Positions 1-64,000 of a stretch of DNA of 64,000 nucleotides are shown one piece after another. Numbering within the stretch: the first letter of the stretch is position 1; every line of letters begins with the position of its first letter. The DNA comes from a virus. Below the pieces are notes generated by a model that made no database searches, was not told the DNA's origin, and was given only the letters and a program-made list of their open reading frames with translations. The stretch covers positions 28,148 through 92,147 of IMG/VR virus record IMGVR_UViG_3300032331_001791. One strand, written 5' to 3'. Made by a program: the position numbers and the translations under genes.

Positions 1-1766
1 CACAAGCCTATTGTGGTACAAATGTTTATTCTTATGGTAGATTAATTTCTGCTGATTCAAATTCTACTGTTTCTTTGTATGGAACAGGTGCTCACTGTAC
101 AGTTGTTAGAGGTCCTGAAGATTTTTTAAGACAAAAATATATGGCAGCAATTAGTGGGAAAAATGGGTCTGTTGTAAATTTATTTGGTCCAACAGTCATA
201 TCCCAAGCTGGTGTAGATGTTTTAGTAGAAGATAATTCAACTTTAAATATTTCTCCTCCTGTAGATTCAAATACTGGATTGTATGATGTTAGTGGATTTA
301 ATTTATCTACACAAGGAAATCAAACTGCAGTTGAACTTCACTCAACTAGAGCTTGTTTGGTTGCTAATAATAATTCAGTAATTAACATGGAAAATATTGG
401 GGCTAATAATGTTAACTGGAGTAGGGGACCCCTTGGGCAGATTGCCAACAACAACGCTCAAACAGACCTATCTGACTTAACTGGAGAACTTAGTAACTAT
501 ATTGTTTATGGAAAAGTTCACTTCTATCCAAATCCATATGATGCTGGAGCAGTTGCTACTGGTGGCTTTGATGGAATGGCAGATCCAGGAACAAGTCCTC
601 AATTTGCTTTAGATAGTGGAACTCAAACTCTATCATATATAAGCACTTCACCCACAAGAGGAGGAGTTTGTGTAAGAGCACTAGGAAATAGTACTGTTAA
701 TGCTCATAATGTTAATTTCGGTCCAGGACCAAATACAGGACCTCTCGATGGTCTTTATTATGATGCTAGTGGTTCAACTTGTAATCAATTAATGATTTGG
801 AATATTGCGGATGATTCTAAATTAAGAGCATCTTTACTTTCTGTGAGTAGTGTATACGGAGCAGATTCCCCTTACTATGGACCTCCATCAGTATATGTTT
901 CTAGTAATACTTATGGACAAAATGCTACTGGAACAAATGTAACTTATGGGGCTCCCATAGGAACTCCAGATACAGGTTCACTTAGTGTTTTAGACTCTTT
1001 TGGTGCAGGTGGATCTTCTGTTGCCACAGCATGGAAGCCTTTATCTGGAACTACAATAAATAGTCCATTTGATTATTTCTTCCCGATAAAACTTTTACAG
1101 GCTTCCTCACTTTCAGCACTAGATTCTACATTAAATAAATCTGTATTAGCATCATCTTTAACAAATAATGCTGGAATTGCAATCTCTGGAATAACCGTTA
1201 CAGGAATTCAATATGGAACAAGTTCTACAACACATTATAAAAATAATGGAATGTTTAGAATTTACTTCTCACCAAATCCTGCTTGTAAGTATTTACAACA
1301 TGATATAAGTGGTTATGCTTATGGCCCTAAGTACTGGAACTTGAGTGGATCTCCAACTAATTCCTTCTCAGGAACAGGCATCATCTATCAAATCTTTGCT
1401 CAGGGATATAATTTATCAGCACCAGTATCAGCAATAAATACTTATGGTGATGTAAGTGCTTATTATCCGCAACTACTAAAATTGAGCAGAGATGCGGATG
1501 GTGATGGAATTCCAGATACTATGCACCCATCAGGGTTCTATTATTGTACAGAATTCTTACCTGATAATCCAACTCAAGTTATTCTAGATGAATCGGCGGC
1601 ATATGTATTTGCAAATGCTAGAAATGCTTCGCTAGGATCTTCTGGAAGACCTAGAAGAGTTTCAATTTATACCGCTGGCTCTACTCCAGCTACTGGAGAG
1701 AGTAATGACGGGGATGTAGTAGGATTTATATCTACTAATGTATTTGATTTAAAGAGAAATAACTAA
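1..1766 (+). CDS. Tail fibre/baseplate-type structural protein (5'-truncated)
   Basis: The reading frame is open from the first base, so the gene begins upstream; about 588 residues are visible. The protein is rich in Asn, Ser, Thr, Gly and Tyr, with irregular short motifs of the kind found in beta-helical phage adhesins. Near nt 1491-1517 it has a DADGDGIPD-type acidic loop typical of calcium-binding thrombospondin-3/EF-hand-like repeats. The next gene starts 2 bases after the stop. I infer a tail fibre or baseplate adhesin from composition and from the baseplate-like neighbours; no family is recognised with certainty. Confidence 0.6.
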   Translation, partial: QAYCGTNVYSYGRLISADSNSTVSLYGTGAHCTVVRGPEDFLRQKYMAAISGKNGSVVNLFGPTVISQAGVDVLVEDNSTLNISPPVDSNTGLYDVSGFNLSTQGNQTAVELHSTRACLVANNNSVINMENIGANNVNWSRGPLGQIANNNAQTDLSDLTGELSNYIVYGKVHFYPNPYDAGAVATGGFDGMADPGTSPQFALDSGTQTLSYISTSPTRGGVCVRALGNSTVNAHNVNFGPGPNTGPLDGLYYDASGSTCNQLMIWNIADDSKLRASLLSVSSVYGADSPYYGPPSVYVSSNTYGQNATGTNVTYGAPIGTPDTGSLSVLDSFGAGGSSVATAWKPLSGTTINSPFDYFFPIKLLQASSLSALDSTLNKSVLASSLTNNAGIAISGITVTGIQYGTSSTTHYKNNGMFRIYFSPNPACKYLQHDISGYAYGPKYWNLSGSPTNSFSGTGIIYQIFAQGYNLSAPVSAINTYGDVSAYYPQLLKLSRDADGDGIPDTMHPSGFYYCTEFLPDNPTQVILDESAAYVFANARNASLGSSGRPRRVSIYTAGSTPATGESNDGDVVGFISTNVFDLKRNN

Positions 1767-1768
1767 TT

Positions 1769-4252
1769 ATGGCTAATTATACTTTTGCAGATAGTTCCTA
1801 TAGATTTATAAATCCAATCAGATATTATAAGGCTAATGATCCTTACTATTTTGAAGTGGATAATATTCCAATCAAACAATTGGAAGAAAATTGCTTGTGG
1901 TTAAGAGATCAATTAACTAAAGCTTTAGGGGATAGAGCAAGCGGAGAATCATTAGGAATTAAAAGAAAAGATTTAGATGAGTTAAGACCATATGCAACTG
2001 GTAGTGATAGAACTATCAGAGTTAAACCAGGGAGATTTACAGCTAGAATAAATGATATTGGAAAAAGTCCTTTAGCTTTATATGAAAAACTTGCTGGGGA
2101 TAATCTACAAGATACTGAATTATACAAACTTTTTGGAGCTAATGATTCTGCTGATTCTAGAAATGATGCAGTTTTAGCAGCACTAACAAAACTAAAATCT
2201 AGCACTTCTACAAATGCTCTTTCAATGAATGGTTTAACAGAAAGAGCATTTACTTGGGCAGTTAAAGATACAAGTAAACCATCTGATTTTGCTGGTCTAA
2301 CTTCAGATCTTTTAGAATATACTGGACTAAATGCAAATTCAAATATAGGTCCTTTCATATATGCTCAAGTAATATTACCTTGGGCAATGTCAATAGGAAC
2401 AGGATCAAGTTACTATGGTGTTGCTGCAACTTATGATGAGACAAGTCCTCAAGTTGGCTTTAGTAGACTCCCATTATTGGAAAGTGAATTTATAAAGAGA
2501 TGGAGAGGAGTTGCTAGAACAGCTATTGTGGATGTTCCTGAAGAGTTAACTGTTGATGTTCCAGAGTTTAGTGCAGATGATTTTTATTACATAGATGAGA
2601 ACGGAACTAGAGTAACTTTATCAGCACAAAGTAGAATAGATTTAGTATTTATTTATTCAAAATCAGTTGATACTTCAGCTACTACTGTTTATAAAAATGG
2701 AGCAGTTACACAGATAACGGCCCCAGCACTTGGAATTGTTCGTGGAGCAGGAATAGGACCTAAGTTTCAACAAACTTCTTCTAGAGCAAACCAAACAGGA
2801 TTAGACGGAAATGGTAATCCAATGATAATGGCTAGTGTTGGGGATTCCCAAATGGCTAACAGTGGGTTTACACAATCATTAACAGGAACAGAGCAGACAG
2901 AAACTATGAAGGGATCATTCCCTTCTCCAGATGATTTACTGAACTTATCCCCTTTATTATGTAATGAATTAGAAGAAAACGCTGTTGAGTTAGTAGGGCA
3001 GTCTATTCTTCCTGTGGCTTATGTTTTTGTGAGATCAGTTCCTACAACAATAGCAGGAACAGAGGTTATAGATTCTGATGATGTTATTGATATTAGACCA
3101 TTCTTTAGAACTGCTGAATTAAGTTATAATGAAAGAGCAGGAATTGCTGCTGCTGTTCCTCAACTATCTTTAGCAAATCCTGCTGTTGGAAGAGCAGAAC
3201 TTGACAAAGAACTCTGGAGAGTGACTGGCTATGTTGATACAAGAGTAAATGAACTTTTAAATCAAAATAATAGTAATGGGGCAGTTAGTTTTCTAAATAG
3301 CCCTAGAGTTGCAGCAACTGGATATGTTTTTGGTGGATATAATTATGGTCCTGAAGCTGTTCTATTAAAATTCTATAAAGATAAGTTCGCCTCAAATACG
3401 GATACAAGAGATGATTCAATATCTTATATTAAGAATTTTATTATATCAAAGTATGGATACGGAAATGCATCTTTAACACCGATAGCAATTCCAAATTATC
3501 CAGACTGGGATATTGCTGAATGGTGTAAAATAAATACAACTATGGGATCAAAAGGTCTTTATCCAAATGACAGAATAACTCCAGTAGTATCCCATGAAAC
3601 TGGTTCTGTAGATGAATTTATTAAAGCTGGCTCTTCTAAAGTTGTAAGCCTTCCTGGAGTTGTAGAGTCTTATTCATGGTTATCAAGTGATTCTCAGAAA
3701 AGATTTACAAATACAGAAGTTACTAATAGTGGAGAGCACGGGCAACATAAAGTATCGTTCTACTATGTTTCAAAGAAAATAAAATTTACTCGTCCAGCAT
3801 GGATGCTTGATTATCATGTCGATATAGAACTAGTAAATTCTATGTATTTGACAGATAGAGGAGCAAGTTTAGATAATGGGGCTGGTAATAATTCTGCTGC
3901 ATATACTGGAATGTGGGTTGAAAAAGGTGCGTCTGAATTTACAGTATATGTAGCTTTCTCTGCTAGAGATTATAAAAATTCAACAGGAGCGCAAGCTTCT
4001 TTGCTTCCTGTAAATAATAGAGAAAGCGAAAACTTTGCAAGTTTCTTAGTTTTAGTAAGGGACATATTAACCTCTGAAACAGCAGCAGAAACTGAATGTG
4101 GTGCTGGATTCTTAGGTAATGTTAGAGTTGGAAAATGTACTTATCCAACAATAAAGTGGAAATTAACTGCAATACCTAGAGATGGGGCTGGAGATTTCCA
4201 TTATACAAATTTAAATTCAGAAAATCCAACGATTACTTTACAAGGAGGCTAA
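1769..4252 (+). CDS. Large virion structural (baseplate/tail fibre) protein
   Basis: An 827-aa protein. Its N-terminus (about residues 8-50, with NPIRYYKANDPYYFEVDNIP and a following LEENC/LRDQL stretch) resembles a recurrent opening of large structural proteins in T4-like environmental phages. No enzymatic motif is seen. The C-terminal third has Thr/Gly/aromatic-rich beta-like sequence. Start is ATG two bases after the preceding stop. An AGGAGG near its 3' end (4242-4247) serves the next gene. The role as baseplate or fibre component is inferred from context. Confidence 0.6.
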   Translation: MANYTFADSSYRFINPIRYYKANDPYYFEVDNIPIKQLEENCLWLRDQLTKALGDRASGESLGIKRKDLDELRPYATGSDRTIRVKPGRFTARINDIGKSPLALYEKLAGDNLQDTELYKLFGANDSADSRNDAVLAALTKLKSSTSTNALSMNGLTERAFTWAVKDTSKPSDFAGLTSDLLEYTGLNANSNIGPFIYAQVILPWAMSIGTGSSYYGVAATYDETSPQVGFSRLPLLESEFIKRWRGVARTAIVDVPEELTVDVPEFSADDFYYIDENGTRVTLSAQSRIDLVFIYSKSVDTSATTVYKNGAVTQITAPALGIVRGAGIGPKFQQTSSRANQTGLDGNGNPMIMASVGDSQMANSGFTQSLTGTEQTETMKGSFPSPDDLLNLSPLLCNELEENAVELVGQSILPVAYVFVRSVPTTIAGTEVIDSDDVIDIRPFFRTAELSYNERAGIAAAVPQLSLANPAVGRAELDKELWRVTGYVDTRVNELLNQNNSNGAVSFLNSPRVAATGYVFGGYNYGPEAVLLKFYKDKFASNTDTRDDSISYIKNFIISKYGYGNASLTPIAIPNYPDWDIAEWCKINTTMGSKGLYPNDRITPVVSHETGSVDEFIKAGSSKVVSLPGVVESYSWLSSDSQKRFTNTEVTNSGEHGQHKVSFYYVSKKIKFTRPAWMLDYHVDIELVNSMYLTDRGASLDNGAGNNSAAYTGMWVEKGASEFTVYVAFSARDYKNSTGAQASLLPVNNRESENFASFLVLVRDILTSETAAETECGAGFLGNVRVGKCTYPTIKWKLTAIPRDGAGDFHYTNLNSENPTITLQGG

Positions 4253-4258
4253 TAGCCT

Positions 4259-7200
4259 TTGGCAATTAATCCATCGTTTAACTGTGGCTACTTTGCTCCA
4301 GGTGATGGGCAAAGAATAGATCCACCTCCACCTGGAGGAGGGAGAAGACAGCCCCATGTAAGCCATAGGGAAAGAACGGACCCAAGAAGAACTCCAGGGG
4401 GTCCTATAATGCCCAGACCACCTGATGATGATAAGGGTGGAGGTAATCCAGAAAAGTTGTGCGTATATCCTAGTTGGACTTGTAATAGAAGACCTATCAC
4501 TCAACCTTGGGATGATTCTTTTAATTGTACTGTAACTGGTATTAATGGGTTTGTTAGATTATGTAAATGTGCTTATACAGAAAAAACTTGGTGTAGTTAC
4601 AAAGCAATAGAGGGACCATGTGATAATCCCCCTACTCTCGTCCCACCAGTTTATGATGATTTATCAAAGTGTTTCCAGAATTGTAAACCTAATAAAATTT
4701 TTGACTGTGATAGAAATCCAAGAACTTTAGAACCTAATCCAGGCAATCCTACTACTCCAAGTCCTGGTGGACCTTCTACTGGACCAAGCACATTTATTTT
4801 AATTCATGTGTGCAAGAAAAATCCAGGAACTGGTTATATAAATGCAGACTGCCCTCCCCCAGATCCTGGACAAATAGATTTATGTATTCGTTGTAGAAGA
4901 CGAATAATAACTGTAGCTCGTTGTACAACTGAAGCTAGAACTGTAGATTTTGGGGAACAATATCAGTTTGGTCCTGGGGAATATGAATATGATTGGCAAT
5001 GTACTGCTCAATGCAGACCAGAATTCGGACCATTAGAGTGTGAGTGGAGAAGTGTCACTGTTGATCCTAATAATCCAGCAGGTCCTTTTACACCAACTCC
5101 TGGAGGTGGAGGAGGTGGAATAACTCCAACCAATCCAAGTAACCCAGCAGGACCCTTTACACCAACTCCAGGGGGAAGTGGTGGGAGTACAACCCCTACT
5201 AATCCAAGTAATCCAGCGGGAGGCTTGACTGGAACTGGTCCTCAAAGTGGAAGTCCAAGCAGAAGTAGAGAATGTACTATTGATATATGGACTTGTTTAA
5301 GAACTCCAATAGTTCCACCAAAAAGAATTTTTACTGGATGTCCAAGTTATTGTGTATGTACTATTTCAGAAAATACACAATGTGTTCAAAATTATCCTAC
5401 AGGTAGACCAAAAAAATTAACTTGTCTACCTAATGAAACCTGTGATCAATGTAGAAATAGATACACTTTTGCATTAGGAGAATATAAAAGTCCAAGTCAA
5501 TGTCAATCTAATTGTACTACTAGAGTTGAGACTGATTGCGGAAGTGTAATTCCAGATGTAAATGAACCAGGAGGAGGAGCTACTGGAACAGGAGAAGGAA
5601 ATGGTAATGGTGGAGGGGGAATAATTATTCCAGGAGGAGCAGATACTCCAGGAGGTCTTACTTCAAGGCCCCCAAATTCTAATGGAGGAGGAATAATTTC
5701 AGGTAGAGTTATTACTGGACAAAGCAATAATTTCCCAGGGTTTTCTCCAGCTAACCAAAATTCTAATAGAACTAGAGTACCTAATAGAAACACTTATTCA
5801 GGTGGACTATCTGATTTAGAGCCACCATCAGAACCTCAAGTTAGAGTTTATTTTAAATGTGTAAAAACTCCTCCTACTTCACCACAGACAGTACCTTGTG
5901 TAAATCCAAGAACAAAACAAAGAACTTGTCAATGCCCAATACTTTCTAAGGCTTCATGTACCCAAGAAGTAGTCATACAAAATTTAGATGGTACTTTCCC
6001 CCCTCCAACATTACCCTATGATTCTTTCTCAACAGACAGTGACTCTGTTTGTAATGGGTGTGTGGATATAATTGGTGATTGCCCACTTGGGGCTATAACA
6101 GGCCCAACACAATTTGAAGAGCCTAATCAACCTAATAATGGAGGATCAACAGGGGGAACAGTCACACTTCCTGGAGGAACTGCTACTGGAACTGGGACAT
6201 CTTTAGATCCTTTTGGTGAACTAATCATATCAGAAGAGCTAACACAAAACGAAACTTTAGCCATAAACCAAGACTTTGATACTTCAATTTTATTTATGGA
6301 TGCTGCTCCTTTTGATGGAAATATAGTAGCTAATGATAAATATTATTTAGATATTTTTGGGCCTTATGTTCACAGAAGCATTCTTTATATTTTTGAGAAA
6401 GTTACTTCAAATGAGAATTGGGATTCCTTACCTTTATCTGATTTAACTTATGATAACATAGAAAAAAGTTTAAACACAGAATTTTTAGATGCTATAAAAA
6501 ATATTAAAGACTTAGATAATAAAAAAATACCTCATTATTATTTCCTAGATGTAATAAAATCAAAATTAGTAAATGGTGAATTAGATTCTATTGATGCTGC
6601 TCACTTAAAAACATTAGCTAGTCAAGAGCTTTTAGATCTAAGAATTCCAACAAAAACTAATAATGATCAATTAAACATTTTAAAAGCTTTTGCATATTTA
6701 GAACAAAGATTAATTCCATTAGATCCTACTGTTGCTGCTGGGAGAACTAGAAACTCTTCAATAGTTCCTTTATTTAAAACTTTTGCCACTGATTTAGAAA
6801 AAGCTATACCTGTTCGTATAGACGGAATAGATTATAAAGTTTATATTGATGATAATGATACAGTTATTGGAAGAGCAGGATATAAGATAACTGATGGTGA
6901 TTATGTAACCATAGGAACAGGTGCAGTCAGAAAAAGATTATATCTCTCAACAGAAAAAGATCATGCGTATGTCATAACTCCTTTTGATAAATTAGTTGCT
7001 TTAAATTTATTAGGAGGAGACCCAACAACTACACTATCAACTTCTAGTAATTATTCTGGATTAGTAGAATTTACTTATGACCTAAGTACTCCCAGAGAAG
7101 ACTTTTATTTCTTAAAGTTAGTAACTGATACTGTTTCTACTGCAAAGAAAACTCCATATATAGATACCACTATGGCTAGATATGATCTGCAAAAAGCAAG

Positions 7201-8089
7201 TACAGATGCAGATTTTTCAGCTATAAACGAGTATATAAAATTTAAATCTAATCACGAAATTTATCATATTGCATATGATGATGTATTCTTAGATCATATG
7301 CTTAATAGTAGTAGTGTTTATCTTATGCAAGATGATGTTCGTTTTGATGGAAATGCTAGAAAAACAAATAAGTCGGTTCCATTACTTGTTCGTCAAATGC
7401 CTTGGTATATAATATTATTTCCAACAGATAGACAAGATATGAATACTTTCTTAGGTAAATCTAAGATAACTACATTTAGGACTGGAAATAGTGGTATAGT
7501 AGAAAGAAGTTTAGTTTTCTCTTATCCTCTGAATAGAGACTTCTTTAATCCAAGTTTAGATTTACCACAATTTGTAAGTTATAAATTAAGTTTCCCAAAT
7601 GAAAATGTGTATGGTGGATTAGATATACAAAGTAGAGAAATGTTTTTAGATAAGAATAATCCTATATTTAAAACTGGATATAAGGGTGATCAACCAATTC
7701 CAAGAAAGAAATCTGGATTAAGAATTGCTTACGATATAATACAAGAATTAACAAACAATTATATCGTTGATCGAGGAGTAACAACCTTTGATGTTTTCTC
7801 AAGAATGAACTTTGCTCAATTTAATAGTTTTAGTACAAATTTAAGTGAGGGGGTATTTGAACAAATTAAATCTGGAGCATTTGGATCTAGAATGTATAGC
7901 GTAACTAAATATTCAGGTGACCCATTCTTATTTAAAACTGCTTTAGTTCGTAGAAGAGCAAGCGGGGCTGCTACAGATAATTTTAGACAAATTAAATCTA
8001 CAAATACAGGTTATTATGTAGATCCCCCAACACTTACTGAAAAATCAAAATTAATTATATCTAGAAATTCTAGACCGTTGAGGACCTAA
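4259..8089 (+). CDS. Giant Cys/Pro/Gly-rich structural protein
   Basis: A 1276-aa protein with a TTG start chosen because AGGAGG (4242-4247) lies 11 bases upstream and the frame carries no ATG before the conserved-looking N-terminus. Residues 1-615 hold about 39 cysteines in four Cys-rich blocks (roughly 60-160, 180-265, 335-430, 530-615), separated by Pro/Gly/Thr linkers. Residues 650-1276 contain no cysteine and look like an ordinary folded domain. The linkers include near-identical NPSNPAGPFTPTPGG repeats. Its place between baseplate genes and a PAAR-like protein suggests a tail appendage. No family recognised. Confidence 0.6.
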   Translation: MAINPSFNCGYFAPGDGQRIDPPPPGGGRRQPHVSHRERTDPRRTPGGPIMPRPPDDDKGGGNPEKLCVYPSWTCNRRPITQPWDDSFNCTVTGINGFVRLCKCAYTEKTWCSYKAIEGPCDNPPTLVPPVYDDLSKCFQNCKPNKIFDCDRNPRTLEPNPGNPTTPSPGGPSTGPSTFILIHVCKKNPGTGYINADCPPPDPGQIDLCIRCRRRIITVARCTTEARTVDFGEQYQFGPGEYEYDWQCTAQCRPEFGPLECEWRSVTVDPNNPAGPFTPTPGGGGGGITPTNPSNPAGPFTPTPGGSGGSTTPTNPSNPAGGLTGTGPQSGSPSRSRECTIDIWTCLRTPIVPPKRIFTGCPSYCVCTISENTQCVQNYPTGRPKKLTCLPNETCDQCRNRYTFALGEYKSPSQCQSNCTTRVETDCGSVIPDVNEPGGGATGTGEGNGNGGGGIIIPGGADTPGGLTSRPPNSNGGGIISGRVITGQSNNFPGFSPANQNSNRTRVPNRNTYSGGLSDLEPPSEPQVRVYFKCVKTPPTSPQTVPCVNPRTKQRTCQCPILSKASCTQEVVIQNLDGTFPPPTLPYDSFSTDSDSVCNGCVDIIGDCPLGAITGPTQFEEPNQPNNGGSTGGTVTLPGGTATGTGTSLDPFGELIISEELTQNETLAINQDFDTSILFMDAAPFDGNIVANDKYYLDIFGPYVHRSILYIFEKVTSNENWDSLPLSDLTYDNIEKSLNTEFLDAIKNIKDLDNKKIPHYYFLDVIKSKLVNGELDSIDAAHLKTLASQELLDLRIPTKTNNDQLNILKAFAYLEQRLIPLDPTVAAGRTRNSSIVPLFKTFATDLEKAIPVRIDGIDYKVYIDDNDTVIGRAGYKITDGDYVTIGTGAVRKRLYLSTEKDHAYVITPFDKLVALNLLGGDPTTTLSTSSNYSGLVEFTYDLSTPREDFYFLKLVTDTVSTAKKTPYIDTTMARYDLQKASTDADFSAINEYIKFKSNHEIYHIAYDDVFLDHMLNSSSVYLMQDDVRFDGNARKTNKSVPLLVRQMPWYIILFPTDRQDMNTFLGKSKITTFRTGNSGIVERSLVFSYPLNRDFFNPSLDLPQFVSYKLSFPNENVYGGLDIQSREMFLDKNNPIFKTGYKGDQPIPRKKSGLRIAYDIIQELTNNYIVDRGVTTFDVFSRMNFAQFNSFSTNLSEGVFEQIKSGAFGSRMYSVTKYSGDPFLFKTALVRRRASGAATDNFRQIKSTNTGYYVDPPTLTEKSKLIISRNSRPLRT
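5063..5222 (+). repeat. Tandem Pro/Gly linker repeats
   Basis: Three consecutive imperfect copies of a roughly 60-66 base unit encode NPxNPAGPFTPTPGG-like linkers inside the Cys-rich structural gene. The last copy is truncated. Confidence 0.75.
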
Positions 8090-8091
8090 TT

Positions 8092-8661
8092 ATGCCAGGA
8101 GCAATGAGAATAAATGACAGTTCTGTTGGTATTGTTGAAGCTTTTTATCCTAGCCCAGCTACTGGAGGTAGTCCTAATGTCAAAATAAATACAAGGTTTG
8201 CTATGAGAGTAAATGACTCATATGAAGACCATATTCATTTACCACCATTAGGAACTGTGCATACGGGTAGAGTTGCAGAAACAGGAAGTAGCACAGTTAG
8301 AATCAATGGATCCCCTGCCCATAGAGAGTTAGACCTAATAGGAGGAGGAAGAAGTTATACTGTCATACGAGAAGATGTACAAGAATTATGTGGTCAACAA
8401 AGACCTGGGTTTATAAGTTGGACTGCGCTTCCAGGTGGACCTTGTTATGTAATTCAAAATGGAACAACAATTATTGATGATGATTGTTGTGCAACCCAAA
8501 TAAATACTTATCAAGATCTTTATTTTGAACCTTGTAATGATATAGCTTTACAAGGTTCAAATAATGTTTTTATTGGGGGAAGTCCCACATCTCCAGGACA
8601 AAGCACTGGATCTGAGTTAATCTCTTCCACTTTATTAAGTACTCAAATAGTAGGAAGTTAA
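8092..8661 (+). CDS. PAAR-like baseplate spike tip protein
   Basis: A 189-aa protein starting MPGAMRINDSS. Around residues 60-85 it has TGSSTVRINGSPAHRELD, which matches the G-S-x-x-V-xx-NG-xPA-xR-xxD pattern of PAAR proteins that cap the central spike of contractile tails. Later residues include a DDDCC pair and a second NNVFIGGSP motif at about 160-168, which may complete the repeat. It starts 2 bases after the giant tail gene and ends the baseplate operon. The role is inferred from motif and context. Confidence 0.65.
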   Translation: MPGAMRINDSSVGIVEAFYPSPATGGSPNVKINTRFAMRVNDSYEDHIHLPPLGTVHTGRVAETGSSTVRINGSPAHRELDLIGGGRSYTVIREDVQELCGQQRPGFISWTALPGGPCYVIQNGTTIIDDDCCATQINTYQDLYFEPCNDIALQGSNNVFIGGSPTSPGQSTGSELISSTLLSTQIVGS

Positions 8662-8754
8662 TTTTAATTGAACAAAAAAATAAAAAAAATCAATATTTTT
8701 AATTGATCACCTACATATTTTTAGAGTTTAAAAAACTTTATTTGGAGAAAATTT

Positions 8755-9276
8755 ATGAACCATATTAAACTTAATGACGATTATCGTCGTATGTTGTTAG
8801 AATCAGCCTCATGGGGTAAGGTTGGTGTTGATGTTGTACCCCAAGAACAAGAGCAAGATCAAGTTGAAGAAGAAGGTGAAGAGCAGGAGATTTCTGAAGA
8901 GGCTGATGTTCATGTTTGCCCTCTTTGTGTTTCTCCTCTAGAAGAAGAGCTTGATCGTGATAGAATCCTAGAGCACCTAGAAATAGTTGCTAATATTCTA
9001 GACCGTCTTGAACAAATCAATGAAAGCGAAGAGGCTGATTTAGAAGAAATCATTTCTCAAGCTGTTGATGAAGTTCTACTTGAAAATGAAGTAGAAGAAG
9101 AAGGCGAAGAGGAATATATCGCTGAAGAAGAAACCGAAGAAGAAGAAACCGAAGAAGAAGAGGTTGTCGAAGAGGCTTACGGCAAAAAAGGAAAAATGCC
9201 TAAAGGACTAATGCCTAAGGGTAAGATGCCAAAAGGTAAGATGCCAAAAGGTAAGATGCCAAAAGGATCTTGCTGA
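8755..9276 (+). CDS. Acidic prohead core-like protein with MPKG repeats
   Basis: A 173-aa protein with long Glu runs (about residues 35-55 and 110-145) and a basic tail of five MPKGK/L units (about 147-172). A CPLC motif lies near residue 57. The N-terminus MNHIKLNDDYRRMLLES has an LLE|S site fitting a gp21-type prohead protease. T4 gp67, at the same relative place upstream of the protease, is also small and very acidic, so a core role is inferred. A 93-base AT-rich leader precedes it, with GGAG about 8 bases before the ATG. Confidence 0.5.
   Translation: MNHIKLNDDYRRMLLESASWGKVGVDVVPQEQEQDQVEEEGEEQEISEEADVHVCPLCVSPLEEELDRDRILEHLEIVANILDRLEQINESEEADLEEIISQAVDEVLLENEVEEEGEEEYIAEEETEEEETEEEEVVEEAYGKKGKMPKGLMPKGKMPKGKMPKGKMPKGSC
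9195..9273 (+). repeat. MPKG 15-bp tandem repeats
   Basis: Five near-identical 15-base units encode K/L-MPKG at the C-terminus of the acidic core protein. The last three copies (about 9224-9267) are almost identical. Confidence 0.8.
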
Positions 9277-9287
9277 TTTAAAAATTT

Positions 9288-9722
9288 ATGAACTCCCTTC
9301 GTGATATGGGACTCACCATGGGTGAGTATGCTGAAAAGCTTATAAATGAAGGGCTGGTGGCTCCGTCTAAAACTACGGCTGCACCAGCCCCAAAAGCCGA
9401 AGAGCCTAATTACAAGCAGTTAGATATTTCTAAAACTAAAGTTCCTGATTCATTTATGAAACAGTTGCTTGGTGAAAGTTATGTATCTAAACAGCCAAAT
9501 AAAGTTCATAAGAAGATTGTTAAGGAAGAGACTAAACCCCAACAACATTTTATAAATGAAGAAAAAGTTGATGAGTTAATATCTCTATTAAGAGATGTTA
9601 AAAGTTTATTAATGGAAATGACAACTGTTGGTAATATAGGCACTAACTTAGCTGGCCCTGTTCAAAAACCTAAAACTAAAAAAGATGCTTTTAAAACAGC
9701 TCTTAGAAAAATTAGAAAATGA
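9288..9722 (+). CDS. Hypothetical prohead core-region protein
   Basis: A 144-aa protein, not recognised. It has a short helical N-terminus ending LINE|G at about residue 21, compatible with prohead protease cleavage, then an Ala/Pro/Lys-rich linker, and a basic C-terminus. It sits between two other small charged proteins upstream of the gp21-like protease and its stop overlaps the next start (ATGA). I infer a prohead core or internal protein. Confidence 0.5.
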   Translation: MNSLRDMGLTMGEYAEKLINEGLVAPSKTTAAPAPKAEEPNYKQLDISKTKVPDSFMKQLLGESYVSKQPNKVHKKIVKEETKPQQHFINEEKVDELISLLRDVKSLLMEMTTVGNIGTNLAGPVQKPKTKKDAFKTALRKIRK

Positions 9723-10120
9723 ATTTAGTCAACATACTTGATCTATTAATTGAAAAAAAGCAAAGAAAAGAAAAGGAATTTGGAAAGGGAAAGAATGTTT
9801 CTAACCCTATCAAAAGCAGAGCTAAAACATATCCTTCAATTTCTAAAGCTTTAGGAGTTGCAAATTATGGGGACATATTTACTACTACCGCTGCAAATAG
9901 ATTGTATGTTGTAACTAAAGGAAAATGGGGAGCAAAGAGTGGAAAGGGGAAGGTAGCTAAAGGATTTACTCCTGGAAGCTCCACCCCTTCCGCTGATTTC
10001 CCTTCTATAAAAAAACACGCAGTTAGAACACGACTCAGATATAATCCATCTAACGCATCAAAAACATTGGCTAAAAAATATGGTAGCCGAAATCTCAAGA
10101 AAAAGTTTGGAGTAAAGTAA
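9719..10120 (+). CDS. Small basic head-region protein
   Basis: A 133-aa, strongly Lys/Arg-rich protein. The N-terminus MNLVNILDLLIEKK is a short amphipathic helix with an LIE motif at residues 10-12, like the capsid-targeting peptides of T4 internal proteins. The remainder is basic and Gly/Ser-rich, suitable for contact with DNA. It overlaps the preceding gene by 4 bases and is followed 1 base later by the protease gene. No family recognised; packaged internal protein is an inference. Confidence 0.5.
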   Translation: MNLVNILDLLIEKKQRKEKEFGKGKNVSNPIKSRAKTYPSISKALGVANYGDIFTTTAANRLYVVTKGKWGAKSGKGKVAKGFTPGSSTPSADFPSIKKHAVRTRLRYNPSNASKTLAKKYGSRNLKKKFGVK

Positions 10121-10121
10121 A

Positions 10122-10874
10122 ATGTTATTAACAGATGTATTCATAATTGAAAGATTAGAAGTTCTACAAGAAGGAACTGGGAATAAGACCATGAAAGTTC
10201 GTGGAGTTTTCCAGAGAGCCGAAGAATCAAATAACAATGGAAGAATATACCCTACTGGAATTCTTTCAAAACAAGTTGGTAAACTTCAATCAATGATTAC
10301 TGAGAGAAGACTTTGTGGTGAGTTAGATCACCCACAAAATGATTCTGTCAAATTATCAAACGCATCTCATCTTATTACCAAACTAGAGATGAAAGGTAAT
10401 GAAGTTATTGGTGAAGCAGAAATTTTAAATACTCCTGCTGGTTTAACAGCCAAAGCTTTAATTAATGGAGGAGTGAAGATTGGAATTTCTTCAAGAGGAA
10501 TGGGTACTCTATCAGAGGATTCTAAGGGTCAAAAGATTGTCAATGAAGATTTCAATCTAATAACATTTGATCTTGTTGCAGACCCTTCAACAAGAGGAGC
10601 ACATCCAATGGTTTCTGAATCAAAAACACTTTCTTTTGTAAATGAATCTACAACAAAACTAAAGAAAGAAGAAGTATTCCTCACTCTACTAAAGAATAAA
10701 TTTAGCCAAGCATATGATAATTTTATAGATGAGGTTCATGGGGGAACTCATTTAATAGGAAACCAAGCAAAACTTGATGTAAATAAAAGTGGATCTTTAG
10801 ATGCAGAAGATTTTAAAATGTTACGAAAAGGAAAGAAGGCTAAAAAAATATTAAGAGGCATGAGAAAGAAATGA
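10122..10874 (+). CDS. Prohead core protease (gp21-like)
   Basis: A 250-aa serine protease that matures the prohead. Visible signatures are GRIYP (about 40-44), the catalytic His of GELDHP (His70) and the catalytic Ser of GISSRG (Ser123 or 124), followed by a DLVADPS motif, all as in the gp21/U9/U35 family. It lies directly upstream of scaffold and capsid genes, the T4 order. The C-terminus carries an extra EF-hand/dockerin-like loop (residues 219-230, DVNKSGSLDAED) and a basic tail, not part of T4 gp21. Candidate self-cleavage sites are MVSE|S and FVNE|S. Confidence 0.9.
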   Translation: MLLTDVFIIERLEVLQEGTGNKTMKVRGVFQRAEESNNNGRIYPTGILSKQVGKLQSMITERRLCGELDHPQNDSVKLSNASHLITKLEMKGNEVIGEAEILNTPAGLTAKALINGGVKIGISSRGMGTLSEDSKGQKIVNEDFNLITFDLVADPSTRGAHPMVSESKTLSFVNESTTKLKKEEVFLTLLKNKFSQAYDNFIDEVHGGTHLIGNQAKLDVNKSGSLDAEDFKMLRKGKKAKKILRGMRKK

Positions 10875-11590
10875 GCTATTTAAATAAATTAAAATTAATT
10901 TCAGAAGCTCAACCTGCCATGCAACCTAATAAAAAAAAGGTTCCTGGATCAACTAAATCCTCATCTAAAAAAGAGAAAGATTCTGAAAAAGATAAAGAAG
11001 ATAAACCTAATTTAGTAAATACATTTAGCTCAAGCGCAAAAACCGCCTTTACCTCACCAGAAGAAATAGGAAGCAAACTTGGAGGGGGTGCTCTTGGACA
11101 TACTCTTGGAACGGCAAGAACTTTAGCTGGAGCAGCGGCAGGGGTTGCAAAACCTCTTGTAAGTGCTGGATTGAAAACTGCTGGTAAATATATTACAAAG
11201 GGATATAAGAGTTTATTTTCTAAGACTAAAGGAAAACCAGCCCCCACACCTACCGAAAAGCCAAAAAAATTAAGTCCAGAAGAAATTAATAAACTTAAAA
11301 ATACTCAACAAGCTCAAGAAAAAAGAAAACTTAGAACTCAAAGAGATCTTAGTTTAGGTTCTGATTTATCTACTATTGGAAAACAAGCTGGTGGAGTTAA
11401 AGCAATTCGTAAAACACAAAGTGATGATGAAGCACAAAATAGAATGCGGAAGAATAAAGAAATATTAGCAAAAAGAAGATATGCAACTGCTTATGCTAAT
11501 AAAGTTCCTGGGCTAGATAATTTTTCTGAAGGTTCAGAGATTAATAAAGCAAAACTCGCTTATCTTTCTTTATTAAAATATATAAACTAA
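10871..11590 (+). CDS. Putative internal head protein
   Basis: A 239-aa Lys/Ser-rich protein that overlaps the protease stop by 4 bases (ATGA). Its N-terminus MSYLNKLKLISEA gives ISE|A at residues 10-13, a textbook gp21-type cleavage site. Residues 65-100 are Gly/Ala-rich and possibly amphipathic; the rest is charged. It has no enzymatic motif. Position between protease and scaffold plus the N-terminus support a packaged or core protein. Confidence 0.5.
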   Translation: MSYLNKLKLISEAQPAMQPNKKKVPGSTKSSSKKEKDSEKDKEDKPNLVNTFSSSAKTAFTSPEEIGSKLGGGALGHTLGTARTLAGAAAGVAKPLVSAGLKTAGKYITKGYKSLFSKTKGKPAPTPTEKPKKLSPEEINKLKNTQQAQEKRKLRTQRDLSLGSDLSTIGKQAGGVKAIRKTQSDDEAQNRMRKNKEILAKRRYATAYANKVPGLDNFSEGSEINKAKLAYLSLLKYIN

Positions 11591-11617
11591 TACATTTTTT
11601 AAAAAAAAATAAAAATC

Positions 11618-11638
11618 GTAGATATAGTTAGTATCTAC
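11618..11638 (+). promoter_or_regulatory. Leader hairpin upstream of scaffold gene
   Basis: GTAGATA (11618-11624) pairs with TATCTAC (11632-11638) around a 7-base loop, 20 bases before the scaffold start. The surrounding 67-base gap is very A-rich. It may affect RNA stability or translation; no poly-U follows, so it is not a clear terminator. Confidence 0.4.
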
Positions 11639-11657
11639 TTAAAGGATCAGGACTTAT

Positions 11658-12305
11658 ATGCAAAAAAAAATAAATAATATTGTTAGCCTTCTTCCTGAAG
11701 GTCTAGATGAGTCTACAGTAGAAAAAATCTTTCAGTTGGTTGATTCTACAATTACAGAACAAGTAGAGAATAAAATAGGATTGCTCGAAGCAAAAGTTAA
11801 TGCATTTTTAAGAACTAAAATAGATTCTTTAAAAGAACAAGCATTAAATGAGCTTTCAGAAGAAAATGAAATTTATAGAAATGCTAAACTATTTGAGTCA
11901 GTAAAAACTTTAATGACTCTAGAAATTAGCTCAAAGGATGAGAATAACTTAGTTCAAGAAATGAACACTCACCAAAAAGAACTTGATGAAGAGAATGGTG
12001 TTTTAACTTCACAGTTAAATAAACTAATAGAAGAAAATGAAAAGCTTCAAAATACCATCAAGGCTTTAAACAATAAAGTAAACCTTTCCGAGTCAAAAAT
12101 AAAGAAACTTGAGAAAGGAAACACACTCTTAGTAGAAGAAATCGAAAATTTACAGGCTGTCATTGATGAGCCTTTCGCTTCATCAGAGAAGGCTGTAATG
12201 ATTTCTGAAGCTAATCGTGAGGTTAAACAAAAGAATGATTTTAACAATGCATTCTTATCAGAGGCAGTGATGAACTTAATGCCTTTCAGTAAAGCAAAAA
12301 ATTAA
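11658..12305 (+). CDS. Prohead scaffold protein (gp22-like)
   Basis: A 215-aa, mostly helical protein with heptad-like leucines and charged residues (about 85-170), as expected of the T4 gp22 core scaffold. It sits directly between the protease and the major capsid gene. Several [L/I]xE|A sites (LLE|A near 42, MISE|A near 183, FLSE|A near 200) fit the known destruction of gp22 by gp21 during maturation. It ends in a small basic peptide, as gp22 does. Confidence 0.8.
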   Translation: MQKKINNIVSLLPEGLDESTVEKIFQLVDSTITEQVENKIGLLEAKVNAFLRTKIDSLKEQALNELSEENEIYRNAKLFESVKTLMTLEISSKDENNLVQEMNTHQKELDEENGVLTSQLNKLIEENEKLQNTIKALNNKVNLSESKIKKLEKGNTLLVEEIENLQAVIDEPFASSEKAVMISEANREVKQKNDFNNAFLSEAVMNLMPFSKAKN

Positions 12306-12312
12306 GGAATAA

Positions 12313-13947
12313 ATGCTTATGGATTCAATGTATGTACATGATGAACAATTAGTACAAAAGTGGGAGCCAGTTCTTGACGGCATTAAGACTGACTATGCCA
12401 AAAGAGTTACTGCTCAACTTTTAGAAAACCAAGCCAAAGCGATTGTCGAACAAAAGATGATCAATGAGGCTGATGCTCCAACTTCAGTTGGTAACCTTGG
12501 CACTTTTGCCAAGTTCGCATTCCCACTTATTCGTAGAGTCTATCCCGATCTGATAGCTTCTAACTTCGTTGGCGTACAGCCAATGCAAGGCCCTGTAAGC
12601 CAAGTTTTCTATCTTGGTCACTCACGCCACCATGGAGCAGGTGGTAGAAGCGAAACTATTTATAGTAAGTTTAACATGACCCCCCTAGGCATGGCTGCTT
12701 CTGCAATTGGTTCAGCTTCTGGAAACGGATTTCCAATAAACACCTTTACTGGTACAACAGGGGGTCTTGATGGAGATATAGCAGCATCAGGTGGATTTGA
12801 TGTATCTAATGTGCTTGCATATGGAGTGGCTAATGGTTTTGCTAGTGGATATGGATGGCCTAGCTCAACAATGGGTGGCCGTTTAGCTGCATTCCCAAAT
12901 GCCAATTCAACCATGGGATGGATTGTAAGTGCTGGTGAAAGACTTTCAGGAGATCAAATTCCTGAACTCAGCATTCACATTGAACAGGAAGCTGTAATTT
13001 CAAGAACTCGTAAGATGCGTGCTCTCTGGACTCTTGAAGCTTCACAAGATCTCAAGGCTTATCACAATCTTGATCTAGAGCGTGAACTCACTGATCTTCT
13101 CTCAAAAGAACTTCAGCTTGAAATAGACCGTGAACTAATCGAAGATCTCCGTATGATTGCATATGGATTTAATAGAAACAATTCTATAAATCAGATGGGT
13201 GGAGCTTCTCTAAAGAACATGGATAGCGATTACATTTCTTTAGGTTCCTTTGAAGGTCTTGCAACTGCTTCAACTGCTGCCACTGGTACATTCAGCCCTG
13301 GTCAGTTTAACTATTCTCAAACTGATGGAGTTGTAAGCTATAACATTCCAACTTCAGATGGTAAGAGATCAAATGTCTTTATTTGCGATTTAACAAACGC
13401 AGGAATTACATTTAATCCTCGCCATGTTGGTGAAGCTTATGCTAACCTCTTAGCAGTGATTAACCTTGCTTCACAGGATATCTATAAGACAACTCTAAGA
13501 GGTCCTGGTAGCTGGCTACTCACTTCACCACTAGTTGCTTCACTCCTAGAGAGTGCTGCCAAGCTCGAAGGTGGAGTTGCAAGAGAAGATGGCCCAACAA
13601 ACATGGGCAATGCTGGAATCAGCTTCAAGGGTAAGTTCATGGGACGCTATGACCTTTATGTTGACCCAATGTATCCCGATGATGAGATCATGGTTGGCTA
13701 TAAGGGAGCTAATGCTATGGATGCTGGATTTATCTACGCTCCATACATCCCACTACAGCAACTCCCAACAGTTGTTGATCCTGCTACCTTCCAACCCAGA
13801 AAGGGAATCTTAACAAGATACGGTAAGGTCCAGGTTGAACCTGCCTCAAGATTCTATAGAATCATCAGATTGGTTGGAGCTACTTCTCAGTATCTCTTCG
13901 TCAATGGTTCTCGTAATACTAGGGTCGCAAATACTCCTGTTATCTGA
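12313..13947 (+). CDS. Major capsid protein (gp23-like)
   Basis: A 544-aa HK97-fold capsid protein of the T4 gp23 family. The N-terminus has a MINE|A site at residues 49-53, the expected gp21 maturation cut, followed by the conserved LGTFAKFAFPLIRRVYPDLI stretch (about 62-83) and MQGPVSQVF. AAGGAA lies just upstream; ATG at 12313 or 12319 are both possible. Codon choice has more C-ending codons than neighbours, as expected for a highly expressed gene. A strong terminator follows. Confidence 0.95.
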   Translation: MLMDSMYVHDEQLVQKWEPVLDGIKTDYAKRVTAQLLENQAKAIVEQKMINEADAPTSVGNLGTFAKFAFPLIRRVYPDLIASNFVGVQPMQGPVSQVFYLGHSRHHGAGGRSETIYSKFNMTPLGMAASAIGSASGNGFPINTFTGTTGGLDGDIAASGGFDVSNVLAYGVANGFASGYGWPSSTMGGRLAAFPNANSTMGWIVSAGERLSGDQIPELSIHIEQEAVISRTRKMRALWTLEASQDLKAYHNLDLERELTDLLSKELQLEIDRELIEDLRMIAYGFNRNNSINQMGGASLKNMDSDYISLGSFEGLATASTAATGTFSPGQFNYSQTDGVVSYNIPTSDGKRSNVFICDLTNAGITFNPRHVGEAYANLLAVINLASQDIYKTTLRGPGSWLLTSPLVASLLESAAKLEGGVAREDGPTNMGNAGISFKGKFMGRYDLYVDPMYPDDEIMVGYKGANAMDAGFIYAPYIPLQQLPTVVDPATFQPRKGILTRYGKVQVEPASRFYRIIRLVGATSQYLFVNGSRNTRVANTPVI

Positions 13948-13971
13948 TAACTAGTTAAACTTTAGTAAATG

Positions 13972-14006
13972 GGGGCTAGAGAATAAAAGTTCTCTAGCCC
14001 CTCTTT
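13972..14006 (+). terminator. Rho-independent terminator after capsid gene
   Basis: A perfect 12-bp stem (GGGGCTAGAGAA, 13972-13983, with 13990-14001), 6-base loop, then TCTTT. It ends the head transcript. Confidence 0.9.
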
Positions 14007-14010
14007 GTTA

Positions 14011-14020
14011 CCTATATAAT
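14011..14020 (+). promoter_or_regulatory. Candidate promoter (CTATATAAT)
   Basis: A TATAAT element (14015-14020) lies just after the capsid terminator and 12 bases before the next ATG. No TTGACA-like -35 is evident, so it may be a phage sigma-dependent late promoter. Sequence-only inference. Confidence 0.4.
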
Positions 14021-14032
14021 TTAGAGAACTTC

Positions 14033-14242
14033 ATGCTTAAATATAGATCTAAATGTAAATGGAACTTACTTTTATACATAAATGATAAAGTTGTAGAAGT
14101 AAGACCAAATGAAGAATTTGTTTCATCCCATGAAGTAATTTCTAAATATCTTGAACTTATAATTGAAGAATCAGATATTCAATCCATAAAGAAAAAAAGT
14201 AAAGAAAAAGTAAATGAGCCTATCAATAATAGCGAAGCCTAA
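14033..14242 (+). CDS. Small hypothetical protein
   Basis: A 69-aa protein (MLKYRSKCKWNLLLYINDK...) with a beta-strand-like first half and a charged, helical C-terminus. It resembles in length and N-terminal pattern (basic start, LxIxLNGD/INDK, then V-R/Q-P-x-E) the 58-aa protein at 17879, suggesting related small virion proteins. It overlaps the neck gene by 29 bases. Function unknown. Confidence 0.5.
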   Translation: MLKYRSKCKWNLLLYINDKVVEVRPNEEFVSSHEVISKYLELIIEESDIQSIKKKSKEKVNEPINNSEA

Positions 14243-15089
14243 TATTCTTCTTTATGGAGATACCTTTGGAAAGTATGGTGGTCAATTATTAACTGATACC
14301 ATACCTTCAGGTGATTTAGATGTTAATGATTTAAATAAATCTACAGTTCTAGATGGGGTAGAATTTAATAGATTTGAACTAGCTGTTAAAGATTATATTT
14401 TAGCTAGACTAGGGCATCCTGTAGTTAGAGTAGAGTTAACTTCATTCCAATTAAAAATTTGTATAGAAGAAGCTATAAATAAATTTGCATACCATGCCCC
14501 TTTTTGGAATAGACAATTTGCAGCATTTGATGCTTCTGCTGGAATTAATCAATATGAACTTCCCGCGCATATAGCACACAATTTAAGTTATGTTAACTAT
14601 AGAAAAACTTTATTGACAATAAATGCTGCTGCTGGATCTTTAGAGTTTGATTTCTTCTTAAAATACTTCCAAGATAATTTTGTTTTAGGTGATTTTAGAC
14701 TCGGAGATTATTATCTATTACAAAGCTATATGGAGACTGCTAGAAAAGTATTAGGACAAGAGGGATCTTTTGATTTAGTTAATGGAAAAGTATTACAACT
14801 GTATCCCGCTCCAGCGATTGATGGTGAACGAGTAATATTAGAATATAGAGCAGTTGATTCAAATACTATTCATCCTGCATATAGAAATTGGATTCAAAAG
14901 TATTCTTTAGCGATTGCAAAAGGGGTACTTGGAGAAATTAGAGGAAAGTATAGATCTCTTCCTTCACCTGGTGGTGGTGCTATTTTAAATGGAGATGCTT
15001 TATCTCAAGCTAGTGTTAGAGAAAAAGAAGCTTTAGAAAAAGAATTAATGTCAGAAATAGAAGAGCCGCCAGTATTTACAATGTATTAA
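14214..15089 (+). CDS. Neck protein (gp13-like)
   Basis: A 291-aa structural protein. The [11 protein letters not shown] segment (about 64-74), a central beta-rich region and the [16 protein letters not shown] / [15 protein letters not shown] segments are typical of gp13-like neck proteins of environmental T4-like phages, as I recall them. It is followed by genes for packaged proteins, a second neck protein and a sheath stabiliser, as expected for a head-completion and neck operon. Start ATG 14214 overlaps the previous gene; no strong SD. Confidence 0.65.
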
Positions 15090-15090
15090 T

Positions 15091-15855
15091 ATGGCAGTAA
15101 AACAAGATAAACCTAAAATTTCAGCTAGTAGAAAACTAAAACAAACATTTTTATCTCCTTTTGGATATGAAGATCCAGAGGCTATAGCTGCTGCCCCAAA
15201 AACTGTAGGCGATTCTGGGGCTTTAGGATTAGTTGCAGGTCCTATGGCTGTGGGGCAACTTGCTCCAGCAGCCACACAAATAGGAAAACAATTATTATCT
15301 AAAGGATCAAAATTAGGAAAAGCTTCAGATGCTTTAGATACAGCACAAGATGCTGCAAGCACTGCTATAAGTGTTGGAGGAAAAACTAGAGAATTAATGG
15401 GAAAAATAGGTTCTGGATTTTTAGATCTTTTTTCTAAAATATCAAATAGGGAGCCTAAGAAAAAAAAGAAATCATTTATGCGAGCCTCTTCTTTTAGGAC
15501 TGAAAATCCAGAAGAGAAAGATAGTGGAGAAGTTTCAGAAGGAAAAAAATATATGCCATTAAAATCAGGATCAAGTCAAAAAACTGTAAGTTCAAACATC
15601 AAAGAACTGATGCACGCTTATAAGAAAAAAGGAAAGATTGGAACTAGCATTCCTAAAGGAAGTAAAGCTGCTCAAAAACAAGCAGTTGCCATCGCTTTAT
15701 CCAAAGCAGGAAAATCAATCAAAGAAGGTAAACTTTGTGCAAAAGGAAAATCTGCTGCAAAAAGAAAGTTCGATGTTTACCCATCCGCTTATGCCAATAT
15801 GTACGCCTCTGCTGTCTGTTCAGGCAAAGTTAAGCCAGGAGGAAAGAAGAAGTGA
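15091..15855 (+). CDS. Basic protein with DUF6496-like and Cys-pair domains
   Basis: A 254-aa protein. Residues 1-115 are Ala/Gly-rich with possible amphipathic helices. Residues about 170-212 ([17 protein letters not shown] ... [13 protein letters not shown]) match the DUF6496 pattern seen in many phage proteins. Residues 213-250 contain the [20 protein letters not shown] motif and a second Cys, another short phage domain. The very basic C-terminus and location among virion genes suggest a packaged DNA-contacting protein. Function inferred only. Confidence 0.6.
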
Positions 15856-16505
15856 TCATAAACGAAGATCTTAGAAAGTGGGTTGCTGAAAAATGGGTTG
15901 ATATAGGAGCACCTAAAAAAGGTGGAGGATTCAAACCATGTGGAAGACAAAAAGGTGAGAAGCGCAAAGGATATCCTAAATGTGTTCCTCTTGCTAAAGC
16001 TAATTCTATGTCAACATCCCAAAGAAGATCTGCGGTAAAAAGAAAAAGAGCAGCAGGAAATACTGGCCCAAAACCAACCAATGTTGCTACATTCAAAAAG
16101 AAAAATATTCAAGAAGCTTGTTGGAAAGGATATAAGACAAAAGGTATGAAAAAGAAAAACGGAAGAATGGTTCCTAATTGCGTTCCTATGACAGAATCAT
16201 ATATTAATACTTTTCTACTTATTATGGAAGCAACGCCAGCTTGGCAAAGAAGTGAGGGTAAAGATCCTAAAGGTGGATTGAATAGAAAAGGTATAGCTTC
16301 TTATAGAGCAGCTAATCCAGGTTCAAAGCTTTCTATGGCTGTTACTACTAAGCCTTCTAAACTTAAGAAGGGCTCTAAGGCAGCTAATAGACGCAAGTCA
16401 TTCTGTGCCAGAATGGGCGGTATGAAGAAGAGATTAACTTCAGCTAAGACTGCTAATGATCCTAATAGCAGAATAAACAAAGCACTTAGAAAGTGGAATT
16501 GTTGA
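15852..16505 (+). CDS. Mosaic of three small phage domains (DUF5872/DUF6321-like)
   Basis: A 217-aa, very basic protein with a GTG start (GTGA overlap with the previous stop; AGGAGG at 15838-15843). Residues 3-75 ([20 protein letters not shown] ... [17 protein letters not shown]) match the DUF5872 pattern; 88-114 hold a short [15 protein letters not shown] / PNCVP unit; 127-217 ([17 protein letters not shown] ... [20 protein letters not shown], ending RKWNC) match DUF6321. An internal LIME|A site precedes the last domain. A packaged or nucleic-acid-binding role is inferred. Confidence 0.65.
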
Positions 16506-16507
16506 TA

Positions 16508-17080
16508 ATGTCTGATCAAAATAAAAATTATAAAGTAACTACAAAGTTACCAGAGCTTCCAGATATAGATACTGGAGACTCTGAACTTAATTTATTTGAT
16601 CAAAATAACCCAGACATAAATTTATTTAATTTAGTAGATGACGAAATAATTAGATTATCAGGAAGTAAGATATATTTTTATAAATATAACCAGTCTGAAG
16701 ATTATGATGAAGTATATTTAGAATCTAGAAACAAACCAATTTCTAAAATACCAATCTTAGTTCATGGTCACTATGAGCCTGATGCTATTGCTGAAAACTT
16801 AACAAATTTTGGAATAGAATTAGTTAGTGATCAATTATTTACATTTAATAAATCATATATTGAAAGAAAACTTGGTAGGCCAGTTATTCCTGGAGATGTT
16901 GTAAAACCAGTATTTCAAAATCAAAAATATGAAATCTATCAAGTAGTTGAAGATTCATTTGAGGCATATGGTATTTATCACTTAGTCTGTAATGCCAAAC
17001 TCTTAAGAGATAATCCGACTAATCAAGATGCTAGGCTCACTGATACATCAGATCCATTGGGAGGATATGATAACAGATGA
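16508..17080 (+). CDS. Neck/head-completion protein (gp14-like position)
   Basis: A 190-aa protein from ATG 16508; an in-frame GTG 15 bases upstream is less likely because it lies inside the previous gene. It has a mixed beta/alpha pattern with IPILVHGHYEP (about 82-92) and KYEIYQVVEDSFEAYGIYHL (about 140-160), a repeated theme among neck or head-tail connector proteins of T4-like phages. It overlaps the downstream stabiliser gene by 4 bases. gp14 equivalence is based on order and is tentative. Confidence 0.55.
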   Translation: MSDQNKNYKVTTKLPELPDIDTGDSELNLFDQNNPDINLFNLVDDEIIRLSGSKIYFYKYNQSEDYDEVYLESRNKPISKIPILVHGHYEPDAIAENLTNFGIELVSDQLFTFNKSYIERKLGRPVIPGDVVKPVFQNQKYEIYQVVEDSFEAYGIYHLVCNAKLLRDNPTNQDARLTDTSDPLGGYDNR

Positions 17081-17826
17081 CATCTGGAATTTTACCTGTG
17101 TACATTGCTTCTGAAGTTTTAGATACATCTATTGATCTAAGAACAGTTAGTAGTCTTAATGATACTTACAAAACAAGAGAAGCGCATATTAGAGCAGAGA
17201 TTCAAAAATTAACACAACAAGAATCGAATGTGATAGGGGTCTATAAACAAATTTTAAGATCCATGATTCATTATTTTTCTAATATGGTTTGTATAGATTC
17301 AGAAGGGAAGATCTCTGAGGTAAAATGTATTTATGCAAATCCAGAAAGAATGATTGCAAAAATAAAACAAGAAACAAATATAATACTTCCAATTATATCT
17401 ATTGCACAAAATACATCTACAACTGATTTAAAAAGATCAAGATATAAATCTATGCTAGTCCATGAGGTTGCGTATGATCGAGAAACTAACCGTGCAACTA
17501 GAATATTAAGTATCGCTCCAGTCCCAGTTGTAATTACTTATAATATTAATGTTTGGTGTAAGTACAAGGAAGATTTAGACCAACTTGTTGAGCAGATTAG
17601 ATTAAAATTTAATCCAGATGCTGATCTAAGTATTGATGGACATGATTTAATTAAAGCTTATTTACAAGAGGGTGAGAGTTTAGAGGGGGGTAATTTTGAA
17701 GCTGGAAACCAAGAGGATAGGACTTTAAAGAAAATTTTTACTGTAAATGTAGAAACTTATATTAATAATCCTAAGTTTTTAATTACTTCTACTGGAGCTA
17801 TTGAAAGAATAATGTTGGAATTTTAA
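17077..17826 (+). CDS. Tail sheath stabilizer/completion protein (gp15-like)
   Basis: A 249-aa protein. The ILPIISIAQ segment (about 105-113), the SIAPVPVVITYNINVW beta stretch (about 147-162) followed by a YKEDLDQLVEQI helix, and the position directly upstream of the sheath gene match gp15-like tail completion proteins, which cap the contractile tail at the neck. Translationally coupled to the previous gene. Confidence 0.65.
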   Translation: MTSGILPVYIASEVLDTSIDLRTVSSLNDTYKTREAHIRAEIQKLTQQESNVIGVYKQILRSMIHYFSNMVCIDSEGKISEVKCIYANPERMIAKIKQETNIILPIISIAQNTSTTDLKRSRYKSMLVHEVAYDRETNRATRILSIAPVPVVITYNINVWCKYKEDLDQLVEQIRLKFNPDADLSIDGHDLIKAYLQEGESLEGGNFEAGNQEDRTLKKIFTVNVETYINNPKFLITSTGAIERIMLEF

Positions 17827-17878
17827 AAAAATATTTCTAAAAAACATTAAATATCTTATACATACAATAGGAGTTTAT

Positions 17879-18055
17879 ATGAAATTAATTAAAAATACAA
17901 GTCTACAATCTTTTACTATTTTTTTAAATGGTGATAAGGGATGTGTAGAGAAATGGATTCAACCAGGGGAGGGCATTGTAGTTCCCGATTCTTGGGTTTC
18001 TGAGCAAGTAACTACAATGGCAAAGAAAAGAATACTAGTTGTCAGCAACGCTTAA
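17879..18055 (+). CDS. Small hypothetical protein before sheath gene
   Basis: A 58-aa ORF from ATG at 17879 with TAGGAG 6-11 bases upstream, ending 13 bases before the sheath ATG and followed by its own TAATAGGAG junction. It begins MKLIKNTSLQSFTIFLNGDK and contains PGEGIVVPDSWVSEQV. Good RBS, tight fit and similarity in plan to the 69-aa protein at 14033 support a real gene. Possibly a small virion or chaperone component; function unknown. Confidence 0.65.
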   Translation: MKLIKNTSLQSFTIFLNGDKGCVEKWIQPGEGIVVPDSWVSEQVTTMAKKRILVVSNA

Positions 18056-18068
18056 TAGGAGATAAAAT

Positions 18069-20210
18069 ATGCCAAATTTCGTTAGCCCAGGTGTATATGT
18101 AATTGAGAAAGATATATCAGAGTACACGCCATCACTCAATAGCTCTATAGTAGGTATTGTTGGCTTTGCTTCAAAAGGTCCTACTAATAAAGCTACTTTG
18201 ATAACTGATCAAGCCTCATTAGTCAGAATTTTCGGAGAGCCAAGTGAAGATATTTATGGTCAAGGCTTAGAGGGGGCTTTAGAAATATTAGAAACTACAA
18301 ATGCTCTTTATTTTGTTAGAGCAGCAAGCACAGACGCTGCTGATGCATCATCAACTATTCGATTTGGTGCTTGCCCAGCAGTTATAGTTTCTGGTCCAAC
18401 AACTGGTATTACAGGTTCTTTTGGAATAACAAGTTCTTTATATTTAACGATAGATATTTATAATAATAATGGTGTTGCAGAATATGCATCACCAAAAAGA
18501 TTTGCAATTCCTGCTTCAACCATAACTTCTACAGAGTCTGGAGCTTGTCAGGCCAGAGCATTAAAAAAAGTAATTGGGGGTGATTTAGATGCCGATGCTG
18601 TTGGAGTTTTTGATAATAATGAAACTACAACGGGCTTAGGATTATCAGGAGCTATAGTTTCAAAATATGCAGGATCTGGAGCATACATGACTGTCAATGC
18701 GTATGCTAATTCTACTTATACTACAGGATTAGCTGCCTTAGTTGGGGTTGTTCATGCTAGTGGTGGAAATGGCTACTTTGGAGCCTCAGGAGCGGTTGCA
18801 TCTTCAGTTACTGTTTATGGAGCAAGTTTCACAACTGGTACTCTAAGCTATTTAGTAGAATCATTATATCCAGGTGCTGGGTATAATGCAGGAACAACTA
18901 CTGCTGGAGATACTAGTGGAAATTCTATAACTATTAGAAATATCGGTGCTGGTGGATTCTTTGTAGATGTAAACCAAGATGGTGCTGTTGTTGAAAATTT
19001 CAAAGCGCAGCTTTTTGCTAGTGGAGCATTCTTAGAGGATGTTATTAACACTGGAGAAACTGATACTACTTCAGAATATATAAAAGGTAATTTACTAGCT
19101 ACAGGTTCGGACATTGCTACAGTTACAAAACTTAATAACTTTGCAAGTGTTGCAAGTGCATTAGGAGCCGCTGCTATAACAGGAACTCAAGGTGGGGGCA
19201 TTACTTTTACAAATCATAGTCCAGCAAGATTTGTTAAACCTTTAGCAGCAACATATAATCTTGGTAATGGTAATAATGGAGTTCCCTCCACCGAAGCATT
19301 AAGAGCAACTGCTCTCATAGGAGATGCAGCTACAGAACCAAAAACAGGAATGCAAGCTCTTGATGATGATTTACTAAATATAGGAATTGCTTTAGTTCCA
19401 GGAGTTTATACTCAAAGTGTTCAAAATGCACTAATAACTCTTGCTGAAAATACTCAAAACTTTATAGCCTTAGTATCCCCCCCTTATGGAATAGGAACTG
19501 TACAAGATGCTATAGATTGGACAAATGGTAAATCTTCAAGTACAGCAGGATCAAGAACGGCTGCTATCAATAGTTCTTACGCTGCTGTATACTTCCCCCA
19601 TATTAAAGTATTTAGCACATTTGATGCTAAAGATCGTTGGTATGACCCAACTATCTTTGCTGCAAGACAAATGGCATACACTGATTCAGTATCTGAAACT
19701 TGGTTTGCCCCTGCTGGCTATGTCAGAGGTAGATTAACTAAGCCAACTGATGTTGAAGTTAAACTAAATCAAGGGGATAGAGATGTGATGTACAGTGGTG
19801 GAAATGTCATTAACCCAATTGTTAACTTTGCACAACAAGGTATAACAATATTCGGACAAAGAACCACTCAAAGAGCATCCACAGCGTTAGATAGAATTAA
19901 TGTTAGAAGACTAATGATTTATGTAAGAAAGATCATTCTAGCTTCAACAAGAACTTTAGTTTTCGAGCCTAATGATGAATTCACTTGGGCCAAAGTTGAA
20001 GGTCTACTAAATCCATTCTTTGACGATATCAAACAGAGAAGAGGTATTACTGAGTTCAGAGTGATTTGTGATGCCACTACAAATACTCCAGTAAGAATTG
20101 ATCGTAACGAAATGTGGTGTAGAGTTCTAATCAAACCTACTAAGACTGCTGAGATTATAGTATTCGAACTTAACCTCACTAATCAATCAGCCCAATTAGG
20201 TTCACTCTAA
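18069..20210 (+). CDS. Tail sheath protein (gp18-like)
   Basis: A 713-aa contractile sheath protein. The N-terminal SPGVYVIEKDIS (about 5-16) and GIVGFASKGP (about 29-38) are the standard sheath opening, and the C-terminal quarter (TIFGQRTTQRAS ... NVRRLMIYVRK ... FEPNDEFTW ... INNPF/LNPFFDDIKQRRGI) is the most conserved part of the family. The middle is a variable Gly/Ala/Thr-rich insertion, somewhat longer than T4 gp18 (659 aa). Strong TAGGAG RBS; tube gene follows after 12 bases. Confidence 0.95.
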   Translation: MPNFVSPGVYVIEKDISEYTPSLNSSIVGIVGFASKGPTNKATLITDQASLVRIFGEPSEDIYGQGLEGALEILETTNALYFVRAASTDAADASSTIRFGACPAVIVSGPTTGITGSFGITSSLYLTIDIYNNNGVAEYASPKRFAIPASTITSTESGACQARALKKVIGGDLDADAVGVFDNNETTTGLGLSGAIVSKYAGSGAYMTVNAYANSTYTTGLAALVGVVHASGGNGYFGASGAVASSVTVYGASFTTGTLSYLVESLYPGAGYNAGTTTAGDTSGNSITIRNIGAGGFFVDVNQDGAVVENFKAQLFASGAFLEDVINTGETDTTSEYIKGNLLATGSDIATVTKLNNFASVASALGAAAITGTQGGGITFTNHSPARFVKPLAATYNLGNGNNGVPSTEALRATALIGDAATEPKTGMQALDDDLLNIGIALVPGVYTQSVQNALITLAENTQNFIALVSPPYGIGTVQDAIDWTNGKSSSTAGSRTAAINSSYAAVYFPHIKVFSTFDAKDRWYDPTIFAARQMAYTDSVSETWFAPAGYVRGRLTKPTDVEVKLNQGDRDVMYSGGNVINPIVNFAQQGITIFGQRTTQRASTALDRINVRRLMIYVRKIILASTRTLVFEPNDEFTWAKVEGLLNPFFDDIKQRRGITEFRVICDATTNTPVRIDRNEMWCRVLIKPTKTAEIIVFELNLTNQSAQLGSL

Positions 20211-20222
20211 TAGGAGATAACT

Positions 20223-20801
20223 ATGCCTCAAAATTATAAAAAGATAAGAGTTCAACAGCCAGTAACAGATAAAACAATACCTGTTATCTCTACTGGATTA
20301 GATTCCGTCAAGAACTATCAGTTTGAAGTTTATATGAACATTCCATCTCTTAACAATGCTGATGGGACAAAGCCAGAACAAATAGTTTTGGCTGCACACA
20401 GAGTTCAAGCTCAAGGTATGGAGATGGATGTTATCGAGGTAAATAGAGTAAATGATAAACTCTACTATCCTGGAAAGGCTAAGATGGATACTCTTCAAAT
20501 TGATTTTGATAATCAATATTTGCAGAAAAATGCTGCTGGTCTTTGGAAATACATGACTAAAATGTATGATCCAATTACTGGTGTACAGAACTCTGAAGTT
20601 TCACCAGGAGGATCATTTAAGATTACTAGTATGAAAATCATTCAATTAAAGAATGATATGACCCCTTACAGTGAAACTACTCTGTATGGAGTATTCCCAG
20701 TATCTTGGAAGTCATCTGAATTAAACTATAATGGAACCTCTGCTTTCCATACAATTACGATGACCTTCAGATATGATTTTATGAATCACGCTCTAGTTTG
20801 A
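20223..20801 (+). CDS. Tail tube protein (gp19-like)
   Basis: A 192-aa protein directly after the sheath gene with its own TAGGAG RBS. The NYQFEVYMNIP start of the fold (about 31-41), HRVQAQGMEMDVIEVNRVND (about 59-78), the YYPGKAKMDTLQIDF strand and the LWKYMTKMYDP helix fit gp19-like tubes of T4-like phages, which polymerise as hexameric rings inside the sheath. A terminator follows, closing the tail operon. Confidence 0.93.
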   Translation: MPQNYKKIRVQQPVTDKTIPVISTGLDSVKNYQFEVYMNIPSLNNADGTKPEQIVLAAHRVQAQGMEMDVIEVNRVNDKLYYPGKAKMDTLQIDFDNQYLQKNAAGLWKYMTKMYDPITGVQNSEVSPGGSFKITSMKIIQLKNDMTPYSETTLYGVFPVSWKSSELNYNGTSAFHTITMTFRYDFMNHALV

Positions 20802-20821
20802 TTATTATGATATAATTTAAT

Positions 20822-20858
20822 AACCCAACTTATCTTTGTTGGTAAGTTGGGTTTTTTC
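20822..20858 (+). terminator. Rho-independent terminator after tube gene
   Basis: AACCCAACTTA (20822-20832) pairs with TAAGTTGGGTT (20843-20853), followed by a T run. Confidence 0.92.
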
Positions 20859-20862
20859 CTTA

Positions 20863-20872
20863 CCTATAATAA
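20863..20872 (+). promoter_or_regulatory. Candidate late promoter (CCTATAATAA)
   Basis: TATAAT at 20865-20870 lies right after the terminator and only 5 bases before the ATG of the 851-aa gene, with no -35 box. This resembles the -35-less late promoters read by gp55-type sigma factors; the transcript would be leaderless or nearly so. Confidence 0.45.
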
Positions 20873-20875
20873 GAT

Positions 20876-23431
20876 ATGAATTATTTCCAAGAACTGCTTG
20901 AGAGTTATGATAGGTTAAAGAAGAGAACCTTTAAATTAGTTTATATCAATGAACAAGTTCCGCAAACTGGTAATTCAGCATTTGAAACTTTACTAAGTGC
21001 TTGGAATGGTGCTGGAAAAAAAGCATCTGAGGCTATTGATTTGGGAATTAATAATCAATATGCGGCTTATGGATTTAAAACTGTAAAAGGGCAATCTACT
21101 CCTGTTCAAGCAAGAATGATTAGAAAAAAAGATGGGGGAATAATTCCAGGTTATAACTCTCCTTACTTAGACTTAGATTCTAGTATATCTCCAGAACAAA
21201 AAGAAAAAATAGCAAATGCAATAATTGGTGGACAACAACCCTCACAACCTTCTCCTGAACAACAAGCTCAAAGGACTCCTGAACAGCCTCAAACGCCAGA
21301 GGAGTTAGCATATCAACAGGCTATAACTAAAGGATCACCAGAGTATTTACAGCAACTACAAAAACCACTAGAACCAGAGTTGCAAAGAGAACTTTTCTTT
21401 AGATCATATGAACTAAAGAAATTATGTAAGCCAGTTGAAAAAGGGGGCCCAGTTCCAGATTTTTGTGTTGAATTAGGCTTAGGTGGAGAATCCAGAGCAG
21501 GAACTTTAGGAATTGGATCTAGCCAAAAATCATTTGAAAAAAAGGTAGCTGAAGGTGCTGCCTTTGCTCGTAATGCAGAGACAAGATTGATAGAAAAAAC
21601 TGAATCTCTTTCTTTAGAACAAAGAACCCAAGCTGTAGAGGGATGGAAAGATTTAACCCAAGTTTTAATTGATCCTAATTTAGTTGATTGTAATAAAATA
21701 TTCAATAATATTAGAATAAATGTTCCAAGTGAAAAAGGGGGTAGATCTACCAAAATAATTTTTGGTCCTATTAATGAAGGATTAGAAAAATCTGTAGTAA
21801 CCTCTGCTGGATCTTTAGAAAAAGAATCCATAAAAAGAATAAAGAAGCATTGTAAAAAAGATTTTAATTCAGCAAAACTTACAGTAGCAGCAGGAAATAA
21901 GTATTCAATCAGAGGAACTTTTTTTGAAAAATGTACAAATTTTGCTTTTAGAATAAAATCTCTTCAAAGACTTCAACAAAATTGTGTTAGTGGAGATAAG
22001 AAATCTTGCAGTAATGCAGATGCTCGTAGAAAAGAATTAGCTTCTGATATAGTATCACATATAGAAACTGTAAGAGCAAATGCTATAACAACTCAACTAT
22101 CAGAGGATATTGTATCAACTACTGAATATACCGCAGTAATGGATATTCTTAAAGAACATCAAGAATTTGATACTCCTGCTGTATTACAATTCTTAGCTAG
22201 AGAAAATGCTTACGCTTCACAATTAGTTAATTCTTATTTTCCTAATGCTGTTGGTGTAATAGATTCTTCTTTAAATCCAAAAACAGGTAACAGAGCAGAT
22301 AGAAAAGTTTTATATCTAGATCAGAAGTCAGCAGTTTCTGATATGTCTAAATTGGGTGGATCAGTAACTTCTGTTAAAATATCTGATTATATTTCAAAAT
22401 GTTCTACTGATACTACTAATCCTGTGTGCTCTGAGCTAAAAGATCTTATGGAAGATTATAAACTAAATGAAAATTCAATAATACATTTAGGAGATTTAGG
22501 ATTAAAGAGAGTTACAGATTTAGAAAGTGGAGTTACCGCTGGTTCTTTTAGTGGTGCTAGACGATTATATGATTTATTTAAGAGAACTCCCTTAGCAAAA
22601 ATACAAAATGGAGATAGAATTGAAGAAGGATACATATCTAAAATAGATGAACTTCAAGAAGTTGTACCTAATAGTCCTAGAGATAAAAAAATGCAAGAAG
22701 TAGAAGATAATGTTGACAATATTTTATCTTCATTTTATTCTCATATATCTGGTAATGTAATAAATATTCCTAGTGGAAAACAAAAAGCCCTTGTTGATTT
22801 AAATAAACCAACTCAAGTTGTTGAATTACTAAAGAAAACTTTGAGGGAAAGAGTTAGTAATGATATTTTACAAAATAGTTCTTTAGGAAAACTACTTAAA
22901 CCAAATAATTTTAAAGGGCAAGAGTCTAGAGAAGAGTCTGCTGGTTTACTGATGAGATATGTTCGTCATCATATGTATAGAAAACAACTCAAAGAAAATC
23001 CAGAAGCAACAACAGATGCTCTACTTAGAAAATTATATATATGTGGAGCTAATAAAACAGAGTTAGTTCAAAGTATAGTAGATGATACTGGTCAAAATTT
23101 AAGCTTTAATCATAATCAAGTTTTTAGAAATTTAGAACAAGCAAAGAAAGAAAATAGAATTAGATTAGAAGTAAAAGATTCATCTGTAAAATATTTTGTA
23201 ACTGAACCTTCTGGTCAAGAAGTTTTATATGCAGAACTAGGAGAAGATGTAAAAATTATAGGTACAGGGCAATCTACTCACAAGTTTGCAGCAGAATTTA
23301 GTACAGGGGCAGCTAGATCTGCTATAGTTCTGAATGAAGGAAAAGAAGCATCTTCTATAGATAAAGAAAAACTTATAGAAGAGTTTATTAAAATACAACA
23401 AAAACTATTAGAATGTTTTAGTTCAAAGTAA
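20876..23431 (+). CDS. Large hypothetical protein, possible internal head protein
   Basis: An 851-aa protein with no recognised domain. The N-terminus MNYFQELLES gives LLE|S at residues 7-10, with a second possible site YINE|Q near 28, like the capsid-targeting peptides of T4 internal proteins and Alt. Residues 110-150 are Pro/Gln-rich; the remainder is charged and probably helical, with a compact C-terminal segment from about 800. It is a single-gene unit between terminator and convergent nuclease gene, whose 3' end overlaps it by 14 bases. Packaged effector is a hypothesis. Confidence 0.55.
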   Translation: MNYFQELLESYDRLKKRTFKLVYINEQVPQTGNSAFETLLSAWNGAGKKASEAIDLGINNQYAAYGFKTVKGQSTPVQARMIRKKDGGIIPGYNSPYLDLDSSISPEQKEKIANAIIGGQQPSQPSPEQQAQRTPEQPQTPEELAYQQAITKGSPEYLQQLQKPLEPELQRELFFRSYELKKLCKPVEKGGPVPDFCVELGLGGESRAGTLGIGSSQKSFEKKVAEGAAFARNAETRLIEKTESLSLEQRTQAVEGWKDLTQVLIDPNLVDCNKIFNNIRINVPSEKGGRSTKIIFGPINEGLEKSVVTSAGSLEKESIKRIKKHCKKDFNSAKLTVAAGNKYSIRGTFFEKCTNFAFRIKSLQRLQQNCVSGDKKSCSNADARRKELASDIVSHIETVRANAITTQLSEDIVSTTEYTAVMDILKEHQEFDTPAVLQFLARENAYASQLVNSYFPNAVGVIDSSLNPKTGNRADRKVLYLDQKSAVSDMSKLGGSVTSVKISDYISKCSTDTTNPVCSELKDLMEDYKLNENSIIHLGDLGLKRVTDLESGVTAGSFSGARRLYDLFKRTPLAKIQNGDRIEEGYISKIDELQEVVPNSPRDKKMQEVEDNVDNILSSFYSHISGNVINIPSGKQKALVDLNKPTQVVELLKKTLRERVSNDILQNSSLGKLLKPNNFKGQESREESAGLLMRYVRHHMYRKQLKENPEATTDALLRKLYICGANKTELVQSIVDDTGQNLSFNHNQVFRNLEQAKKENRIRLEVKDSSVKYFVTEPSGQEVLYAELGEDVKIIGTGQSTHKFAAEFSTGAARSAIVLNEGKEASSIDKEKLIEEFIKIQQKLLECFSSK

Positions 23432-23936
23432 AAAAGTAATCATCAGATAAGCTTAGTATTTTTTCTAGTAAGTTAATCTCATACTGGTCAAAGGTTATAG
23501 TATCCGAGAACCTAGAAAATAACCCGATTCTTGAAATTATTAAAGCTGGTTGTCTATCTTGTTGATAAACTATAACTGAAGTTTTTCCAGATACTTGTGA
23601 ATCTCTTTCAGATTGTTTGATAAATTCCCAAAGCTCTGAACTATTATTAAATATACTATTTATATTTACTTTATTATAACCTTTTTTACACTCAATAATA
23701 TGTTTAAAGTTCTTTGGTGTGATAAGATCTCCATAAACTTTAAGGTAATCTGGCAGACTGTGCGTAGTGGCAAACGCACCAGAACCGGGGCTTCTGCAAA
23801 ATTCTGTTGTATTGAACCTATCATTGAGTAGGGCACAGATCTTTCTTTCAAAGATATTGCCCTTGGAGCGGCTGTTAACTCTTTTTTTCTTAGATAATTT
23901 TTCTTTTAACAATTTTGAATCGTAAGAATCTTTCAT
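23418..23936 (-). CDS. PD-(D/E)XK nuclease, Holliday-junction-resolvase-like
   Basis: A 172-aa protein. The pattern SKGNIFERKICALLNDRF with a catalytic-type Glu (about 24-41), CRSPGSGAFA (about 48-57), GDLI (about 69-72) and IECKKGY with the E-x-K pair (about 80-86) is that of small PD-(D/E)XK resolvase or VRR-type nucleases. Such enzymes resolve branched replication intermediates before packaging. Its ATG is 4 bases from a divergent gene, and its end overlaps the 851-aa gene, so its promoter must lie within coding sequence. Confidence 0.7.
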   Translation of the reverse strand: MKDSYDSKLLKEKLSKKKRVNSRSKGNIFERKICALLNDRFNTTEFCRSPGSGAFATTHSLPDYLKVYGDLITPKNFKHIIECKKGYNKVNINSIFNNSSELWEFIKQSERDSQVSGKTSVIVYQQDRQPALIISRIGLFSRFSDTITFDQYEINLLEKILSLSDDYFFTLN

Positions 23937-23940
23937 AAAT

Positions 23941-24309
23941 ATGAATCCTCAAGACTATAATAGTTCGGAAGTGGATAAACCTACTTCTATTAAAATCAAT
24001 ATAAAAAATTGGAAAATCCGTAACCACATTCGTAAAGGTGATAAAGTGAGACTTACTGTAAATTTAGACAAAGATCAATCGGTAGCATGGAAAAACTTCA
24101 AGCAGTTCTGTCAACCAAAAGATTTATCTGATGATGAATTCTTGAAGGTTGTATTTCTAACTGGAGTTGAAGCAATGAATAATGAACTCATCAGACTTAT
24201 TAAAGAGTATAAGAAAGAAAATTCAGATGAGCTTGCAGCTTCAGGGATAACCATTGTTGAAGAAGAAGATGGCAATATTACAATTTCCGAAACCGACGAT
24301 AAAGAATGA
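23941..24309 (+). CDS. Hypothetical protein
   Basis: A 122-aa protein, not recognised. It has a basic N-terminal third (residues 18-45), a helical middle (LSDDEFLKVVFLTGVEAMNN, about 62-81) and an acidic C-terminus. It is divergent from the resolvase gene with a gap of only 4 bases and lies upstream of the thioredoxin-fold gene. Confidence 0.55.
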   Translation: MNPQDYNSSEVDKPTSIKINIKNWKIRNHIRKGDKVRLTVNLDKDQSVAWKNFKQFCQPKDLSDDEFLKVVFLTGVEAMNNELIRLIKEYKKENSDELAASGITIVEEEDGNITISETDDKE

Positions 24310-24313
24310 TACA

Positions 24314-24640
24314 ATGTTTAATTTAATTTTCTTATCAAAAGAAAATGATCTCAACAAGATTCTAAGAAATCAAAAAAGAAATAAGGATACAATTAATATT
24401 TTATTTATATCCTTATGGGATGATTATTGCAATGAACTTGTAGATAAGATTAAAGAAAAATACAGCGCAGTATCGGACGCTAAAGAAGACTTATATATTG
24501 TAGATAGTTTCAATATGCCGCATAGTTTTGTAATATATGAAGTTACAAAAACTCCAGAGTTAGTAATCTTAAGAAAAGATAAGCCAGCGTTTATTGAATC
24601 CTATTTGCCGAAGATATATGATTATTTGAATATCAAGTAA
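24314..24640 (+). CDS. Thioredoxin-fold-like protein without CxxC
   Basis: A 108-aa protein from ATG 24314, 4 bases after the previous stop; an upstream in-frame TTG lies inside the previous gene and was not used. A beta-strand ILFISLWDDYCNELVDKI occupies the usual thioredoxin active-site position but has only one Cys; TKTPELVIL has the cis-Pro and final strand arrangement. It may be a degenerate thioredoxin or an RNA-polymerase-binding protein. It overlaps the end of the convergent sigma gene by 8 bases. Fold assignment is tentative. Confidence 0.45.
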   Translation: MFNLIFLSKENDLNKILRNQKRNKDTINILFISLWDDYCNELVDKIKEKYSAVSDAKEDLYIVDSFNMPHSFVIYEVTKTPELVILRKDKPAFIESYLPKIYDYLNIK

Positions 24641-24977
24641 TATTATCTTTATTTTTATCAATGTATCCTTGAATTTTTATATTATATCTCTTATTTTTAG
24701 AGTATAATAATTTTAGATTATTAAGGATAATTGTTGTAAAGTATGTAAAGGCTGTTCCTTTTTTTGCTTTAAAATTTTTCAGAGTTTTTAGTATTAAAAA
24801 GAAACAGTCTTGCTTTGCATCTTCTTTTTCTAATTTAAAATTAAATCCCTCTATTATATTCTCAATTAAAAGGTCGAACATCTTCATAAGTTCGTCCTCA
24901 TGTTTTTCGGGGTTCTTCTTATACTTGCGTATAAGAGCTTCAAATTCTTTATTATTTATGTAATTTTTTTTTGCCAT
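24633..24977 (-). CDS. Late transcription sigma factor (gp55-like)
   Basis: A 114-aa minimal sigma factor. Residues 10-95 follow sigma region 2: helical core, DLLIENIIEGF, then EKEDAKQDCFFLILKTLKNF and GTAFTYFTTIILNNLK, the pattern of gp55-like late sigma factors of T4-like phages, which direct host RNA polymerase to TATAAATA-type promoters through the sliding clamp. There is no region 4, as expected. It is transcribed away from the DNA polymerase gene across a 16-base gap. Confidence 0.75.
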   Translation of the reverse strand: MAKKNYINNKEFEALIRKYKKNPEKHEDELMKMFDLLIENIIEGFNFKLEKEDAKQDCFFLILKTLKNFKAKKGTAFTYFTTIILNNLKLLYSKNKRYNIKIQGYIDKNKDNIT

Positions 24978-24993
24978 ACCCTATAATAGTACA
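24978..24993. promoter_or_regulatory. Shared divergent -10 element (CTATAATAG)
   Basis: The 16-base gap between the sigma gene (minus) and the UDG/exonuclease gene (plus) contains CTATAATAG. It reads TATAAT on plus (24982-24987), 6 bases from ATG, and TATTAT on minus, 5 bases from the other ATG. It could fire in both directions, giving two nearly leaderless mRNAs. Confidence 0.45.
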
Positions 24994-26010
24994 ATGGATT
25001 TAGAGAAGCTTTATAAAGGTGTTGATGTTGCTCCTGATAACCCTTTGTGTTCTGGCTGTAACATCTTAACTAAAACTAAACCTTTTTATTGTGGTCTGGA
25101 TTATCTTAATCTGGAACAGAGTGATGTTTTATTTTTATCGGATTCTCTAAAGTATAAGTTTGGGAAGTCTTACGCTTTTACAGACATTGAGGAAGAGTTA
25201 ATTAAATCTGTCTTTCCTCACCAATATGCTACTGCTGCTGCGGTAAAATGTCCTTCTGTTAAAGAGGCCGATATTACTCCAGCCAGCATGAACATTTGTA
25301 GAGCGCATCTTATTCCTACGATTGACAAGGTTAAGCCTAAGCTGGTTTACGCCTGTGGAAATCTAGCTATGAAGATGCTTATCAAGAAGAGTGGGATTAC
25401 GGATAAGCGGGGAAACTCGTATGATTACGAGACTCCTAATGGGCACAAGTGCGTTGTTGTTCCTATCTTCCATCCCTATGCAATCATAAATGAGCCTAGG
25501 CATAAGCCTACTTTTGAGTCTGATATTCTTAATGGATATGATAAACATATCCGTGGAAATACTAAGCAGACCAAAATGGATTATACTTTGGTAAGGGATT
25601 TAAAGACTCTTCAAGAACTCGCTGTCAGAATAAAGAATCATACAGGGCCAATAGCTGTTGATATTGAAACTACGGGTCTTAATTTCCTACAGGATAAGAT
25701 TATGACTGTAGGTATTGCGACAGATGATATATCTATTGTAGTTCCTGTCGAGCACAAAGAATTTAATTGGAACGACACTGGCTCGTCTGTTGTCAAGGTA
25801 TGCGAATTAATTCAAGAAGCTTTGAGCGGTAACTCAATCAAGGTTCTTCATAATGCCAAGTTTGATCTTAAGTTCCTGCATCGTTACGGTGTCAGCATCA
25901 CTAATATTGCAGATACAAAGATCATGTCGCATATGATCAATGAAGAAGGTAAGAATAGTCTTAAGGATCTTGTCAAGCAATTTTTCCCTGAGTATTTGGA
26001 GAAACTCTAA
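24994..26010 (+). CDS. UDG-like domain fused to polymerase 3'-5' exonuclease (N-terminal third of split DNA polymerase A)
   Basis: A 338-aa protein. Residues 1-180 resemble family 4 Fe-S uracil-DNA glycosylases: Cys19, Cys22, Cys86 (AAAVKCP) and Cys102 (NICRAHL) in cluster-like spacing, KPKLVYACGNLA, and FHPY (159-162). The catalytic GEAPG motif is absent. Residues 215-338 are a DnaQ-like proofreading domain: DIETTG (223-228), HNAKFDLKF (286-294), ADTKIM (306-311) with SLKDLV. Exo motif III falls in the next ORF. UDG-Pol A fusions are known from phages such as SPO1. Confidence 0.8.
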   Translation: MDLEKLYKGVDVAPDNPLCSGCNILTKTKPFYCGLDYLNLEQSDVLFLSDSLKYKFGKSYAFTDIEEELIKSVFPHQYATAAAVKCPSVKEADITPASMNICRAHLIPTIDKVKPKLVYACGNLAMKMLIKKSGITDKRGNSYDYETPNGHKCVVVPIFHPYAIINEPRHKPTFESDILNGYDKHIRGNTKQTKMDYTLVRDLKTLQELAVRIKNHTGPIAVDIETTGLNFLQDKIMTVGIATDDISIVVPVEHKEFNWNDTGSSVVKVCELIQEALSGNSIKVLHNAKFDLKFLHRYGVSITNIADTKIMSHMINEEGKNSLKDLVKQFFPEYLEKL

Positions 26011-26504
26011 TGTTAGGTATTACTGATCCGGGTAAGTTTGATTGGGAAAACATTTCTCTTTCAGCGTGTGCTAATGGAAACTACATGGACGCACACTTCA
26101 CTCTTCAACTCTTTTACATCTTCCAAAAGAAGATGGAAGAGAAGAAGATGGATAAAGTGTTCTTTAAGGTTATATGCCCAGCCCTGAATGAGTTTGCATT
26201 AATTGAATATAATGGTATTAATGTATCTACTGAAAAGCTAGACGAGGTTGGAAAGCAACTTCGTAATAAGAATATTGATCAGGAAGATCTTCTCTACGAT
26301 TGTAAGGGAATTACCAAGGAAGACAACCTATCATCAAACAACGACTTGATCGACATTCTGTATACCAGAGAGGGTGGTCTTGAACTTTATCCTCCTGATA
26401 AAACAGCTAAAGGATCTCCATCTGTTTCAGCACCAACACTAGAACTTCTTTTGGACTTTATTAATCAGGAGCTTGCATCCCGTGTCAAAGTGGAAAAATC
26501 GTGA
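26010..26504 (+). CDS. Middle fragment of split family A DNA polymerase
   Basis: A 164-aa ORF joined to the preceding gene by a TAATG stop/start overlap but in another frame. Residues about 20-40 (NYMDAHFTLQLFYIFQKKME) correspond to the Pol I segment with the third exonuclease Asp, and LNEFALIEYNGINVSTEKLDEV (about 70-92) to the linker before the thumb; the end matches thumb sequence. It contains no complete domain, so it cannot act alone. Either a genuine three-part enzyme made by coupled translation, or frameshifts. Confidence 0.7.
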   Translation: MLGITDPGKFDWENISLSACANGNYMDAHFTLQLFYIFQKKMEEKKMDKVFFKVICPALNEFALIEYNGINVSTEKLDEVGKQLRNKNIDQEDLLYDCKGITKEDNLSSNNDLIDILYTREGGLELYPPDKTAKGSPSVSAPTLELLLDFINQELASRVKVEKS

Positions 26505-27600
26505 AGAGAATAAGGACATTGCTAAGTCTGTTATTTCTAGCAAGTCCACAGAGGATCTTCGTGAGTCTAAGAAATTTATTGAGGGGTTGCTCAACCTCCG
26601 TAAGTCTGAGAAGCTAGAGAAGACCTACATTCAAGGAACTAAGTCCGCTATTGAATATAATGGTCTAGATAAAGTTTATGTTGATTTTCGCTTTGATGGA
26701 ACAGCTACAGGGCGTTTATCTTGTGCTGCCTATTCAGCTAAGGAAGATATGGGTGTTTCTTTCCATACTCTGCCCCGTGAAACAGAGAACAACATCCGCT
26801 CGATCTTTGTAGCTCCAAAGGACCAAGCCTTCATCACTGTAGACTACGCAGCGATGGAACTGCGTGTCCTTGCCCACATTGCCAAAGAGAAGGTCATGCA
26901 GAAGGCGTTCATTGATGGAGCAGACCTGCATACTTATACAGCCGAGCTTCTGTTTAATAAGAAGAAGATCTCGAAGGATGAGCGTCAGATTGCTAAGACA
27001 GTATCCTTCTTGATTGTTTACGGTGGTGGAGCGTACAATCTTTCAGAGACTATGAACATTCCTCTTAAGCGTGCCGAGAAGATTATCCAGAACTACCAAA
27101 GAGTTTATCCTGGAATCTTTTCATACATGGAGTTTGTTAATCAGTTTATTCTGCAAAACCAGTATGCATATACCATCTTTGGTAGACGCAGGAATCTGGT
27201 GGATGTTACTTCTAAAGAGCAGTCAGTAGTTAATCGAGCACTGCGACAAGGACTTAACTTCACTATTCAAAGCACTGCCTCCGATATTCTTCTTTGTGGA
27301 ATGCTTGGGTGTTGCAACGAGTTTCGTAAGAATTTATTGAAGGCAAGACCTGTAGCAACCGTTCACGATAGTTTGGAAGTAGTCTGCCCTTATGATGAAG
27401 TAGAGAAAACTTTAGAGATTATCTACGATCAAATGGTGAATGTTCCTATAATAAAGGATACATTTAATATTAACTTCTCTGTTCCATTTAAGATCGACGC
27501 AGAGGTAGGACACTCTTTTGGTGATGGTAAAGAAGTTAACTTTGAGAATGGCAAACCCACAAATATGACAGAAATTTTAGGATATTTAAATGAAGGTTGA
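26482..27600 (+). CDS. Polymerase domain of split family A DNA polymerase
   Basis: The polymerase palm/fingers in a third ORF, about 372 aa from GTG 26482, chosen because CAGGAG (26466-26471) lies 10 bases upstream; a TTG at 26473 is too close to it. Conserved elements are TATGRLSC, motif A VDYAAMELRVLA, motif B RQIAKTVSFLIVYGG, FGRRRNL and motif C VATVHDSLEVV, all key residues (Asp, Arg, Lys, Tyr, His-Asp) present. The frame returns to that of the first ORF, so the two breaks compensate each other. It overlaps ThyX by 11 bases. Confidence 0.85.
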   Translation: MSKWKNREENKDIAKSVISSKSTEDLRESKKFIEGLLNLRKSEKLEKTYIQGTKSAIEYNGLDKVYVDFRFDGTATGRLSCAAYSAKEDMGVSFHTLPRETENNIRSIFVAPKDQAFITVDYAAMELRVLAHIAKEKVMQKAFIDGADLHTYTAELLFNKKKISKDERQIAKTVSFLIVYGGGAYNLSETMNIPLKRAEKIIQNYQRVYPGIFSYMEFVNQFILQNQYAYTIFGRRRNLVDVTSKEQSVVNRALRQGLNFTIQSTASDILLCGMLGCCNEFRKNLLKARPVATVHDSLEVVCPYDEVEKTLEIIYDQMVNVPIIKDTFNINFSVPFKIDAEVGHSFGDGKEVNFENGKPTNMTEILGYLNEG

Positions 27601-28270
27601 ATGCCTAGATAAAGGGTATGTAGAATTAATTACATATACTCCAGGGGGAGATTTACTTGTAGTTAATGCAGCTAGATGTTCTTTTGATAAGGAGCATAAA
27701 ATATTTAATGAAGACAAAGATTCTAAACTTATCTCTTACCTTGCACGGCATGGGCATTTATTGCCATTTAGACACCCTCACGCTACCTTTCGTATACATT
27801 GCCCCATCTTTGTATTACGCCAGCTAGGGAAGCATCAGGTTGGTTTTAGTTGGAGCGAAGTTTCTAGACGCTATATAACTTCGGAGCCTGAGTTTTACAC
27901 TCCAAAGGATTGGAGAGAGAAGGCTCCTAATGTAAAGCAAGGAAGTCTTCAACAGGTTTCTGAATACAGCACTTTTGCTACTAGTGACCATAGTGATCTA
28001 ATTAAAATGTCGTTAGGAATGTATAACGATTTATTAAATCAAGGGATCTGTGCCGAGCAAGCCCGTATGATTCTTCCTCAATCCATGTATACGACCACTG
28101 TAACAACTGGGTCATTGCTAGGCTGGCATCATCTTTGGGAGCAGAGAACGGATTCTCATGCCCAGCTAGAGACTCAGGAGTACGCACAGGCAATTGGTCA
28201 TATGATGAGTAAGCTTTATCATTATAGTTGGAAAGCACTTTGTGATGAGAAAAACGCAGATAATCGGTGA
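27590..28270 (+). CDS. thyX: Flavin-dependent thymidylate synthase
   Basis: A 226-aa ThyX, which makes dTMP from dUMP using FAD and methylene-tetrahydrofolate. FRHPHATFRIHCPIFVLRQ and the signature region GKHQVGFSWSEVSRRY (about 83-98) are visible; the classic RHR is replaced by KHQ, a variant I recall from other phage ThyX proteins. LLGWHHLWEQRTDSHAQLE (about 173-191) is the C-terminal substrate-binding part. It overlaps the polymerase and gp47 genes and supplies thymidine for AT-rich DNA synthesis. Confidence 0.9.
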   Translation: MKVECLDKGYVELITYTPGGDLLVVNAARCSFDKEHKIFNEDKDSKLISYLARHGHLLPFRHPHATFRIHCPIFVLRQLGKHQVGFSWSEVSRRYITSEPEFYTPKDWREKAPNVKQGSLQQVSEYSTFATSDHSDLIKMSLGMYNDLLNQGICAEQARMILPQSMYTTTVTTGSLLGWHHLWEQRTDSHAQLETQEYAQAIGHMMSKLYHYSWKALCDEKNADNR

Positions 28271-29240
28271 TATACATCTTGATGATCGGTATTTAGGTTA
28301 TCTTGATTTCCAAATTCAAACTATTAAAAAATTAATTGATTCCGAAAACTGCGAAGATATAATATTCTTAGGTGATTTATTTGAGAAGCGGTCACCTAGC
28401 CCAAAAGTTCTTCTTGCTCTCCAGGAAATATTAGATTATGTTCCTAGAGACAAGAAGATTTATTTATTAAGAGGTAATCACTGCTCTCAAACCAAGGCTG
28501 ATGATGGTCTAACAGCCTTATCATTATTTGAATACAAAAGAAATGTAACCGTAATTAAACATACTAGATCAGTTAACGGATACACTTTTATTCCGCATTA
28601 TGAGAATGAACGAACAATTATTGACGATCTCTGCCGTGTGCCTGACACTGATGTTTTGTTTGGGCATTTTGGCTATAATGGTTGTCTTAATCCCGCTGGC
28701 GATCCTGATTTTAGCATTTCACCTGATATGTTTACCAGTAGATCTTTTCTTGGACACATACACCATTATAAAGAAAAAGATAACATAACGATTGTTGGAA
28801 CTCCTTACACTACTTCTTTTCAAGAAGCAAACAAAGATAGTTATTACGCAGTTCTAGATTCAAAAGGTAATTATAAAATGAAGCCAATTAATTTTGGCAT
28901 TCGTCATTTAATAATGAATCTAGAAGATCTGCCTAATCAAAAAGAGTTTATTGAGGATCCTAAGTATTTTACTTTATTGAGAGTAATGGTGGACACATTG
29001 GATAAGAACCAAGATAATATTAGAGAGATTATTGATCATGTCAAGCCCCAGTATTTAGATATTAAATATAAGCCAGTGGTAGACGAGAAGAAACCACAGA
29101 GCACCTTTAATACAACTGAGGTTATTACAAAGATTGATGAGAGTTTAATTTTAGATTATATTAATAATACAAATACAACTCTTGGTAAGCAGGAATTGCT
29201 AGACGGTCTGAGATTAATAAATGAAAATCAATCGAATTGA
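28245..29240 (+). CDS. Recombination endonuclease subunit, SbcD/Mre11 type (gp47-like)
   Basis: A 331-aa calcineurin-like phosphoesterase. Metal-binding motifs are IGDIHL (about 7-12), FLGDLFEKR (about 40-48), LRGNHC (about 74-79), FGHFGYN and GHIHHY (about 165-170). ATG 28245 is preferred to the in-frame GTG 3 bases upstream. It pairs with the gp46-like ATPase, whose ATG lies 20 bases inside this gene, to process DNA ends for recombination-dependent replication. Confidence 0.9.
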   Translation: MRKTQIIGDIHLDDRYLGYLDFQIQTIKKLIDSENCEDIIFLGDLFEKRSPSPKVLLALQEILDYVPRDKKIYLLRGNHCSQTKADDGLTALSLFEYKRNVTVIKHTRSVNGYTFIPHYENERTIIDDLCRVPDTDVLFGHFGYNGCLNPAGDPDFSISPDMFTSRSFLGHIHHYKEKDNITIVGTPYTTSFQEANKDSYYAVLDSKGNYKMKPINFGIRHLIMNLEDLPNQKEFIEDPKYFTLLRVMVDTLDKNQDNIREIIDHVKPQYLDIKYKPVVDEKKPQSTFNTTEVITKIDESLILDYINNTNTTLGKQELLDGLRLINENQSN

Positions 29241-30840
29241 AATTAAAAACTTTTATTCTATCAGAGAGATTAAGATTAATTTTGATACCCATAGTGGTAT
29301 CGTCCTGATAGAGGGCAAGAACAAGGATATAGGGGGCTCCAATGGCTCAGGAAAGAGTTCGATCCTTGAGGCTGTGGTTTGGGGCATCTTTGGTCGAACC
29401 ATCCGTAAATCGACGGAGGAAGCTCTTATAAATGTCTACGATAATAAAGACTGCCATGTTATTATTAACTTAAATAATAACATGAAAATAGTTCGTAGTA
29501 AGAGACCTAACTTCCTTAAGTTTTATGTTGGTGATGAAGATAAAACACAAGAGAGCAGCACCAAGACTCAGGAACTAATAGAGCAAACTCTTAATACAAA
29601 CTACAAGACATTCCTAGCGTCAACTATCTTTGGGCAGCATAACTCTGTAGATTTTATTGATGCTACTCCAGAGGATAAGAGATTAATAATTAAAAACTTC
29701 CTTAATCTAGATGATATCTTTTCAAAGAGAGATACCGTCAAGGATCTTAAGTCTAAATACAATAATGAATTAAAGACATTAGAAGCTCTAGTTTCTGATA
29801 CTAATGGAAGCTTAAATAAACTTTCTTCTAAACTTGTAGAGATAGATGAAGGGGAGAAGAAGTTCTTACAGGAAAATGATTTACTACAAGAGGATTTAGT
29901 AAATTATGATCTTGATAAAGTCTTATCCTTAGAATCTAAAAAGGATAAACTTAAATCATTAATCAAAGAACTAGAAACATCTATTAAACAATATAATAAG
30001 TTTAAAGATGAGTCTGAAAAAGAAATAGGAATAATAGAAAAGAAAAAGGTTTCTAGTTGTCCTACCTGTGGAAATGAAATAAAAGATCTTCCACAGAAAA
30101 GAATAAAGGAAATAAAAAATAAACTTAATGAAGAGACTATTAAGTTTGAAAACAATAAAAGTAAATTAGAAGATTCTCAAAAAGAATATGAATTAATAGT
30201 AATACCTTTTCCTTCGTCTAAATATAAATTAATTAACGAATGGAAAGAACTTAAATCTAAGAAGGATTACCTCCTAGAATCTAAACGAGAATTAGAATTA
30301 AAACTGGATGATCTTGCAAAAGAGAAAGCTAGTATACTGAGAAGTATAGAGATTATGAAGTTCTGGGAGAAGGCTTTCTCTGAGTCTGGTTTAATAAAAT
30401 ATATCATTAGAAATATCCTAAATTTCCTGAATGGAAAGATCAACTATTACCTATCATATCTGTCCAACGGGAAGTTCGTTATTCGGTTTGATGAAGAATT
30501 AAATGAAAAAATTTACACAAACGGAAAGCAACTTTCCTTCGTTTCTTTATCAGGTGGAGAAAAGCGTAAGATTAGTCTGGCAACCATGTTAGGTTTACAG
30601 AGTTTGCTCTCTAGCTCCAAGCGTGAGCAGACCAACATAATGTTTTTCGATGAAGTAGGAGAAAATCTAGATCAAGATGGTTTAGATGGTCTCTATATAT
30701 TACTATCTGAATTAAAGAAAGAGAAGACTTTATTCATAATAACACATAATAATTATCTTAAAACTTTGATTGATAATTGTAAGGTGTTAACAGTAACCAA
30801 GCATCACGGTGTATCTTATTTGTCGAGACGAAATCAATGA
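29221..30840 (+). CDS. Recombination endonuclease subunit, SbcC/Rad50 type (gp46-like)
   Basis: A 539-aa SMC-like ATPase. Walker A GSNGSGKSS is at residues 39-47, followed by the Q-loop region FLASTIFGQH; two coiled-coil arms (about 165-275 and 290-380) flank a CPTC zinc hook (280-283). The ABC signature SLSGGEKRK and Walker B MFFDEVGENLD are in the C-terminal 100 residues. It works with the gp47-like nuclease. ATGA overlap with RNR follows. Confidence 0.92.
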   Translation: MKINRIEIKNFYSIREIKINFDTHSGIVLIEGKNKDIGGSNGSGKSSILEAVVWGIFGRTIRKSTEEALINVYDNKDCHVIINLNNNMKIVRSKRPNFLKFYVGDEDKTQESSTKTQELIEQTLNTNYKTFLASTIFGQHNSVDFIDATPEDKRLIIKNFLNLDDIFSKRDTVKDLKSKYNNELKTLEALVSDTNGSLNKLSSKLVEIDEGEKKFLQENDLLQEDLVNYDLDKVLSLESKKDKLKSLIKELETSIKQYNKFKDESEKEIGIIEKKKVSSCPTCGNEIKDLPQKRIKEIKNKLNEETIKFENNKSKLEDSQKEYELIVIPFPSSKYKLINEWKELKSKKDYLLESKRELELKLDDLAKEKASILRSIEIMKFWEKAFSESGLIKYIIRNILNFLNGKINYYLSYLSNGKFVIRFDEELNEKIYTNGKQLSFVSLSGGEKRKISLATMLGLQSLLSSSKREQTNIMFFDEVGENLDQDGLDGLYILLSELKKEKTLFIITHNNYLKTLIDNCKVLTVTKHHGVSYLSRRNQ

Positions 30841-32747
30841 TTACTCAATTAAATAAAATCGGTCAGGAAATTTTTGAAACCCGCTACGCCTATCCCGGCG
30901 AAACTCGTTGGTCGGAAAGATCAAAGGCAATCGCAAAGGTTGTTGCATCTGCTGAAAAAGATGAAGATAAAGAACGAACTGAAAAAACTTTCTATGAGGC
31001 TATCTCTTCAGGAGATTTTATTCCTGGGGGTCGTATCATTTATGGTGCTGGTCGTAATCAAGGCCGTCAGAATTTACTGAACTGCTTTGTTATTATTCCA
31101 GAGGATAATGTTGATTCCATCGGCAAGACCGTTATGGATATGTACAAGATTTCTTGTGCAGGAGGTGGAGTAGGATTTAATGTTAGCAAGATTCGTCCCA
31201 AGGGTGATGATATTGGTAATGTTCTTAACTCTGCTCCAGGTGCTGTTTCTGTTTTGCAGATGATTAACGAAGTGGGAAACCATGTTCGTTCAGGCAAGAA
31301 TCGTAGAACAGCTTTGATGGGTATTCTTAATGTAACTCACCCAGACATTTTGGAATTCCTCCATGTCAAGCTAGATCAAAAGCAGCTTACTAACTTCAAT
31401 ATTTCTGTTGCTATTACGAATAGATTCCTTGAGGCTGTTGAAAATGATCAGCCCTGGCATTTCACATTTAATAACAAAGAATACTATTGCTTCAATGTTC
31501 GTAGAATTAATTCAGAACAAAATCGAGATGAAGTTGTAACAATAGTTGGACTACATGAACAAGATGTTCTAAACAGAGCTTCAAACTTCCATAAGGTTCA
31601 TTGGATGGATCAGTTTGAAGTTATTGGTAGAAAAGATTTTAAGGCTAGAGATCTTTGGAATAAGATCTGGATAAACGCTGTTGAGAGTGGAGATCCAGGA
31701 GTTTATAATATTGATCTTGCAAACTCTTACACTAATGTTTCCTACTTCGAGCGTCTTGATTCAACCAATCCCTGTGGAGAAATTAGTCTTCCTAGTTATG
31801 GTAACTGCTGCTTAGGAAACATTAATCTCAATAACATGGTTCTAGAAGATAACTCCGATGTAGATTGGAAGCGTCTTGCTCGAACTGTGCGTGCTGGTGT
31901 ACGCTTCCTTGATAATGTTTTGACGGTCAACTCATTTCCAACGGAAGAGTGCCGTCAGGTTGGAGAGCGTTCCCGCCGGATTGGACTAGGCGTTACAGGG
32001 CTGCACTATATGCTCATCAAGCTGGGCATCCGCTACGGCTCTGACAAGTGCCTAGAGTTCCTAGAGCGGCTGTTTGCGACGATTAGGGACGAGGCATATC
32101 TTCAGTCTGTCTATCTCGCAAGAGACAAGTCCCCATTCCCAGCGTTTAATTCTAGCCTTTATCTAAAGGAAGAATTTGCTAAGACTCTTCCTGCTAGAAT
32201 TAGAATGCTTATTAAGGAGCACGGTATTCGTAATGCGGTCATGTTAACCATTCCACCTTGCGGAACTATCTCCATGTTGCATGGAGTTTCAAGTGGCATT
32301 GAACCAATCTTTGCTGCGATGTACAATCGTCGTTGGAGACACGCTAATGTTTGGAAGGAGAGTGTTGTAATTGATCCCCTCTTCCAAGAGTATTATGATA
32401 AGGGTAAGAAGCTTGATGTATTCGTTGGAGCTTATGATGTAACTCCTGAGGAGCATATTAAGGTTCAAGCCACAATCCAAAAGTATATTGATTCATGCAT
32501 TAGCAAAACGATTAACTTGCCAGGAAATGCTAAGGCTGAATCTTTCAAGGACACAGCACTTCAATATGCAGGATACATGAAGGGATTCACAATTTATCGT
32601 GCTGGATCTAAGGGTATGGAACCTCTAGCTGCTATTCCACTAACACAAGAAAATATTGAAAAGTATATGAAGAAACAAGAACTACTCGAAGTAGGAGTTG
32701 CTGACGGCCAAGCCTGTTCAATGGCTGATGGAAGCTGTGGTGGTTGA
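30837..32747 (+). CDS. nrdJ: Ribonucleotide reductase, probably class II (B12-dependent)
   Basis: A 636-aa reductase large chain with no ATP cone. The first active-site Cys is in NLLNCF (about 79-84), the thiyl/Glu pair in STNPCGEISL and the partner Cys in NCCLGNINL; PPCGTISMLHG is the phosphate-binding loop. The C-terminal ACSMADGSC supplies redox cysteines. No NrdB-type small subunit is nearby and length fits adenosylcobalamin-dependent class II, hence the class call, which is an inference. It feeds dNTPs to replication together with ThyX. Confidence 0.85.
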   Translation: MITQLNKIGQEIFETRYAYPGETRWSERSKAIAKVVASAEKDEDKERTEKTFYEAISSGDFIPGGRIIYGAGRNQGRQNLLNCFVIIPEDNVDSIGKTVMDMYKISCAGGGVGFNVSKIRPKGDDIGNVLNSAPGAVSVLQMINEVGNHVRSGKNRRTALMGILNVTHPDILEFLHVKLDQKQLTNFNISVAITNRFLEAVENDQPWHFTFNNKEYYCFNVRRINSEQNRDEVVTIVGLHEQDVLNRASNFHKVHWMDQFEVIGRKDFKARDLWNKIWINAVESGDPGVYNIDLANSYTNVSYFERLDSTNPCGEISLPSYGNCCLGNINLNNMVLEDNSDVDWKRLARTVRAGVRFLDNVLTVNSFPTEECRQVGERSRRIGLGVTGLHYMLIKLGIRYGSDKCLEFLERLFATIRDEAYLQSVYLARDKSPFPAFNSSLYLKEEFAKTLPARIRMLIKEHGIRNAVMLTIPPCGTISMLHGVSSGIEPIFAAMYNRRWRHANVWKESVVIDPLFQEYYDKGKKLDVFVGAYDVTPEEHIKVQATIQKYIDSCISKTINLPGNAKAESFKDTALQYAGYMKGFTIYRAGSKGMEPLAAIPLTQENIEKYMKKQELLEVGVADGQACSMADGSCGG

Positions 32748-33223
32748 TGCCTACTTACGAATATCTTTGTGAAAAATGTGAAATAGTTTGGGAGAAGGAT
32801 GCTGATATAGGTAAAGCTCCTAAAACTATTAAGTGTAAAGAGTGTGAAAAAAGAGTAGGAAGATATTTGTCTGAAATTACATTCTCTTTCAAAGATGATG
32901 GTATGGGATGTTCTACTAACCCAGGAGCTAGAGATTTCTATACAATAAAATCAAGATATAAAAAGTTTAATGAAAAGGGGTATGATAAAACTGCTGCCCA
33001 TACTTTTTATCGAAGATCTATTCGAGAAACAAAGGGAAGAATTACAGATGAAAGTGCTAGATATAAATCTGTAAATATAGATTACCAAAAAATGGGACAA
33101 GACGGAGTATTGAAAAGTGTAGGAGAGAAAAAAGCCAGAGAAAGACAAGAAGGTGCTCGAAGATTCTCTGAAGCAGCCTATAAAAGAGCAGGACTAGATT
33201 ACACCAAAAAGCCTAAACAATAA
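32747..33223 (+). CDS. FmdB-like zinc ribbon protein
   Basis: A 158-aa protein starting MPTYEYLCEKC at ATG 32747 (TGATG overlap with RNR; the in-frame TTG upstream is rejected). Two CxxC knuckles (CEKC near 8-11, CKEC near 32-35) form an FmdB-type ribbon at the N-terminus. The remaining 110 residues are basic and charged, without recognised domain. Possibly a regulator or nucleic-acid-binding accessory; function unknown. Confidence 0.7.
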   Translation: MPTYEYLCEKCEIVWEKDADIGKAPKTIKCKECEKRVGRYLSEITFSFKDDGMGCSTNPGARDFYTIKSRYKKFNEKGYDKTAAHTFYRRSIRETKGRITDESARYKSVNIDYQKMGQDGVLKSVGEKKARERQEGARRFSEAAYKRAGLDYTKKPKQ

Positions 33224-33226
33224 ACT

Positions 33227-34537
33227 ATGACATATCAGTTTAACGAGAACATTCAAAGAGCAATTATTTATTTTATGAAGTCTGATAAAGACTTCTATTT
33301 ACAGATTGTAAATCTGGTTAAGCCAGAGTACTTTGAGTTTCCTAGCCATACTAAGATTTTCAATACAGTTGTATCTTATTATGATAAATACCATGAGCTT
33401 CCTTCTGATCTTTTTATTCTTGAAGATCTAAAGAAAACTATAAACGCTAGAGAAAACATTTCTGATTACCAAGATGAGCTTGATTATGTTAATAATCTAG
33501 ATACATCATGCATCAGTAATCCAGACTATGTTGTAGATTTGATTGAGTCTTTTGCTAAAAAAGAGGCTATGAAATCTGCAATTGCAGAAAGTATTACCTT
33601 AATAAAAGAAGATAAGGTTGAAGAAGTAGAATCTATAGTTCGTAAAGCTTTGATGGTTGCACGAACAGTGGATACTGGTCAAAATTATTTTGACGATTTC
33701 TCTGATCGTTGGACAAGAACTCTTTCAAAAGATAAAGACACAAAGAAGTTTAGAACAGTATTTCCTTCCATAGATAAGTCTTTGGACGGTGGTCTTGGAT
33801 CAAAGGAGTTGGCTATGGTTGTTGCTCCTCCTGGTGTTGGTAAATCTTTGTATCTAGTTAATCAAGGTGTTCAATCTTTGATTGATGGAAATAATGTTCT
33901 TTATATCTCGCTTGAGATGAGTGAAGATAAAATCGCTCAGAGATTCGATTCTATCATGTCGCTTGTTCCTCAACAGAAGTTGAAGGATCCTAAGCATCAA
34001 CTTACTGTAAAAGAAAGACTTAATATTTTCCAAAGTACATTTAAAGGACGCTTGATCATCAAGGAATATCCTACTTTGATGGCATCCGTTAATAATATTA
34101 GAAGTCTTTTAGTGCAACTTAAAAGCTATCAAGAGTTTGTTCCGCAGGTCATCATTATTGATTATCTTGAACTCCTACGATCAACTAGAGAGATTCAACA
34201 TGAGTATCAAGCTCAACAGCGCATTGCTGAAGAACTTCGTGGACTTTCAATGGAACAAAATGTTCTAGTTTGGACGGCTACACAAACTAATCGTCAAGGT
34301 AGAACTAAAGCTATTATCACAGATGTTGAACTCGGAGACTCCTATGGTAAGATTCGTCCCTGTGATTTCTCTATGTCTCTAAATCAAACAGAAGAAGAGT
34401 TTGATAATGGTATTATGCGAGTATATATTATGAAGTCTAGAAATGGAGTTCCTCGCTTTCAAGTTCCAGCAAAAGTGGATTACTCTGTTCTTCGTATGAC
34501 TGAATCTACAGATAGATTAGAGGCTAGTAATGATTGA
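33227..34537 (+). CDS. Replicative DNA helicase (DnaB/gp41-like)
   Basis: A 436-aa helicase. The N-terminal helical domain (1-110) precedes a RecA-like core: Walker A APPGVGKS (200-207), LYISLEMSEDKIAQR, Walker B IIIDYLELL, then WTATQTNR and a C-terminal MKSRNG motif, all as in DnaB-family hexamers. It unwinds the fork for the family A polymerase. No primase domain is fused and no primase is seen in the window. Confidence 0.92.
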   Translation: MTYQFNENIQRAIIYFMKSDKDFYLQIVNLVKPEYFEFPSHTKIFNTVVSYYDKYHELPSDLFILEDLKKTINARENISDYQDELDYVNNLDTSCISNPDYVVDLIESFAKKEAMKSAIAESITLIKEDKVEEVESIVRKALMVARTVDTGQNYFDDFSDRWTRTLSKDKDTKKFRTVFPSIDKSLDGGLGSKELAMVVAPPGVGKSLYLVNQGVQSLIDGNNVLYISLEMSEDKIAQRFDSIMSLVPQQKLKDPKHQLTVKERLNIFQSTFKGRLIIKEYPTLMASVNNIRSLLVQLKSYQEFVPQVIIIDYLELLRSTREIQHEYQAQQRIAEELRGLSMEQNVLVWTATQTNRQGRTKAIITDVELGDSYGKIRPCDFSMSLNQTEEEFDNGIMRVYIMKSRNGVPRFQVPAKVDYSVLRMTESTDRLEASND

Positions 34538-34853
34538 TATAGATGCAGAAATAAATCCATATAATGTTTTCTTAAGAGGGACTACCTTTTATAATAAATT
34601 TAGTACAAGGATAGGGGATGTTTGGGGATTTGATGATCCTAGAAATTATAAATTTATTATAGAAAAAGAAGGCGTAAACTATTATAAGATATCTGTCCCC
34701 TTTGGATTAGTAGAATCAAAACAATCTAACCCTAGTAAGTACTCTTATTTAGGAGAGCCCGGGGATGTTGTTGCAATAGATAGAAACTTTACCTTTGTAT
34801 ACATAAGTAAAGATAAGTTTAATTCTTATTTCCCTGGTATATTAAATCTATGA
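34530..34853 (+). CDS. Hypothetical protein between helicase and UvsY-like genes
   Basis: A 107-aa protein, not recognised. It overlaps the helicase end by 8 bases and the next gene by 4, so it belongs to the replication operon. The sequence looks beta-rich with many aromatics (GVNYYKISVPFGLVES, FVYISKDKF). Confidence 0.55.
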   Translation: MIDIDAEINPYNVFLRGTTFYNKFSTRIGDVWGFDDPRNYKFIIEKEGVNYYKISVPFGLVESKQSNPSKYSYLGEPGDVVAIDRNFTFVYISKDKFNSYFPGILNL

Positions 34854-35281
34854 AGAGTCTACAAGAATCTCTTAAACATTTTAACTGGGAAACTTATCAT
34901 ATTATTAGTGATGAGTTACTTAAATTTGACGATCATAGCATAGATTCCGAGCTTTCTAGACAAGCATCGGTATACTCGTACTATCATGCTCTTATGGCCT
35001 TTGCCAAGAAAGAGCTATCAGACGCTGAAAACAAGCACACTCAACTGATGTCTCAACTTCGTAAGGAGAAGCGTATTGAGGGAGGCGGTAAGCTTACTGC
35101 CAAGGATCTTGATGATGCTGTACTTTGCGATGAACAACTAAAAGAACACCAAGATCTAGTCAATGACCTTGAATTTCGTTATGAGTTATTGAAGGGCTTG
35201 GTTAGGGCACTAGAGCAGAAGAAAGATATGCTGCAACAAGTGTCCGCTAACAAACGAGAAGAAACTAAACTTTACAAGTAA
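34850..35281 (+). CDS. Recombination mediator UvsY-like protein
   Basis: A 143-aa helical protein. A long charged helix (about 45-80), an LTAKDLDDAV segment and a terminal YELLKGLVRALEQKKDMLQQ helix followed by a basic tail match the plan of UvsY-type mediators, which load the RecA-like recombinase on gp32-coated DNA; T4 UvsY has 137 aa. It lies immediately before the gp32-like gene. Function assignment rests on length, pattern and context. Confidence 0.5.
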   Translation: MKSLQESLKHFNWETYHIISDELLKFDDHSIDSELSRQASVYSYYHALMAFAKKELSDAENKHTQLMSQLRKEKRIEGGGKLTAKDLDDAVLCDEQLKEHQDLVNDLEFRYELLKGLVRALEQKKDMLQQVSANKREETKLYK

Positions 35282-35293
35282 CAGGAGTTAACT

Positions 35294-36046
35294 ATGGGTA
35301 AGATTGATCTCGAAGCACTGCGTAAGAAGCACGAAGAACTGAACAAGAAGAGTGGTGGTGGAGGAAATAATGACTTCATCAAGAATTTTTATCAGGTGAA
35401 GGAAGGTAGTAACAATGTTCGCATCCTTCCTTGGAAGTCTGAAGATAGACAATTTTATGCGGAGACCAAGATTCACCGCATTCCTATGGAGAATGGGCAA
35501 GTAAAGAATGTACATTGCCGTAAGGTGCATAATGAAAAATGCCCCCTGTGTGATCTGTACTATTCTCTTTGGAAGACTGGTAAGAAGGAGGACGAGGCTC
35601 TAGCACGCCAAATCAAGCCTCGTTCTCGTTATTATATGAACATCATGGATCGAGATACCGCTGAAGTTAAGATCCTTTCTATCGGTGAGATCCTCTTCAA
35701 GAAGATCGTAGCTGCTATGATTGATCCTGATTTTGGTGATATTACAGATCCTGATAAGGGTCACGATTTCAAGATCGTGAAGCAAATGGAAGGGCAGTGG
35801 CCTCGCTACGATCAGTCCCAACCTCGCCCTAAATCATCTCCTCTCGGCACTAAGGCCGAAATTGCAAAGGTTATGGATACTCTCCACGATATCCATGCCC
35901 TTGTGAAGACCGAAGAGTACGATGCTGTGAAGCAGATTGCGGAGACTCTCGCCGTTGGCGGTAAGTTGAAGCCTTCCGATACTTCGAGTGAAGAGGGTGG
36001 TGATGAAGAAGGTGGTGGAGATTATATTTCTAAACTACGGAGTTGA
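35294..36046 (+). CDS. Single-stranded DNA-binding protein (gp32-like)
   Basis: A 250-aa SSB. The basic N-terminal LAST-like region (MGKIDLEALRKKHEELNKK), an OB fold with IHRI...VHCRKVHNEKCPLC supplying the His/Cys zinc site (about 55-80), SRYYMNIMDRD, and an acidic Glu/Gly tail ending ISKLRS fit gp32. The tail recruits replication and recombination partners. RBS AGGAG; bias toward C-ending codons agrees with high expression. Confidence 0.92.
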   Translation: MGKIDLEALRKKHEELNKKSGGGGNNDFIKNFYQVKEGSNNVRILPWKSEDRQFYAETKIHRIPMENGQVKNVHCRKVHNEKCPLCDLYYSLWKTGKKEDEALARQIKPRSRYYMNIMDRDTAEVKILSIGEILFKKIVAAMIDPDFGDITDPDKGHDFKIVKQMEGQWPRYDQSQPRPKSSPLGTKAEIAKVMDTLHDIHALVKTEEYDAVKQIAETLAVGGKLKPSDTSSEEGGDEEGGGDYISKLRS

Positions 36047-36049
36047 TAA

Positions 36050-36679
36050 ATGATAAAGAAGATAATTTTTGCAACAGTCCTGTGTCTAGGACTAACCTCA
36101 TGCCCAGGAATTCCTTGGACAGAGGAGCCGGAAACCCCAATTCAACCTCTGGTTATTACAGAATCTAACAATGTAAAACCTGAGGCGGTTGCTGCTCAAA
36201 CAGCAGTTCCTATTCCGATTGAATCTCTTGGAGGAGATGTTGGGGATGCACTTAAGACTGAGTTTGCCAAGCGCGGAACGCAACCTATGCTGACTAGCGC
36301 GGAGCATACTCTGAATACTCCAGGAGCTATGGTGGTTACTTTAGATGCAAACGCAACTAAAGAGATCCTTTCTCCTAGCACTCTTAGCCTAATAACTAAT
36401 GTTGTTGGTGGAGCAGTTCCGGGTTCTCAGCCTTGGATGCAGCTTCTCTTGGTAATTCTACCGTTCTTATCTAGCAGATTCCGTAAGCACACTGTTACGG
36501 CTGTTAAGCGTGTGGTTCCTGGAATTGAAGGACCAAACAATGATGGTAAGATGCCAGACTTCAATGACATTAGAGAGATGGTACACGACCTGACTAAGGC
36601 AGTAACCTTAGCTCCAGTCGAAAGCCAGGATGTTATTACATCAAAGCCTTCAACAAAAAGTTCAATTATTGAAGGTTGA
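36050..36679 (+). CDS. Lipoprotein with internal membrane segment (spanin-like candidate)
   Basis: A 209-aa protein with a lipoprotein signal peptide (lipobox LTSC, Cys at 18) and a hydrophobic segment near 128-141 (PWMQLLLVILPFL) followed by basic residues. One outer-membrane anchor plus one inner-membrane segment is the layout of unimolecular spanins, which fuse the two membranes at lysis. The 65-residue tail after the segment is longer than in known u-spanins. SD GGAG is 7 bases before the ATG; it sits alone between gp32 and a terminator. Role is a hypothesis. Confidence 0.5.
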   Translation: MIKKIIFATVLCLGLTSCPGIPWTEEPETPIQPLVITESNNVKPEAVAAQTAVPIPIESLGGDVGDALKTEFAKRGTQPMLTSAEHTLNTPGAMVVTLDANATKEILSPSTLSLITNVVGGAVPGSQPWMQLLLVILPFLSSRFRKHTVTAVKRVVPGIEGPNNDGKMPDFNDIREMVHDLTKAVTLAPVESQDVITSKPSTKSSIIEG

Positions 36680-36696
36680 TTAAAATTTGAACTATG

Positions 36697-36734
36697 ATAA
36701 GGGTAAGGTTAATAGCCTTACCCTTATTTTTTTT
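36697..36734 (+). terminator. Rho-independent terminator
   Basis: ATAAGGGTAAGG (36697-36708) pairs with CCTTACCCTTAT (36716-36727), 7-base loop, then eight T. The T run ends 2 bases before the next ATG, so the first glycan gene has no leader outside the hairpin. Confidence 0.92.
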
Positions 36735-36736
36735 AT

Positions 36737-37909
36737 ATGAGTGAAAAATTAAAGATATTAGCTTGCCCAGCAAATGAAGGTGGCTGTGCTTATTACAGAA
36801 TAATTGCTCCATACAATAAATTAGCAGAACTTTATCCAGATAAGGTTGAAGTTAGAATGGATTTCAATCCATTAGGAATGGATGCAAAAACTGGACAATG
36901 GATTCCTGATTTTAAATTTGAAAATTTAAAATGGGCTGATGTTGTTGTCGTAGGAAATCTAAGTAATTTTGGTGGAAATTATACTGCACGAATAGTTGGA
37001 AAGGCTAAAGAGTTTGGTAAGTTTGTACATTATGATACTGATGATTTACTTACCGATTTATATGAAGGGCACAGATTATATGGTGTCTATAAAGAAAAGG
37101 GTCTTGGAGACATAACCAAGTTTATTTATCACCATTCAGATTTAGTTTCTGTAACACAAAAAAAGTTTGCGGATAGGATAAAACCATATTGCAAAAGTGT
37201 ACTAGCTGTTATCAAGAATGCTGTAGATTATAATTTACCTTGCTGGAATATGCCAAAACCAAAGATAAAGAAAAACTATTGTAGATTTGGGTGGGCTGGC
37301 GGGATTCACCATGAGCAAGATCTTCATGTGTTTACAGGAGTTCCAGCCATGGTTAATGCAAGAGTAGGAATACAAAACTGTAGATGGGATTTTATTGGTC
37401 ATCCACCCCCAGACACATCCAAAGATGATTGGCAAATAAAAGTATGGGAAAATTATAGAAAACACTTTACACTAGGGATGAAAGGTCCTATTAATTGGGG
37501 TATTCATTATGCTTTGCCAACAGATAGATATGGAATATTCTTTACTCAAATGGATGTCGCACTAGCCCCACTTGAGATGAATGCTTTCAATGATAGTAAA
37601 TCTGAAATAAAAATAGCAGAGTGTGGTAGATATAAAATTCCATTGATCGCTTCTAATGTTGGATGTTATGATGAATGGATAGTAAATGGTAAGACAGGCT
37701 TCCTAATTCCACCTGATGCCCCTAAAACTGAATGGGTTCGCATATTGACACTCGTAGCTAAAAATAAGGAACTAAGGGAGGGTATGGGAGAAGAGCTTCA
37801 TAAGATCACTGAAGCCAATTTTGACCTGAATAAAAATGTAGGATTTAGATTAGACTTATATAACAAATTAATGAGAAAAGTTGAGGTGTCAGCAAATGGA
37901 CAAGAATGA
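36737..37909 (+). CDS. Glycosyltransferase, GT4/GT-B-like
   Basis: A 390-aa protein. ILACPANEGGCAYYRI at the N-terminus, the middle GWAGGIHHEQD and the C-terminal SEIKIAECGRYKIPLIASN / YDEWIVNGKTGFLI are the nucleotide-sugar-binding half of a GT-B enzyme. The E near 293 fits the ExE region. It opens the glycan island directly after a terminator. Sugar and acceptor are unknown; it may decorate virion proteins or modify the host surface. Confidence 0.8.
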   Translation: MSEKLKILACPANEGGCAYYRIIAPYNKLAELYPDKVEVRMDFNPLGMDAKTGQWIPDFKFENLKWADVVVVGNLSNFGGNYTARIVGKAKEFGKFVHYDTDDLLTDLYEGHRLYGVYKEKGLGDITKFIYHHSDLVSVTQKKFADRIKPYCKSVLAVIKNAVDYNLPCWNMPKPKIKKNYCRFGWAGGIHHEQDLHVFTGVPAMVNARVGIQNCRWDFIGHPPPDTSKDDWQIKVWENYRKHFTLGMKGPINWGIHYALPTDRYGIFFTQMDVALAPLEMNAFNDSKSEIKIAECGRYKIPLIASNVGCYDEWIVNGKTGFLIPPDAPKTEWVRILTLVAKNKELREGMGEELHKITEANFDLNKNVGFRLDLYNKLMRKVEVSANGQE

Positions 37910-38498
37910 ATTGATGACGGTTGTAATTAGAACAATAGGAAGACCTACTCTAAAAAATGCTATAGAATCTGCTTTAACTGAGTTTGGAAGAGTTGTTGTT
38001 GTCGCTGATGCTATAGATTTAGATTTTTCTACACTACCGAAAGATAATGTGGTTTATCTAAAAACTGGATGGAAATTTGATAAGTATGGAAGTGCTGCTA
38101 TCAATATGGGAGCATATGCTTGCTCAACTCCTTATTTTTGTCTATTAGACGATGACGATGAATTTGCTCCTGGGGCTGGAGAATATATGAAAAATAAAGT
38201 TTTTTCTGAACCAGATATTGATATTTGGATTCCTGGGCTACAATTTAACAATGGATTGCAACTATGTCTTGACTCAAAGAGAGGAGTTGAGATGGGTAAT
38301 GTAGCAGTTCCAACATACAAGACTAAGCTATTATTCTTGCTGCCCTTCTATAAGGGCCTTGTAGGACAGAATGCAGATTATACTGACTGTCATCACTTGA
38401 TGGTTTTAGAAAAGCTTGGAGCAAAAATTAAGTGGTATGAAAAACTATTATATTTAGTAAGACCTAAATTGGAAGGTACAAACGGAAGAGGATTATGA
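37896..38498 (+). CDS. Glycosyltransferase, GT2/GT-A-like
   Basis: A 200-aa protein from ATG 37896, with GAGG 9 bases upstream; the in-frame TTG at 37881 was not used. TVVIRTIGRPTLKNAIESAL is the Rossmann start and CLLDDDDEF (about 91-99) is the DxD metal site. It overlaps the previous gene by 14 bases and the next by 4. Lacks a long acceptor domain. Confidence 0.75.
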   Translation: MDKNELMTVVIRTIGRPTLKNAIESALTEFGRVVVVADAIDLDFSTLPKDNVVYLKTGWKFDKYGSAAINMGAYACSTPYFCLLDDDDEFAPGAGEYMKNKVFSEPDIDIWIPGLQFNNGLQLCLDSKRGVEMGNVAVPTYKTKLLFLLPFYKGLVGQNADYTDCHHLMVLEKLGAKIKWYEKLLYLVRPKLEGTNGRGL

Positions 38499-39187
38499 TA
38501 ACTTTAATTTGTTCAAATTATAATTCTGATAAATGGATTGATGGATATTTAGAAAGCTTAAATTCTCAAATATTAAATAAATTTAGTATAATATTTGTTG
38601 ACGCTAATTCTTCAGATGGATCTCTTGAAAAAATAAAGAAATTTAATTTTCGTCAAGGAATACAAGTAAAAATTATTGAATATAAGACAAAAATTGGATT
38701 ATATGATGCTTGGAATGCTGCAATAGATTTATCTGAAACAGATTATGTAATGAATTATAATACTGATGATAGATTATTTCCAGCAGCACTACTAGCTTTA
38801 ACTTCATATGCTATAAAGTATCCTGAAGTGGATATTTTTTATCAAAATGCATTTGTAACTTATTCTGAAAAACATGATTCTTTAGATAGTTATTTTATTT
38901 TTGAAAAAAATCATACACATGAAAAACTTTTAAATGGATGTTATTGTGGACCATTCCCGCTTTTAAAAAAGAAAGCATTAGAAAGTGTTGGAAAATTTAA
39001 TCAGAAATATACAATGTCTGGAGATTATGATATGTGGCTAAGATTGTCTAAGGCGAGGAAAAAATTCTATAGAATAGATGAATATTTAGGATCATATTAT
39101 AGAAATCCAACAGGATTGAGCACAAATCCAGAAACCAGGAATAAACAATGGTTAGAAGATTGTGAAATTAGGGAACTAAATAAATGA
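38495..39187 (+). CDS. Glycosyltransferase family 2
   Basis: A 230-aa GT-A enzyme. MITLICSNYNSDKWIDGYL opens the fold, FVDANSSDGS is the nucleotide loop, NYNTDDR (about 87-93) the metal DxD-like site, and MSGDYDMWLRLSK (about 177-189) the acceptor-side ED-type motif. ATGA-coupled on both sides within the glycan operon. Confidence 0.85.
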   Translation: MITLICSNYNSDKWIDGYLESLNSQILNKFSIIFVDANSSDGSLEKIKKFNFRQGIQVKIIEYKTKIGLYDAWNAAIDLSETDYVMNYNTDDRLFPAALLALTSYAIKYPEVDIFYQNAFVTYSEKHDSLDSYFIFEKNHTHEKLLNGCYCGPFPLLKKKALESVGKFNQKYTMSGDYDMWLRLSKARKKFYRIDEYLGSYYRNPTGLSTNPETRNKQWLEDCEIRELNK

Positions 39188-39744
39188 AAAAACTATCAAT
39201 ACTAATTTTATCTTTAGAAAACCGAAAAAGTTATTTAGATAGATTATTGACTATCTTAAATCCTCAAATAACTGAAGAAGTTGAAGTTCTAATAGAGTTA
39301 GATAAAGGTGAATCTTCTATAGGTAAAAAGCGTAATAATCTTCTTCAGAAAAGCTGCGGAGATTATATTTGTTTTGTAGATGATGATGATTTAGTTTCAC
39401 ACGATTATGTTTCTAAAATTCTTAAAGCTATAGAAAAAAATCCTGATGTGGTTGGGATGCATTTACTACATTTCAATGATAATCAATTAGCAGGATTTAC
39501 TTACCACAGTTTAAACTACAGAACTTGGTTTGAAAATAGAGATTTGACACTAGGATTCATGAGATATTACAGAAATCCAAATCACTTGAATCCCGTGAAA
39601 CGAGAATATGCTTTAAATGTTGGATTCCCTGAAATTTCTATGGGAGAAGATAAAGTATATTCGCAAAATATTTTAAGATACTTAAACAAAGAACAGTATA
39701 TTTTTGAACCAATATACTATTATATGTTTAGGAGTATAAAATGA
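39184..39744 (+). CDS. Glycosyltransferase family 2-like
   Basis: A 186-aa short GT-A protein. LSILILSLENRKSYLDRLL starts the fold; IGKKRNNLLQKSCGDYICF leads into VDDDDLV (DxD). GEDKVYSQN near the end corresponds to the catalytic Asp/Glu motif. Shorter than typical GT2 enzymes but with key motifs intact. Confidence 0.75.
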   Translation: MKKLSILILSLENRKSYLDRLLTILNPQITEEVEVLIELDKGESSIGKKRNNLLQKSCGDYICFVDDDDLVSHDYVSKILKAIEKNPDVVGMHLLHFNDNQLAGFTYHSLNYRTWFENRDLTLGFMRYYRNPNHLNPVKREYALNVGFPEISMGEDKVYSQNILRYLNKEQYIFEPIYYYMFRSIK

Positions 39745-40433
39745 CTTACTATTACCCTCAGGGAAATGCATACGATATAATACAACAAGATGTAGAATCT
39801 AATTTTAATGTTTTAATTAATAAATCTAAGGAAGATATAAAAAATATAGTGATTATTGGTGCTTACCATGGATATGAAATAAATCGGTTGTTATATTATT
39901 ATCCTAATTGCACTATTTATGCTTTTGAAGCAGTTCCCCAGCACTATCAAATATTATCAAAAACATTTGCTCATAATTCTAGAGTAAAAACATTTAACAA
40001 AGCAATATCTGATGTTATTGAAGAAACAGATTTTTTTGAACTCGGGAATGGCGGGGAAGGTTCAGGTTCACTGCTAAAATTCACAGGAACTGAATTAGGT
40101 CACCCATTCAAAATAAAAGAAATATTAAAAATAAAAACTACTACACTTAAAGAAGAATTACAAGATTTAAAAATAGATTTATTATGGGTAGATGTACAAG
40201 GTGCAGAGTTGAAAGTATTAAAAGGCGCAAACTTACATAATTATGAATCTTTATTTTTAGAAATTCATACACATGATTTTATTAATGTTTGGGATAAACA
40301 ATTATATGAAGGTCAATGTTATAAAGAAGACTTAGAATCCTATTTGTCAGATTTTGCCCTGCATTCAATAGGACTAGATAATTCTGCGGGTAATGGGCAA
40401 GGTAATTCTTTTTGGATTAAGAAATCACTGTGA
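39741..40433 (+). CDS. FkbM-family methyltransferase
   Basis: A 230-aa SAM-dependent methyltransferase. IVIIGAYHGYEINRLL is the SAM loop, YAFEAVPQHYQIL the motif II acidic strand, and LLWVDVQGAELKVLKGA (about 152-168) the signature of FkbM enzymes, which O-methylate sugars. Placed among glycosyltransferases, it probably caps glycan chains. Confidence 0.85.
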   Translation: MTYYYPQGNAYDIIQQDVESNFNVLINKSKEDIKNIVIIGAYHGYEINRLLYYYPNCTIYAFEAVPQHYQILSKTFAHNSRVKTFNKAISDVIEETDFFELGNGGEGSGSLLKFTGTELGHPFKIKEILKIKTTTLKEELQDLKIDLLWVDVQGAELKVLKGANLHNYESLFLEIHTHDFINVWDKQLYEGQCYKEDLESYLSDFALHSIGLDNSAGNGQGNSFWIKKSL

Positions 40434-41167
40434 AAAAATTATTATTAATTCAGCCCGGAGCTTTTGGAGATATTTTTGTTTGTGCTCCAATAGCAAAATG
40501 GTATTACGATAAAGGATACGAAGTTCATTGGCCTGTTACACAAAAATTTATACCTACTCTAAGTTATTTTGACTATGTAAAACCAATTATTTTATCTGAA
40601 GAAGTTTTACACCCTGATTGGCTCAGATCCGATGTAATGAAAATCTTACCTATATTAGATCAGTATGATAAAGTATTAAATTTAGCCGACAGAGGTCCGC
40701 ACCCAACTGCACAACGAATAGGTTTAGAAAATTTTGAACAATGTAAATATAGATTATCAGAAGTCCCTTTTACAGAAAAAAATAATTTAATATGGAAAAG
40801 AAATATTAAAAAAGAAGAAGAGTTAATAAAAAAACTTCAAATAGATGTAACTAAACCTTATGCTTTAGTTCATAATATTGATTCAAGAAATGAATCTTCT
40901 ATACTGCCAAAAATAAATATTCCTATTATACAAGTAACACAGGTAAAAGACTATAATATATTAGATTGGTACAGTATTATTCTTAATGCAAAAGAGATAT
41001 ACTGTTTAGAAAGTTCAATCCATCAATTTATTGATGGATTTATTACTACTTTAAAAAGTAGTAATTATTTATTAAAAAGACCTGTAACAGAAGAAGGATG
41101 TAGATTTACAGTGTCTTCAAATTGGAAGCTAGATTACATAGGAAAAAATTCAATAATAAGAGGATAA
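40430..41167 (+). CDS. GT9-like (heptosyltransferase-type) glycosyltransferase
   Basis: A 245-aa protein with a GTG start overlapping the FkbM stop (GTGA). KKLLLIQPGAFGDIFVCAPI is the GT9 N-terminal pattern; YALVHNIDSRNES and an IYCLESSIHQFIDGF segment (about 187-201) correspond to the C-terminal binding half. Shorter than bacterial heptosyltransferases (about 340 aa), so likely a reduced form. Confidence 0.6.
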   Translation: MKKLLLIQPGAFGDIFVCAPIAKWYYDKGYEVHWPVTQKFIPTLSYFDYVKPIILSEEVLHPDWLRSDVMKILPILDQYDKVLNLADRGPHPTAQRIGLENFEQCKYRLSEVPFTEKNNLIWKRNIKKEEELIKKLQIDVTKPYALVHNIDSRNESSILPKINIPIIQVTQVKDYNILDWYSIILNAKEIYCLESSIHQFIDGFITTLKSSNYLLKRPVTEEGCRFTVSSNWKLDYIGKNSIIRG

Positions 41168-41168
41168 T

Positions 41169-42143
41169 ATGAAATATTTGATTACAGGAATAACTGGGTT
41201 TGCTGGCCCACATTTAGCTAATCTTTTAATAGAAGAAGGTCATGAAGTTCATGGATTGATTAGAGGAAGTAATGGAATGGAAACAGATATTTTAGATGTT
41301 GTGCCATTCTCTAATTTTCAAAAGATAACATTTGTTTATGGAGATCTAACTGATAGATCTAGGATGGATAAAATTATTGGAAAAGAAAAGTATAATGGTA
41401 TTTTTCACTTAGCTGCTCAATCACACCCACCAACAAGTTTCTCAGACCCTGTTGGAACATTTATGACAAATGTTCAAGGATCTGTAAATTTAATTGAAGC
41501 TGTAGTAGAATATAGTCCAACTACTAAATTTATGTTTTGTTCTACCTCGGAAGTGTATGGGAATACTGGTAAAGATGGAAGGATGTTAAAAGAAACGGAT
41601 CCTATTTTACCATCTAACCCTTATGGTAATTCAAAAGCAGCTATAGATCTTTATCTACAAGAAAGATTTACTAACAATAAGATAAATGGATTTATCACTA
41701 GAGCATTTTCTCATACTGGTCCAAGAAGAGGTAGAACATTTTCTATTTCTTCAGATGCCTTTCAGTTGGCTAAAGGTTTACAGGATAATATATTAAAAGT
41801 TGGTAATCTTACTACAACAAGAGTTGTGATGGATGTGAGAGATACTGTAAAAGCTTATTATCTTTTAATGATAAACGAAGGATCTAATAAAAAGATATAT
41901 AATGTTTGTGGCGATATCCCAAGGAAAATGGAATTTTTCACAGATATGCTTATTAGTATTCATGGTAAACCAGTCACAAAAGAAATAGAACCTAACTTCT
42001 GGAGGCCACATGATATTTTTTATCAACATGGTGATGTTTCTGAATTGAAGTCTCTTACTGGATGGACACCAGAGTTTGATATTAATACTACGCTCACTGA
42101 TTTGTATACTTACTGGGAAACAAAATTCTCAGCCAAGGGGTAA
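41169..42143 (+). CDS. gmd: GDP-mannose 4,6-dehydratase-like SDR enzyme
   Basis: A 324-aa extended SDR. TGITGFAGPHLANLL is the NAD(P) loop, GDLTDRS follows, IFHLAAQSHPP the middle motif, STSEVYGN the catalytic Ser/Thr-Glu region and YGNSKAAID the Tyr-x3-Lys pair. HTGPRRG and DVRDTVKAYYLL fit Gmd-type enzymes, making GDP-4-keto-6-deoxymannose for fucose, rhamnose or perosamine routes. No fucose synthase is visible. Confidence 0.8.
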   Translation: MKYLITGITGFAGPHLANLLIEEGHEVHGLIRGSNGMETDILDVVPFSNFQKITFVYGDLTDRSRMDKIIGKEKYNGIFHLAAQSHPPTSFSDPVGTFMTNVQGSVNLIEAVVEYSPTTKFMFCSTSEVYGNTGKDGRMLKETDPILPSNPYGNSKAAIDLYLQERFTNNKINGFITRAFSHTGPRRGRTFSISSDAFQLAKGLQDNILKVGNLTTTRVVMDVRDTVKAYYLLMINEGSNKKIYNVCGDIPRKMEFFTDMLISIHGKPVTKEIEPNFWRPHDIFYQHGDVSELKSLTGWTPEFDINTTLTDLYTYWETKFSAKG

Positions 42144-42146
42144 TAT

Positions 42147-42734
42147 ATGGGGGAACTATACTTACACAATTTACAAAATTATATAGATCAATATAATTGT
42201 AGATATTTCATTGAGACTGGATCTGGTAAAGGCACTGGTATAACCCACGCACTAAAATACAATTTTGAAAAATTGTATAGCATAGAGATTATTGAGGATT
42301 TATATAATTATTGTAATTCAAAATTTATAGATTCTAGATTATCATTTATAAATGATAATTCAATCAATGGATTGTCTTCTATTTTGAATTTGGTTGATGA
42401 TAAACCTTGTTTATTTTGGCTCGATGCTCATTTCCCGGGGGCTGATTTTCATTATAATTCATATGACCATCTTTCAGAAGTTCCAGAACTTCATAAACCT
42501 TTAAAGCAAGAGATAAATATTATTAAAAATTTAAGACCGTTGTCCAAGGATGTTTTTATAATTGATGACTTACAGATTTATGAAGAAGGGCCATTTGAGT
42601 TATTGAATAAAGATTTTAAGAATAAATACGGAGAAAATGGTATAGATTTTATTACAGATTCATACAAAGAAACTCATAATTTTACCAGAGATTATAGGCA
42701 TCAAGGGTTTCTAATTTTAACACCTAAAAACTAA
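42147..42734 (+). CDS. Putative class I SAM methyltransferase-like protein
   Basis: A 195-aa protein. YFIETGSGKGTGITHAL (about 19-35) resembles the SAM glycine loop and LYSIEIIEDLYNYC the following acidic strand; CLFWLDAHFPG and VFIIDDLQIYEEGP follow. This resembles sugar or cell-wall-modifying methyltransferase-like domains often found in O-antigen clusters. Activity is inferred. Confidence 0.55.
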   Translation: MGELYLHNLQNYIDQYNCRYFIETGSGKGTGITHALKYNFEKLYSIEIIEDLYNYCNSKFIDSRLSFINDNSINGLSSILNLVDDKPCLFWLDAHFPGADFHYNSYDHLSEVPELHKPLKQEINIIKNLRPLSKDVFIIDDLQIYEEGPFELLNKDFKNKYGENGIDFITDSYKETHNFTRDYRHQGFLILTPKN

Positions 42735-42736
42735 CC

Positions 42737-43342
42737 ATGGAAAATAGAATATTTAATTCTTTTAATTCGGAAAGAATAGTAGAAGTTTTATTCATTTGTG
42801 AAATCTTAAAAAAATATTTTGAAGGGCAAAAGTTGCTAGATGTTGGAGGTATCCCAACTAATCATTCTTTTAATTCATCTATATATGAAACCATAAAAAA
42901 TTTAAATATTCAACATGATATAGCAGACTTTAGAGGAGGGAAGTACTCAGGTGATTTTGTAACTATAAAAATTGATGAATCGTATGATTTTATTATGTTT
43001 CTATCAAGTCTTGAACATTTTCCTCAATGCACTGAAGGTGATTTAATTTTTAGAGATAATGAAGACAGGAAAGGTTATTTGAAAGCATTAAGCATATTAA
43101 AAGATAAGGGAAAAATTATTTTAACTATACCTTTTGGAAAATTTAGATGGCAACCTTACCATCAAAATTACGATTTAGAAGCTATAATGAGATTAACAGA
43201 GGGATCTAAGATAATAGAATCGTATACTTATAAACTTAGTGGAGACAACTATTGGGAGTTAACTGATCCCAAATTGATGGGAGAAGTTTTGTACACAGAT
43301 AAAGCCTACGGTGTAGGTTGTTTTCTATTGGAGAAACTATGA
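42737..43342 (+). CDS. SAM-dependent methyltransferase
   Basis: A 201-aa protein. KLLDVGGIPTN is motif I, YDFIMFLSSLEHFP (about 83-96) motif IV with the typical SLEH, and GKIILTIPFG motif V. Belongs to the Methyltransf_11/23-like group. It overlaps the epimerase gene by 4 bases (ATG 43339). Probably modifies sugars. Confidence 0.7.
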   Translation: MENRIFNSFNSERIVEVLFICEILKKYFEGQKLLDVGGIPTNHSFNSSIYETIKNLNIQHDIADFRGGKYSGDFVTIKIDESYDFIMFLSSLEHFPQCTEGDLIFRDNEDRKGYLKALSILKDKGKIILTIPFGKFRWQPYHQNYDLEAIMRLTEGSKIIESYTYKLSGDNYWELTDPKLMGEVLYTDKAYGVGCFLLEKL

Positions 43343-44319
43343 AAAAGAAAATACTAATTTGTGGTGGTGGTGGATTTATTGGACATCATCTTGCTCGTAG
43401 ACTTCACAATCAAGGACATATAGTCGTTGTTGCTGACATAAAATATGAAAATGAATATCTAAGAGCAGATAAATTTTGCAAGACTTATATATCAGTAAAT
43501 CTTACAAAAGAATCTGGTTGGGAAACATTAGACAGAATATACCAGGGCTTTGATGAAGTTTATCAGTTAGCAGCAGATATGGGTGGGGCAGGATATATCT
43601 TTACAGGAGAAAATGATTTCAATGTAATGACTAACTCTGCTCAAATAAATCTTCATGCTGTGAATTGGGCAGTAATATGGAAAGCAAAAATCTTCTATTC
43701 TAGCTCTGCGTGTATGTATCCAGCATATAACCAGGAGGATCCTAGCAATCCAAACTGCAAGGAAGACTCAGCTTATCCAGCAGCCCCAGACTCAGAGTAT
43801 GGATGGGAGAAGCTATTCTCAGAAAGACTTTATCTAACAGCTAACCGAAATATGGGATTACAAGTTCGTATTGCTAGATTTCATAATATCTTTGGACCAG
43901 AAGGTACTTGGAATGGCGGTAAGGAGAAGGCTCCTGCTGCTATTTGTAGAAAGGTAGCTGAAGCTAAGAACGGCGGCACAATAGAGATTTGGGGAGATGG
44001 ACTACAAACCAGATCTTTCCTCTACATTGATGAGTGTGTAGAAGGTATTCTTAGACTAATGGAATTAGACTTCCCTGGTCCAGTTAATATTGGATCTGAT
44101 GAGATGATTGCTATTAATGATTTAGCTAGTATGGTGATTAAATTATCTGGAAAAAATATAACTGTGAAAAATATTCCAGGTCCGCAAGGAGTTAGGGGTA
44201 GAAATAGCGATAATGAACTCATATTCAAGAAATTGCAATGGAGACCTACCCAACCTCTAGAAGTTGGAATGAAAAAGACTTTTGAATGGATAAACAATCA
44301 AGTTAGTAATAGTATATAA
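43339..44319 (+). CDS. GDP-mannose 3,5-epimerase-like enzyme
   Basis: A 326-aa extended SDR from ATG 43339 (GGAG 7 bases upstream; upstream TTG rejected). ICGGGGFIGHHLA is the cofactor loop; AADMGGAGYIF, SSACMYPAYNQ, YGWEKLFSERLY (Tyr-x3-Lys), RFHNIFGPEGTWNGGKEKAPAA and WGDGLQTRSFLYIDECV reproduce the plant/bacterial GME signature closely. This enzyme makes GDP-L-galactose or GDP-L-gulose. Together with the Gmd-like enzyme it implies phage-directed GDP-sugar supply for the island's transferases. Confidence 0.87.
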   Translation: MKKKILICGGGGFIGHHLARRLHNQGHIVVVADIKYENEYLRADKFCKTYISVNLTKESGWETLDRIYQGFDEVYQLAADMGGAGYIFTGENDFNVMTNSAQINLHAVNWAVIWKAKIFYSSSACMYPAYNQEDPSNPNCKEDSAYPAAPDSEYGWEKLFSERLYLTANRNMGLQVRIARFHNIFGPEGTWNGGKEKAPAAICRKVAEAKNGGTIEIWGDGLQTRSFLYIDECVEGILRLMELDFPGPVNIGSDEMIAINDLASMVIKLSGKNITVKNIPGPQGVRGRNSDNELIFKKLQWRPTQPLEVGMKKTFEWINNQVSNSI

Positions 44320-44345
44320 CTATGAAGCCAAGCTTCAGGAGTTAT

Positions 44346-45806
44346 ATGAACACTATTACTAAATTTTTAATCAGTGCTTTTTTATTCGTTTCATTTTTGG
44401 GAATAGTTAAGGCAGATGGTCCTGCTTGGACTTATTACTCTGCTCAAATTGCTAACGATGTAGGCATAGGAAAAGATTTCACAGTCATTTCCTCCAGGAA
44501 TGGAGGCAGCGATCCAAACGGTACTACAGGCACAGGAACTAGCGCAGGAACGGTCAGGCTGCTTGATAATGTAAATGGTCAAGTAGTCTGGCAATACCAG
44601 CCTTGGCAGTTTGCAGAGGTTAAGGTTGACGCTGCTTGGGATGCTAATGTCTTTGCTGTAATTAGCTCTGAGAGAAACTCTACTTTTAGCAAGTTTGATT
44701 ATTGGTTAAGAGTTTGGACAGGAGGAACTCCAAACCTAGCCTTTGAACTTAAGCTTAATCCTATTTTTGAATATAGTAATTTTGATTCTAATTTAGAATA
44801 TTATCTTGGAAAGATGAATGTTCATGTTTCCAAGGATGGCAAGACAATTGTCGCTTGGATGATGTCAGGACAGCGTGGTAATATCTGGACTCTTGATCTT
44901 CCATCAGGAACCTGGAGAGCGCATAAGTGGGATAATATATTTCCACTATCTCCATCCACAAATAACTATGGTTGCTCTCGCTTAAGTGAAGATGGCAAAC
45001 TTTTAGTTATAGCCAGTATAGGTTATACTGCTGGATTTCATACTGATCCTTTGTCAGATGATACTTCTGTAGTTGAAGTTTATGGATATCAATGGGCTCC
45101 CCAATTCCCAGCCTTATGGGAATATGTCAATCCATCATCTGGAGGAATTGCTTTTGCAAGACAAGCGAAAAATGCTCAAGTAAAGATTGCAAGCTTTATT
45201 GGCTATACAAGACTTGATGTAGACCATTTACAGAAGTTTCCATCAGCTTGGTTCCCCGAAGCTAATTACAGTTCCTTTGGTTGGTGGCATTGGATAAAAT
45301 CTGAATGGAATGACCCAGAAGGTTACGCAATGTCTATATCAATGTCTCCTGATGGAAACACGATGTGCGTTGGAACTATAAAGCAAGTTGCTCCAACTGC
45401 ATTTTATCCAGATTCTTGTGGACTAGCTTTCTATCAAATTAATGCTGGTTATCAGCGTCAGCCAGCGTTAGGATATACTGATCCAAATAATGCTTCAGCA
45501 TGGCCCGTAAGAGTTAATAATATCACAATACCAAATCCAGTAACAACAGCGTCACCAGGATATCAAACTATTGATTGGATAAATAATAATACAATCATTG
45601 CACTTTCTTCTTTGTCAAATAACAATTTACTTGTACTTAGAAAGAATGCAGGAGTTTGGGGAATAACCGCAGCGTATCCAATGGATGCTACTGCTCAGGG
45701 AAACTTATTATCCTTTAATTCAAATGGTAAGGTTGGAGTTGTAAAAGGTGCTCCAACAGGTCAGCCTGTTGGATCATATTTGACAATGTACAACATCACA
45801 CCTTGA
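44346..45806 (+). CDS. Exported beta-propeller-like protein
   Basis: A 486-aa protein. ATG 44346 is preferred (AGGAG 4 bases upstream, and it starts the signal peptide MNTITKFLISAFLFVSFLG...KA); an ATG at 44322 would add 8 residues. After the signal, repeated Trp-rich segments (VRLLDNVNGQVVWQYQ, WDANVFAVISSE, RLSEDGKLLVIAS, SMSPDGNTMCVGT) look like WD/YVTN-type propeller blades. It is unusual for a phage to export such a protein; a secreted glycan- or surface-binding factor is possible. Unknown function. Confidence 0.6.
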   Translation: MNTITKFLISAFLFVSFLGIVKADGPAWTYYSAQIANDVGIGKDFTVISSRNGGSDPNGTTGTGTSAGTVRLLDNVNGQVVWQYQPWQFAEVKVDAAWDANVFAVISSERNSTFSKFDYWLRVWTGGTPNLAFELKLNPIFEYSNFDSNLEYYLGKMNVHVSKDGKTIVAWMMSGQRGNIWTLDLPSGTWRAHKWDNIFPLSPSTNNYGCSRLSEDGKLLVIASIGYTAGFHTDPLSDDTSVVEVYGYQWAPQFPALWEYVNPSSGGIAFARQAKNAQVKIASFIGYTRLDVDHLQKFPSAWFPEANYSSFGWWHWIKSEWNDPEGYAMSISMSPDGNTMCVGTIKQVAPTAFYPDSCGLAFYQINAGYQRQPALGYTDPNNASAWPVRVNNITIPNPVTTASPGYQTIDWINNNTIIALSSLSNNNLLVLRKNAGVWGITAAYPMDATAQGNLLSFNSNGKVGVVKGAPTGQPVGSYLTMYNITP

Positions 45807-45816
45807 AATAAATTGA

Positions 45817-45860
45817 AAAAAATTCCTCCTAAAGCTATTATACTTTAGGAGGAATTTTTT
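45817..45860 (+). terminator. 18-bp hairpin: terminator that contains the next gene's SD
   Basis: A perfect 18-bp inverted repeat (left arm 45817-45834, right arm 45843-45860) around the loop CTATTATA, ending in six T directly before the next ATG. The right arm contains AGGAGG (45847-45852), the Shine-Dalgarno of the 591-aa gene, 8 bases from its start. Confidence 0.93.
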
Positions 45861-47636
45861 ATGTCTTTTTCAATAAATGTACAATTCCCTAATGGTTTAA
45901 GGGGACAATCTTACGACAACTTACCTGGCCTTATAATTAAGGATTCTTCAGGAAATCCAGTTATTGGAGCAATGATTTTTTCTGAAAAAACCGATGGTTG
46001 GTTGTGGGGCATTATTAGGTTAACCAATGGATTAATTTCCCCAACAAATAATCAAGTAAATTCATCCGTAGGTATCGTATCTATTGAAAAAATAGATTTT
46101 ATGTGGAAAGATATAGTCTTTCACACAGAATCAAAAGTATACATGAGACCTAGAGGAATTCTAGAAATTCCTTTTGCATTTAGGTGCGAGGATAATTATG
46201 GAAGAGAGAATCCTTTAGATAAATGCTTAACTAAAACTAGAATCAAGAAGCTGGATAATTATGGCCCAACTAATTATAAACAACCTACAGTAGATACTGT
46301 TCAACAGAATAAAGTTATTAAACAGGCTCTTACTGAAATAGATAAAGCTATCCATGCTCCGGGGTATGTTTACAACAATGAGGCAGAAAACCTATCTTAT
46401 CAATTTAAAAAATTAGGACCTTTTACAGTTGAAGGCTACCCTAATGGATATGCTCATGGTGGTTATGGAATAGATCCTAATCACGGCTATGAAGGTGTTC
46501 CATCAATGCTCAAGTATCATTTTGAGATGGCAAGAGCTAATATGCATAGACAATTCTGTGATGCTATTTCAATTGATACTTTTGAACCAGTTTCTCTATA
46601 TGAATGGAAAACTCCTGTAGGCCGAGACTTAATGAAAGGTCAGGAAGGTAGGCAAAATGAAATAGAATTGCTTCCTTTCTTGGTTGGTGATTATAATACT
46701 TATCAATATAAAGTTCATAGTAAGTTTAATGTAGAGCCTGATTATGTAAAGGAACTTTGGGAATATCGCCCAAATGATTTAGCGCATATTATTCGTGTCG
46801 TTAGGCATTTGATTCCATTAGTAGAATATTTACCAACTACTAATCCTATTCGTAGGTGTGCTTTATATGATTTGAGAATGATAGCAGAAGACTGCCGTTA
46901 TCAAGCTTGGTCAGATCGTAGAGATGAGTTGGCTACTCCAGCATACCCAGGTCAGTGGATTCCACAAACGCTAACCAGAATGATGATAGAGCCAGCATTT
47001 AAAGGGCATCCAAGACTAGAAAGAAATGCTGGTTGGATGGCATACCTAGGTGCGTGCATGATTAAGTATCAAGGTCCATTAGGGTGGGGAACTTGGGCAG
47101 ATAATATGCTTGATGTATTTCAAAAGTATCAGGATGAATATTCGATACCTCATAGAGATACACACCCTACAGCTTTTCCAGAGGGAGCAAGAGGGACCCA
47201 AATTTTTCATATGGCTATTCTAGGCATAGGGGCTACGGCTCTATCAGTACAAAAACAAATGAAAGGTTACGATTGGATTGAGCGCATGGCTACCTCAATT
47301 TATCTTAGACAATCCCCTCTGAAGGATCCTTATGGAGGTTCTACTTACGGGCCTCCTCATTGGTGGCAAACAGAGCAAAATGGAAAAACTATAATTCCCC
47401 CCTCCTTTTCGATGCACGGAGACCCTGCTCACACTCTGGCTTTTATGGCTTTGATTATAAAGTATACAAAAACACCAACAGTGGCTGTTGAATTTTTAAG
47501 AAAGAGTTTAATTTTTTACACTCCTTCCAACAATCTCACGGAGAGGCTTGCCTTATTCCAAAAAATGCAAAATAAATCTTGGATAGCGCATATGCAATCA
47601 GAGATAGAGCAAAGAAGTACCTCCCCTCGTAGATAA
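45861..47636 (+). CDS. Large hypothetical protein
   Basis: A 591-aa protein with no recognised family and no signal peptide. Residues 1-110 are beta-rich (a carbohydrate-binding-like or Ig-like module). Residues about 150-591 are rich in Trp, Tyr, His and Arg, with helix-like segments (LAHIIRVVRHLIPLVEYLP, RRCALYDLRMIAEDCRYQAW, RNAGWMAYLGACMIKYQGP, TQIFHMAILGIGATALSV), which recalls alpha/alpha-barrel carbohydrate enzymes, without proof. AGGAGG lies 8 bases upstream inside the terminator hairpin. Confidence 0.55.
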   Translation: MSFSINVQFPNGLRGQSYDNLPGLIIKDSSGNPVIGAMIFSEKTDGWLWGIIRLTNGLISPTNNQVNSSVGIVSIEKIDFMWKDIVFHTESKVYMRPRGILEIPFAFRCEDNYGRENPLDKCLTKTRIKKLDNYGPTNYKQPTVDTVQQNKVIKQALTEIDKAIHAPGYVYNNEAENLSYQFKKLGPFTVEGYPNGYAHGGYGIDPNHGYEGVPSMLKYHFEMARANMHRQFCDAISIDTFEPVSLYEWKTPVGRDLMKGQEGRQNEIELLPFLVGDYNTYQYKVHSKFNVEPDYVKELWEYRPNDLAHIIRVVRHLIPLVEYLPTTNPIRRCALYDLRMIAEDCRYQAWSDRRDELATPAYPGQWIPQTLTRMMIEPAFKGHPRLERNAGWMAYLGACMIKYQGPLGWGTWADNMLDVFQKYQDEYSIPHRDTHPTAFPEGARGTQIFHMAILGIGATALSVQKQMKGYDWIERMATSIYLRQSPLKDPYGGSTYGPPHWWQTEQNGKTIIPPSFSMHGDPAHTLAFMALIIKYTKTPTVAVEFLRKSLIFYTPSNNLTERLALFQKMQNKSWIAHMQSEIEQRSTSPRR

Positions 47637-47651
47637 AAAAGATAATATTTG

Positions 47652-47660
47652 TCTATAATG
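47652..47660 (+). promoter_or_regulatory. Candidate promoter (TCTATAATG)
   Basis: TATAAT (47654-47659) ends 6 bases before the ATG of the exported 150-aa protein, with no clear -35. Same layout as other TATAAT-near-ATG sites in the window, suggesting a nearly leaderless phage-sigma promoter. Confidence 0.4.
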
Positions 47661-47665
47661 AGAGC

Positions 47666-48118
47666 ATGATGAAAAATATTATGCTCTCATTAATTTTTAC
47701 TCTTGGAATGACTCTTCCTTCTAGTTCACAAGGAACAACTTATTGTACTTCCAATCCTAATTCTAGTGGTAATACTGCTAGTATTTCTTTCTGTATTAAT
47801 GATGGTGGCCCACCTCCCCCTAACCCTTGGTGTGCTGTTATGCTTAACGCACCAGCAGGAGTCTACACACAACTTTTGTGTGGTACTTCTCCAATGTCAA
47901 ACCCTTTTGGGAATGGTATGTTTTGCATGAATCCTATGCATCCAATTTATCGTGTTGGCCCTATGATTATTACAGCACCTAATGGTAGTGCTGTGCAATG
48001 GATTAATTGGGGTGTTCTTCCGAACCCTATGATGCAACCTTTGTACTTCCAATGGATCTTCCGTGATCCTACTGCTACGGGATTTTCTTATAATACTTCT
48101 AATGCTATGGTGTACTGA
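47666..48118 (+). CDS. Small exported Cys/Pro/Met-rich protein
   Basis: A 150-aa protein with a signal peptide (MMKNIMLSLIFTLGMTLPSSSQG), then a region with five cysteines, a PPPP run and many Met-Pro/Asn-Pro pairs. No family recognised. ATG 47666 or 47669 possible. It lies between the 591-aa gene and MazG; the stop overlaps the MazG start by one base. Possibly a periplasmic or surface factor. Confidence 0.55.
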   Translation: MMKNIMLSLIFTLGMTLPSSSQGTTYCTSNPNSSGNTASISFCINDGGPPPPNPWCAVMLNAPAGVYTQLLCGTSPMSNPFGNGMFCMNPMHPIYRVGPMIITAPNGSAVQWINWGVLPNPMMQPLYFQWIFRDPTATGFSYNTSNAMVY

Positions 48119-48447
48119 TGAATTTTAAACAATATCAAGAAGAAGCATCTAAATTCGCTATCTATAAGGATACGGTAATCTACCCATCACTCGGCCTTGC
48201 GTCTGAAGCAGGAGAGGTGTGTGATAAGATTAAAAAAATAATGAGGGATAAAACCTCAAATGACTTTGAAATTAGTAAGCAGGATGCTGACAAAATAGCA
48301 GCAGAGCTTGGTGATGTACTTTGGTATGTTTCGGCTCTTGCTACTGATCTTGGTCTTAAACTAGAAGATATTGCTAAACAAAATATTAGCAAGCTTCAGG
48401 ATCGGAAAGACCGTGATAAGCTTAAAGGTTCTGGAGATAATCGTTAA
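48118..48447 (+). CDS. mazG: MazG-type nucleotide pyrophosphohydrolase
   Basis: A 109-aa single-domain MazG. LASEAGEVCDKIKK (about 27-40) and AAELGDVLWYVSALA (about 60-74) supply the ExxE and ExxD metal ligands. It hydrolyses (d)NTPs to monophosphates and in phages may lower (p)ppGpp or recycle host nucleotides. TAATG overlap with the deaminase gene. Confidence 0.88.
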   Translation: MNFKQYQEEASKFAIYKDTVIYPSLGLASEAGEVCDKIKKIMRDKTSNDFEISKQDADKIAAELGDVLWYVSALATDLGLKLEDIAKQNISKLQDRKDRDKLKGSGDNR

Positions 48448-48836
48448 TGGACGATCTGCCGCCGCCGATGCGGGTTGCAATCAAACAAGCGCATCGTTCA
48501 ACAGCAAGATTTAAGGTTGGTGCTGCTATCGCAAGGGGTAAAAAAGTCCTTGCAGCAGCACACAATCTTTGGAAGACTCACCCTAAGTTCGGATCAGGGT
48601 TTTATGGTAACTTACACGCAGAAGGCCATGCCATTTATAAAGCTTTAAGAATGGGGCATGACCTAAGTGGTTGTACCATATATGTTTATCGTAAGAATAA
48701 TAATTTGGCTAAACCGTGTAAGCATTGCCAAGCTTTAATAGAGAAATACGGTATTACCGATGTTGTATACAGTGGAGCTACAGACTATGGATCAATCAAT
48801 TATAAAGAAACTAAAAACAGCAGGATTGCTGTCTGA
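48447..48836 (+). CDS. Cytidine/deoxycytidylate deaminase-like enzyme
   Basis: A 129-aa zinc deaminase. HAEGHAIYKAL (His/Glu motif, about 56-66) and KPCKHCQALI (PCxxC motif, about 90-99) bind zinc. FKVGAAIARGKKVLA resembles cytidine deaminase N-termini. It is likely to feed dUMP to ThyX. It overlaps the UvsX gene by 50 bases. Confidence 0.75.
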   Translation: MDDLPPPMRVAIKQAHRSTARFKVGAAIARGKKVLAAAHNLWKTHPKFGSGFYGNLHAEGHAIYKALRMGHDLSGCTIYVYRKNNNLAKPCKHCQALIEKYGITDVVYSGATDYGSINYKETKNSRIAV

Positions 48837-49761
48837 TACACAGACAGACTTAGGATTTATCTCAACAGGCAGTTATGCCCTGAACAAGATTATCTCAGGT
48901 GATTATACCAAAGGTATACCTATTGGTATGATTACACAGTTCCATGGAGAAGCAAGCACGGCTAAGACTGTGTTTGCTACTCATATTTTAAGAGAAGCAC
49001 AAAAGCTTGGTCACTATACAATGCTTGTGGATAGTGAGAATGCATATAACCCAGACTTCGCTAGAAAGCTTGGTATTGATCCTGAGAAGCTGATATACGC
49101 TGCTCCAGAGACTTTGGAGGACTGCTTTGATGTTATCGAGACCACTATCAAGTCTATTCGTGAATCTGATACAGAGACTCCTATCGTGATTGCATACGAC
49201 AGTATTGCAGTTAGCCCTTGCAAGGCAGAGTATGAGGCAGAAAACTACGATGGTAATAATATGCAAGGAGCAGTAAGAGCTAAGACTACAGGCAACTGCT
49301 TACGCAAACTTAACCCTTTAATGCGTAAGTACAAAGTAGCTTTAATCATAATTAACCAGATTAGAAATAAAGTTGGAGTTATGTATGGCGACCCAACGAC
49401 TTTAGCTTCAGGAGGCAAATCACTAGAATATTACTTAGGAGTAAATTTAAAGACCATCTCTAATAAAACAAGTGATTTAGTTAAAGAAGATACTGGAAAA
49501 GTTATAGGAATTCAAGGATCTGTTCGCAATACAAAAAATAAAGTGTCTGTTCCTTTTAGAGAATGTGAATTTGAGTTAATTTATGATAGTGGATTAAATC
49601 CTTATTTTGGTCTTTTAGAATTACTAGTCGAAGATAAATTAGTTACACAATCTGGAGCGTGGTATACTTATGAAGATCAAAAATTTCAAAAAAAGATATT
49701 TTATGATGAATTTTCTTCTGATAAATTTAAAAAACTAAGAAAATTTTTAGGGTTGGAGTAG
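48787..49761 (+). CDS. uvsX: RecA/UvsX-like recombinase
   Basis: A 324-aa recombinase from ATG 48787; an upstream TTG is not needed. Walker A is GEASTAKT (54-61), an altered version of GPESSGKT; MLVDSENAYNPDFARKLGID (about 76-95), PIVIAYDSIAVS (Walker B) and IIINQIRNKVGVMYGDPTTLASGGKSLEYY (L2/C region) are UvsX/RecA-like. It catalyses strand exchange with the UvsY- and gp32-like proteins. An HNH nuclease gene follows 13 bases later. Confidence 0.9.
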   Translation: MDQSIIKKLKTAGLLSDTQTDLGFISTGSYALNKIISGDYTKGIPIGMITQFHGEASTAKTVFATHILREAQKLGHYTMLVDSENAYNPDFARKLGIDPEKLIYAAPETLEDCFDVIETTIKSIRESDTETPIVIAYDSIAVSPCKAEYEAENYDGNNMQGAVRAKTTGNCLRKLNPLMRKYKVALIIINQIRNKVGVMYGDPTTLASGGKSLEYYLGVNLKTISNKTSDLVKEDTGKVIGIQGSVRNTKNKVSVPFRECEFELIYDSGLNPYFGLLELLVEDKLVTQSGAWYTYEDQKFQKKIFYDEFSSDKFKKLRKFLGLE

Positions 49762-49774
49762 TATATACATTTAA

Positions 49775-50245
49775 ATGATGTACTCCTGCTCTAAATGTAA
49801 AAACATATTATCTGAAGAGAACTTTTGCAATAATAAAGCAAGGCATAATGGAAAATCTGCTTATTGTAAAAACTGTGATAATGAAAGAAAAAAGACATAT
49901 TCAAAAACAGAAAAAGGAAAAATCGCCAATAAAAGAAGGCAAAGACGAGTTGATAAATCAAAAATAAAAGAATATCAAAAAATAAGCAGAAAAAAAAGAC
50001 AAGAGTTAGTTGATGAAGTAAAAAAGAAAGGTTGCTTTCTTTGTGGATATAATAAAACTTTTATCGCTTTAGATCTTCATCATTTAGAAGAAGACTTCAA
50101 GGTTGATACATTATCAAACATGATTTACTCTTCCTCACTAAAAAAAATAGAACAAGAATTAAAAAAATGCATTGTTTTATGTGCAAACTGTCATAGGGAA
50201 GTTCATCATTCTGAACACCTACGAAATTTATTAAAAATAAGTTGA
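49775..50245 (+). CDS. HNH homing endonuclease
   Basis: A 156-aa protein. An N-terminal zinc ribbon (CSKCKNIL ... CKNCDNE), a basic linker (45-80), then GCFLCGY (about 91-97), LDLHHLEEDF (catalytic His pair) and CIVLCANCHREVHH form an HNH domain with structural zinc. Such free-standing nucleases spread next to conserved genes, here right behind uvsX. A relative lies in the tRNA cluster. Confidence 0.85.
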   Translation: MMYSCSKCKNILSEENFCNNKARHNGKSAYCKNCDNERKKTYSKTEKGKIANKRRQRRVDKSKIKEYQKISRKKRQELVDEVKKKGCFLCGYNKTFIALDLHHLEEDFKVDTLSNMIYSSSLKKIEQELKKCIVLCANCHREVHHSEHLRNLLKIS

Positions 50246-50269
50246 ATTAGGTAGCTCACCTACTATAAT
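50242..50269 (+). promoter_or_regulatory. Sigma70-like promoter (TTGAAT-16-TATAAT)
   Basis: -35 TTGAAT (50242-50247) and -10 TATAAT (50264-50269), 16 apart, lie just after the HNH gene and upstream of the 88-aa gene, with a 20-base leader containing AAAGG. Confidence 0.55.
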
Positions 50270-50293
50270 TATAACAGGCCCGAAAGGCTAACT

Positions 50294-50560
50294 ATGAAAG
50301 AAAACGATCTTTACACTGAACTTACTAATTTAGTAGATTCAGCTTTTGAAAAACATTTTAAAGGAAAGAAAATGGATAATAACCAAACTCAATTGACCCA
50401 GTCCAATCAAAATACTGCCAGCAACACTAACCCTAAGTATCACACTATTGAGGAGTATACTAAGGCTACGGGTAAGCGTTTCCGAATGACCAAGGAGCAA
50501 ATGCAACGCGAAATCACCCGTGAACAAGCATTTGCAGAATTCCTTAAAACTATTAAGTGA
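50294..50560 (+). CDS. Hypothetical protein
   Basis: An 88-aa protein, polar and Gln/Asn/Thr-rich in the centre, with a basic helical C-terminus (YHTIEEYTKATGKRFRMTKE). First gene of a small-gene operon behind a good promoter. No family recognised. Confidence 0.5.
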   Translation: MKENDLYTELTNLVDSAFEKHFKGKKMDNNQTQLTQSNQNTASNTNPKYHTIEEYTKATGKRFRMTKEQMQREITREQAFAEFLKTIK

Positions 50561-50561
50561 G

Positions 50562-50759
50562 ATGGGTAAGTCATTTAAAAGAAATAATTCAGATAGCTAC
50601 AAGTACGGTAGCAATAAAAAACCAAAGAAACCTAATCATACTCGCCGTTTTTCCAACTTTGAGTCTAAGTTAGAGGAAGAGAGGGAAGAATGGCGAGAAG
50701 CTTTTAAGGATTTAAATAAAACAGAGAATTCTGACAATGACCGAAGAGATACAAAATAG
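50562..50759 (+). CDS. Small basic hypothetical protein
   Basis: A 65-aa protein from ATG 50562, one base after the preceding stop; an upstream GTG would overlap the previous gene. Lys/Arg/Asn-rich start and EEEREEWREAFKDL helical end. Overlaps the next gene by 23 bases. Function unknown. Confidence 0.45.
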   Translation: MGKSFKRNNSDSYKYGSNKKPKKPNHTRRFSNFESKLEEEREEWREAFKDLNKTENSDNDRRDTK

Positions 50760-51048
50760 TTATGATTCGATAGAAACTTTTGATTGGGAGCCAATATCCT
50801 TCCCAATTTATGATGTTCCAGAAAATGATATTTATGCAATTTGGGATATCCATGGAAATAAGATGTTGGCTAATAATTGCCCAGCTAAGTGGCAATTTCA
50901 AGAACTTGTAGAATATTATGTTCAAAATCGAATGGACAGATACCTACATAATATTGAATGGAGTGTAGAATATGCCTACGACATATGTTCCAAAAACACC
51001 TCACCTAGCTCAGACCAAGATTCAGAAGATAGCCAAGAAGCTAATTGA
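50737..51048 (+). CDS. Hypothetical protein
   Basis: A 103-aa protein, acidic and aromatic-rich (FDWEPISFPIYDVPENDIYAI), with a Ser/Asp/Glu-rich tail. It overlaps both neighbours, the downstream one by 77 bases, which is long. No family recognised. Confidence 0.45.
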   Translation: MTEEIQNSYDSIETFDWEPISFPIYDVPENDIYAIWDIHGNKMLANNCPAKWQFQELVEYYVQNRMDRYLHNIEWSVEYAYDICSKNTSPSSDQDSEDSQEAN

Positions 51049-51307
51049 AGAATCAGATCAGGATAGAGTTTTAGCACTAGAGGCTCATGCATACTTTAAA
51101 CAACGGGTTGAAGAGAACCCAGCCGATAATGTTTCCAAAGCGTTAATGGTTGATTGTCTTAAAGTAGCTCAGTCATCAAAACAAAATGTTGTTAAAGTTT
51201 TAACTTTAATGACAAAGATGAATGAGAAAGATGAACCTGAAAAAACTAAAGCAAGCGGAACCGCCGAATCCTTATTTTCTGAACTGGATCAAGTGAATGA
51301 ACACTAA
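50972..51307 (+). CDS. Hypothetical helical protein
   Basis: A 111-aa protein with likely helices (TKIQKIAKKLIEESDQDRVLALEAHAYFKQR, shown from 15 onward, and SKALMVDCLKVAQSSKQNVVK). It overlaps the AAA+ gene start by 11 bases. Not recognised; small adaptor is one possibility. Confidence 0.5.
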   Translation: MPTTYVPKTPHLAQTKIQKIAKKLIEESDQDRVLALEAHAYFKQRVEENPADNVSKALMVDCLKVAQSSKQNVVKVLTLMTKMNEKDEPEKTKASGTAESLFSELDQVNEH

Positions 51308-52745
51308 AGGTAATTATCTAGTAATTTGTGATGAGATAAATCTGGTTCTTCAAGTTAAAATATTAGATAACAATGAAGAATCAGCACTTTTTACTCAAAT
51401 ACGCCAGAAGATCTCTGGAGTAGAAAAATATTTTTCTTACATAGAATACAAAGAATTTATTTGTAAGAAAATTATTATTGACTATGAAGAGATAGTTTCA
51501 GGTGCTATTCAGCATGAAATTGATAGTGATGCATATAGAAAATTATTGGATAACTTATATTCAGCAGTATGTATAATTTATCCCCCTCTATCGCTAGAGT
51601 TTGTTGCAATTGATTTGAATTCTGAGAAACACAGCAAACTAGACAAGATGAAAAATTCCTCAGATTTCTTAAAGAACTTGACAGAGACTTTGAGATCACA
51701 AATAGGAAAAGATACTGTTAAGAAGAAGGTTAGCAAGGTTAAAGTTCCTCCAACAATTAAGACTAAAACTGGTTTTGAAAAGTTGGAAAGTGAAATGAAA
51801 AAATCTATTATTGGACAAGACCATGCTATTGATTCTGTTATAAAGCATATGAAGCTTATATCAGCAGGATTATCACACTCATCCTCTTTCTTCTTTGTTG
51901 GACCTACTGGAGTCGGTAAGACTGAACTATCAAAGCTTATAGGCTCTAGTTACAGTGGTCACTTCTTTAAGATAAATTGTGCTGAATATGCTGGAGCACA
52001 CGAATACGCTAAACTCATAGGATCACCCCCAGGATATGTGGGTCATTCAGACAAGAGTATTCTGAAAGAAAAATCAGACATATCAAATAAGTGGGTATTC
52101 CTCTTTGATGAAATTGAAAAAGCAGATGCTAAACTAGCAGATTTTCTATTGTCTTTGCTCGATGATGGAACTTGTACAGATAACATGGGCAATGTGCTAG
52201 ATTTTAGCGAATCTATTTTTATCTTCACTTCCAATCAAGGGGTTAGTGATGTTAAGTATAGCAGTCTAGGTTTTGTAAAAAACAAACCTAGTAAGGAATC
52301 TATTAACAGCACGATCTTCGATTCAGTAAAAAAGAAGTTTAGTCCTGAATTTATGAATCGTATAGATGAAGTTATTTTCTTTAATTCCTTAAGCAAAGAG
52401 GATGTAAGGAAGATAGTAATCAATAAGCTATCAGAATATCCAATTAATCTTACTGAAGACTTAATTGATTATGTTATAGAAAAGTCTTATTCTTTCGAGT
52501 ACGGTGCTAGAAATGTTGCTCGTTATATTAAAAACAACATTGCAACAGTAATAGCAGAGGCCATACTAGAGAAACAAGTTAAAATGCCAGCTAAATTTAT
52601 CCTAAATATTAAGGATGGGCTACCACAAGTTTGTGAGGTTATAAATGAAAAACCAGCGAAAGAGCAAAAAACCAAAAAGTCAAACCAAGAGGTATTGGAA
52701 GTTCGTGTCGGGGGAGAAAATCCTGCTGCACAAAAAAATGAGTGA
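51297..52745 (+). CDS. ClpA/ClpB-type AAA+ ATPase (single D2-like domain)
   Basis: A 482-aa protein. Residues 1-150 are a private N-terminal domain. The AAA+ module follows: IIGQDHAIDSVIKHM (about 171-185), Walker A GPTGVGKT (202-209), a GSPPGYVGH pore loop (about 243-251), Walker B FLFDEIEKAD, sensor FTSNQGV, and FMNRIDEVIFF with the Arg finger. The C-terminal D2 small domain ends in FEYGARNVARYI. Single-ring Clp-like unfoldases occur in environmental T4-like phages; target unknown. The last 40 residues are basic and disordered. Confidence 0.85.
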   Translation: MNTKGNYLVICDEINLVLQVKILDNNEESALFTQIRQKISGVEKYFSYIEYKEFICKKIIIDYEEIVSGAIQHEIDSDAYRKLLDNLYSAVCIIYPPLSLEFVAIDLNSEKHSKLDKMKNSSDFLKNLTETLRSQIGKDTVKKKVSKVKVPPTIKTKTGFEKLESEMKKSIIGQDHAIDSVIKHMKLISAGLSHSSSFFFVGPTGVGKTELSKLIGSSYSGHFFKINCAEYAGAHEYAKLIGSPPGYVGHSDKSILKEKSDISNKWVFLFDEIEKADAKLADFLLSLLDDGTCTDNMGNVLDFSESIFIFTSNQGVSDVKYSSLGFVKNKPSKESINSTIFDSVKKKFSPEFMNRIDEVIFFNSLSKEDVRKIVINKLSEYPINLTEDLIDYVIEKSYSFEYGARNVARYIKNNIATVIAEAILEKQVKMPAKFILNIKDGLPQVCEVINEKPAKEQKTKKSNQEVLEVRVGGENPAAQKNE

Positions 52746-52854
52746 GGAAGAAAAGTATTTAGTTTTTAATTGTGCAGTTAAAACATTAAAAGGACAATAC
52801 CCATCAATAAACAGCTTCGAGTTAATAGATTGGGTATGTGATAACATTCGATAA
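52645..52854 (+). CDS. Small hypothetical protein overlapping the AAA+ gene
   Basis: A 69-aa protein. ATG 52645 is chosen because GAGG sits 6 bases upstream; an internal ATG at 52738 lacks an SD. The first 33 codons overlap the AAA+ 3' end in another frame. The core MSEEEKYLVFNCAVKTLKGQ looks folded. Unknown function. Confidence 0.5.
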   Translation: MKNQRKSKKPKSQTKRYWKFVSGEKILLHKKMSEEEKYLVFNCAVKTLKGQYPSINSFELIDWVCDNIR

Positions 52855-52860
52855 ATTTAA

Positions 52861-52890
52861 AAGAAGATCCCTGTTTTAGGGATCTTCTTT
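52861..52890 (+). terminator. Rho-independent terminator
   Basis: A perfect 12-bp stem (52861-52872 with 52878-52889), 5-base loop GTTTT, short T run. Ends the AAA+ operon. Confidence 0.85.
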
Positions 52891-52914
52891 GCTATATATC
52901 AGAGTGAGGTAATT

Positions 52915-53127
52915 ATGGGTAGATTAAAAGATAAAAGAATAGCAAGACAAATAGCAAAAAATATAGAACTAGGATTAGTTATTGAGCAAGCTCCAAAATT
53001 AGATTCTGATCCAGTCGGACAGGTTGGCGAAGTAGGCATAAAGGGATTTTTTGACATAGATGCCCGTTCTCCAGAGTTGGAAACAGAAAGCAAGCCTAAG
53101 AAAAAAGCTAAGAAGGATTCTCAATGA
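52915..53127 (+). CDS. Small hypothetical protein
   Basis: A 70-aa protein (MGRLKDKRIARQIAKNIELG...), basic at both ends with an acidic middle. GAGG RBS; a CTATATATC element at 52891-52899 right after the terminator may be its promoter. ATGA overlap with the following basic protein suggests a joint operon. Unknown. Confidence 0.5.
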   Translation: MGRLKDKRIARQIAKNIELGLVIEQAPKLDSDPVGQVGEVGIKGFFDIDARSPELETESKPKKKAKKDSQ

Positions 53128-53735
53128 ACTACAGAGATTTATTACAGCGCACAATAAACATTATTTCTGAGGCTAATCGCTACGAAAGAGAGAAGATGAA
53201 GGGAGCTTCAGCCGAGGCTATAGCTTCAGAGAGAACTAAGCGTAGATTTGGCCGGGATGTTCCAGGTACAGAAGCGGCTCGTCAAAAGATGCATCCAAGA
53301 GGAGAGCAGCGGGGAGGGCCTGGGCGTAAAGGTGTAAATACATCTAAGAGAACTGGATCTGATCCTTTAGCTAAAAGAGAGCCAAAGGGAAATGAGCCTG
53401 TAACTTCCGCAGAGGCTGGCCCAAGGAAGCGTGAAACTCGTAGAATAGAGCATTTAAAGGCTAAGGTAAATCTTCCTGAGCCTAAAAAGAAAGTCGTTAA
53501 AAAGAAAGTCGTTAAAAAGAAGCTCGTAAAGGAAGGCAGCATGAGCACAAACAGAATGCTTAGAAAGTCTGCCAGCCCTAAAAATAATGCTCCTAGTAAA
53601 GGTAAGTTTGCTAGAATTCAACATAAACTTTTTAGCAGACAAGCAAGAATAGATAGACGCGATGCTGATAATGCAGCTATAAAACGCTATGAAGATGAGC
53701 AAGACGCTAAACACGACAAGCACGCCAAGTATTGA
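53124..53735 (+). CDS. Putative internal head protein (basic)
   Basis: A 203-aa, highly basic protein far from the head cluster. The N-terminus MNYRDLLQRTINIISEANRY carries IISE|A at residues 13-17, the best capsid-targeting/cleavage signature in the window. A short tandem KKKVV repeat lies near 121-136, followed by a second candidate site near VKEGS. The mature part would be disordered and DNA-binding-like, as T4 internal proteins are. Packaged role is inferred. Confidence 0.55.
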   Translation: MNYRDLLQRTINIISEANRYEREKMKGASAEAIASERTKRRFGRDVPGTEAARQKMHPRGEQRGGPGRKGVNTSKRTGSDPLAKREPKGNEPVTSAEAGPRKRETRRIEHLKAKVNLPEPKKKVVKKKVVKKKLVKEGSMSTNRMLRKSASPKNNAPSKGKFARIQHKLFSRQARIDRRDADNAAIKRYEDEQDAKHDKHAKY

Positions 53736-53755
53736 TTTTTAAGGAGATCTAAATT

Positions 53756-54280
53756 ATGAATAAAAACGATATAATAAAACTGTTAATTGAATCCTCTACT
53801 GCTTATGAAAATAAGTATCGCGCAGATGAAGGATATAAAAAGGGGACTGTAAAGAGAGCAGCTAAAGATGCTCTTCGTGGAGGTGCTAATCCTGAAGCAG
53901 TGAAAAAGGAAGGCCCCGCTGGGGAAACAGTTAGAAGTAAGGGGGCTCAATTTAGAGGTAAGGGTGCTGCAAAAGGCTTTGCTGAAAAAATGAAAAAACA
54001 AAAGAAGTCTCATTTACCCCCCAAAGATGAAAAGCTAATGCGCCAAGGGCTTAAAATGGAAGAGACTCTTCGTCAAGACGAAGTTAGTAAATACTTTGAT
54101 CCAAATCAAAGAAGAACTGAAAGAAGACTTAAGGGACAGGCGATGAAAGCTAAGGCTGACAATCCAAAAGCATTACAAGACTTAGGTAAAGCAGCTAAAG
54201 TTGCTACTGCAAAAGCTAAATTCAGAAAAGAGCAGATCAAAAAAAATCAAATGGATGATAGTAAGTATCCATTTAAATGA
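53756..54280 (+). CDS. Putative internal head protein (basic)
   Basis: A 174-aa Lys/Arg/Ala-rich protein with a strong AAGGAG RBS. N-terminus MNKNDIIKLLIESSTAYENK has LLIE|S at residues 9-13. The rest is Gly/Lys-rich with no hydrophobic core, like its neighbour. Last gene before a terminator and the tRNA cluster. Confidence 0.55.
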   Translation: MNKNDIIKLLIESSTAYENKYRADEGYKKGTVKRAAKDALRGGANPEAVKKEGPAGETVRSKGAQFRGKGAAKGFAEKMKKQKKSHLPPKDEKLMRQGLKMEETLRQDEVSKYFDPNQRRTERRLKGQAMKAKADNPKALQDLGKAAKVATAKAKFRKEQIKKNQMDDSKYPFK

Positions 54281-54313
54281 TTAATCCAACCATCTGGAAT
54301 TCCCAGATAGTTC

Positions 54314-54344
54314 AAAAAAGCCACCTCAAAAGGGTGGTTTTTTT
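54314..54344 (+). terminator. Rho-independent terminator before tRNA cluster
   Basis: CCACC (54321-54325) pairs with GGTGG (54333-54337), extended by A/T pairs, then seven T. Confidence 0.88.
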
Positions 54345-54356
54345 GTCGAAATAAAG

Positions 54357-54384
54357 TTGAGAAAAGAGGGGTATGGGCTATTAT
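54357..54384 (+). promoter_or_regulatory. Promoter for tRNA operon (TTGAGA-16-TATTAT)
   Basis: -35 TTGAGA (54357-54362) and -10 TATTAT (54379-54384), 14 bases before the first tRNA; the -10 lies in CTATTATAAG, close to the CTATAATA elements elsewhere. Confidence 0.55.
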
Positions 54385-54397
54385 AAGGTGGCTCAAC

Positions 54398-54474
54398 GCG
54401 ACTGTAGCTCAGTTGGTTAGAGCAGGGTTCTTATAAAGCTCAGGTCAGAAGTTCAAGTCTTCTCAGTCGCACCA
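54398..54474 (+). tRNA. tRNA-Ile(UAU)
   Basis: Acceptor GCGACTG/CAGTCGC, D-arm GCTC/GAGC, anticodon loop CTTATAA and T-loop TTCAAGT, with encoded CCA. Anticodon TAT reads ATA, a codon common in these AT-rich genes and rare in many hosts. Confidence 0.9.
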
Positions 54475-54478
54475 TATT

Positions 54479-54535
54479 GGCGCGGGAGTAGCTAGATCGT
54501 AAGACTAGCTGTAATCAGAACCCAACTCCCGCGCC
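54479..54535 (+). ncRNA. 57-nt tRNA-Tyr-like RNA lacking full arms
   Basis: An 11-bp perfect outer stem (54479-54489 with 54525-54535) encloses a hairpin AGCTAG/CTAGCT and the loop-like CTGTAATCAG. GGGAGTAGCT, CTGTAA (GTA Tyr anticodon, 54511-54513) and the closing AACTCCCGC match a normal phage tRNA-Tyr, but the D-arm is altered and the T-arm (GTTCGA) is missing. No CCA is encoded. Either a decayed tRNA-Tyr or a reduced structured RNA. Confidence 0.55.
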
Positions 54536-54559
54536 GTTCTTTTAAACTTAGTACACTAT

Positions 54560-54646
54560 GGCCTAGTGGCGAAATAGGCAGACGCATCAGACTTAAAATC
54601 TGAAGCCCTCACAGGCGTATCGGTTCGATTCCGATCTAGGCTACCA
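54560..54646 (+). tRNA. tRNA-Leu(UAA)
   Basis: Class II tRNA with long variable arm; acceptor GGCCTAG/CTAGGCT (one G-T pair), anticodon loop CTTAAAA, T-loop TTCGATT, CCA encoded. Reads TTA. Confidence 0.92.
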
Positions 54647-54647
54647 T

Positions 54648-54724
54648 GGCTCCGTAGCTCAACAGGATAGAGCAACGGTTTTCTAAACCGTAGGTTAGTG
54701 GTTCGATCCCACTCGGAGCTACCA
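54648..54724 (+). tRNA. tRNA-Arg(UCU)
   Basis: Acceptor GGCTCCG/CGGAGCT, D-arm GCTC/GAGC, anticodon stem ACGGT/ACCGT with loop TTTCTAA, T-loop TTCGATC, CCA encoded. Reads AGA, the main Arg codon of this genome. Confidence 0.93.
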
Positions 54725-54729
54725 ATCAC

Positions 54730-54804
54730 TCCCTGATAGCTCAATGGTAGAGCACAAAACTGTTAATTTTGGTGTTGAAGGTTCGAGTCCTTCTCGGGGA
54801 GCCA
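54730..54804 (+). tRNA. tRNA-Asn(GUU)
   Basis: Acceptor TCCCTGA/TCGGGGA, anticodon stem CAAAA/TTTTG with loop CTGTTAA, T-loop TTCGAGT, discriminator G, CCA encoded. Confidence 0.93.
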
Positions 54805-54885
54805 TCTAAACACTCTTTGAAAACTTAAATTTAGGTAGAACTAAAAATGTTCTACCTATACTATATATTATGGAGAAATGCTTTT

Positions 54886-55239
54886 ATGGCAAAACACGAA
54901 ATAAAAAATTGTAGCAAACATGGAGATGTAAAATTTGTATTGGAAGGTCGTGGTTATTTTAGATGTACTGCGTGCAGAGTTGATGCTGTTGTCAAAAGAA
55001 GAAAAAAAATTAAATTATTGTCTGTAGAATACAAAGGTGGGAAATGTCATTTTTGTGGTTATAACAAATGTGTTGAAGCATTAGATTTTCACCATTTAGA
55101 TGCAAATAAAAAAGATTTTGGAATTGCTTACAAGGGCCACACAAAATCTTTTGATAAAATAAGATCAGAGTTAGATAAATGCGTTTTAGTATGTTCTAAC
55201 TGTCACAGAGAAATACACGCAGGGTTAATTCAATGGTAG
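54886..55239 (+). CDS. HNH homing endonuclease overlapping tRNA-Gly
   Basis: A 117-aa protein from ATG 54886 (GGAG about 10 bases upstream; ATG 54847 would add 13 residues without SD). An N-terminal zinc ribbon (CSKHG...FRCTAC), KCHFCGYNKCVEALDFHHLD and CVLVCSNCHREIH form an HNH domain closely resembling the nuclease behind uvsX. Its last seven codons and the stop are the 5' end of tRNA-Gly (from 55219), so the protein end is written in tRNA sequence. Confidence 0.85.
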   Translation: MAKHEIKNCSKHGDVKFVLEGRGYFRCTACRVDAVVKRRKKIKLLSVEYKGGKCHFCGYNKCVEALDFHHLDANKKDFGIAYKGHTKSFDKIRSELDKCVLVCSNCHREIHAGLIQW

Positions 55240-55293
55240 AATGATAGCCTTCCAAGCTATTCGTTGCGAGTTCAAATCTCGTACCCTGCTCCA
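55219..55293 (+). tRNA. tRNA-Gly(UCC)
   Basis: Acceptor GCAGGGT/ACCCTGC, anticodon stem ATAGC/GCTAT with loop CTTCCAA, T-loop TTCAAAT, CCA encoded. Reads GGA. The first 21 bases overlap the HNH coding sequence. Confidence 0.92.
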
Positions 55294-55301
55294 ATATAAA
55301 T

Positions 55302-55377
55302 GAGATCGTAGCTCAGTCGGTAGAGCATTAGACTTTTAATCTAGTGGTCGTGGGTTCGATCCCCACCGATCTCACCA
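55302..55377 (+). tRNA. tRNA-Lys(UUU)
   Basis: Acceptor GAGATCG/CGATCTC, D-arm GCTC/GAGC, anticodon loop CTTTTAA, T-loop TTCGATC, CCA encoded. Reads AAA/AAG. Confidence 0.94.
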
Positions 55378-55385
55378 AATCAATT

Positions 55386-55649
55386 ATGAATATACATGAA
55401 ATTTTAAAAGAATTAGAATTAGATCTGCTGTTAGCCGATGGGTTCGATGAAGCCCTAGTCGGTTTTGCAGAGGTCAACGGAGAGACAGTAGTAGTTTATG
55501 ACTATTATAAAATCGTAGACATTCTAATAGAAAGAGATGAAATGGATCCTGAAGATGCAAAAGAATATGCAGACTTTAATGTTAAAGGCGCGTATGTAGG
55601 GCCAAAAACCCCCATCTTCATGTCACCTCTTGCCAAAAAGTCAAATTAA
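55386..55649 (+). CDS. Conserved small acidic phage protein
   Basis: An 87-aa protein from ATG 55386, nine bases after tRNA-Lys; an upstream GTG inside the tRNA is rejected. LDGFDEALVGFAEVNGE... (read here LADGFDEALVGF), VVVYDYYKIVDILIERD and EYADFNVKGAYVGPKTPIF match a widespread small protein of phages and bacteria with unknown function. Its last codons (AKKSN) come from the repeat CCAAAAAGTCAA. Confidence 0.65.
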   Translation: MNIHEILKELELDLLLADGFDEALVGFAEVNGETVVVYDYYKIVDILIERDEMDPEDAKEYADFNVKGAYVGPKTPIFMSPLAKKSN

Positions 55650-55670
55650 CCCCTATTACCAAAAAGTCAA
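55633..55670 (+). repeat. Two copies of CCAAAAAGTCAA repeat
   Basis: CCAAAAAGTCAA occurs at 55633-55644 (end of the 87-aa gene) and as TACCAAAAAGTCAA at 55657-55670, four bases before the next ATG. Three more copies lie at 61.8-61.95 kb. Confidence 0.75.
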
Positions 55671-55674
55671 ACTT

Positions 55675-56022
55675 ATGCTAATAAAAGCTGATTTATACAA
55701 TATTACACACTCAACAGTGCAAGGAGAGCCAAGCACTATCGAGTTCAAGATATCGCATTTCCGAAACTACACCAATAAACAGATACTCAAGAATGGCGGG
55801 TATACCTGTTTGTCAATGGTGGAAGATGGAAAGCCATACTCAATTGTGTCTCGCTGTAGTGCGCGGGAAACTTACAATCGTAAGAAGGGTGTACAAGAGT
55901 GCATCCGTAAGTATCTACAAAGAACTTATGGTAGCTATGGAACAGAAATTATGTTAAGTATGGATCGTAAGAATCCTCGTCACTACATAGTTCATTTCTC
56001 AGTTTACAAAGATAATAAATAA
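55675..56022 (+). CDS. Hypothetical protein
   Basis: A 115-aa protein from ATG 55675 (an upstream TTG lies in the previous gene). Beta-rich start, then ARETYNRKKGVQECIRKYLQ and a C-terminal YIVHFSVYKD strand. No SD; the repeat element fills the leader. Not recognised. Confidence 0.5.
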   Translation: MLIKADLYNITHSTVQGEPSTIEFKISHFRNYTNKQILKNGGYTCLSMVEDGKPYSIVSRCSARETYNRKKGVQECIRKYLQRTYGSYGTEIMLSMDRKNPRHYIVHFSVYKDNK

Positions 56023-56056
56023 CTTTAGTAATACTAAAATTTTTCTGAAAAAATCC

Positions 56057-56085
56057 GTGACAAAGGCTTCCTCGTAGGTTATAGT
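56057..56085 (+). promoter_or_regulatory. Early promoter, leaderless type
   Basis: -35 GTGACA (56057-56062), 17-base spacer, -10 TATAGT (56080-56085), then six bases (CCCTAC) to the ATG at 56092. The start of transcription would fall on or beside the ATG. Confidence 0.7.
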
Positions 56086-56091
56086 CCCTAC

Positions 56092-56574
56092 ATGAACATT
56101 TTCGCCCTTGATCTCGACCCAAATCTTTGCGCTGCCTATCATTGCGATAGTCATGTTGTGAAGATGATTACCGAGCATATGCAAATGCTCAACTCCAATG
56201 CCAAGTTCCTATCCAAAGTTAGTGGTAAGATAGCTTGGTTGAACCATCCCTGCACCATCTGGCTCCGCGAGTCTAGAGAAAACTTGGATTGGCTTAACAA
56301 GGTACAGATTGAACTTAACTTTGAATGGCAAAAAAGGTGGAATCACCCTTCCAATCTTAACCATCGGGGTTATGATCTCTGGCGTACCCTGTATGATAGT
56401 AAGAACCTCAGGAATCTCTTCCCTGATGTTCCCATGACTCGCTTCGCACAAGCGATGCCTGACGAATGCAAGCGCGATAATCCTATTGATGGATATCGCA
56501 CTTACTACAACACTCACAAGAAAACTTTCGCTAAGTGGAAAACTCAAACTCCTTTCTGGTATAATCCTGTATGA
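56092..56574 (+). CDS. Pyrimidine-dimer-glycosylase-like conserved phage protein
   Basis: A 160-aa protein. MNIFALDLDPNLCAAYHCDSH with HVVKMITEHMQML, HPCTIWLRESRENLDWL and RFAQAMPDECKRDNPIDGYR match a common phage protein annotated as pyrimidine dimer DNA glycosylase-related. The catalytic mechanism is not evident, so the enzymatic label is weak. It follows a leaderless-type promoter and has no SD. Confidence 0.6.
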   Translation: MNIFALDLDPNLCAAYHCDSHVVKMITEHMQMLNSNAKFLSKVSGKIAWLNHPCTIWLRESRENLDWLNKVQIELNFEWQKRWNHPSNLNHRGYDLWRTLYDSKNLRNLFPDVPMTRFAQAMPDECKRDNPIDGYRTYYNTHKKTFAKWKTQTPFWYNPV

Positions 56575-57617
56575 GTAAGATTCAAGATAACAAAATTGGT
56601 CTTTGTTACGATGATGTATTGATTGTTCCAAGGTATTCTGATGTATTGACTAGATCAGCCGTAATTTTAGCTCCTAACTTTAAGCCTTTTACTAGTTTAG
56701 ATTCTCACTTTAAGCCTTTTACTGGCCTAAAGATTCCAATCATTTCTGCAAACATGGATACCATTACTGGTATCAAGATGGCAAAAAAGATGCAGGAGCT
56801 TGGAGGCTTTGGAATCATTCATCGTAATGAATCTATTCAAAACATTGATAAGGCTTTTAAAAACATCGAACCAAAAAATGTTTTTGTGGCAGTCGGTAGT
56901 TATCTTAATAACAAACAACGAATTGATGATGTTATGTCTAGAGGATATAACATTTGTGTAGATATTGCTCACGGGGATAGTTATCATATGAAAAAAACCC
57001 TTGAGTATATCCGAAGCAAAGATAGTAATATCTTTATTATTGCTGGAAATGTCGCCACTCCAGATGCGTGTATCGCACTTAACTATTGGGGAGCAAACTT
57101 GGTTAAGGTTGGAGTAGGTGGAGGAAGTGCTTGCACAACCAGAATCAAGACTGGTTGCGGGGTTCCTCAACTTACAGCAGTTCTTGATTGTGCCCAAGCT
57201 GGTATTCCTTTCATTGCTGATGGAGGCATTCGTAACTCAGGGGACGCTGCCAAGGCTCTTGCAGCGGGAGCAAATTTCATTATGATTGGGGGTATGCTTG
57301 CAGGAACTGACTGCACTCCTAATTGGAATTACGAAGATGCCCTGCTTGGTAAAGATATGGAATTTAGAGGAATGGCATCTTTCAAAGCAAAGGAGGCAAC
57401 TGGCCTTGCGATGCGTCACGAAGAGGGAATCTCAACCAAGGTTAAAGCGCGTTTTGAAGGTAGTACAGAAGAAGTTATCCAAGGACTCGTAGATGGAATT
57501 AAGTCCGCTATGAGTTATGCTGGATGCTTTACTTTGCAAGAATTTAGTTATCGAGCCACTTTCATGCAAGTTTCATCTAACACTTATAAGGAGAACCATG
57601 CACACTTCCAACAATGA
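56571..57617 (+). CDS. IMP dehydrogenase/GMP reductase
   Basis: A 348-aa TIM-barrel enzyme. [40 protein letters not shown], and [18 protein letters not shown] with the catalytic Cys-Thr (about 186-204), [18 protein letters not shown] and [10 protein letters not shown] are the IMPDH/GMPR core. There is no CBS domain. Whether it makes XMP or IMP cannot be decided from the sequence; [14 protein letters not shown] replaces the usual flap start. A 16-base direct repeat creates two FKPFT units near residues 37-52. Confidence 0.88.
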
Positions 57618-57858
57618 TGATATGATTAACCATCCGAAGCATTACACCTTCGGTAAATTTGAAGTAATTGATGTAATCGAGGATGCAAAGCTCGACTACC
57701 ATCTTGGGAATGTAATTAAGTACATCCTGCGTGCAAGACATAAAGGGAAGTATCTTGAGGATCTCAAGAAGGCTAGATTCTATCTAAATCGTAAGATTGA
57801 GCTTATTGAGAAAGAACAGGAAGACATTCCCGACTTCGAAAATCCTCCCTACAAATGA
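57598..57858 (+). CDS. DUF3310 family protein
   Basis: An 86-aa protein from ATG 57598 with AAGGAG 5 bases upstream, overlapping the previous gene by 20 bases. INHPKHYTFGKFEVIDVIED, YHLGNVIKYILRARHKG and LEDLKKARFYLNRKIE are the complete DUF3310 pattern of phage nucleotide-kinase-like proteins of unclear activity. Confidence 0.85.
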   Translation: MHTSNNDDMINHPKHYTFGKFEVIDVIEDAKLDYHLGNVIKYILRARHKGKYLEDLKKARFYLNRKIELIEKEQEDIPDFENPPYK

Positions 57859-58457
57859 AATCAGAACTAACAAGCGATCAATGGGATAAGATTGAGAATA
57901 AATATGGCAAACTTATCCACACTATCTGCCAGATGATTTCTGGAGATCAGGCTCTTTGTTCTCACGAAGACTTGTATTCTGATCTTTGTATTGCGGCTAT
58001 CGAAGCTGTGATTGGCTTTCAAAAGAAATACAACAAGCCTTTTGATGAAATCATTGATGATCCTATCTTCAATAAATACATTAAGACTTGTCTTTGGAAT
58101 TACAAGAACAACCGTGGAACAAAGCTAACCAAGAAGATGCACATTAGAAAGTGTATCCCTTTGGTTTGGGATGAAGACAAAGATGGAAAGCACTTTGATT
58201 CCCAAGCTGCTGATTTTATGGTATCAAAGGAAGATCCTTCGTTTGGTGTAGAACTTGAGTTTACTAATAAGTTTATTGAGTCCACACTTGACAAGGAGCA
58301 ATTGAACCTGATCGAGTACATAGTTGACAATCCAGATCTTTTGAAAAAGAATGGTAAAGTTAATCGGGCTGCTCTTTCTGACAAACTATCTAAGAACTGG
58401 GCGCACATTGATTCCCAACTTAACTCAATTTCAAAGCTGGTAGGTATTGAACTATGA
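57855..58457 (+). CDS. Sigma-factor-like protein (region 2)
   Basis: A 200-aa protein. IHTICQMISGDQALCSHEDLYSDL with CIAAIEAVIGFQKKYNK and IFNKYIKTCLWNYKNNRGT follow the sigma70 region 2 pattern (helix, EDLYSD, F-x-KY, IKTCLWN). The C-terminal 60 residues are a helical segment that could replace region 4 (LSKNWAHIDSQLNSI). It would be a second sigma-like factor besides the gp55-like one, here in the early region. Tentative. Confidence 0.55.
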   Translation: MKSELTSDQWDKIENKYGKLIHTICQMISGDQALCSHEDLYSDLCIAAIEAVIGFQKKYNKPFDEIIDDPIFNKYIKTCLWNYKNNRGTKLTKKMHIRKCIPLVWDEDKDGKHFDSQAADFMVSKEDPSFGVELEFTNKFIESTLDKEQLNLIEYIVDNPDLLKKNGKVNRAALSDKLSKNWAHIDSQLNSISKLVGIEL

Positions 58458-58798
58458 ATAACATTTACATTTCAGGAGCCATTACAAACAGTATCACTTG
58501 TGAGACAGATTTCGCAAATGCACAAAGATGCTTGCGCGAGAGGTTCCCAGATGCTACAATCTACAACCCCATGAGCATCCCCTCTCCCAAGTTCGATCAG
58601 GACGATTGGGGGACGGATTCATCATGGCGATACTACATGATCGAGTCAATTAAAATGCTTCTCTCCTGTGATTCCATCTTTATGTTAAAAAGTTGGAAGT
58701 GGAGTCGGGGAGCAAAGATTGAACATGATTTGGCACAACACCTAGGATTAAAAATTGTTTATGAAGAATCAACCTGTCAGGGTGACGGTCACCTATAG
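58454..58798 (+). CDS. DUF4406-like (nucleoside deoxyribosyltransferase-fold) protein
   Basis: A 114-aa protein. IYISGAITNS at the start, AQRCLRERFPDATIYNPMSI, MLLSCDSIFMLKSWKWSRGAKIEHDLAQ with its S-x-GA-x-x-E are the DUF4406 pattern (deoxyribosyltransferase fold). ATGA overlap with the preceding gene and 38-base overlap with the next. Substrate unknown. Confidence 0.75.
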   Translation: MNNIYISGAITNSITCETDFANAQRCLRERFPDATIYNPMSIPSPKFDQDDWGTDSSWRYYMIESIKMLLSCDSIFMLKSWKWSRGAKIEHDLAQHLGLKIVYEESTCQGDGHL

Positions 58799-58973
58799 CT
58801 GGACATTCACTCAAAAGCAATGGCTGGAGCATCAAGACTTTTTCTCTATGAGACAAGACTTGATCAATAAGATTACATTTGATAATGTGGATATGTTCCA
58901 TCATCTAAATCAAATGGTCTGGCCGGATACCAAAGAAATCAAAGTAGAGGCTGTAAATGACACTCAACTATGA
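58761..58973 (+). CDS. Small hypothetical protein
   Basis: A 70-aa protein from ATG 58761 (an in-frame TTG 6 bases upstream is less likely). VRVTVTYSWTFTQKQWLEHQ suggests a beta-alpha fold. It overlaps both neighbours, which fits the tightly packed early operon. Unknown. Confidence 0.5.
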   Translation: MKNQPVRVTVTYSWTFTQKQWLEHQDFFSMRQDLINKITFDNVDMFHHLNQMVWPDTKEIKVEAVNDTQL

Positions 58974-59214
58974 AAGAGAAATGAGCGTTAAGAGAACCAG
59001 AGAGTTCTTGTACGCTCTTTTGGATCCAAAGGTAATGCCGAGAGTTCCAAAGAATGTTAGAGAGTGGGCTAAACATTTACTGAAGCATTATCCGACTGCC
59101 CAAGATATGGAAATCGCATCCAAGAAGTGCCCAGAAATCTTTGGATTAAACTGGGAAGACTCTTATTCTGGAACTACTTCTGAACCTGACGAAAACATTT
59201 ACCGAGGCTGCTAA
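58957..59214 (+). CDS. BPSL0761-family protein
   Basis: An 85-aa protein. MTLNYEREMSVKRTREFLYALL then DPKVMPRVPKNVREWAKHLLKHYPT is the N-terminal pattern of the BPSL0761 family, small proteins of unknown role. ATG 58957 is kept because family members begin at this point rather than at the internal Met. Confidence 0.65.
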   Translation: MTLNYEREMSVKRTREFLYALLDPKVMPRVPKNVREWAKHLLKHYPTAQDMEIASKKCPEIFGLNWEDSYSGTTSEPDENIYRGC

Positions 59215-59215
59215 T

Positions 59216-59464
59216 ATGAAACACAATCAAATCTTTGAAGTTCGTATTCATTATAAGAATACTACCCCCACATTCGTTTACACTATGAATGATACAGAAA
59301 TGACTTGGGAAAGGGCCAAGGGTCTTATGACTCGTCTTTCTGAATCCAAAGATAAAGATAATATTGAAAATGTACATCTTATCTGTTATGATTTGATTCC
59401 TAACAGGGTTTTGGAATTTAAGCCCGATCTGAGTGATTCCATGGTTAGGTATTCGCGGGATTAA
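59216..59464 (+). CDS. Hypothetical protein
   Basis: An 82-aa protein, mixed alpha/beta (IFEVRIHYKNTTPTFVYTM, WERAKGLMTRLSESKD, NVHLICYDLIPNRV). Follows the BPSL0761 gene after one base. Not recognised. Confidence 0.5.
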   Translation: MKHNQIFEVRIHYKNTTPTFVYTMNDTEMTWERAKGLMTRLSESKDKDNIENVHLICYDLIPNRVLEFKPDLSDSMVRYSRD

Positions 59465-59465
59465 A

Positions 59466-59630
59466 ATGATAGCTATCCAAAATATTACCAATGAAAAATG
59501 GTTCAAAATAACTTGGTTTATTCTCAAGTGGACTTTTATCATTGCTGCTGCTTTGGCACTCCTTTGGATTGCAATTTATTTGATTTTTCTTTATTGTGGT
59601 GCTGTAATCATTGGAAGACTTCTTAAATGA
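59466..59630 (+). CDS. Small membrane protein
   Basis: A 54-aa protein from ATG 59466 with one long or two short transmembrane segments (residues 13-51). An upstream in-frame GTG is rejected. Coupled with the next small membrane protein (ATGA), so the two may act together; holin-like function is possible but unproven. Confidence 0.5.
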   Translation: MIAIQNITNEKWFKITWFILKWTFIIAAALALLWIAIYLIFLYCGAVIIGRLLK

Positions 59631-59809
59631 AAAGAGAAAAATCAAATAAATTCAGAGATTGGGGCCGTAAGTTTGGTATCTTTTTATCAGACTTGGTGAA
59701 TGCTGCTGGAGTTTTAATCCTTGCATATGCCTTTGCGATCACGGGAATTGGATTCTTTTTTGTGATTCTTTGGGGGCTGGGAGAACTTGTGAAATTGATC
59801 TTCTATTAA
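59627..59809 (+). CDS. Small membrane protein
   Basis: A 60-aa protein with a basic N-terminus (MKREKSNKFRDWGRKFG) and hydrophobic residues 18-58. Pairs with the preceding membrane protein through a 4-base overlap. Holin or membrane regulator is possible; nothing specific seen. Confidence 0.5.
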   Translation: MKREKSNKFRDWGRKFGIFLSDLVNAAGVLILAYAFAITGIGFFFVILWGLGELVKLIFY

Positions 59810-59840
59810 GTTTCAAAGCCTACATACTTCGGAGGCTATC

Positions 59841-60227
59841 ATGGGAGAACATATCTTTTCTTTAATTAAAAAGTTTGGGATTACGACCGTTGATGTAGGC
59901 TATGCTAAGTATAAATTAGTGGTTACCAAAGAGATTCCTGAAAATGGAGTTTATGGGTACACTAACCCCGGTACATACATAATTTATCTTAATGAAGATA
60001 TGGAAAATGGGCCAGCAAGGGAAACTTTGCTCCATGAGATCACCCATGCTATGTTTGAATTGACTGGCTTCACTTCAGACAACCATGAAACCAGATTTAA
60101 AGAGACCAACGAAGATTTAACTTTAAAGGTAAGCAGAGGCTATATGCTTCTGATAAATTTAAATCCTGTTTTAATGAACCTTTTAATTACGAGCGGACAA
60201 GCCCAACCCACTCAATTAAAAGTTTAA
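59841..60227 (+). CDS. HExxH zinc metallopeptidase-like protein
   Basis: A 128-aa protein with GGAGG 5 bases before ATG. ARETLLHEITHAMFELTGF (about 59-77) has the HEITH zinc motif; YGYTNPGTYIIYLNEDM precedes it as in small phage ImmA/SprT-like peptidases. A following Glu for the third ligand may be in the FKETNEDL segment. Could cleave a host regulator; target unknown. Confidence 0.65.
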   Translation: MGEHIFSLIKKFGITTVDVGYAKYKLVVTKEIPENGVYGYTNPGTYIIYLNEDMENGPARETLLHEITHAMFELTGFTSDNHETRFKETNEDLTLKVSRGYMLLINLNPVLMNLLITSGQAQPTQLKV

Positions 60228-60245
60228 TTTTTTCCAAAAACCATG

Positions 60246-60274
60246 TTGACCAGCCCGATTTAGTAGGCTATACT
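60246..60274 (+). promoter_or_regulatory. Early promoter, leaderless type
   Basis: TTGACC (60246-60251), 17-base spacer, TATACT (60269-60274), then ACCTACC and the ATG at 60282. The -10-to-ATG stretch is identical to that at 60651-60666. Confidence 0.8.
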
Positions 60275-60281
60275 ACCTACC

Positions 60282-60635
60282 ATGAAAATCGCCAACGGAT
60301 ACCAAATTAAACCCGGGGCTAACTTGCGGGGGGCTAACCTTCGGAATGCTGACCTTAGGGATGTTAACCTTAACTACGCTAACCTTTCTCATGCCGACCT
60401 CAAGGGTTCTAACCTTCACGGTGCTGACCTTTATCATGCTGACCTTTATCATGCTGATCTTGATGGTGCAGACCTTCAGAATGCTTTTCTTCATGGTGCT
60501 AACCTTTCTCATGCTGACCTTCGAGGGGCTGACCTTCGAGGTGCTGACCTCAGAGAAGCTAACCTTGAGGGAGCTAATCTTGAGGGTGCAGTTATTTCTA
60601 CTGGATGGATAATCACGAAAAATCCCTTGACCTGA
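60282..60635 (+). CDS. Pentapeptide repeat protein
   Basis: A 117-aa protein made of about 18 A(D/N)LxG/x pentapeptides (residues 14-103), forming a right-handed quadrilateral beta helix. Some members mimic DNA and inhibit gyrase; this one has no other domain to specify a target. Leaderless-type promoter; no SD. Repeats leave other frames open, so overlapping ORFs here are shadows. Confidence 0.88.
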   Translation: MKIANGYQIKPGANLRGANLRNADLRDVNLNYANLSHADLKGSNLHGADLYHADLYHADLDGADLQNAFLHGANLSHADLRGADLRGADLREANLEGANLEGAVISTGWIITKNPLT

Positions 60636-60656
60636 CCCCCCCTGCTAGGCTATACT
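60627..60656 (+). promoter_or_regulatory. Early promoter, leaderless type
   Basis: TTGACC (60627-60632), 18-base spacer, TATACT (60651-60656), then ACCTACC and the ATG at 60664. It overlaps the end of the pentapeptide gene. Confidence 0.78.
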
Positions 60657-60663
60657 ACCTACC

Positions 60664-60981
60664 ATGAGCACTCAACCCGAGCATAACTACAAGGACTACG
60701 ACCAGTTCGAGGCCAAGTACAAGCCCCATATGATCGCCCCCGGTCTTGTGAGGGAGTATTACTGGTACAATGCCGAAGACTGGGAGGAGATCAAGAAGGC
60801 CGATCCTCGCTGCGTCTGGACGATGGTAGAGGGGGATGAGGAGGTCTGTGATCCTGATGATCCCGAATACAGCAGCAACCCTTGGATCGTTATCAATGGA
60901 TTCCATTATGTCAACAGGATCTTCTATATTTTGACTGAGGTTCCTTGGACTGACGAAGAAGAATACCTTTACCAATCTTAA
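60664..60981 (+). CDS. Hypothetical acidic protein
   Basis: A 105-aa acidic, Tyr/Trp-rich protein (EHNYKDYDQFEAKYK, EYYWYNAEDWEEIKKAD). Richer in GC than its neighbours, especially at third positions. Leaderless-type promoter. Not recognised; an acidic DNA mimic is one possibility. Confidence 0.55.
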   Translation: MSTQPEHNYKDYDQFEAKYKPHMIAPGLVREYYWYNAEDWEEIKKADPRCVWTMVEGDEEVCDPDDPEYSSNPWIVINGFHYVNRIFYILTEVPWTDEEEYLYQS

Positions 60982-61007
60982 CTTTGGAATTGATTCAGGA
61001 GATTAAA

Positions 61008-61262
61008 ATGCAGACTAAAAAGATAAAAGAGTTTGTGGAAATAGATATGGCGACATTGGAGACAGTAATTGAATGCCCAACCTGTAGACAAAGGGAATGG
61101 TTCCAACCCGAAGTATTCTATACAGAACTAGACAACTTCTGTGAGGAGTACGGATTTAATGTTAATCTAAAGGAAGACTATAAGATTTCCAAAGCTGTAG
61201 TCGTTAGACACTTAATGACAAAGGCTGGACATTCATTAGTTCAAAAGTGCCATCAGGATTAA
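61008..61262 (+). CDS. Small CxxC protein
   Basis: An 84-aa protein from ATG 61008 with CAGGAG 7 bases upstream; an in-frame TTG 24 bases earlier is rejected. One CPTC pair (about 23-26) plus single Cys residues further on could bind zinc. Not recognised. Confidence 0.5.
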   Translation: MQTKKIKEFVEIDMATLETVIECPTCRQREWFQPEVFYTELDNFCEEYGFNVNLKEDYKISKAVVVRHLMTKAGHSLVQKCHQD

Positions 61263-61280
61263 AAAGTTAATAGAGGAAGA

Positions 61281-61535
61281 ATGAACATAGAAACAAACTC
61301 AGCTATTCCACATAATAAAATTACTGACCTAAATATATCAAAGTTAATATTATGTCTTGAGTCCATAAAAAGTAAATATGGCGACTTACCAATATGGATA
61401 ATGACTGTAAACGAAGAGAATAAAAAAGAAATTAAAGAGCTTACAAATCTATCTTGCTTTGAAAAAGATGGTTTAAAAGTAATATGCTTGTTGTCTGAAA
61501 ATCCTGAATCTGTATTATTTATAAGACCACAATGA
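61281..61535 (+). CDS. Hypothetical protein
   Basis: An 84-aa protein with GAGGAAG RBS. Alternating pattern (ISKLILCLESIKSKYGDLPIWIM) resembles a small alpha/beta domain. ATGA overlap with the zinc-ribbon gene. Not recognised. Confidence 0.5.
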   Translation: MNIETNSAIPHNKITDLNISKLILCLESIKSKYGDLPIWIMTVNEENKKEIKELTNLSCFEKDGLKVICLLSENPESVLFIRPQ

Positions 61536-61819
61536 ATAAGTCTTTCTGTGATGATTGCGCCCAAGAGTTCGATACCAGAAATATGATTCCAGTAGAAGAA
61601 CTTAAATGGAATGTAACGAGTGCAAACATGAGAGAGTCTGCTACCCTCTGTACTCAATGCTACAATAAGCATGAAAGCAGAACCTATACCTATAATCATC
61701 CCACAGGAGATATTGTATTCCAAAGCTGGGATCACTACAATAGGTGGTACATCTACGAAGGTAAAAATAAAACAAAGAATACAAAGACTAAGGTAACAGA
61801 TACCAAAAAGTCAAAGTAA
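61532..61819 (+). CDS. Small zinc-ribbon-like protein
   Basis: A 95-aa protein with CDDC (6-9) and CTQC (about 41-44) pairs, then YTYNHPTGDIVFQSWDHYN and a Lys/Thr tail. The final codons (DTKKSK) are made by the TACCAAAAAGTCAA repeat at 61801. Probably nucleic-acid or protein binding. Confidence 0.55.
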   Translation: MNKSFCDDCAQEFDTRNMIPVEELKWNVTSANMRESATLCTQCYNKHESRTYTYNHPTGDIVFQSWDHYNRWYIYEGKNKTKNTKTKVTDTKKSK

Positions 61820-61952
61820 GAGTTTAAAGTAAATAAAACCCATGTGAATAAAACTTGTTTTTTATTCACACCACATACCAAAAAGTCAAGGTTATGTGGG
61901 AACAGGTGGGAGATGGTGGGGGGAGGTGGATATATAAGTACCAAAAAGTCAA
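61801..61952 (+). repeat. Three iteron-like TACCAAAAAGTCAA repeats
   Basis: Exact 14-base copies at 61801-61814, 61876-61889 and 61939-61952, 75 and 63 bases apart, all in the same orientation. Between the last two lies a G-rich tract (61898-61929) of GGG runs that could form a quadruplex. Confidence 0.85.
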
Positions 61953-62096
61953 GCTTTATATGGTATCTTGGTTCAATCTTGTTCAATCTTGATTTGAATT
62001 TGGTTTTTGCTTTAGCCCCACTCAAAACATATTTCTCAAAAAACTCCAAAAAACATCTAAAATCCCGAATATGGAATGAATTCTAAGCAAGATTTG

Positions 62097-62121
62097 AACT
62101 TGTAAGAACTATTTACAAGTT
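62097..62121 (+). other. Inverted repeat hairpin
   Basis: AACTTGTAA (62097-62105) is exactly complementary to TTACAAGTT (62113-62121) with a 7-base loop. No T run, so not a terminator. Confidence 0.65.
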
Positions 62122-62150
62122 TCCCAATCTCCGAAATAGGAGATAATAGG

Positions 62151-62188
62151 AAATCATATAGAATCTAGAAATAGATTTTGTATGATTT
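62151..62188 (+). other. 17-bp hairpin with GAAA tetraloop
   Basis: Bases 62151-62167 pair with 62172-62188 (15 Watson-Crick and 2 G-T pairs) around a GAAA loop. Stable on RNA and without T run; candidate structured RNA or protein-binding site. Confidence 0.7.
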
Positions 62189-62199
62189 ATATCCATTTA

Positions 62200-62274
62200 T
62201 ACGCACTAGTTCGTAGATGCTTATACGCACTTTGGTGAATGAAACATAACCAAAATAATACGAACTAGTGCGTA
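62200..62274 (+). repeat. Paired operator-like near-palindromes
   Basis: TACGCACTAGTTCGTA (62200-62215) and its exact reverse complement (62259-62274) each centre on ACTAGT. A half-site TTATACGCACT is repeated at 62198-62208 and 62221-62231. Typical of binding sites for a dimeric protein. Confidence 0.75.
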
Positions 62275-62471
62275 GGAATTTCTCTCACCCCCAAGTTTTC
62301 AAATAAAACCACAATAGGTTGTGTTCTAAAATCAGACCCCCAATCCCTTGTGGTGAGCCGAAATCTAGCATACCCCCTCCAAACCGCAAGGGGTTTTTTG
62401 GGATTTTTTTGGAAAAGCTTGGAGAAGTGTAAACCCTTGTCAAATAAGGGGTTAGGTTTATGGGGCCCCCC

Positions 62472-62496
62472 GGACTTGACGCAAGTCCTTTGTTTT
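62472..62496 (+). terminator. Rho-independent terminator
   Basis: GGACTTG (62472-62478) pairs with CAAGTCC (62482-62488), 3-base loop, then TTTGTTTT. Faces the plus strand, ending early transcription before the minus-strand genes. Confidence 0.8.
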
Positions 62497-62520
62497 CAAG
62501 CACTTACGCCACCGCGAGCC

Positions 62521-63204
62521 TCAATGCTGAATAAATCGAATAGGTTGGGAAATATTCTTATTCCAACACAATCCACAATCTGCACAAGATTCAGTCTTTC
62601 CAAGCTGTTCGGGGCAAGTAATCGAATCTCCCTCTTCCTCGAAAACATTAGCTGAATAGATACCATTCTCGGGGAAGGATTCATTGCTATTGGAGAATCG
62701 AATCAGACACCGATTTGGGAAAAGTCTATTAGCATGACTAATATCTCGCCCAATATTGGTATCATACTTATGCGCCGTGTATCCCCAAACATAAAGATTA
62801 GGATACATAATCAAATGGCGAATCCAAAATTCTGTATATTCGACAGAAAAGAAATCCCCAAGCACATGGAGACGAATAGCCACTTTCTGATAAGTAGCAC
62901 ACAGTCCATCAATCTCTTTTGCCAGTCTAGCCATCAATTCACTATTAGGCATTGCCATACGGTGAGCGAATGGCATATTATTCCCATAGCACTTCTCCCA
63001 CATCGCACAATAGGCGGGGCAAGTATTCCGCTCCTCCAGCGTCAAAGTATAAATAATTGCACCCTTCCACGGGCCTTTCCTAATCTTCTTTCCCAGCTTC
63101 TTATTGGTACTAGGCTTCAGGACGCTATGAGTATAGTCCGAGCCCTTGAGGGATTGAAGATAGACCGTGCGCCCACTCTCGATTGCTTCGCTAGTCTTGC
63201 TCAT
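62521..63204 (-). CDS. Gp88-like Cys-rich phage protein
   Basis: A 227-aa protein. KGAIIYTLTLEERNTCPAYCAMWEKCYGNN (described here from 49: TLTLEERNTCPAYC, then MWEKCYG) gives the first Cys triplet; the end holds CPEQLGKTESCADCGLCW. VAIRLHVLGDFFSVEYTEFW and YVWGYTAH lie between. This matches my recollection of the Gp88-type phage/plasmid proteins; function unknown, with a metal- or Fe-S-binding look. Higher GC than the main genome; flanked by inverted repeats; leaderless-type promoter. Confidence 0.65.
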   Translation of the reverse strand: MSKTSEAIESGRTVYLQSLKGSDYTHSVLKPSTNKKLGKKIRKGPWKGAIIYTLTLEERNTCPAYCAMWEKCYGNNMPFAHRMAMPNSELMARLAKEIDGLCATYQKVAIRLHVLGDFFSVEYTEFWIRHLIMYPNLYVWGYTAHKYDTNIGRDISHANRLFPNRCLIRFSNSNESFPENGIYSANVFEEEGDSITCPEQLGKTESCADCGLCWNKNISQPIRFIQH

Positions 63205-63210
63205 GCCCTA

Positions 63211-63239
63211 AGTATCGGCTATCCAACAAGAAAACACAA
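63211..63239 (-). promoter_or_regulatory. Early promoter, leaderless type (minus strand)
   Basis: Read on the minus strand: TTGTGT (63234-63239), 17-base spacer, GATACT (63211-63216), six bases, then the ATG ending at 63204. Same geometry as the three plus-strand early promoters. Confidence 0.6.
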
Positions 63240-63329
63240 GAAAAAAATGGGAAAAGTTGTAACCCCTTGCAAATAAAGGACTTGCGTCGAGTGGGGCCCC
63301 CGCGGATGCCATTTTGGCAGGAATAGTGC

Positions 63330-63387
63330 AAAAGAAAACCCCTAATATTCGCACGAGCCCCATCTAGACTTGCGCGAATATTAGGGG
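63330..63387 (-). terminator. Terminator of the DUF932 gene
   Basis: A perfect 14-bp stem (63339-63352 with 63374-63387), 21-base loop; on the minus strand it is followed by TTTTCTTTTG, placing it just downstream of the DUF932 stop. Confidence 0.85.
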
Positions 63388-63420
63388 AAGGGGAGGGCCA
63401 ACGACAACCCTCCCCCAGTT

Positions 63421-64000
63421 TCACTTCACCGAATATTCGGTGAAAGTGGCCTCGGCCAGAGCCCAAAGCTCTTGATTGATTCGCAGATTCTCGCGGATGT
63501 TGTTGACCGTGCGCGTCTTACGCTTGCTGCGATCATATCCACCGCGCAGGATGTTTTCTTGGGCGACATTGAAAGTAGTCCAGAGATCGTTTCCGCTGTC
63601 TGCCGTGCGGACAGGTTGGAGAATGTGGACGGGATCAGGAATGATATCTTCCGGCTTGTTCCAGCGAATGCGTGCCGCCTTAGTTGCGAATGCGTTACGC
63701 TGTTCCGAATCGAGTGACAATTGCGCCCATGCCGTCACCTTCCCGCTCATGCCTTCCATCGAATCGGTGAGTTGGGAAATGTGGGATTGCGCGTCCTCAA
63801 TCGAAAACTTGGTGTGCCGCTGCCGGAACTCACCAACCGATCCCCGCGAGACGATCAGGCCATTGGTGCAGATCAGGGCGTAGAGGCCCGCAAACACCGA
63901 AATGGGGCTAGTGCCGTTGTGGGAGTTGATGATATGCAGCCGAGGGTAAATCAGGCCGCTACGGGGATCCTGAATGGCCGTCTGGATGCGCGCTTGGAAC
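63421..64000 (-). CDS. DUF932 family protein (N-terminally cut by window end)
   Basis: The frame is open to the window edge, so about 193 C-terminal residues are visible. INSHNGTSPISVFAGLYAL and CTNGLIVSRG, then a late RTADSGNDLWTTFNVAQENIL, GGYDRSKRKTRTVNNIREN and NQELWALAE, follow DUF932 (phage/plasmid-like TIGR03299) proteins. Function unknown. GC content is far above the rest of the window, which suggests recent acquisition or a highly expressed gene. Confidence 0.85.
   Translation of the reverse strand, partial: FQARIQTAIQDPRSGLIYPRLHIINSHNGTSPISVFAGLYALICTNGLIVSRGSVGEFRQRHTKFSIEDAQSHISQLTDSMEGMSGKVTAWAQLSLDSEQRNAFATKAARIRWNKPEDIIPDPVHILQPVRTADSGNDLWTTFNVAQENILRGGYDRSKRKTRTVNNIRENLRINQELWALAEATFTEYSVK

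Follow-up and report, generated by a model that had tools for sequence, protein, structure and literature searches.

What is the function of the noncoding DNA where, in an uncultured phage, two blocks of genes converge? The DNA analyzed here (the window) spans bases 28148 to 92147, the final 64 kb, of a linear virus record of 92,147 bp in IMG/VR; coordinates refer to the window unless a contig is named. A preliminary description had singled out positions 61801 to 62300 as a possible replication origin or regulatory hub on account of repeats, hairpins, palindromes, and a G-rich tract found there. To our knowledge, origins and termination control are essentially unknown for uncultured phages of this kind.

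Gene layout around the junction

The virus is an uncultured tailed phage of bacteria. Judging by profile matches, on which all gene annotations here are based, it encodes a T4-type terminase, a tail sheath, gp32, DnaB, and PolA. The rightward block, which extends to ~61.8 kb, carries tail sheath, PolA, gp46/47-like, RNR, DnaB, gp32, RecA, ClpA-like ATPase, tRNA, and IMPDH genes; an Rfam search recovered tRNAs only. The leftward block begins at 62.5 kb and is more GC-rich. At its start are a gp88-family protein (PF17338; 62521 to 63204, minus strand), which opens the convergent minus unit, and then a DUF932 protein. The two transcription units are indeed convergent, as had been proposed: plus-strand genes stop at 61819, and gp88 stops at 62521.

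Contig G001 (30,458 bp) is 98.8% identical to the window from base 62148 on and carries a T4-type terminase ~10 kb beyond this matching start. Since the far end of G001 matches the left end of the window’s contig (82%), the map is circular, with a length of ~110 kb. A terminase-profile scan returned more than 500 related contigs; the relatives are all uncultured and partial, and their counts are lower bounds. No close cultured relatives were found, the nearest cultured phages having ~34% terminase identity, and an M78-protease used as a query retrieved no relatives.

Sigma-70–like promoters (TTGACC/GTGACA-17-TATACT/TATAGT) are seen upstream of the junction at 60240 to 60300, 60600 to 60666, and 56040 to 56095. 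Start codons lie 6 to 10 nt past their −10 boxes, as would suit mRNAs with almost no leader. The sequence CTCTTTGAAAACT at 54815 to 54830, past a tRNA-Asn gene, is similar to boxA antitermination sites.

Oriented iterons and a single-copy box

As the preliminary description stated, three exact copies of the 14-base iteron TACCAAAAAGTCAA are present on the plus strand, at 61801 to 61814, 61876 to 61889, and 61939 to 61952; all are kept in relatives. The stretch is gene-free, with the correction that iteron 1 overlaps the last codons of a 95–amino acid ORF (61532 to 61819). Additional plus-strand copies, overlooked at first, are located 6 to 9 kb upstream: one with a single mismatch within the 3′ end of the ClpA-like gene (52670 to 52683), another with a single mismatch 38 nt ahead of the start codon of ORF 55675–56022 (55631 to 55644), and an exact one abutting that start codon (55657 to 55670). 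When up to two mismatches are allowed, the window contains seven matches to TACCAAAAAGTCAA compared to 1.3 expected, a number reached in 0 of 100 shuffles. The 12-mer CCAAAAAGTCAA occurs six times on the plus strand and never on the minus strand (0.02 expected).

A conserved box, likewise missed in the preliminary description, lies 3′ of the last iteron (62006 to 62019, plus strand). It reads TTTGCTTTAGCCCC in the window, and its consensus is TTTGCTT(G/T)A(C/G)CCC. The box is found exactly once, on the same strand and beside the iterons, in G000, G003, L077, L115, L135, L163, L192, L428, and L390, and as variants in L190, L376, and L370. It is located 3′ of the iterons in 9 of the 12 clusters read, with variants in 3 more, and is single-copy within 92 to 106 kb.

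In G000, G003, and L163, the box reads TTTGCTTTA or TTGCTTTA, which we take to resemble the T4 MotA box. In T4 middle promoters, the MotA box is positioned about 12 to 13 bp upstream of a −10 hexamer. The present locus differs from such promoters and from MotA-box origins in that the MotA-like 9-mer is limited to three genomes, most relatives having TTTGCTTGACCC, and in that a conserved −10 is missing. For the latter reason, judged by eye, a sigma-70 promoter at the box was rejected. MotA itself was not found in a search run without a positive control.

Hairpins, palindromes, and terminators

All structural elements listed in the preliminary description were recovered where it had placed them. 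The 17-bp GAAA-capped hairpin (62151 to 62188) folds at z = −7.0, and contig G001 starts at its foot (62148). The second, small hairpin, AACTTGTAA-n-TTTACAAGTT (62096 to 62122; z = −3.9), is kept in G003 as GAACTTGTAAGATCTACTTACAAGTT. The two mirror-image palindromes are exact reverse complements, with the imperfect palindrome TACGCACTAGTTCGTA (62200 to 62215, plus strand) as the left arm and TACGAACTAGTGCGTA (62259 to 62274, minus strand) as the right arm of a 16-bp inverted repeat that is exact and folds, when paired, at z = −7.1. An 11-bp hairpin that separates iterons 1 and 2 (61843 to 61870, plus strand; z = −4.3) had escaped notice, and the palindrome ACCACAATAGGTTGTGTT (62308 to 62325) is kin of ACCACAACATATWGTGGT in G003, G004, G005, G009, L135, and L428. 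The proposed quadruplex-like tract is present on the plus strand (61895 to 61928) but has only three runs of at least three Gs, below the usual four-run quadruplex rule.

Neither the G-tract nor the GAAA hairpin is common to the relatives as a sequence; G- or C-rich tracts between iterons are also found in G003, L370, L376, and L390. Hairpins beside the iterons are variable, and the neighboring palindromes and terminators reappear with changes. To the right of the box, paired ACCACAAYATATWGTGG-type palindromes and terminators recur among relatives: G003 has strong intrinsic terminators in both directions, and L370, L376, and L390 have hairpins with T tails.

An intergenic repeat distinct from the iterons is located at 62434 to 62500, as two back-to-back copies sharing GGGGCCCC. 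This ~40-bp element (e.g., GACGCAAGTCCTTTATTTGCAAG) recurs upstream of leftward-block genes (also at 63266 to 63300, at L069 12949 to 15420, and throughout L070), and its copies adjoin promoter-like TTGACA-16/17-TANNAT sites. The copies are alike within each phage and unlike between phages, as in concerted evolution. In G003 (L069 11600 to 11860), a leftward promoter-like TTGACA-16-TAAGAT site is followed by a pair of stable hairpins and by a bidirectional terminator of 20 bp. A noncoding RNA of ~200 nt, transcribed leftward, is therefore possible; no convincing promoter for such a transcript was found in G000.

Conservation across the phage family

A lack of conservation in relatives, which the preliminary description had named as grounds against its proposal, was not what we observed: the iterons are kept at the same locus across the phage family. 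In relatives, the junction where the rightward operon meets gp88 likewise carries 3 to 15 copies, all on the same strand. Within clade 1, G003 (106 kb; gp88 58% identical) carries copies just past the last plus-strand gene (L069 11267, 11369, and 11407) and two more upstream, and G002 carries three. The form (A/G)AGTCAAAG is present in 11 copies in G004 and 14 to 15 copies in G005, in about 650 to 700 bp, and G006 has 13 strict copies within the 10 kb adjoining the junction. Extra clade 1 copies are located up to 10 to 15 kb upstream, some of them intragenic and always sense; in the extended form, no opposite-strand copies were found in this clade. The same small gene has a copy directly ahead of its start codon in G000, G003, G006, and L346. 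Copies that overlap reading frames use all three frames (KVK, KKSK, and KSQS), and on our reading the signal is therefore not a protein motif.

In L370, L376, and L390 of clade 2 (terminase ~70% identical), the same interval contains four sense ACCAAAAAGTCAAA copies followed by an intrinsic terminator; throughout this clade, nearly all sites fall within the noncoding cluster. Clade 2 contigs also have reading frames of 24 to 37 amino acids with a likely transmembrane segment after the iterons and box (L135 ~7160 to 7260, L428 ~8400 to 8500, and L190 ~8250 to 8370).

When 2.9 million viral contigs were scanned for the exact pair pattern, at least nine matched, all of them family relatives and all at this locus; each of the nine listed has three to five sense copies there and no antisense copy. 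For six pair-pattern matches from bacterial genomes, no similarity to the phage's proteins was seen. A plain search of viral contigs for two copies of the core proved too unspecific. Spacings within clusters measured 49 to 53 bp in 13 of 31 cases, which come from related phages and are not independent, and no 10.5-bp helical phase was detected. An apparent 12-bp quantization was distrusted because the spacings were drawn from related phages.

The more distant G009 lacks the iterons and has, at the same junction, a perfect 12-bp tandem array, AATAATCGAACT, of at least 11 copies. Both ends of this 111.6-kb contig consist of the same array, with a 127-bp overlap (L334 19478 to 19613 and L335 1 to 127), indicating that the genome is circular or permuted, though the record is classed as linear.

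Outside the iteron zone, AGTCAAAG is absent from both strands of seven iteron-bearing genomes or contigs, while 11 occurrences are expected under an order-3 model. This zero count falls at about the 1st percentile of comparable 8-mers; many of the others at zero are restriction-site palindromes. In the iteron-less G009, AGTCAAAG occurs 7 times compared to 4.4 expected and is not avoided. Off-target avoidance modestly suggests, for genomes that share ancestry, that the motif is recognized as double-stranded DNA. CAGCTG, GAGCTC, and CTGCAG are also strongly avoided outside the iteron zone in G000 and G001 to G006, possibly as the mark of a host restriction enzyme.

The iterons are thus conserved, in one orientation and at one locus per genome, within a composite layout. 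Since the repeats and the box are found again at this position in many relatives, sequence comparison identifies them as a real, conserved control site at the junction.

Candidate binding proteins

The small gene preceded by an iteron copy, n142 (ORF 55675–56022), has a repeat copy at its start codon in four clade 1 genomes. It was considered as an iteron binder and rejected: a profile search finds n142 in the iteron-less G009 and not in partial clade 2 iteron loci. Its predicted fold (pLDDT 72) gave no confident match. A nearby 200–amino acid protein (57855 to 58457) is encoded in all clade 2 loci spanning its position as well as in G000, G003, G006, and G009. The fold matches of this protein are weak, most of them being to sigma factors, and none is significant. 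Initiators of the Rep_3, Phage_rep_O (lambda-O), and Bac_DnaA types were not found among the phage proteins.

Replication origin or transcription control

Our tentative interpretation is that the region is a composite cis-acting locus of iterons, with an iteron-type replication origin as its likeliest function. The defining parts of the locus, which is kept throughout a large uncultured phage family, are 3 to 5 (up to about 15) oriented ACCAAAAAGTCAAA copies plus one box, set in A+T-rich, hairpin-rich DNA with bidirectional terminators at its end. A phage- or host-encoded protein would bind the array of oriented repeats on the DNA. Least certainly, the array might load the replication machinery (DnaB, gp32, and PolA in this phage) at the box and the nearby A+T-rich DNA. 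Counting in favor of an origin are several direct repeats in the same orientation, conserved at one locus across the family; the single-copy box; the frequent 49- to 53-bp spacing; the absence of AGTCAAAG outside the zone; the tandem array of G009 at the same junction; the near confinement of clade 2 sites to the noncoding cluster; and the DnaB helicase and gp32-type protein that the phage encodes. The layout suits an iteron origin, and a 3′-3′ junction has no need of a promoter operator. As in the iteron origins of plasmids, P1 oriR, lambda ori, and RepA_N systems, short oriented direct repeats are located in noncoding DNA, at one locus per genome, with palindromes and hairpins nearby; a RepA_N example is the origin of the PLE satellite (PMC7145576). 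The DNA here is A+T-rich as in those origins (33% GC at contig positions 89948 to 90447), but the genome has ~35% GC throughout. Unlike in those origins, no known initiator was found, the repeats do not form a tight tandem array but are irregular or separated by ~50 bp (the 12-bp array of G009 is an exception), and the junction is convergent, with maximal GC skew.

A classical origin lies at the minimum of cumulative GC skew. When the skew analysis suggested in the preliminary description was run, the cumulative skew of G000, G003, and G009 was found to reach its maximum, not its minimum, at the locus. Gene direction alone explains this skew, which therefore shows only that the locus is no classical minimum. 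Of the two roles proposed at the outset, an origin is possible and a regulatory hub equally compatible; the skew, the failure to find a known initiator, the extra sense copies upstream in clade 1, and the lack of a 10.5-bp helical phase speak against an origin.

It is conceivable, though doubtful, that the locus represents a family-wide origin of a new composite type, in which oriented ACCAAAAAGTCAAA iterons and one TTTGCTTGACCC box, at the end where the two transcription units converge, serve a large uncultured group of phages with a T4-type terminase and tail sheath, the initiator having no kinship to the iteron-binding proteins known so far.

The clusters read are located 5′ of the terminators of the plus-strand operon, so a role at the level of transcription or RNA fits too. 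The main explanation of this sort, which we consider somewhat less likely than an origin, is that the repeats are stoperator-like control sites: a protein on each asymmetric repeat would slow or stop RNA polymerase at the 3′ end of the rightward operon and shield the junction from head-on transcription, and copies at gene starts and ends would tune single genes. Stoperators are asymmetric sites of 13 to 14 bp that are oriented with transcription and are not cooperative (PMC6550527, PMC9283540). The iterons resemble those of cluster A mycobacteriophages in length, asymmetry, and position near gene ends and starts (ORF 55675 and its homologs in all four clade 1 genomes examined); all copies are sense to transcription and 5′ of intrinsic terminators, with no antisense copies of the extended form. 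Orientation within a cluster is inherited, however, and is thus weak evidence for transcription control. The differences are that stoperators number 20 to 30 and are spread genome-wide, whereas the iterons occupy the last 10 to 15 kb or, in clade 2, essentially the cluster alone at one junction; that the sequence is another one; and that neither repressor nor integrase was identified. Because a search of the phage found no integrase, an immunity repressor is unlikely. Transcription control also leaves the conserved single-copy box and the 49- to 53-bp spacing unexplained.

Repeats that are sense within a transcribed 3′ region could also act as RNA, binding an RNA-binding regulator or sponging a host RNA or protein, with the copy at the ribosome-binding site exerting translational control; in G006 and L346, an iteron copy is indeed located between the Shine-Dalgarno sequence and the start codon. 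We regard this as improbable: flanking sequences keep the repeat unpaired no better than shuffles do (mean z of −0.6 to +0.5), and the antisense strand, too, lacks the motif outside the zone. Direct-repeat arrays serve packaging or segregation in some phages and plasmids, and contigs G001, G002, G005, and G006 end within ~1 kb of the locus, as might be expected if a small terminase or partition protein acted on the repeats. This is very improbable given that the locus is ~7 to 10 kb from the terminase gene, that G000, G003, and G004 assemble through it, and that G009 closes into a circle there. Most improbable of all is that the junction is just a bidirectional terminator zone for converging transcription, its repeats being incidental. 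The both-strand terminators of G003 and the T-tailed hairpins of L370, L376, and L390 agree with termination at the junction, but the exact 13- to 14-bp motif and the 12-bp single-copy box are kept even though the terminases are only ~70% identical, which disfavors this explanation.

Implications for the phage family

The iteron and box locus provides a short signature by which this phage family can be singled out among millions of contigs; it also supplies a defined DNA target with which the protein that binds it may be isolated. Whichever function applies, the start of replication or the handling of head-on transcription in these phages becomes directly testable.
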